Positions 1 through 20,747 of a stretch of 20,747 nucleotides of DNA are shown here, in pieces (the first letter of the stretch is position 1; every line of letters starts with the position of its first letter). The position numbers and the translations under genes were made by a program. A model generated the notes under the pieces. That model was not told the DNA's origin and did not search any database. It saw nothing but the letters and a program-made list of their open reading frames with translations. Location: positions 1-20,747 of the forward strand of contig NZ_LGDE01000467.1 in assembly GCF_001279725.1 (NCBI RefSeq), given 5' to 3'. Source of the DNA: Streptomyces sp. WM4235 (GTDB lineage: Bacteria; Actinomycetota; Actinomycetes; Streptomycetales; Streptomycetaceae).

Positions 1-52
1 CCCCCGGCCGCCCGGGACACGGCGGGCCCGCCGTGTCCCGGGCGGCCGGGGG
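1..52. repeat. Perfect 52-bp palindrome at the window edge
   Basis: Every base i pairs with base 53-i (26 pairs, no mismatch, no loop), centred on CGGCGGGCCCGCCG at about 20-33. It lies inside the low-complexity Pro/Ala part of the minus-strand DUF2510 gene, whose frame stays open through it. Perfection to the very first base of the window suggests either a natural palindrome at which an assembly contig ended, or a fold-back copying artefact in which one half is false. Base 53 has no partner in the window, so the palindrome could be longer. Confidence 0.9.
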
Positions 53-865
53 TGCGACCCGCGTGGCCTCGCCGGCGCCCCTGACGGGGGCTTCGGGGGC
101 CGAGGAGGGCCTCGGGGTCGCCGGGGACCGCCGGGCCGCCGCGATCCCCACCTCGGGCGGACGGGGGGCCGCGGCGGCCTCGGTGGCCTCGGGCCAGGAC
201 GAGGTGAGCCCCGAGCCGGGTCCACCCCCGGGCGCGGCGGGCCAGGCGGTCTCGGGGACGGTCGGCCGGACGGCGGCCGGAGCGGGAGCGGGCGGAGCAG
301 CCGCGGCCGGAGCGGGTACGGGCGACGGCTCGGGCGCGGGAGCGGATACGGGTGCGGGCGGAGGGGCCGGTGCGACCGGGGCCGCCGCCGGCGACCGGGC
401 CGACAGGATGCCCACTCCCTCCGCCGACGCCTGGGCGGGCAACCGCTCGGCCGCGGCGACGGCGGACGGCCGGGCCGACGCCGTTCCGGGCCCGTACTCG
501 TGCGGGTCCTCCTCGCGGTTGCCCCAGGACACCCGGACGTCGCGCGGACCCCCGAAGCCGGCCTGGTGCGCGGGATCCGCCTGCCACCCGGCCGCATCGG
601 CCGCATCGACCACCGGTTGCGCCGCCCGTTCGGGCAGCGGCACGGCGCGGGGGCGGGGCGGTTCGGGCAGCGCCTCGGTCACGGAGGTCTGGTCCAGGAA
701 CACGGGACCCGTCTCGTCCGCGGGGGCGGGGCGGGCGGGGGCGGGACGGCTCGTGCCGGGCACCCAGGCGGAGCCGTTCCAGTACCGGACGAACCCGGGG
801 ATGGACGGATCCGGGTAGTAGCCCTCTCGGGCCGCGTGCTCGCCGTCACCAGGGGAGGCCGTCAA
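1..865 (-). CDS. DUF2510 protein, probably RDD-family membrane protein (5' part, runs off left edge)
   Basis: An open minus-strand frame of 288 codons continues past base 1. It has no ATG or GTG near its start; the best start is TTG at 865-863 with a GGGG stretch just upstream, giving MTASPGDGEHAAREGYY. Residues about 13-37 form a DUF2510 motif (YYPDPSIPGFVRYWNGSAW), a short extracytoplasmic-type module common at the N-terminus of actinobacterial membrane proteins. After it comes a long Pro/Ala-rich, disordered linker, consistent with the membrane domain (RDD in the streptomycete proteins I remember) lying off-window. Seen: the motif, the linker and the open frame. Inferred: the RDD assignment. 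The gene is divergent from ssgG, with 272 bp between them. The linker is interrupted by the edge palindrome, where a lone Cys appears, so its last roughly 9-17 visible residues may be artefactual. Confidence 0.75.
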   Translation of the reverse strand, partial: MTASPGDGEHAAREGYYPDPSIPGFVRYWNGSAWVPGTSRPAPARPAPADETGPVFLDQTSVTEALPEPPRPRAVPLPERAAQPVVDAADAAGWQADPAHQAGFGGPRDVRVSWGNREEDPHEYGPGTASARPSAVAAAERLPAQASAEGVGILSARSPAAAPVAPAPPPAPVSAPAPEPSPVPAPAAAAPPAPAPAAVRPTVPETAWPAAPGGGPGSGLTSSWPEATEAAAAPRPPEVGIAAARRSPATPRPSSAPEAPVRGAGEATRVAPPAARDTAGPPCPGRPG

Positions 866-981
866 TGTCCCCAACTCCGATCGTGGCTTGAGGCTTGTGC
901 AGGGCAGGACCATAGCCAAGAACCCCGGCCCGACAGGTCCGGTAACGGGAGAATCCAAGCCTTCGAGCGAACGTCACTCCA

Positions 982-997
982 ACCGAACGTTTTCGGT
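982..997. promoter_or_regulatory. Inverted repeat in the divergent DUF2510 / ssgG intergenic region
   Basis: ACCGAA (982-987), a 4-base spacer CGTT, then TTCGGT (992-997) form a perfect 6-bp dyad. It sits about 120 bp upstream of both divergent starts, where an operator could act on either gene. No clear -35/-10 pair was recognised in the 866-1137 gap. Function is only a guess from position and symmetry. Confidence 0.25.
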
Positions 998-1137
998 CAG
1001 TCGACGAGTTTCGGCCAATCTGCGGCGCGATCCCGGAAGTCGCGTCATAGCCGGGCCGCCGGCGCCTCTCTGCGGGTGTGGGGTACCTCCCGGCCCCGCA
1101 CGCCGAAGGCGTCGAACCGCACCGAAGTGAGGCCGCC

Positions 1138-1617
1138 ATGCACCACCCCGTCATCGAACGCGAGTTGGAACTGAAGCTGGTCCTGTCCCCGGAGCGCAGC
1201 ATCCCCGTCCCCGCCAGGCTTCTCTACCTGACGGACGACCCGTTCGCCGTGCACGTCGTCTTCCACACCGGTTCGCACACCCCGGTCAACTGGACCTTCG
1301 CGCGGGAGCTGCTCGTCGAGGGGGTGTTCCGCCCGTGCGGGCACGGAGACGTCCGGATCTGGCCCACGAAGATCGACAACCGGGCCGTGTTGTGCATGGC
1401 GCTGAGTTCCCCCGACGGGGACGCGCTGCTGGAGGCGCCGGCGGGCGCGGTCTCCGCCTGGCTGGAGCGGACCCTGCGCGAGGTGCCGCCCGGGTGCGAG
1501 GCGGAGCGGCTCGGCCTGGACGCGGCACTGGCCGAGCTGCTCACCCCCACGCCGGCCGACGATCTGTGGCTGCGCGACCCGTGGCCCTCCGACGAGTCGG
1601 CGGACGGGGACCTGTGA
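1138..1617 (+). CDS. ssgG: SsgA-like sporulation/cell-division protein, probable SsgG
   Basis: This 159-aa protein matches the SsgA-like (SALP) family, found only in sporulating actinomycetes. It has the N-terminal ELELKLVLSPERSIPVPARL block, then DPFAVHVVFHTG, VNWTFARELL, then GDVRIWP and a C-terminal acidic tail. SALPs steer septum placement and spore-wall events during aerial hyphal division. SsgG is reported to ensure that no sporulation septa are skipped, and I recall that it lies next to a glycolate-oxidase-like gene and hppD in S. coelicolor, as here. ATG 1138 was chosen because GTGAGG (1127-1132) sits 5 nt upstream; in-frame starts back to 1078 would add residues unlike the family. 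The tail beyond about residue 140 (PADDLWLRDPW...) is a little longer than usual. The family is secure; the G subtype rests mainly on synteny. Confidence 0.88.
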   Translation: MHHPVIERELELKLVLSPERSIPVPARLLYLTDDPFAVHVVFHTGSHTPVNWTFARELLVEGVFRPCGHGDVRIWPTKIDNRAVLCMALSSPDGDALLEAPAGAVSAWLERTLREVPPGCEAERLGLDAALAELLTPTPADDLWLRDPWPSDESADGDL

Positions 1618-1646
1618 CGCCCGGGTGGCCCTGTCGGACCGCGCCG

Positions 1647-1682
1647 CCGCCCGGACCGGCCACCGGACCGACCACCGGGCGG
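1647..1682. terminator. Possible bidirectional terminator between convergent ssgG and the oxidase gene
   Basis: CCGCCCGG (1647-1654) and CCGGGCGG (1675-1682) form a perfect 8-bp stem around a 20-nt loop, 30 nt after the ssgG stop and 60 nt after the stop of the convergent oxidase gene. The loop is long and there is no U-tract, as is common for streptomycete hairpins, so support is moderate to weak. Confidence 0.35.
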
Positions 1683-1684
1683 AG

Positions 1685-1740
1685 CAACGGACGGGTCGCC
1701 GGACAGGTCGCCGGACGGACCAACGGACGGGTCGCCGGAC
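1685..1740. repeat. Short direct repeats in a convergent 3' gap
   Basis: A 20-bp unit beginning CAACGGACGGG occurs at 1685-1704 and again identically at 1721-1740 (period 36). A partial copy of its second half (GTCGCCGGAC) lies between them. The repeat fills the space just before the oxidase stop codon. It looks like slippage duplication in non-coding DNA. Confidence 0.7.
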
Positions 1741-1743
1741 GGG

Positions 1744-3126
1744 TCAGAAGAGCTTGCCGGGGTTGAGCAGACCCAGCGGGTCGAAGGCCTGCTTGACCCC
1801 GCGCTGGATCTCCAGCCCCACCGGCCCGAGCTCCCGGGCGAGCCACTCCTTCTTCAGGACGCCGACCCCGTGCTCCCCGGTGATCGTCCCGCCCAGTTCC
1901 AGACCGAGTGCCATGATCGCGTCGAAGGACGCGCGGGCCCGCCGTGCCTCGTCCTCGTCGGCGGGGTCGAAGCAGACCACCGGGTGGGTGTTGCCGTCGC
2001 CCGCGTGCGCGCAGACGCCGATCAGCAGGTCGTGCGACCGGGCGATCTCGGCCGTGCCGTCCAGCATCTCGGCGAGCCGGGAGCGGGGCACGCACACGTC
2101 GTCGATCATCGTGGCGGGACGCAGGGTCTCCAGGGCGGTCAACGACATGCGGCGGGCCTGCAGGAGCAGTTCCGACTCCGCCTCGTCCTCGGCGGGCACG
2201 ACGGCCGTCGCCCCGGCGGCGGTGCACAGCTCCCCCACCGCGGCGAGGTCCTCGACGGCGTGCGGGGTGTCGAAGGCGGCCAGCAGCAGTGCCTCGGTGG
2301 TCTCGGGCAGGCCCATCCTGCCGAGGGCGTTGACGGCGCGGACGGTCGTGCGGTCCATGAGTTCCAGCAGCGAGGGCGTCAGCCCGGCCTCCATGACGGC
2401 GCAGACGGCCGCGCACGCCGCGGCGGCCGAGGGGAACTCGGCGGCGAGCGCGAGCTGCCGGGGCGGCGCGGGGCGCAGCGCGAGGACGGCCTGGACGACG
2501 ACGCCGAGGCTGCCCTCGGAGCCGACGAAGAGCCGGGTGAGGTCGTAGCCGGCGACGCCCTTGGCGGTACGCCGGCCCGTGCGCAGGAGTCGCCCGTCGG
2601 CCAGCACGACGTCGAGGCCGAGCACGTACTCGGCGGTGACCCCGTACTTGACGCAGCACAGGCCGCCGGAGGCGGTGCCGATGTTGCCCCCGATGGTGCA
2701 CTGTTCCCAGCTGGAGGGGTCGGGCGGGTAGTACAGACCGTGTTCGGCGACGGCGCGGGACAGGACGGCGTTGACCACGCCCGGCTCGACCACGGCGATC
2801 CGGTCGACGGTGGAGATCTCCAGGATCCGGTCCATCTTGACCAGCGAGAGCACGATGCAGCCGTCGGAGGCGTTGGCGGCCCCGGACAGGCCCGTGCGCG
2901 CGCCCTGGGGAACCACGGGGACCCGTAGTTCGGTGGCGGTGCGCAGGACGTGCCGCACCTGTTCCACGGTCCGGGGCAGGACGACGGCGGCCGGGGTGCC
3001 GGCGGCGCAGAAGCTCGCCATGTCCGTGCTGTAGGAGGCGGTCACCTCGGGGTCGGTGAGGAGCGCTTCCTGGGGGAGGCCTTCGAGGAGGCGGGTACGG
3101 AGTCGGGTGGAGAGGTCTTCGTCCAT
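1744..3126 (-). CDS. FAD-binding oxidase, GlcD / D-2-hydroxyacid dehydrogenase type
   Basis: This 460-aa flavoprotein of the PCMH (VAO) superfamily should oxidise a 2-hydroxy acid such as glycolate or D-lactate to the 2-oxo acid with FAD. The N-terminal FAD domain shows PQGARTGLSG (73-82), CTIGGNIGTASGG (143-155) and DLTRLFVGSEGSLGV (195-209). The C-terminal FAD-oxidase domain shows HAGDGNTH (374-381), GEHGVG (417-422) and the ending FDPLGLLNPGKLF, the classic GlcD terminus. Length fits a stand-alone GlcD-like enzyme; no FeS subunit (GlcF) gene is adjacent. ATG 3126-3124 is used although no good Shine-Dalgarno precedes it. The gene is divergent from the TPR gene across 96 bp and convergent with ssgG. 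The exact substrate cannot be told from sequence. Confidence 0.9.
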   Translation of the reverse strand: MDEDLSTRLRTRLLEGLPQEALLTDPEVTASYSTDMASFCAAGTPAAVVLPRTVEQVRHVLRTATELRVPVVPQGARTGLSGAANASDGCIVLSLVKMDRILEISTVDRIAVVEPGVVNAVLSRAVAEHGLYYPPDPSSWEQCTIGGNIGTASGGLCCVKYGVTAEYVLGLDVVLADGRLLRTGRRTAKGVAGYDLTRLFVGSEGSLGVVVQAVLALRPAPPRQLALAAEFPSAAAACAAVCAVMEAGLTPSLLELMDRTTVRAVNALGRMGLPETTEALLLAAFDTPHAVEDLAAVGELCTAAGATAVVPAEDEAESELLLQARRMSLTALETLRPATMIDDVCVPRSRLAEMLDGTAEIARSHDLLIGVCAHAGDGNTHPVVCFDPADEDEARRARASFDAIMALGLELGGTITGEHGVGVLKKEWLARELGPVGLEIQRGVKQAFDPLGLLNPGKLF

Positions 3127-3222
3127 GGGGTCAGCGTGGCACCCGGGGCCATCGGTGTGAACACGGCCGCGACCCTCTTCGGACACCTCCGTGAACTCTT
3201 CATATTGACGCACAGTGAGCAC

Positions 3223-4878
3223 ATGGACCGTATCGACGAGGAAGCGCAGCAGCCCGCGCCGCCCGTGACCTTCACCGGCCGCAAGACACTCGTGGCGGCC
3301 GCGGTCGCCGTGGTCCTGATCGCCGGGGCCCTGCTGATCCGACCGGCCCGGACCGGTGACGACGCCCGCCCCCCGGGGCCCAGCGAGCGGGCCGCGTCCG
3401 CGGTCGGCCTGGGCACCCCGGCGGCGGCGGTGGACCTGACGGCGCTGGTCGCGGACCGGGAGAAGCAGGTCACCAGGCACCCGGACGACGTGGCCTCCTG
3501 GGCCGTCCTGGGGTCCGCGTACCTGGAGCAGGGTCGGCGCACGGCCGACACGGCCTGGTACCCGAGGTCGGAGAAGGCCCTCAAGCGGTCGCTGGAGCTG
3601 CGGCCCGCCGAGCAGGGCAACTTCGACGCCATGACGGGCATGGGCTCGCTCGCCAACGCGCGCCGGGACTTCGGGACCGGCAGGAAGTGGGGCGAGCTGG
3701 TGCGGGCCCAGGCGCCGCGGCGGTGGACGGCGTACCCGGTGCTCGTGGACGCGTACACGGGCCTGGGCGACTACAAGGCCGCGCAGAAGGCGCTGGAGCG
3801 GTTGGAGGAGCTCCACTCGGGGCTGGCCTCGAACCTGCGGGCCTCGCAGGTGTACCGGGACCGCGGCTGGCGCGAGGACGCGGTGGTGGCGTTGGAACAC
3901 GCGGGGGGCGCGGCGAAGACCCCGGCGGAGAAGGCGTACGTGCTGTTCCGGCTCGGGGAGCTGCTGTGGGAGCGGGGCGACGCGGCGGAGGCGATGGGCC
4001 AGTACGAGGCGGCGCTGCGGACGGACCCGGCGCGGGCGGAGGCGCTCGGCGGCCGGGCGCGGACGCTGGCGGCGCTGGGCCGGGGCGGCGAGGCGGTGCG
4101 GGACTACCGGCTGGCGCTGGGCCGCACGCCGGTGCCGCAGCTGGCGTTGGAGCTGGGCGAGCTGTTGGAGTCGCTGGGTCGGGCCGACGAGGCGCGGGTG
4201 CTGTACGACGCGCTGGGCACGATGACGAAGCGGGGCGGGACGCACGGGGTGAACGAGTCGGTGGTGCTGGGCCTGTACGAGGCCGACCACGGCGACCCGT
4301 CGGCGGCGGTGCGGCGCCTGTCGCAGGAGTGGTCGTCGAACAAGAGCATGCAGGTGGCCGACGCGCTGGGGTGGGCCCTGCACAAGGCGGGCGACGACAC
4401 CGCGGCCCTGGAGTACGCGAAGAAGGCGACGGAACCGGGGCTGCGGAGCGCGGAGTTCGCCTACCACCGGGCCGTGATCGAGCGGGGTCTGGGCGACGAG
4501 GCGGCCGCGCGGCGGCACCTCCAGGAGGCGATGCGGACCAATCCGCGGTTCTCGCCGGTGCGCTCGCCGCTGGCGAAGGAGGCGCTGGAGGCGGTGGGGC
4601 AGCCGGCGCAGGGCGGGCCGGAGAACCTCCAGCCGCGCACCCCGTGGGTGGAGCCGGAGCTCCCGAAGCCGAACAAGCCGAAACCGGCGCCGGCGCCCGC
4701 GAAGCCGAAGTCGCAGCCGGCGAAGCCGAAGCCCGAAGCGAAGCCGGAGGCGAAGCCCGCCCCGAAGGCCTCACGGGCGAAGGTCGAGCAGGCGCAGCCG
4801 GAGCGGACACCGGAAGCCGCCCGACCCGACTCCCCCGACGCGGAGCCGGAGCGGGAACCGAGGCCGGAGCAGGACTGA
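3223..4878 (+). CDS. Membrane-anchored tetratricopeptide-repeat (TPR) protein
   Basis: 551 aa. A single membrane segment at about residues 21-40 (TLVAAAVAVVLIAGALLI) follows a short acidic cytoplasmic N-terminus. Residues about 88-440 form a run of helical TPR-like repeats, e.g. SWAVLGSAYLEQGR, YVLFRLGELLWERGDAAEA and LALELGELLESLGRADEA. The last 80 residues are a Pro/Lys/Glu-rich tail (PKPNKPKPAPAPAKPKSQP), probably disordered. TPR arrays mediate protein-protein contacts, so a scaffold on the outer face of the membrane is the natural inference; no enzymatic motif is visible. ATG 3223 was chosen because it gives a short N-terminus before the membrane helix and the frame further upstream reads through the neighbouring gene. 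GTGAG just upstream is a weak ribosome-binding site. Orthologues in streptomycetes sit at this place, but I know no assigned role. Confidence 0.85.
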   Translation: MDRIDEEAQQPAPPVTFTGRKTLVAAAVAVVLIAGALLIRPARTGDDARPPGPSERAASAVGLGTPAAAVDLTALVADREKQVTRHPDDVASWAVLGSAYLEQGRRTADTAWYPRSEKALKRSLELRPAEQGNFDAMTGMGSLANARRDFGTGRKWGELVRAQAPRRWTAYPVLVDAYTGLGDYKAAQKALERLEELHSGLASNLRASQVYRDRGWREDAVVALEHAGGAAKTPAEKAYVLFRLGELLWERGDAAEAMGQYEAALRTDPARAEALGGRARTLAALGRGGEAVRDYRLALGRTPVPQLALELGELLESLGRADEARVLYDALGTMTKRGGTHGVNESVVLGLYEADHGDPSAAVRRLSQEWSSNKSMQVADALGWALHKAGDDTAALEYAKKATEPGLRSAEFAYHRAVIERGLGDEAAARRHLQEAMRTNPRFSPVRSPLAKEALEAVGQPAQGGPENLQPRTPWVEPELPKPNKPKPAPAPAKPKSQPAKPKPEAKPEAKPAPKASRAKVEQAQPERTPEAARPDSPDAEPEREPRPEQD

Positions 4879-4884
4879 CGAACG

Positions 4885-4910
4885 CCGGCGGGGCCCGACG
4901 GCCCCGCCGG
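4885..4910. terminator. Terminator hairpin after the TPR gene
   Basis: CCGGCGGGGCC (4885-4895), a CGAC loop, and GGCCCCGCCGG (4900-4910) make a perfect 11-bp stem only 6 nt after the TPR stop. It lies between two convergent genes and can act on both strands. Confidence 0.8.
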
Positions 4911-4931
4911 AGCACCGGTCGAACCCGGAGG

Positions 4932-4961
4932 ACCGCCGGCCCGCCCTCGCGGGTCGGCGGT
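4932..4961 (-). terminator. Second hairpin, probable hppD terminator
   Basis: ACCGCCGGCCCGC and GCGGGTCGGCGGT pair over 13 bp with one G-U wobble around a CCTC loop (4945-4948). It lies about 60 nt beyond the hppD stop. Its right arm contains the first copy of the 18-bp repeat described next, so the repeat copies look like duplications of this arm. Confidence 0.6.
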
Positions 4962-5011
4962 TCGCGTTCCCGGTCGGCGGTTCGCGTTCCCCGGGTCGGC
5001 GGTTCGCGTTC
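4952..5011. repeat. Three tandem copies of GGTCGGCGGTTCGCGTTC
   Basis: The 18-bp unit is exact at 4952-4969, 4972-4989 and 4994-5011 (periods 20 and 22). The array fills the space between the hairpin at 4932-4961 and the hppD stop codon. Only the first copy has its pairing partner, so the others could compete for the left arm of the stem. Confidence 0.85.
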
Positions 5012-5021
5012 TCCTCGCGTC

Positions 5022-6786
<1,765 letters not shown>

Positions 6787-6816
6787 TCCCCGGACAGACG
6801 GGCGAGGTGAGGCGAC

Positions 6817-7464
6817 GTGAGCTTCTGGAGCTACCTGTCCAGCCGACGGCAGCAACTCCTCGTCGACGCCTTCCAGCAGGTCAGCCTCGTCTTCCAGTGC
6901 ATGGTGATCGCGACGGCCCTGGGCATCGCCATCGGCGTGCTCACCTACCGCAGCGGCTGGGGCGGCAGTCTCGCCATCACCTCCACCGCCACGATCCTGA
7001 CCGTCCCGTCGCTGGCCATGATCGGTCTGCTGATCCCGATCGTGGGCCTCGGCGTGGCACCCGCCGTGATCTCCCTGACCCTGTACGGGCTGCTGCCCAT
7101 CGTCCGGAACTCGATCGTGGGCCTGCGCGGCGTCGACCCGACGCTGGTCGACGCGGCCACGGGCATCGGGATGTCCCGGTCCGCCCGGCTGCTGAGGGTG
7201 GAGCTGCCGCTGGCCTGGCCGCCGATCCTGACCGGGATCCGGGTGTCCACGCAGATGCTGATGGGCATCGCCGCCATCGCCGCGTACGCCTCCGGTCCCG
7301 GCCTCGGCAACGAGATCTTCCGCGGGATCGCCTCGCTCGGCAGTGCCAACGCCCTCAACCAGGTCCTGGCCGGGACGATCGGCATCGTCATCCTGGCCCT
7401 CCTCTTCGACGCCGCCTACGTCCTGCTCGGCCGTCTCACCATCCCGAGGGGAATCCGTGTCTGA
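6817..7464 (+). CDS. Osmoprotectant (QAT-type) ABC transporter permease 1
   Basis: 215-aa inner-membrane permease of the OpuCB/ProW type, one of two in this importer. About five or six membrane helices are apparent. The cytoplasmic EAA loop that docks on the ATPase is VDAATGIGMSRSARLLRVEL (111-130), continuing into PLAWP, and closely resembles that of the second permease. GTG 6817 is preceded by GAGGTGAGG at 6804-6812. It is the first gene of a tightly coupled set, overlapping the ATPase start by 8 bp. The family imports glycine betaine, choline, carnitine or proline betaine for osmoprotection or as carbon source; the sequence does not choose among them. Confidence 0.9.
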   Translation: MSFWSYLSSRRQQLLVDAFQQVSLVFQCMVIATALGIAIGVLTYRSGWGGSLAITSTATILTVPSLAMIGLLIPIVGLGVAPAVISLTLYGLLPIVRNSIVGLRGVDPTLVDAATGIGMSRSARLLRVELPLAWPPILTGIRVSTQMLMGIAAIAAYASGPGLGNEIFRGIASLGSANALNQVLAGTIGIVILALLFDAAYVLLGRLTIPRGIRV

Positions 7465-8719
7465 GTCGACGTCCGAGCCGACCCCGAGCCCGAAGGCAGC
7501 GACCTCCGGCGCGACCATCCGGCTGGAGAACCTCACCAAGCGCTATCCCGGCAACCCCAATCCGGCCGTGGACGACGTGTCGATGGACATCAAGGCGGGC
7601 GAGACGGTCGTCTTCGTCGGCCCCTCCGGCTGCGGGAAATCCACCACCCTGAAGATGATCAACCGGTTGATCGAGCCCTCCTCCGGCCGGATCCGGATCG
7701 GCGACGAGGACGTCACCGACATGGACCCGGTCAAGCTGCGCCGCAAGATCGGGTACGCGATCCAGTCCTCCGGCCTCTTCCCGCACATGACGGTCGCGGA
7801 GAACATCGCCCTGGTGCCGAAGATGACCGGCTGGTCCACGTCGAAGGTCAAGGACCGGGTCGAGGAGATGCTCGACCTGGTGGGTCTGGACCCCCGCGAG
7901 TTCCACGGCCGCTACCCCCGCCAGCTCTCCGGCGGCCAGCAACAGCGCGTGGGCGTGGCCCGGGCGCTGGCCGCGGACCCGCCGGTGCTGCTCATGGACG
8001 AGCCCTTCGGCGCCGTCGACCCGATCACCCGGGACCACCTCCAGGACGAGCTGATCCGGCTCCAGCACGAGCTGCACAAGACGATCGTGTTCGTCACCCA
8101 CGACTTCGACGAGGCCATCAAGCTCGGGGACCGGATCGCGGTCCTGCGCGAGCGGTCGCACATCGCCCAGTTCGACACCCCGGAAGCCATCCTCACCAAC
8201 CCGACCGACGACTTCGTGTCCGGTTTCGTCGGCGCGGGCGCGGCCCTCAAACGGCTCAACCTCACCCGCGTGCGGGACGTGGGGATCGCCGACTTCCCCA
8301 CGGTGTCGGTCGACGACCCGCTCCAGTTGATCTTCAGTGCGCTGCGCGGCGGCCGGCACAACGAGCTGCTGATGCTCGACCGGGGCGGCCGCCCGTACAA
8401 GTGGCTGCGGCGCGGCGACCTGATGCGCGCCAAGGGATCGCTGGCCCGGGCCGGGCAGTTGGTGCACGACACCGTGACCCGGGACGCGACCCTGCACGAC
8501 GCCCTGGAGGCGGTCCTCACCGACAGCGGCGGGCGGGTCGCGGTCACCGGGCGGCGCGGCGAGTACATCGGCGTCGTGGACATGGAGACCCTCATGAACT
8601 CGGTGCACGAGATGCTGGAGGCCGACCGGCTCGCCGCCGCCGAGCACGCGCACGACCTGGAGGACCTGCGCCACCACCGGACGGAACAGGAGCTGGAGGG
8701 CGGTGCGGGCACCTCATGA
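7457..8719 (+). CDS. Osmoprotectant ABC transporter ATP-binding protein with CBS domains
   Basis: 420 aa, OpuCA/ProV type. Walker A GPSGCGKST (55-63), Q-loop Gln103, signature LSGGQ (157-161), Walker B VLLMDEP (177-183) and H-loop His215 are all intact, so it should hydrolyse ATP and drive import. The C-terminal part (about 275-385) holds a pair of CBS-like modules, which in OpuA-type transporters sense ionic strength or cyclic dinucleotides. The first CBS copy looks degenerate, the second (TLHDALEAVLTDSGGRVAVT...YIGVVD) is clear. A charged helical tail, HAHDLEDLRHHRTEQELEGG, ends the protein. GTG 7457 overlaps the previous stop and has GAGGGG 6 nt upstream. The stop overlaps the next ATG as ATGA. 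Position between two permeases confirms the assignment. Confidence 0.94.
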   Translation: MSESTSEPTPSPKAATSGATIRLENLTKRYPGNPNPAVDDVSMDIKAGETVVFVGPSGCGKSTTLKMINRLIEPSSGRIRIGDEDVTDMDPVKLRRKIGYAIQSSGLFPHMTVAENIALVPKMTGWSTSKVKDRVEEMLDLVGLDPREFHGRYPRQLSGGQQQRVGVARALAADPPVLLMDEPFGAVDPITRDHLQDELIRLQHELHKTIVFVTHDFDEAIKLGDRIAVLRERSHIAQFDTPEAILTNPTDDFVSGFVGAGAALKRLNLTRVRDVGIADFPTVSVDDPLQLIFSALRGGRHNELLMLDRGGRPYKWLRRGDLMRAKGSLARAGQLVHDTVTRDATLHDALEAVLTDSGGRVAVTGRRGEYIGVVDMETLMNSVHEMLEADRLAAAEHAHDLEDLRHHRTEQELEGGAGTS

Positions 8720-9582
8720 CCACCGCCTCCCCGCAGCGCCCCCCGGGCGAACGGCCCCCCGGCGAGCACGAGGTCAAGGGGCTCCCGTTCCGCGACGACC
8801 TCGCGGACGACCTCGACCGGCCCCCCACGCCCCCGCCGCCCGGTCCGCTCCGCCGGATCGGTTGGCGCCGGCTGGTGGTGCCGCCCGTCGCCCTGGGCCT
8901 GGTGGTACTGGCCCTGTACCTGTGGATCACCAACATCCCGCTCGACGTCATCGAGCGGAACTCGCTCGGCGGCGGGAACGTCCGGCTCCGGCTGTGGCAG
9001 CACATCCAGCTCACGGCCATCTCCACCTTCTGGGTGCTGATCATCGCGATCCCCCTCGGCATCGCCCTCACCCGCCGCGGACTGCGCCGCGCCTCGCCGT
9101 TCGTGACCGGCCTCGCCAACATCGGCCAGGCCACCCCGGCCATCGGCCTGCTGGCCCTGCTGGTGATCTGGCTGGGCATCGGGCCGTCGACCGCGATCAT
9201 CGGGATGGTCGCGTACGCCGTCCTGCCGGTGCTGTCGAACACCGTGGCCGGGCTCCGGGCCATCGACCCGCTGCTGGTGGAGGCCGCGCACGGGATCGGC
9301 ATGTCGTCGACGGGCACCCTGCGCAAGGTGGAACTGCCACTGGCCGTCCCGCTGATCCTGGCCGGCGTGCGGACCGCCCTCGTGCTCAACGTCGGCACCG
9401 CGACGCTGGCGACCTTCGGCGGCGGCGGGGGCCTGGGCGACCTGATCACCTCCGGGATCCAGACGCAGCGCATGCCGGTGCTGATCGTGGGATCGGTGCT
9501 GACGGTGGTCCTGGCCCTGTTCGTGGACTGGCTGGCCTCCCTCGCGGAGACGGTCCTGACGCCGCACGGCCTGGAGGCGTAG
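8716..9582 (+). CDS. Osmoprotectant (QAT-type) ABC transporter permease 2
   Basis: 288 aa. Compared with the first permease it carries about 50 extra N-terminal residues, Pro-rich and cytoplasmic (RPPTPPPPGPLRR), then an additional membrane helix (52-70). A roughly 20-residue external loop (NIPLDVIERNSLGGGN) precedes the permease core. The EAA loop is VEAAHGIGMSSTGTLRKVEL (188-207). The core ends with the typical FGGGGGLGDLITSGIQTQR segment, which strongly marks the OpuCD/ProW family. ATG 8716 overlaps the ATPase stop by 4 bp (translational coupling), and the lipoprotein ATG directly follows its TAG. It pairs with the first permease as a heterodimer. Confidence 0.92.
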   Translation: MTTASPQRPPGERPPGEHEVKGLPFRDDLADDLDRPPTPPPPGPLRRIGWRRLVVPPVALGLVVLALYLWITNIPLDVIERNSLGGGNVRLRLWQHIQLTAISTFWVLIIAIPLGIALTRRGLRRASPFVTGLANIGQATPAIGLLALLVIWLGIGPSTAIIGMVAYAVLPVLSNTVAGLRAIDPLLVEAAHGIGMSSTGTLRKVELPLAVPLILAGVRTALVLNVGTATLATFGGGGGLGDLITSGIQTQRMPVLIVGSVLTVVLALFVDWLASLAETVLTPHGLEA

Positions 9583-10560
9583 ATGCGTACCTTCCGCGTA
9601 CGGACCGCGGCGCTCGCGGGAGCCGCCCTGCTGGCGCTGGCCGGCTGCGGGCTCAAGAGCGGTTCCCCGATGGTGGACGACGTACAGCCCGGCTCGGTCG
9701 GTCGGGGCGAGCCCCTGGCGGGCGCCTCCCTCACGGTGACCTCGAAGAACTTCAGCGAGAACATCATCCTCGGCCAGATCCTCGGCCTCGTCTTCAAGGC
9801 GGCCGGCGCGGAGGTGCTGGACCGCACCAACCTGCCCGGCTCGATCAGCGCGCGCGAGGCCGTCCGCAAGGGCGACGCGGACGCCATGTACGAGTACACG
9901 GGCACGGCCTGGATCACGTACCTGGGCAACACCGAGCCCATCGACGACCCGCGCGGCCAGTGGGACGCGGTGCGCAGGGCGGACCTGCGCAACGGGGTGG
10001 TGTGGCTGCCGCCGGCCACGCTCAACAACACCTACACCCTGGCCATCAGCAAGAAGAACAACGCGAAGTACAAGCTGCGGACGATGTCGGACGTGGCGGC
10101 GCTGGCCCGCAAGGACCCGTCGGCGGTGACGCTGTGCGTGGAGAACGAGTTCGCCTCGCGCGAGGACGGACTGCCCGGCATGGAGAAGGCGTACGGGATG
10201 AGGATCCCCACCGGCAACATTCAGAAGATGGACGCCGGGATCATCTACACCCAGGTCTCCAAGTCCGATTCCTGCCTGCTGGGCGAGGCGTTCACCACGG
10301 ACGGCCGGATCAAGGCCATGGACCTGGACATCATGGAGGACGACAAGCGCTTCTTCCCCAATTACAACGCGGCGCCGGCGATCAACGCCAAGACGTTCGC
10401 CGAGCACCCGGTGATCGCGAAGCTGCTGGCGCCGGTGACGCAGCGGCTGACGACCGAGGTGGCGCGGGAGTTGAACGCCAAGGTGGACGTGGAGGGCCAG
10501 GACCCGCACGCGGTGGCGAAGGACTGGCTGGTGAAGGAGGGGTTCATCAAGGAGGGCTGA
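9583..10560 (+). CDS. Osmoprotectant ABC transporter substrate-binding lipoprotein
   Basis: 325 aa, OpuCC/ProX-like (OpuAC domain). A short signal peptide ends in lipobox LAGC with the lipidated Cys at residue 22, so the mature protein is tethered to the outer face of the membrane. The ligand-binding core starts with LTVTSKNFSENIILGQIL and contains SARE, then GDADAMYEYTGTAW, whose aromatic residues are the kind that cage quaternary ammonium groups by cation-pi contact. It is the last gene of the operon, starting immediately after the previous stop (TAG-ATG). A weak hairpin (GAGCCG ... CGGCTC, 10559-10584) overlaps its stop. Ligand not determined: choline, betaine, carnitine or ectoine-like compounds remain possible. 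Confidence 0.93.
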   Translation: MRTFRVRTAALAGAALLALAGCGLKSGSPMVDDVQPGSVGRGEPLAGASLTVTSKNFSENIILGQILGLVFKAAGAEVLDRTNLPGSISAREAVRKGDADAMYEYTGTAWITYLGNTEPIDDPRGQWDAVRRADLRNGVVWLPPATLNNTYTLAISKKNNAKYKLRTMSDVAALARKDPSAVTLCVENEFASREDGLPGMEKAYGMRIPTGNIQKMDAGIIYTQVSKSDSCLLGEAFTTDGRIKAMDLDIMEDDKRFFPNYNAAPAINAKTFAEHPVIAKLLAPVTQRLTTEVARELNAKVDVEGQDPHAVAKDWLVKEGFIKEG

Positions 10561-10607
10561 GCCGCCGCGGCAACGGATCGGCTCCGAGGGCGAGTTCCAA
10601 AGAGAAC

Positions 10608-10651
10608 GTTGCAAAGAAACCCTTGCATAGGAATCTTTGCAACTCTATCGT
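10608..10651 (+). promoter_or_regulatory. Operator/promoter of the winged-helix regulator gene, probably leaderless
   Basis: GTTGCAAAG (10608-10616) and CTTTGCAAC (10635-10643) are a perfect 9-bp inverted repeat. A third half-site, TTGCATAG (10623-10630), lies between them. TTGCAT (10623-10628) with a 17-bp spacer to TATCGT (10646-10651) is a reasonable -35/-10 pair, and its transcript would begin about at ATG 10658, i.e. leaderless; the GGAG at 10652-10655 is too close to the ATG to act as a ribosome-binding site. The inverted repeat covers the -35 and spacer, the right place for autorepression. Confidence 0.55.
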
Positions 10652-10657
10652 GGAGCC

Positions 10658-11299
10658 ATGCCCGAGAAGAACGCCCAGAACCCCCAGCCCGTCGAACCGG
10701 TCGAGCCCACCCGGTCCGTCGAGCCCGTCGAGTCCGTCGAGCCGCAGGTGCGCATGCTCGACGCGCACTCCCTGCGCGGCCTCGCCCACCCGCTGCGCAT
10801 CCGTCTGTTGGGCGCCCTGCGCCTGCACGGCCCGGCCACGGCCTCCCGACTCGCCGAACGCCTGGGCGAGTCCAGCGGAGCCACCAGCTACCACCTGCGC
10901 CAACTGGCCGCGTACGGGTTCGTCGAGGACGCGCCCGAGCACGGCAAGGGCCGCGAGCGGTGGTGGCGGGCCTCCCACGACGGCACGGGCTTCGACGAGT
11001 CGCTGATCCTCGCCGCGGACCCGGAGACGCGGGTCGCCGCGGACGTCTTCCTGTCCGAGATCGCGAAGATTCACGCGCAGGAACTCGCCACCTGGATGAG
11101 CGAGGCGTCGAGCTGGCCCCAGGACTGGCGCGCGGGCTCGGACATCAGCGACTTCACGCTGCGGCTGACGGCCGGACAGTCCCTCGAACTCGTCCACAAG
11201 CTGCACGACCTGATCAACACCTACCGCGATCTGCCGCCGGCGGAGGGCACGGAGACGGTCCGTTTCCACACGCACGCCTTCCCCCGCCACACCGAGTAG
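10658..11299 (+). CDS. Winged-helix (ArsR-like, HTH_20) transcriptional regulator
   Basis: 213 aa. After an unusual Val-Glu-Pro-rich tail (about residues 10-30) comes a winged helix at about 37-105: LDAHSLRGLAHPLRIRLLGAL, then TASRLAERLGESSGATSYHL with recognition helix about 73-83, and the wing FVEDAPEHGKGRERWW. This sequence pattern is the ArsR/HTH_20 subfamily seen beside streptomycete MFS exporters. The rest (to 213) is helical and probably serves for dimer or ligand contacts; no metal-binding Cys cluster is present (there is no Cys at all), so metal sensing is unlikely. It leads an operon with a 77-aa protein and an MFS exporter, suggesting a drug or metabolite-responsive repressor of its own efflux pump. 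Confidence 0.88.
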   Translation: MPEKNAQNPQPVEPVEPTRSVEPVESVEPQVRMLDAHSLRGLAHPLRIRLLGALRLHGPATASRLAERLGESSGATSYHLRQLAAYGFVEDAPEHGKGRERWWRASHDGTGFDESLILAADPETRVAADVFLSEIAKIHAQELATWMSEASSWPQDWRAGSDISDFTLRLTAGQSLELVHKLHDLINTYRDLPPAEGTETVRFHTHAFPRHTE

Positions 11300-11331
11300 C
11301 CGCCACACCGAGTAGCCGCCACACCGAGTGG
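11284..11331. repeat. Three tandem 16-bp repeats across the regulator's stop codon
   Basis: CCGCCACACCGAGTAG occurs at 11284-11299 and 11300-11315, and once more with a single change (GTGG) at 11316-11331. The first copy encodes the last residues RHTE and the TAG stop; because 16 is not a multiple of 3 the later copies fall in shifted frames and lie outside the gene. Pattern of recent slippage duplication. Confidence 0.9.
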
Positions 11332-11378
11332 CCGCCGCCGCCTCGCCGCCCGCGAGAACCCGAAGAAGGAGTCCCGCC

Positions 11379-11612
11379 ATGCACGCCTTCGCCCACACCG
11401 ACCTGCACACCGCGCTCCACGCCGGCCGCACCGCCGAACTGGCGGCCGAGGCCGCCGCCTGGCACCTCGCCCGCGACGCCGCCCCGGTCGCCTCCGAGCC
11501 CGCGCTGCCCTTGCTGCGCAACCGGCTCGGGGAAGCCCTGGTCGCCGCCGGCATCCGGCTCATGCAGCCCGCGCACGTCCACTCCCGCGTGGTGCGCGGC
11601 GGCGCCTCGTGA
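11379..11612 (+). CDS. Small 77-aa protein of unknown function in the exporter operon
   Basis: ATG 11379 has a strong GAAGGAG (11365-11371) 7 nt upstream, and the stop overlaps the next GTG as GTGA, so it is very likely translated and coupled to the MFS gene. The product starts MHAFAHTDLHTALHAGRTAE and is Ala/His/Arg-rich and predicted mostly helical (TAELAAEAAAWHLARDA), with no Cys, no signal peptide and no membrane segment. I do not recognise a domain. Similar small proteins occur next to regulators and transporters in streptomycetes; a helper of the exporter or its regulator is conceivable but unsupported. Confidence 0.75.
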   Translation: MHAFAHTDLHTALHAGRTAELAAEAAAWHLARDAAPVASEPALPLLRNRLGEALVAAGIRLMQPAHVHSRVVRGGAS

Positions 11613-12961
11613 GCCGTCGCCCCTTCGTGGCCGTACTGGCCGCCAACACCATCTCCATAGCCGGGAGTTCCCTCACCCTCATCGCCGTACCGTGGTTCGT
11701 GCTGCAGAGCACGGACAGCGCCGGCCGGGCCGGGATCGTCGCCTTCTGCGCGACCCTGCCGGTCATCGTCGCCGCGCTCGTCGGCGGCCCGGTCATCGAC
11801 CGGATCGGGCGCCGCCGCATCTCGGCGGCCTCCGACCTGATCTGCGCGCTGTCGATCGGCGTGATCCCGCTGCTGCACCGGGCGGGGCTGCTGGAGTTCT
11901 GGATGCTGTGCGCCCTGATGGCGATCGGCGGCCTCGTCCACACCCCCGGACTGACCGCGCGCTACGTCCTGATCCCCCACCTCGCCGAGCACGCCGGGAC
12001 CACCGTCGGCAAGGTCGCCGGCCTGTACGACGCGGTCTCGCGCGGCGCCCGGATGGTCGGGGCCGCGGTCGCCGGCGTACTCATCACCGCCTTCGGGGCC
12101 GAGACCGTGCTGCTCCTGGACGCGGCCAGCTTCGCCGTGTCGGCGCTGCTCGTGGCCGTGTTCCTGCGCGGGGTCCCGGCCGCCGATCCGCAACGCACCT
12201 CCGAGAAGGCGTCGTTCGCGACTTACCGGGCCGAACTCGCCGAGGGATGGGCCTTCCTGACCCGTTCACGGCTGCTGACCGGCATCACCCTGATGGTGAT
12301 GGTGACCAACGGCCTGGACCAGGGCTGGTCCTCGGTACTGCTGCCCGTGCACGGTCGCGCGGCGCTGGGCGGGCCCACCGCCCTCGGCCTGATGGTGTCC
12401 GTGTTCGGCGGCTTCGCGCTGCTGGGCGCCCTGCTCTACGGGGCGTGGGGCGAGCGGTACCGGCCGCGGACGGTCTTCGCGGTGGCGTTCCTGCTGTGCG
12501 GGGCGCCCCGGTACGTCGTGGCCGCGTTCACCGACACCCCGCTGCCGCTCGCGGTGACGATGGCCTTGTCGGGGCTGGGCGCGGGCGTGCTGAACCCGAT
12601 CCTGACCACGGTGATGATGGAGAAGGTCCCGGACGCGCTGCGCAGCCGGGTGTCCGGGGTGACCACGGCGGGCTGCGAGCTGACGATGCCGCTGGGCGGC
12701 CTCGCGGCGGGCCTGCTCGTCGACGGGTTCGGCGCCGGCCCGGCCCTGCTGGCCTTCGCCGGGGTCTATCTGCTCGCCACGCTCGGCCCGTTGGTGTTCC
12801 CCGCCTGGGGCGGCCTGAACGACCGGCCGGCCCGGGTCGAGAGGGCCGGGGCGACGGACGCGACCGACCGGACCGTGCCCGCGCGGGGCGTCAGCAGGAC
12901 GGAACCGGCTGCCCCTTGTTCAGCGCCCGAAGGGAGCTCACCGCATCCGTCAGCGAAGTGA
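11609..12961 (+). CDS. MFS transporter (MFS_3 / EntS-like exporter)
   Basis: 450 aa with about 12 membrane helices. MFS motif A appears between helices 2 and 3 as GGPVIDRIGRRR (59-70). A proline-containing helix (LIAVPWFVLQ, 24-33), the loop between the N- and C-halves (about 195-215) and VPDALRSRVSG before a late helix fit the MFS_3 drug/siderophore-exporter group. GTG 11609 overlaps the preceding stop by 4 bp. It is expected to pump a small molecule out by proton antiport, under the winged-helix repressor of the same operon. The last 30-40 residues are a hydrophilic tail rather than membrane sequence. Its final 71 bp overlap the 3' end of the convergent protease gene. Substrate unknown. Confidence 0.9.
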   Translation: MSRRPFVAVLAANTISIAGSSLTLIAVPWFVLQSTDSAGRAGIVAFCATLPVIVAALVGGPVIDRIGRRRISAASDLICALSIGVIPLLHRAGLLEFWMLCALMAIGGLVHTPGLTARYVLIPHLAEHAGTTVGKVAGLYDAVSRGARMVGAAVAGVLITAFGAETVLLLDAASFAVSALLVAVFLRGVPAADPQRTSEKASFATYRAELAEGWAFLTRSRLLTGITLMVMVTNGLDQGWSSVLLPVHGRAALGGPTALGLMVSVFGGFALLGALLYGAWGERYRPRTVFAVAFLLCGAPRYVVAAFTDTPLPLAVTMALSGLGAGVLNPILTTVMMEKVPDALRSRVSGVTTAGCELTMPLGGLAAGLLVDGFGAGPALLAFAGVYLLATLGPLVFPAWGGLNDRPARVERAGATDATDRTVPARGVSRTEPAAPCSAPEGSSPHPSAK

Positions 12962-13688
12962 CGGGGATCAGCCGAAGCCCCTCGGGAAGTTCGGACAGGG
13001 CGTCGGAGCACTCCGCCTTCGGCACGAGGAACACGCTCGCCCCGTCCCGCTTGGCGGCCTGTGTCTTCAACGCCACCCCGCCCACCGCGCCCACCTCGCC
13101 GCTCGGGCTGATCGTGCCCGTGCCGGCGATGCTGCGGCCGCCGGCGAGATCGCCGCCGCTCCCGTCGCCGTCGAGCTTGTCGACGATGCCGAGGGAGAAC
13201 AGGAGACCCGCGCTCGGGCCGCCGACGTCGGCGAGGTTGAGCGTGACCTTCACGTCCTTCGGGTCCTTGTGGAGATAGCCGAGTGCGGCGGCGGAGGCCG
13301 TCGACTGCGACTTGGTCATTTCCTCCAGATTGTGCTCTTCGATCTCTTTGTCGCTCCCGCCCGAGGGATACACCGCGTCCTTGGGCATGACCGCCCGCGA
13401 GGTGTCGAACCAGTGGTCGACCAGCTCGGACAGGCGCACCGTCGTGGAGGGGCCGGTGGCCTGGATGGTGGTCATCCGCAGCTGCCCCTTGGTGTCCCGG
13501 GTGGGCATGCCCGTGACGGCGATGACGGGCTTGCCGTCACGGGAGCCGAGCACGTCGGCCGTGAGCCCGGGCTGGGCGATCACGAAGGGCAGCGGCGCGA
13601 GGGCCGCCACGGCCAGCAACCCGACCAGGGGCAGGGCGCAGAGCGCCAGGGCGGCGGGACGCGGCAGACGTGTGAGGCGTGAGAGCAC
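12891..13688 (-). CDS. YlbL-like membrane-anchored Lon-type (S16) protease lacking a PDZ domain
   Basis: 265 aa. One N-terminal membrane helix (about 13-33) is followed by the YlbL N-domain (QPGLTADVLGSRDGKPVIAV ... LRMTTIQATGP) and a helical linker. The Lon proteolytic domain follows, with the catalytic dyad Ser159 in DVGGPSAGLLFSLGIVDKL and Lys208 in VGGVALKTQAAKR, 49 residues apart as in the family. The usual YlbL protein has a PDZ domain of about 80 residues between linker and protease domain; here GYLHKDPKDVKVTLNLAD joins them directly, explaining the short length. GTG 13688-13686 has no Shine-Dalgarno but a TAGATT -10 box ends 6 nt upstream, suggesting a leaderless mRNA. The active site should face outside the cytoplasm. 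A Cys near the end (SC-stop) is unremarkable. Confidence 0.9.
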   Translation of the reverse strand: MLSRLTRLPRPAALALCALPLVGLLAVAALAPLPFVIAQPGLTADVLGSRDGKPVIAVTGMPTRDTKGQLRMTTIQATGPSTTVRLSELVDHWFDTSRAVMPKDAVYPSGGSDKEIEEHNLEEMTKSQSTASAAALGYLHKDPKDVKVTLNLADVGGPSAGLLFSLGIVDKLDGDGSGGDLAGGRSIAGTGTISPSGEVGAVGGVALKTQAAKRDGASVFLVPKAECSDALSELPEGLRLIPVTSLTDAVSSLRALNKGQPVPSC

Positions 13689-13694
13689 CCGGCC

Positions 13695-13700
13695 AATCTA
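13695..13700 (-). promoter_or_regulatory. -10 box TAGATT, leaderless promoter for the YlbL-like gene
   Basis: Read on the minus strand, TAGATT (13700 to 13695) matches the streptomycete TAGRRT -10 consensus. It ends 6 nt before the GTG start at 13688, putting the transcription start on or next to the start codon. No convincing -35 hexamer was seen 16-18 bp upstream. Confidence 0.5.
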
Positions 13701-13787
13701 TCGGGCCCGGTCGCGCCCTCCCGCGTGACCCGGCACGCCGGCACGCACACGGGAGAGCCCGCCCTCCCCTGCGGTGGGGATGCGCAA

Positions 13788-13815
13788 GACCCCGTACGAG
13801 GCTTCGTACGGGGTC
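13788..13815 (-). terminator. Terminator hairpin after the IclR gene
   Basis: GACCCCGTACGA (13788-13799) and TCGTACGGGGTC (13804-13815) form a perfect 12-bp stem with a GGCT loop. It lies 18 nt past the IclR stop codon and upstream of the YlbL-like gene, separating the two same-strand genes. Confidence 0.88.
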
Positions 13816-13832
13816 GCGGGCGTTCGGTCGGA

Positions 13833-14474
13833 TCAGCGCAGGGCGTCGGCGACCTCGCGGGCGGCGTCCACCACGCGCGGGCCGACCCGCTCGGGCACGG
13901 CGTCGGCCAGCATGACGACCCCGACGCTGCCCTCCAGGCCGGTGATGCCGACCAGGGGCGCGGCAGCGCCGCTGGCGCCCGCTTCGAGTTCGCCGTGGGT
14001 CAGCGTGTACCCGGGTTCGATGAGCGTGCCCTGACGGGCGGCCAGGATGGCCCGGCCGGCCGCCCCGCGGTCCAGCGGGTGACGGAAGCCGGCCCGGTAG
14101 GCCACGTGGTAGTCGGTCCAGGTCGGCTCGACGACGGCGACGGCGAGCGCCTCGCTGCCGTCCACGAGGGTCAGGTGCGCGGTGGCCCCGATGTCCTCGG
14201 CGAGGGACCGCAGTGCGGGCAGGGCCGCCTCGCGCACGAGCGGGTGTACCTGACGACCGAGCCGCAGCACGCCGAGTCCGACCCGGGCTCGGCCGCCGAG
14301 GTCCCGGCGGACCAGGGCGTGCTGTTCGAGCGTGGCGAGCAGGCGGTAGACCACGGTGCGGTTCACACCGAGGCGGTTGGACAGCTCCGTGACGGTCAGA
14401 CCGTGGTCGGTGTCGGCGAGCAGCTTGAGGACCCGGAGCCCTCGGTCGAGAGTCTGGGAGGTTTCCGCAGTCAC
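13833..14474 (-). CDS. IclR-family transcriptional regulator
   Basis: 213 aa, about 40 short of the usual 250, mainly through a compact N-terminus and C-domain. The winged helix spans about 5-65: SQTLDRGLRVLKLLADTDHG, TVTELSNRLGVNRTVVYRLL (27-46) and the wing LVRRDLGGRARVGLGVLRLG. The C-terminal effector domain (about 75-213) has ATAHLTLVDGSEALAVAVVE and HPLDRGAAGRAILAA, typical of IclR ligand domains that bind small organic acids. GTG 14474-14472 is preceded by GGGAGAGG 4 nt upstream. It stands alone with its own terminator; the target is not evident, although such regulators often control a nearby catabolic gene or themselves. Confidence 0.92.
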   Translation of the reverse strand: MTAETSQTLDRGLRVLKLLADTDHGLTVTELSNRLGVNRTVVYRLLATLEQHALVRRDLGGRARVGLGVLRLGRQVHPLVREAALPALRSLAEDIGATAHLTLVDGSEALAVAVVEPTWTDYHVAYRAGFRHPLDRGAAGRAILAARQGTLIEPGYTLTHGELEAGASGAAAPLVGITGLEGSVGVVMLADAVPERVGPRVVDAAREVADALR

Positions 14475-14801
14475 GACGCCTCTCCCTCTTTAGGTGGGCG
14501 GCGGTGACTCTCACGGGGTGGAGCGCTGCCGGTCCCTCGGCGACGCACGGAGAGGCCGCCGGTAGCGGCCATGGCACCGGCTGCGCTCCCGCGGCGGCGC
14601 TGCCACGGGGCGTTCGATGCGGGGACAGTATCCAGCAGGTTCGCTGAGCGGAAGGGCTCGTCCAGAATCCGGGCGCCTACTGCCCGCTTGTACCCATTTG
14701 TTCGAGCGGGTGTGTCAATTCGTAATCTTCCCCGGCATCTTCTCGCGCGTCTTCCCCGGCGCGCGTTCACTTTCCGAACGGATTGCTCCGGTGATGCCGA
14801 A
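14475..14801. other. Intergenic leader region upstream of the IclR gene
   Basis: About 330 bp without a credible gene. The DNA between about 14640 and 14790 is visibly less GC-rich, as in promoter regions. On the minus strand TTGACA (14718-14713) is a perfect -35 match, with GGTACA (14694-14689) 18 bp on as a poor -10. This would give a leader of roughly 200 nt before the IclR start. Nothing else recognised. Confidence 0.5.
14689..14718 (-). promoter_or_regulatory. Possible promoter of the IclR gene
   Basis: TTGACA (14718-14713) matches the -35 consensus exactly. GGTACA (14694-14689), 18 bp further on, is a weak -10. The long leader it implies lowers confidence. Confidence 0.3.
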
Positions 14802-14846
14802 ACGAGGACGGGGTCCGTGCGCGTCGCGCACGGACCCCGTCCTCGT
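14802..14846 (-). terminator. Very strong 21-bp hairpin terminator after the helicase gene
   Basis: 14802-14822 pairs perfectly with 14826-14846 (21 bp, GTC loop), beginning ACGAGGACGGGGTCC on the plus strand. It lies 21 nt beyond the helicase stop codon. It has no U-tract, as is usual in streptomycetes, and faces the IclR leader, so it insulates the two genes. Confidence 0.93.
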
Positions 14847-14867
14847 ACCCTCTCGCGGGCTGCGGCG

Positions 14868-16652
14868 TCACCGCATCCGGGTGGCCCACTCCTGGACCTT
14901 CTTGATGCGCTCCCGCAGCTGACCCGCCGTCGCCTCCGCGCTCGGCGGCCCGCCGCACACCCGGCGCAGCTCCGTGTGGATCACCCCGTGCGGCTTGCCG
15001 CTCTGGTGGACGTACGCGCCCACCATCGTGTTCAGCGACTTGCGCAGCTCCAGCAGCTCCTTGTGCGAAACCACGGGGCGCCGCTCCGCCGGCAGCTCCA
15101 GCAGGTCCGCCTCGGAGTCCGGCTTGCGCCGACTGTGGGCGATCTGCCGCGACTGCCGCTTCTGGAGCAGCATCTGCACCTGGTCCGGCTCCAGCAGCCC
15201 GGGGATGCCCAGGTAGTCCTGCTCCTCCTCGCTGCCGGGGTGCGCCTGCATCCCGAACTCGGCGCCGTCGTACAGCACCCGGTCGAAGACGGCGTCGGAC
15301 TCCAGCGCCTCGAAGGACATCTGCTCCTCGTCGCCGGTGTCCTCGTCCTCCTGTTTGTTCGCCTCGTCCATTTCCTTCTCGGACTCGGCGTACGGGTCTT
15401 CCTCGCCCTGCTTCTTCGGCTTGTCGAGGACGTGGTCCCGCTCGACTTCCATCTCGTTGGCGAAACCGAGGAGATACGGAATGGTCGGAAGAAACACGGA
15501 CGCGGTCTCGCCGCGCCGGCGCGAACGCACAAATCGCCCGACTGCCTGCGCGAAGAACAAAGGAGTCGAAATGGTGGTGGCATAAACGCCCACCGCGAGA
15601 CGCGGAACGTCGACGCCCTCCGACACCATGCGGACCGCGACCATCCAGCGGTCGTCGTTCGCGCTGAAATCGTCGATGCGTTTCGACGCGCCCGTGTCGT
15701 CGGACAGGACGACGGTCGCCTTCGTGCCGGTGATCTCCCTGATCAGCTTCGCGTACGCGCGCGCCGAGTCCTGATCGGAGGCGATGACCAGACCGCCCGC
15801 GTCCGGGATGCCCTTGCGGACCTCCGTCAGCCGCTGGTCGGCGGCGCGCAGCACGTTCGGCATCCAGTCGCCGCGCGCGTCGAGCGCCGTGCGCCAGGCC
15901 TGCGAGATGGCGTCCTTGGTCATCGGCTCGCCGAGCCGGGCGGCGATCTCGTCACCGGCCTTGGTGCGCCAGCGCATGTTGCCGCTGTAGGACAGGAAGA
16001 TCACGGGGCGGACGACGCCGTCGCCGAGCGCGTTCCCGTAGCCGTACGTGTAGTCGGCGGACGATCGGCGGATCCCGTCGTTCCCCTCCTCGTACGCCAC
16101 GAAGGGGATCGGGTTGGTGTCGGACCGGAAGGGCGTACCGGTCAGCGCGAGCCGCCGGGTCGCCGGATCGAAGGCCTCCAGGCAGGCCTCGCCCCAGGAC
16201 TTCGAGTCGCCGGCGTGGTGGATCTCGTCGAGGATCACCAGGGTCTTGCGCTGTTCGCACCGGTTGCGGTGCAGCATCGGCTTGACGCCGACGCCCGCGT
16301 ACGTCACGGCGATGCCGTGGTAGTCCTTGCTCAGCGGGCCGGCCGAGTACTCGGGATCCAGCCGGATGCCTATCCGGGCGGCGGCCTCGGCCCACTGCTT
16401 CTTCAGGTGTTCGGTCGGCGCGACCACGGTCACCTGCTGCACCACGTGGTGGTGCAGCAGCCAGGACGCGAGGGTCAGCGCGAAGGTCGTCTTGCCGGCT
16501 CCGGGGGTCGCGACCGCGAGGAAATCGCGCGGCTGGGTCTCCAGGTACCGGTTCAGCGCACCCTCTTGCCAGGCGCGCAGCTTGCTGGCGGTACCCCACG
16601 GCGCGCGGCCGGGGAAGGCGGGTGAGAGGTGGTGGGAGGCGGTAGTAGTCAC
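14868..16652 (-). CDS. DEAD/DEAH-box superfamily 2 helicase with acidic insertion
   Basis: 594 aa. Helicase motifs in order: an aromatic-Gln region LRAWQEGAL (25-33), motif I ATPGAGKTT (48-56), motif Ia VVAPTEHLKKQW (76-87), motif II LDEIHH (141-146), motif III LTGTPFRSD (170-178), motif V VSEGVDVPRL (343-352) and motif VI QAVGRFVRSRRRGE (369-382). This pattern is the XPB/type-III-restriction-like branch of SF2, acting on DNA or RNA by ATP-driven translocation. Residues about 410-450 are a striking acidic low-complexity insertion (KKQGEEDPYAESEKEMDE, then QEDEDTGDEEQ). The C-terminal 150 residues are basic and helical, ending KKVQEWATRMR. No nuclease or methylase partner gene is adjacent, so it seems a housekeeping helicase, not a restriction system. 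GTG 16652-16650 has a CGGAGA upstream. Precise role unknown. Confidence 0.92.
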   Translation of the reverse strand: MTTTASHHLSPAFPGRAPWGTASKLRAWQEGALNRYLETQPRDFLAVATPGAGKTTFALTLASWLLHHHVVQQVTVVAPTEHLKKQWAEAAARIGIRLDPEYSAGPLSKDYHGIAVTYAGVGVKPMLHRNRCEQRKTLVILDEIHHAGDSKSWGEACLEAFDPATRRLALTGTPFRSDTNPIPFVAYEEGNDGIRRSSADYTYGYGNALGDGVVRPVIFLSYSGNMRWRTKAGDEIAARLGEPMTKDAISQAWRTALDARGDWMPNVLRAADQRLTEVRKGIPDAGGLVIASDQDSARAYAKLIREITGTKATVVLSDDTGASKRIDDFSANDDRWMVAVRMVSEGVDVPRLAVGVYATTISTPLFFAQAVGRFVRSRRRGETASVFLPTIPYLLGFANEMEVERDHVLDKPKKQGEEDPYAESEKEMDEANKQEDEDTGDEEQMSFEALESDAVFDRVLYDGAEFGMQAHPGSEEEQDYLGIPGLLEPDQVQMLLQKRQSRQIAHSRRKPDSEADLLELPAERRPVVSHKELLELRKSLNTMVGAYVHQSGKPHGVIHTELRRVCGGPPSAEATAGQLRERIKKVQEWATRMR

Positions 16653-16731
16653 GGTCTCCGGTTCGTGCTCTCGGTGTATCTGGTACGGGCGGGAAGCGGT
16701 CGTACGTAGGACAACCGGGCCACCTTACCGG

Positions 16732-16766
16732 CACGGGCCCGCCCCTCGCGGAGGGACAGGCCCGTG
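16732..16766 (-). terminator. Hairpin downstream of the DHA2-like MFS gene
   Basis: CACGGGCC (16732-16739) pairs with GGCCCGTG (16759-16766). A symmetric 3x3 internal loop leads to an inner CCCTC-GCG-GAGGG stem. It lies about 115 nt after the MFS stop and about 80 nt before the helicase start, separating two same-strand genes. Confidence 0.65.
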
Positions 16767-16880
16767 ACCTCGGCGGGTGCGGCGAGCATCACATCCGTCG
16801 CGCTCGCGGCGCGGCCCGGGTGCCGTCACCCGTGTTCCCCGAGACGGCGCGGCCCCACCGGCCCGCGGGCCTCGCCCCGG

Positions 16881-18500
16881 TCAACTCCCTTGGGATCCAC
16901 GCCGTTCGGGGCCGGGAACGTCCGCCGGCGGGGCGGGGCGGGCGGCGGCGGCCGGGGTCGGCCGGGCGGCGTCCGCCGGGGCGGGCCGGGCAGCGGCGGC
17001 CGGGGTGGACCGGGCGGCGTCCGCCGGGGTCGGCCGGGCGGCGTCCGCCGGGGTGGCGTGCAGCCGGGTCGCCACCCACGCCCCCACCAACGCCACGCAC
17101 GCCATCGGCAGGAAGACCACCACGAACGCCCCCGGATGCGAGGACGCCCCACCGGAGGTCACGGCGTGCGCGGCCCCCACCGTTCCCCCGCCCAGCGCGG
17201 CGAACGCCGCCCCGCCGGCCGCCAGCAGCACCACGTTGGCCAGCGCGTCGGAGATCTGCAGGGCGGCGGAGTTCGCCCCGGCCTCCCGCGGCGCCGACAG
17301 CTCCAGCAGCAGCACGCTCGTCGAGCCGATCACCAGCCCCATCCCGAGGCACCCGACCGCCCAGGCCAACGCCAGCGTCCACACCGGAACCCACGTCAAC
17401 AGCACCGTCGGAGCGGCGGCGATGGCGAACGTCACCAGCACCATCCCGCCGACCATCAGCCGCTCCCGGTACGGGGCCATCCGCCCCTTCGACTGGACCC
17501 AGGAGCCGCCCGCCCAGGTGAGCCCGCCGAGCGCCAGCGAGAACCCGGCCAGGGTCGGACTCAGCCCCCGCTGGGTGACGAGCATCAGCGGCACGAAACT
17601 CTCGGCCGCGATGAACGAACCCGCCGCCACCCCCCGCAGCAACACCACAGACGGCAGCCCGCGCCGAGCCAGGTACGTTCCGCGCGGCAGCAGCCCCCGC
17701 GCCGCCGGCACCAGCAGCGCCGCGCCCGCGACGGCCGGCACCACCGAGAGCCACCGCAGGTCCTGGGCGGCGTACTGGAGCAGCCCCGCACCCGCCGAGA
17801 TCCCGAGGGCGAGCCGGATCCGCCGCCGGTCGAAGGCCACCGGCTCCCCGCCGGCTACGGGCCCGGACGCGGTCCGGCGGATCGCCGGTATCGCCACGAC
17901 CAGCGGTACGACGACCAGCGCGGGGATCGCGAGGAACACCCACCGCCACCCGAGGTGCTCGGTCACCGTGCCGGCGGCCAGCGGGCCCACGATCGACGGC
18001 ACCACCCAGCTCGCGGCGAAGGCGGCCATGATCGCGGGGCGCAGCCGCTCGTCGTAGGCACGGCTGACGACCACGTACAGGGCGACGATCACCAGCCCGC
18101 CACCGAAGCCCTGCACGGCCCGCCCGAGCAGGAACACCCACATCCCGGCGGCCGTCCCCGACAGCACCAGCCCGCCGGCGAACGCCCCGATCCCGAGGGC
18201 GAGCGGCCGCAGCGGCCCCTGCCGGTCGGCCCACTGCCCGGACAGCACCATGCCGAACAGGCTCGTCGTGAAGTAGGAGGAGAAGGCGAAGGCGTAGAGA
18301 CCGATCCCGTTCAGCTCCCGCGCGGCGACCGGCATGGCCGTGCCGACGGCGGTCGCCTCGAAGGCGATGAGGAACACGACGGAGATGATGCCGATGCTGA
18401 GCGTCCGGTACGCGGCCCCGAGGATCCCGCCCGGAGACTCCGAGGGCTCGGGCGGGACCGGTGCGGCGGTCTCGGGGACACGGGGTTCCAATGCGCTCAT
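16881..18500 (-). CDS. DHA2-like MFS drug/metabolite exporter
   Basis: 539 aa from ATG 18500-18498. The frame stays open another 500 bp upstream, but that part has non-coding character (tandem repeats, Arg/Pro/Trp-rich translation). A hydrophilic Pro-rich N-tail precedes about 12-14 membrane helices. Motif A is GQWADRQGPLRPL (88-100). GRAVQGFGGGLVIVALYVVV (126-145) is the Arg-containing helix typical of drug:H+ antiporters of the TetA/EmrB type, and WRWVFLAIP follows helix 5. The membrane part ends near WVATRLHA; the last roughly 57 residues are an octapeptide-repeat tail (TPADAARP-like) and a short end. A good TTGACA lies upstream. No regulator gene is adjacent, so inducer and substrate are unknown. 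Confidence 0.9.
   Translation of the reverse strand: MSALEPRVPETAAPVPPEPSESPGGILGAAYRTLSIGIISVVFLIAFEATAVGTAMPVAARELNGIGLYAFAFSSYFTTSLFGMVLSGQWADRQGPLRPLALGIGAFAGGLVLSGTAAGMWVFLLGRAVQGFGGGLVIVALYVVVSRAYDERLRPAIMAAFAASWVVPSIVGPLAAGTVTEHLGWRWVFLAIPALVVVPLVVAIPAIRRTASGPVAGGEPVAFDRRRIRLALGISAGAGLLQYAAQDLRWLSVVPAVAGAALLVPAARGLLPRGTYLARRGLPSVVLLRGVAAGSFIAAESFVPLMLVTQRGLSPTLAGFSLALGGLTWAGGSWVQSKGRMAPYRERLMVGGMVLVTFAIAAAPTVLLTWVPVWTLALAWAVGCLGMGLVIGSTSVLLLELSAPREAGANSAALQISDALANVVLLAAGGAAFAALGGGTVGAAHAVTSGGASSHPGAFVVVFLPMACVALVGAWVATRLHATPADAARPTPADAARSTPAAAARPAPADAARPTPAAAARPAPPADVPGPERRGSQGS
16929..17054 (-). repeat. Tandem 24-bp coding repeats in the MFS C-terminal tail
   Basis: Five full octapeptides TPADAARP, TPADAARS, TPAAAARP, APADAARP, TPAAAARP and a partial sixth follow one another in frame (24 bp each, about 126 bp). 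They lie after the last membrane helix, so they form a flexible cytoplasmic Ala/Pro/Arg tail. Because the unit is a multiple of three, copy number can change without breaking the frame. Confidence 0.9.
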
Positions 18501-18515
18501 CGCCCCAGCGTAAGG

Positions 18516-18542
18516 TCCATACCTCTGCTTCGTCCCTGTCAA
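18516..18542 (-). promoter_or_regulatory. Possible promoter of the DHA2-like MFS gene
   Basis: On the minus strand TTGACA (18542-18537) is followed by TATGGA (18521-18516) after 15 bp, ending 15 nt before the ATG at 18500. The -35 is perfect but the spacer is short, so this is tentative. Confidence 0.35.
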
Positions 18543-18596
18543 TTCGACCGATCCCGACTCCGCCTCCGGGCCTAGGTCGAATCGTCGAAGCGCCGC

Positions 18597-18738
18597 CTGT
18601 AGAGCGGCCCGGGGGTCTGTCCAGCGGCCCGGGGGGGCTGTCCAGCGGTCCGGGGGGGCTGTCCAGCGGTCCGGGGGTCTGTCCAGCGGCTCAGGGGTCT
18701 GTCTAACGGCCCGGGGGTCTGTCCAGAGGCTCGGGGGA
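18597..18738. repeat. Seven-copy 20/21-bp minisatellite upstream of the MFS gene
   Basis: The unit, consensus CTGTCCAGCGGYCCGGGGGT, begins at 18597, 18617, 18638, 18659, 18679, 18699 and 18719. Copies 2 and 3 are 21 bp (extra G in the G-run), the rest 20 bp, with scattered substitutions rising toward the outer copies (first CTGTAGAG; sixth CTGTCTAA; seventh CCAGAGG). It lies about 55 bp beyond the putative MFS -35 box. There are no spacers, so it is not a CRISPR array. The conserved GTCCAGCGG core could be a binding site, or the array could be neutral. Confidence 0.95.
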
Positions 18739-18974
18739 GGGGACGGGCGCTCGCGCGGAGCCGCTCCCTCGGCCCACCGGAAAGCCCCCGCACCCGAGAA
18801 CATCCTGAAACAATTCGACACGCGGGGGCCCAGCCCCGATCTGCAACTCCCGCACACAGACCGGGAGCCGGGAAGCGAAGCCCGATCCTGAACCCGGAAA
18901 TCCTGCCTGCCGGGTAATTCAAGAAGCTTCAAGAGGCACATCCGGAACCGCCACACGCCTTTGGAGCGAATGCA
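18739..18974. other. Intergenic region before the frameshifted small gene
   Basis: No gene recognised. A loose inverted repeat GCCCCCGC (18784-18791) / GCGGGGGC (18822-18829) has a 30-nt loop. Tandem 10-bp repeats TTCAAGAAGC and TTCAAGAGGC (18918-18937) lie about 40 bp before the GTG at 18975, in the place expected for a promoter or activator site. G+C drops noticeably here. Confidence 0.4.
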
Positions 18975-19315
18975 GTGATCAGTGAAGTGAAACTGCGACA
19001 CGCGGTTCCTTCGCCCTGGGCGACGACGTGACGTTCATCGCGGGCCACGTGCATGCCCCGGAGGGGACGGCGCTTTCGTTCTCGCTTTGTGTCGTCGCCA
19101 ATGGCGAGCACAAATACACCCTGAGGATCGGGGACACGTTCCCTGTTCGGGGAGAGACCCGGGCCCTGGATCGTGTCGAGAATCGTCCGGACTCAGGTCG
19201 GTGGGCAGTCCTCACGAAGGTCCTCACGAACGTCGACGCGAGGGTCGACGCGGTCGACGCGGTCGACGCCCCCGATGCGGGCGGGACGCCGCGACGACAA
19301 CTCCCGGGACTGTGA
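18975..19315 (+). pseudogene. Small DUF6406-like protein gene, apparently frameshifted (natural or sequencing indel)
   Basis: GTG 18975 has a well-placed GGAG (18963-18966, 8 nt spacing) and reads MISEVKLRHAVPSPWATT before a TGA at 19029-19031. A second open frame, one base off, carries the body: GDDVTFIAGHVHAPEG, LSFSLCVVANGEHKYTLRIG, DTFPVRGETRALDRVENRPD, SGRWAVLTKVLT. It has no credible ribosome-binding site of its own at GTG 19028. Adding one C to the CCC run at 19014-19016 joins both parts as VPSPLGDDVTF and yields a 113-aa protein with exactly one stop. The body resembles the small streptomycete proteins I know as DUF6406 (GDTFPV-type core); this is from memory. If the deletion is real, either the gene is dead or only the body is made from GTG 19028. 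Its 3' end is built of short tandem repeats. Function unknown. Confidence 0.65.
19208..19270 (+). repeat. Short tandem repeats forming the 3' part of the small gene
   Basis: A 12-bp unit GTCCTCACGAAG/C is repeated at 19208-19219 and 19220-19231. It is followed by four copies of the 9-bp unit GTCGACGCG/C (19232-19240, 19244-19252, 19253-19261, 19262-19270; AGG between the first two). They encode VLTKVLTN and VDARVDAVDAVDA. Both unit sizes keep the frame. Confidence 0.9.
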
Positions 19316-19403
19316 ACGGGGCATGGCAGTCACATTGCGGCACCCGCGCCCCCCTTCCACCACCGCGGGGCGCCTCGTACGGTCGTACTCGTCACCACCA
19401 CAC

Positions 19404-19475
19404 AGCCGTGTGCCCGAGTGGTTGAGGGACTCGCCTGCAAAGCGAGTTACGCCGGTTCGATTCCGGTCACGGCTT
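19404..19475 (+). tRNA. tRNA-Cys (anticodon GCA)
   Basis: A full cloverleaf can be drawn. Acceptor AGCCGTG pairs perfectly with CACGGCT; the D-arm is CCC...GGG with loop GAGTGGTTGA. The anticodon stem CTCGC/GCGAG closes loop CTGCAAA with anticodon GCA, and the T-arm is GCCGG-TTCGATT-CCGGT with one G-U pair. The variable region is short (TTAC). The discriminator base at 19475 is U, the identity element of tRNA-Cys. The 3' CCA is not encoded, as is common in streptomycetes. A strong hairpin follows within 7 nt. Confidence 0.97.
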
Positions 19476-19481
19476 CGAATG

Positions 19482-19522
19482 CGAAGGGCTGCCCGGGAAC
19501 CTGCTTCCCGGGCAGCCCTTCG
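19482..19522. terminator. 18-bp hairpin terminator after tRNA-Cys
   Basis: CGAAGGGCTGCCCGGGAA (19482-19499) pairs perfectly with 19505-19522 around a CCTGC loop. It starts 6 nt after the tRNA and ends 28 nt before the stop codon of the convergent subtilase gene, so it probably serves both. Confidence 0.93.
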
Positions 19523-19550
19523 TCATGGTCGGTACCGCTCGTGCGCCGGA

Positions 19551-20747
19551 TCAGTTGCCCGCGCGCCGCCCGAGCACAGTGGTGACGGCCCCGCCGACGA
19601 TCAGTACGCCCACCAGGCCGAGCCCGACCCACCACACCGTGCCGCGGAACCCGGCCGCCTCGTCCGCCCCGGCCTCCGTCAACGGCCCGGCGTCGCCGGC
19701 CGCCATCGCCGCGGCCGCGGCAACGAAGTCGGGCAGCGGGTACACGTCGGCCGGCCCGGGGGAACCCGGAGTGGACATCGCGATCCGGGGTCGGGCCACC
19801 CCGTACCCGATCCAGTCGTTGCGCACCGCACCGTCCACGGGAGCGCCGGAGGTGTTGAGCAGGACCCGGAGCACCTGGTTGTTGGTCCAGTCGGGGTGGG
19901 CGGACCAGAGCAGCGCGGCAGACGCGGAGGCCAGGGCGGTGGCCTCACCGGTCCCGTGGCTCTTGCAGTACCCCGCCTTGCCTCGGCAGGACGTGAGGAT
20001 GTCGACGCCCGGCGCGGCCAGGTCGACCTGGGGTCCCGTCAGCGACTCCGCGGTCGGCTCACCACCCGGATCTACGGCGGCGACCCCCACCACACCGGGC
20101 GTGGCCGCCGGATAGCGGAGCTCGCCCGCCTTCTTGGCCGCGATGGCGGCCGGGGTGGAACCGGTGGTCTCCCCCTCGCCCACGGCCGCGAAGACCAACT
20201 TGCCCTTGGACAGCGCGTACTTCACCGCCTCGTCCCGCGCCGGGTCGGCCGTCGTCGTGGACATGGAGATGTTGACGACCTTCGCGTCCGAGTCGGCCGC
20301 GCGCCGGATCGCCGCCGCCCAGGACGACTCCCCCGGCGCGTCCTCCCGAGGCACCCTGATCGGCAGGATCCTCGCCCCCGGAGCGATCCCGGACAGCCCC
20401 TCGCCCCCGGAGGCCTTGCCCGTACCGGCGATGATCGTGGCCATGGACGTACCGTGCCCGTCCTGGTCCGTACGCTCGTCACCCTCGACCTTGCCCCCGG
20501 CCAGGTCCACACCGGGCAGCACCTGCCCCTCCAGCTCGGGCACACGTCCCACACCGCTGTCGATGACAGCCACCGTGACGCCCTTGCCCGTGCCGACCTT
20601 CCAGAACTCGGCCGCCTTCATCACGGTGAGGTGCCACTGCTGCTCGCGAACGGTCTCCGCACGGGCCGGCGCCCCGGCAACCCCGACCACCAACAGACCG
20701 GCCAGCACCGGACCCGCCCCGCGCCAGAACCGCCGGCCCCGGCCCCG
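19551..20747 (-). CDS. S8/mycosin-like subtilase with lost catalytic Ser and oxyanion Asn (5'-partial)
   Basis: Residue numbers count from an internal GTG at 20708; the frame is open to the right edge (RGRGRRFWRGAGP...), so the true start lies off-window. Architecture is that of the type VII-secretion-associated mycosins: signal peptide ending APARA, subtilase domain (about 40-310), Pro-rich linker, and a C-terminal membrane helix (WWVGLGLVGVLIVGGAVTTV, 359-378) with a short basic tail. Asp50 (AVIDSGVG) and His85 (DGHGTSMA) are intact. The nucleophile motif GTS reads GTG: SHGTGEATALASASAALLWS with Gly254 (codon GGT, 19949-19947). The oxyanion-hole Asn (usual GN after the Ala-rich strand) reads Glu178 in FAAVGEGE (codon GAG, 20177-20175). 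Cys241 and Cys248, a pair expected to form a disulfide beside the active site, are kept. The fold seems preserved but hydrolysis should be lost. Convergent with tRNA-Cys. Confidence 0.9.
   Translation of the reverse strand, partial: RGRGRRFWRGAGPVLAGLLVVGVAGAPARAETVREQQWHLTVMKAAEFWKVGTGKGVTVAVIDSGVGRVPELEGQVLPGVDLAGGKVEGDERTDQDGHGTSMATIIAGTGKASGGEGLSGIAPGARILPIRVPREDAPGESSWAAAIRRAADSDAKVVNISMSTTTADPARDEAVKYALSKGKLVFAAVGEGETTGSTPAAIAAKKAGELRYPAATPGVVGVAAVDPGGEPTAESLTGPQVDLAAPGVDILTSCRGKAGYCKSHGTGEATALASASAALLWSAHPDWTNNQVLRVLLNTSGAPVDGAVRNDWIGYGVARPRIAMSTPGSPGPADVYPLPDFVAAAAAMAAGDAGPLTEAGADEAAGFRGTVWWVGLGLVGVLIVGGAVTTVLGRRAGN

What the first reader, a model, noticed from the sequence alone, without database searches (positions are those of the whole stretch)
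19551..20747. Mycosin-like subtilase with two active-site residues replaced: predicted secreted pseudoprotease
Asp50 and His85 of the catalytic triad are present, but the nucleophile position reads Gly254 (GTG instead of GTS) and the oxyanion-hole Asn position reads Glu178. All other hallmarks (signal peptide, disulfide pair, Pro-rich linker, C-terminal membrane anchor, open frame) are intact, so this is not simple decay: selection seems to keep the fold. Streptomycete relatives, as I remember them, read SHGTSDATA and VGNSG at these places. A non-catalytic mycosin could be structural; in mycobacteria the MycP proteins are reported to stabilise the ESX membrane complex independently of proteolysis. 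Alternatively it could regulate an active paralogue encoded off-window.
Basis: partly seen in the sequence, partly recalled or inferred. Interest (0 to 1): 0.72.

Follow-up and report, generated by a model that had tools for sequence, protein, structure and literature searches.

The report
Paired dead and active Streptomyces mycosins
A Streptomyces gene for a membrane-anchored protease that has lost its cutting residues is kept intact in several strains right beside a working copy, suggesting that the dead copy does a non-cutting job in type VII protein secretion.

Summary
Window 19551-20747 (minus strand) encodes a mycosin-type subtilase with catalytic Asp and His but Gly for the nucleophile Ser and Glu for the oxyanion Asn. 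It is not an error or simple decay: five proteins (the window's and four from other Streptomyces strains, 82-99% identical to it) share Glu+Gly, while 274 of 313 collected proteins keep D/H/N/S. Window versus H27-H5 gives dN/dS 0.34 (0.19 in the S8 domain). The gene runs off the contig end; its start is on contig C214, where its ATG overlaps the stop codon of an intact mycosin (TGATG). Upstream on C214 lie a PPE/EspB-like predicted type VII substrate and a small DUF2563 protein: apparently a four-gene operon with a co-translated active/inactive pair. A second clade of dead mycosins (34 proteins) lacks Ser and Asn, and His in 31; an S8-core tree rejects one common origin (AU p=0.0012), a larger quick tree run earlier does not (p=0.08). 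Two members of that clade also lie downstream of an active mycosin. Best reading: a non-catalytic partner of the active mycosin or its substrate. Dead site, conservation and pairing are shown by sequence; the partner function is inferred. EccC/EccD are not next door.

The parts
19551..20747 (-). pseudo-mycosin gene (398 codons present, 5' end cut by the contig end; about 10 N-terminal codons lie beyond, at least 8 of them on contig C214)
   Evidence: N-terminus of the 99% identical P0002
20655..20747 (-). signal-peptide region, residues 1-31 (RRFWRG AGPVLAGLLVVGVAGAPARA)
   Evidence: sequence; hydrophobic stretch from residue 10
20559..20561 (-). catalytic Asp63 codon (GAC), retained
20454..20456 (-). 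catalytic His98 codon (CAC), retained
20175..20177 (-). oxyanion-hole position, Glu191 (GAG) in place of Asn
20124..20174 (-). stretch with an insert of about 11 residues after Glu191, absent from the active mycosins shown
19947..19949 (-). nucleophile position, Gly267 (GGT) in place of Ser
19965..19988 (-). Cys254 to Cys261, both Cys invariant in 72 aligned mycosins: likely disulfide (inference)
19572..19643 (-). C-terminal transmembrane helix, residues about 369-392
   Evidence: 19-residue hydropathy up to 2.28; AF2 helix 365-397
19404..19476 (+). tRNA-Cys downstream of the gene; matching DNA lies beside or near the mycosins in loci L167 to L170

Best explanation
The gene makes an exported, membrane-anchored mycosin that cannot cleave by the serine-protease mechanism. 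It is the last gene of an apparent four-gene operon: a small DUF2563 protein, a PPE/EspB-like predicted type VII substrate with a conserved C-terminal tail, an active mycosin, and this pseudo-mycosin. It arose by duplication of an active mycosin and is kept as a protein. Most likely it works by binding: either it pairs with the active mycosin on the outer face of the membrane and tunes when it cuts, or it holds the substrate tail without cutting it. Shown from sequence: dead site, purifying selection, the same change in five strains, stop/start overlap with an active mycosin, recurrence in a second clade. Inferred: export, expression, secretion of the substrate, and the binding role.
For: Asp-His-Glu-Gly in 5 of 313 proteins, all one clade. 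dN/dS 0.34 whole and 0.19 in the S8 domain between window and H27-H5, both already dead (Fisher p 1.6e-8 and 7.6e-10). Of 132 columns at least 95% conserved in 200 active mycosins, 116 are unchanged in all five; of 55 columns invariant in those 200, only two are changed, the oxyanion Asn and the nucleophile Ser (the 200 are by definition those with Asn and Ser). The C214 left end holds the active mycosin's stop overlapping an ATG followed by MGLAGLVG, the N-terminus of P0002; p181/p481 also overlap as TGATG and p481's stop is followed by GTG. Active-then-dead order in H27-H5, CB01580 and G194. p481's N-domain has PPE41 (TMt 0.78) and EspB as best folds. p481 homologues occur in 120 of 128 mycosin loci and 104 of 134 carry the YL.E[DE].E.W tail. 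AF2 model pLDDT 80, best Foldseek match MycP1.
Against: No expression, secretion or binding data. dN/dS of the dead gene (0.34) is far above that of three flanking genes (0 to 0.03), so constraint is weaker than in those genes. The window clade is rare: 2 of 392 genomes of the genus, the window's own included, at E<=1e-200, so most strains do without it. The p481 fold matches are weak (no E-value under 1e-3; best 1.6e-3), only 178 of its 481 residues are modelled at pLDDT 50 or more, and its sequence profile found no PDB chain at E<=0.1. The contig junction is inferred, not read through. In CB01580 the dead gene starts about 1.1 kb after the active one, so close coupling is not general.
Confidence: 0.55

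Rival explanations
1. It is a structural mycosin: it stabilises an ESX membrane complex, as MycP1 and MycP5 do without proteolysis, for instance that of the second EccC/EccD locus (contig C13), on which no S8 gene was listed.
For: Passages of PMC5082899 report that ESX-1/ESX-5 secretion and complex stability need mycosin but not its active site. The tail anchor and core fold are kept. The own-genome S8 search lists 12 places, none on C13.
Against: The gene sits in a substrate cassette, not beside EccC/EccD; its close active partner could fill the same role; most genomes searched lack a copy.
Confidence: 0.2
2. A young duplicate on its way to loss, not yet broken, with no function of its own.
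For: The clade is small; dN/dS is above that of flanking genes; signal and linker vary.
Against: The protein is full-length in all five, down to 82% identity; significant purifying selection in the S8 domain after the loss; S8 invariance (192 of 248 positions) no lower than in five active relatives (178 of 248); other dead mycosins persist as a 34-protein clade.
Confidence: 0.15
3. One ancient dead mycosin gave both clades, and gene conversion by the active neighbour made the window clade look like its active relatives.
For: Dead genes of both clades lie downstream of an active mycosin in a p181-p481-mycosin cassette that, in C214, CB01580 and G194, adjoins molybdopterin hydroxylase genes. The larger quick tree did not reject one clade (AU p=0.082).
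Against: The careful S8-core tree, run afterwards on fewer rows, rejects one clade (AU p=0.0012). The window clade keeps Asp94, His98 and Arg131, kept by 0%, 9% and 0% of the other clade.
Confidence: 0.12
4. Still an enzyme, with another nucleophile or another chemistry.
For: Asp63 and His98 are retained in all five.
Against: No clade-specific Ser, Thr or Cys stands out: the nearby Ser263 and Thr266 occur in active relatives too, and the fixed differences are not gains of these residues; the oxyanion Asn is also gone.
Confidence: 0.03

Closest known systems
MycP mycosins of mycobacterial ESX systems (MycP1 4kb5/4j94, NCBIfam TIGR03921)
   Same: Signal peptide, S8 domain, C-terminal anchor; best Foldseek hit; mycosins have a protease-independent role (PMC5082899 passages)
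   Different: Ser and oxyanion Asn are naturally replaced; not found beside EccC/EccD; scores just under the TIGR03921 cut-off (274.3 vs 278.75)
CspC/CspA pseudoproteases of Clostridioides difficile, partners of active CspB
   Same: Subtilase pseudoproteases that work with an active paralogue; CspC also has Gly at the Ser position and keeps Asp (PMC6636752 passages)
   Different: Soluble spore proteins with a jelly-roll insert; no type VII link; the match of P0001 to the CspBA model is marginal (E 2.4e-4, far under its cut-off)
EspB with MycP1 (ESX-1)
   Same: p481 has a PPE/EspB-like helical domain and a long tail modelled as disordered; EspB is cut in its C-terminal region by MycP1 (PMC9811218 passages)
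   Different: p481 cleavage and secretion are untested; no sequence match in the PDB

Membership tests
Type VII mycosin (TIGR03921 equivalog) | whole-protein score above the curated cut-off 278.75 | tested here: not met
   P0001 274.3, P0004 265.3, P0005 271.1, P0122 246.2 (P0002, P0003 not scanned); active paralogue 294.9
Type VII mycosin (TIGR03921 equivalog) | S8 fold with signal peptide and C-terminal anchor | tested here: met
   profile positions 2-347 of 353 matched; AF2 and Foldseek to MycP1; hydropathy
Peptidase S8 (PF00082), as fold family | score above the gathering cut-off 21.8 | tested here: met
   142.4 bits
Peptidase S8, as active peptidase | Asp-His-Ser triad and oxyanion Asn | tested here: not met
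   Ser to Gly, Asn to Glu; Asp and His kept
Pseudoprotease | nucleophile lost, fold retained under selection | tested here: met
Pseudoprotease | no proteolytic activity in assay | not testable with these tools
   needs purified protein
ESX core complex component | encoded with eccB/eccC/eccD | tested here: not met
   EccC and EccD matches above cut-off lie on C456 and C13; EccB was not searched
ESX core complex component | needed for, or bound to, the membrane complex | not testable with these tools
   needs experiment
Csp-type active/inactive pair (works like) | inactive paralogue encoded with the active one | tested here: met
   H27-H5 on one contig; own genome by the C214 end; CB01580 and G194 for the second clade
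Csp-type active/inactive pair (works like) | physical or functional interaction of the two | not testable with these tools
   needs experiment

The most novel reading that the evidence does not exclude
Streptomyces has twice evolved, at a mycosin-substrate cassette, an operon that co-produces an active and a dead mycosin acting as a pair: the dead copy gates or targets processing of a PPE/EspB-like type VII substrate. This would be a naturally split version of the two mycosin roles (cutting versus scaffolding) that mutants separate in mycobacteria.
Probability: 0.35. Interest if true: 0.78.

Novelty: new variant of a known kind. Interest (0 to 1): 0.6.

Why it matters
An open question about mycosins is why a protease whose activity is dispensable for secretion is itself required. 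A lineage in which a catalytically dead mycosin is kept next to an active one, apparently with two origins, separates the roles naturally in soil bacteria that can be manipulated genetically. It also supplies a candidate substrate (p481) and shows that some database entries named S8 family serine peptidase are dead enzymes.

Tried and rejected
Sequencing error or point mutation: rejected, four proteins from other strains have the same two changes, and Asn to Glu needs two base changes (genetic code). Another Ser in the nucleophile column: none. Core ESX genes at the right edge: EccC and EccD lie elsewhere; EccB not searched. Exact overlap of the two contig ends: none of 11 to 150 bases; adjacency rests on the P0002 N-terminus and on H27-H5. 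Tat export: only the twin Arg of the n-region was seen; PMC10924467 (passages) says almost all of 100 mycosins examined lack it; not pursued. A named family for p481: no Pfam or NCBIfam match at E<=0.01, no PDB sequence match. More members of the second dead clade with P0140 as query: none; all 74 newly listed proteins read D/H/N/S.

One search listed 13 of 161 S8 hits with odd catalytic columns: 3 are dead (L010, L058, L103); L137's second copy has an insert before the Ser and L029 a shifted Asn; four more show the Asn one place to the left in the printed motif; two are cut by contig or frame ends; L112 and L037 have a gap at the Asn column with Ser present and were not looked at further. Frequencies: 2 of 392 genomes of the genus for the window clade (own included, E<=1e-200) and 1 of 199 with a P0148 match at E<=1e-120 (G194); the protein lists show only the best 120 of 3391, 3338 and 2052 hits and are no census. 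Rows dropped: the quick tree used 88 of 239 proteins, the careful one 48 of 239 and only the S8 core; both left out the catalytic columns. The careful tree was run after the quick test proved indecisive. The cassette counts include overlapping loci of the same genomes, and so does the 104 of 134.

Full report
OBSERVATION. The window is the whole contig G000:C466 of a 7.8 Mb, 478-contig genome; the named relatives are Streptomyces, apart from one record named only as an Actinobacteria bacterium. The minus-strand frame 19551-20747 is open to the contig edge. Pfam gives Peptidase_S8 at 142.4 bits. NCBIfam gives TIGR03921 mycosin at 274.3 bits, just under its cut-off of 278.75, whereas the paralogue on contig C214 scores 294.9. 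Residues: Asp63, His98, Glu191, Gly267. Alignment to subtilisin BPN' puts Glu191 on the Asn of GNEG and Gly267 on the Ser of GTSMA.

IS IT REAL AND CONSERVED. Among 45 different S8 frames in the loci held, only this gene had both changes. The protein search gave P0002 (Streptomyces sp. NPDC054949, 99%), P0003 (NPDC002039, 89%), P0004 (H27-H5, 86%) and P0005 (NPDC048272, 83%), then a drop to about 60-65% (by the alignment the four are 99, 91, 87 and 82%). All five read D/H/E/G with the motif HGTGEATA; the other 116 of 121 read D/H/N/S. With two more searches there are 313 proteins: 274 D/H/N/S and 39 lacking both Ser and Asn; none lacks only one. An error or a single decaying allele is excluded.

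NEIGHBOURS. C214 carries a 65% identical, intact mycosin at its extreme left end. Its first 60 bases, minus strand, read the end of that mycosin (VVVRRARR stop), and the stop overlaps an ATG that opens MGLAGLVG, the N-terminus of P0002. The two contigs therefore most likely abut, and active and dead mycosin are coupled by a TGATG overlap. P0084, the NPDC054949 counterpart of the active copy, is listed with the same 19,182-base contig length as P0002. Further upstream on C214, p481 and p181 overlap as TGATG, and p481's stop is followed by a GTG, 21 bases before the Met at which P0112 begins. In H27-H5 both copies lie in tandem on one contig. p181 matches DUF2563. p481 has a confident helical N-domain and a tail of low confidence; its best folds are PPE41 and EspB, at weak E-values from 1.6e-3. 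Homologues of p481 occur in 120 of 128 loci with mycosins, p181 in 91, a 782-aa protein in 86, a 178-aa protein in 72 and a lipoprotein-like protein in 25 (loci were fetched by mycosin similarity and some overlap, so this is no random sample). The tail motif YL.E[DE].E.W is present in 104 of 134. EccC and EccD lie elsewhere, on C456 and C13.

A SECOND DEAD CLADE. Locus L103 (Streptomyces sp. CB01580) holds an active mycosin and, about 1.1 kb downstream, one with His to Tyr, Asn to Asp and Ser to Gly. With its relatives P0123 to P0155 it makes 34 proteins, all lacking Ser and Asn; His is lost in 31 and Asp in 3; one is named Kitasatospora cinereorecta. G194 has another active/dead tandem in the same order after p181 and p481. 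Each clade comes out as one side of a branch, and the window clade lies inside a group of active mycosins. Holding all dead mycosins as one clade is rejected on the S8 core (AU p=0.0012, 48 rows) but not on the larger quick tree run before it (p=0.082, 88 rows). Two origins are favoured, not proven.

MECHANISM. In mycobacteria mycosins are needed for ESX complex stability without their activity (PMC5082899, passages), and EspB is cut in its C-terminal region by MycP1 (PMC9811218, passages). In C. difficile the subtilase pseudoproteases CspC and CspA act with active CspB, and CspC also has Gly at the Ser position (PMC6636752, passages). By analogy, and because a stop/start overlap favours joint production (inference), the most likely role is a binding partner of the active mycosin or of p481. 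The scaffold role is the main rival.

NOVELTY. In the held library no paper holds both mycosin and pseudoprotease. The titles and abstract starts listed show no report of dead mycosins, and PMC11217815 (passages) does not mention Streptomyces. Most subscription papers and preprints are not covered. Mycosins and subtilase pseudoproteases are both known; a conserved active/dead mycosin pair is a new variant.

Noticed in passing
L043:1224-3214 and homologues in L103, L167, L170, L210: An unnamed mycosin cassette common in the Streptomyces loci fetched: p181 (DUF2563 in two of those scanned), PPE/EspB-like p481 with a near-invariant tail, mycosin, then often p178, a 782-aa protein and a lipoprotein-like protein. 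No Pfam or NCBIfam match for p481, p178 or the 782-aa protein.
   Followed up: partly
window 19551-20747 and L043:24-2669: Third-position GC is 0.91 in the dead mycosin but only 0.76-0.77 in the neighbouring active mycosin and p481, against 0.9 or more in most other genes called in the window and on C214: recent transfer or exchange of the active part is possible.
   Followed up: no
window 20124-20174: An insert of about 11 residues directly after the lost oxyanion position, in four of five clade members and shorter in P0003.
   Followed up: partly
L166 near its right end (about 16700-17020): The 5' part of the active mycosin at the H27-H5 contig end does not read as a mycosin N-terminus, perhaps an assembly fault at a repeat.
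   Followed up: no
G000:C13:129359-135950: A second EccC/EccD locus in the genome with no S8 gene listed on that contig.
   Followed up: no
L103:13764-17069 and L210:11216-14758: Minus-strand protein kinase genes, one with PQQ repeats, between the dead mycosin and the p178/782-aa genes of L103, with counterparts in L210 by BLAST.
   Followed up: partly
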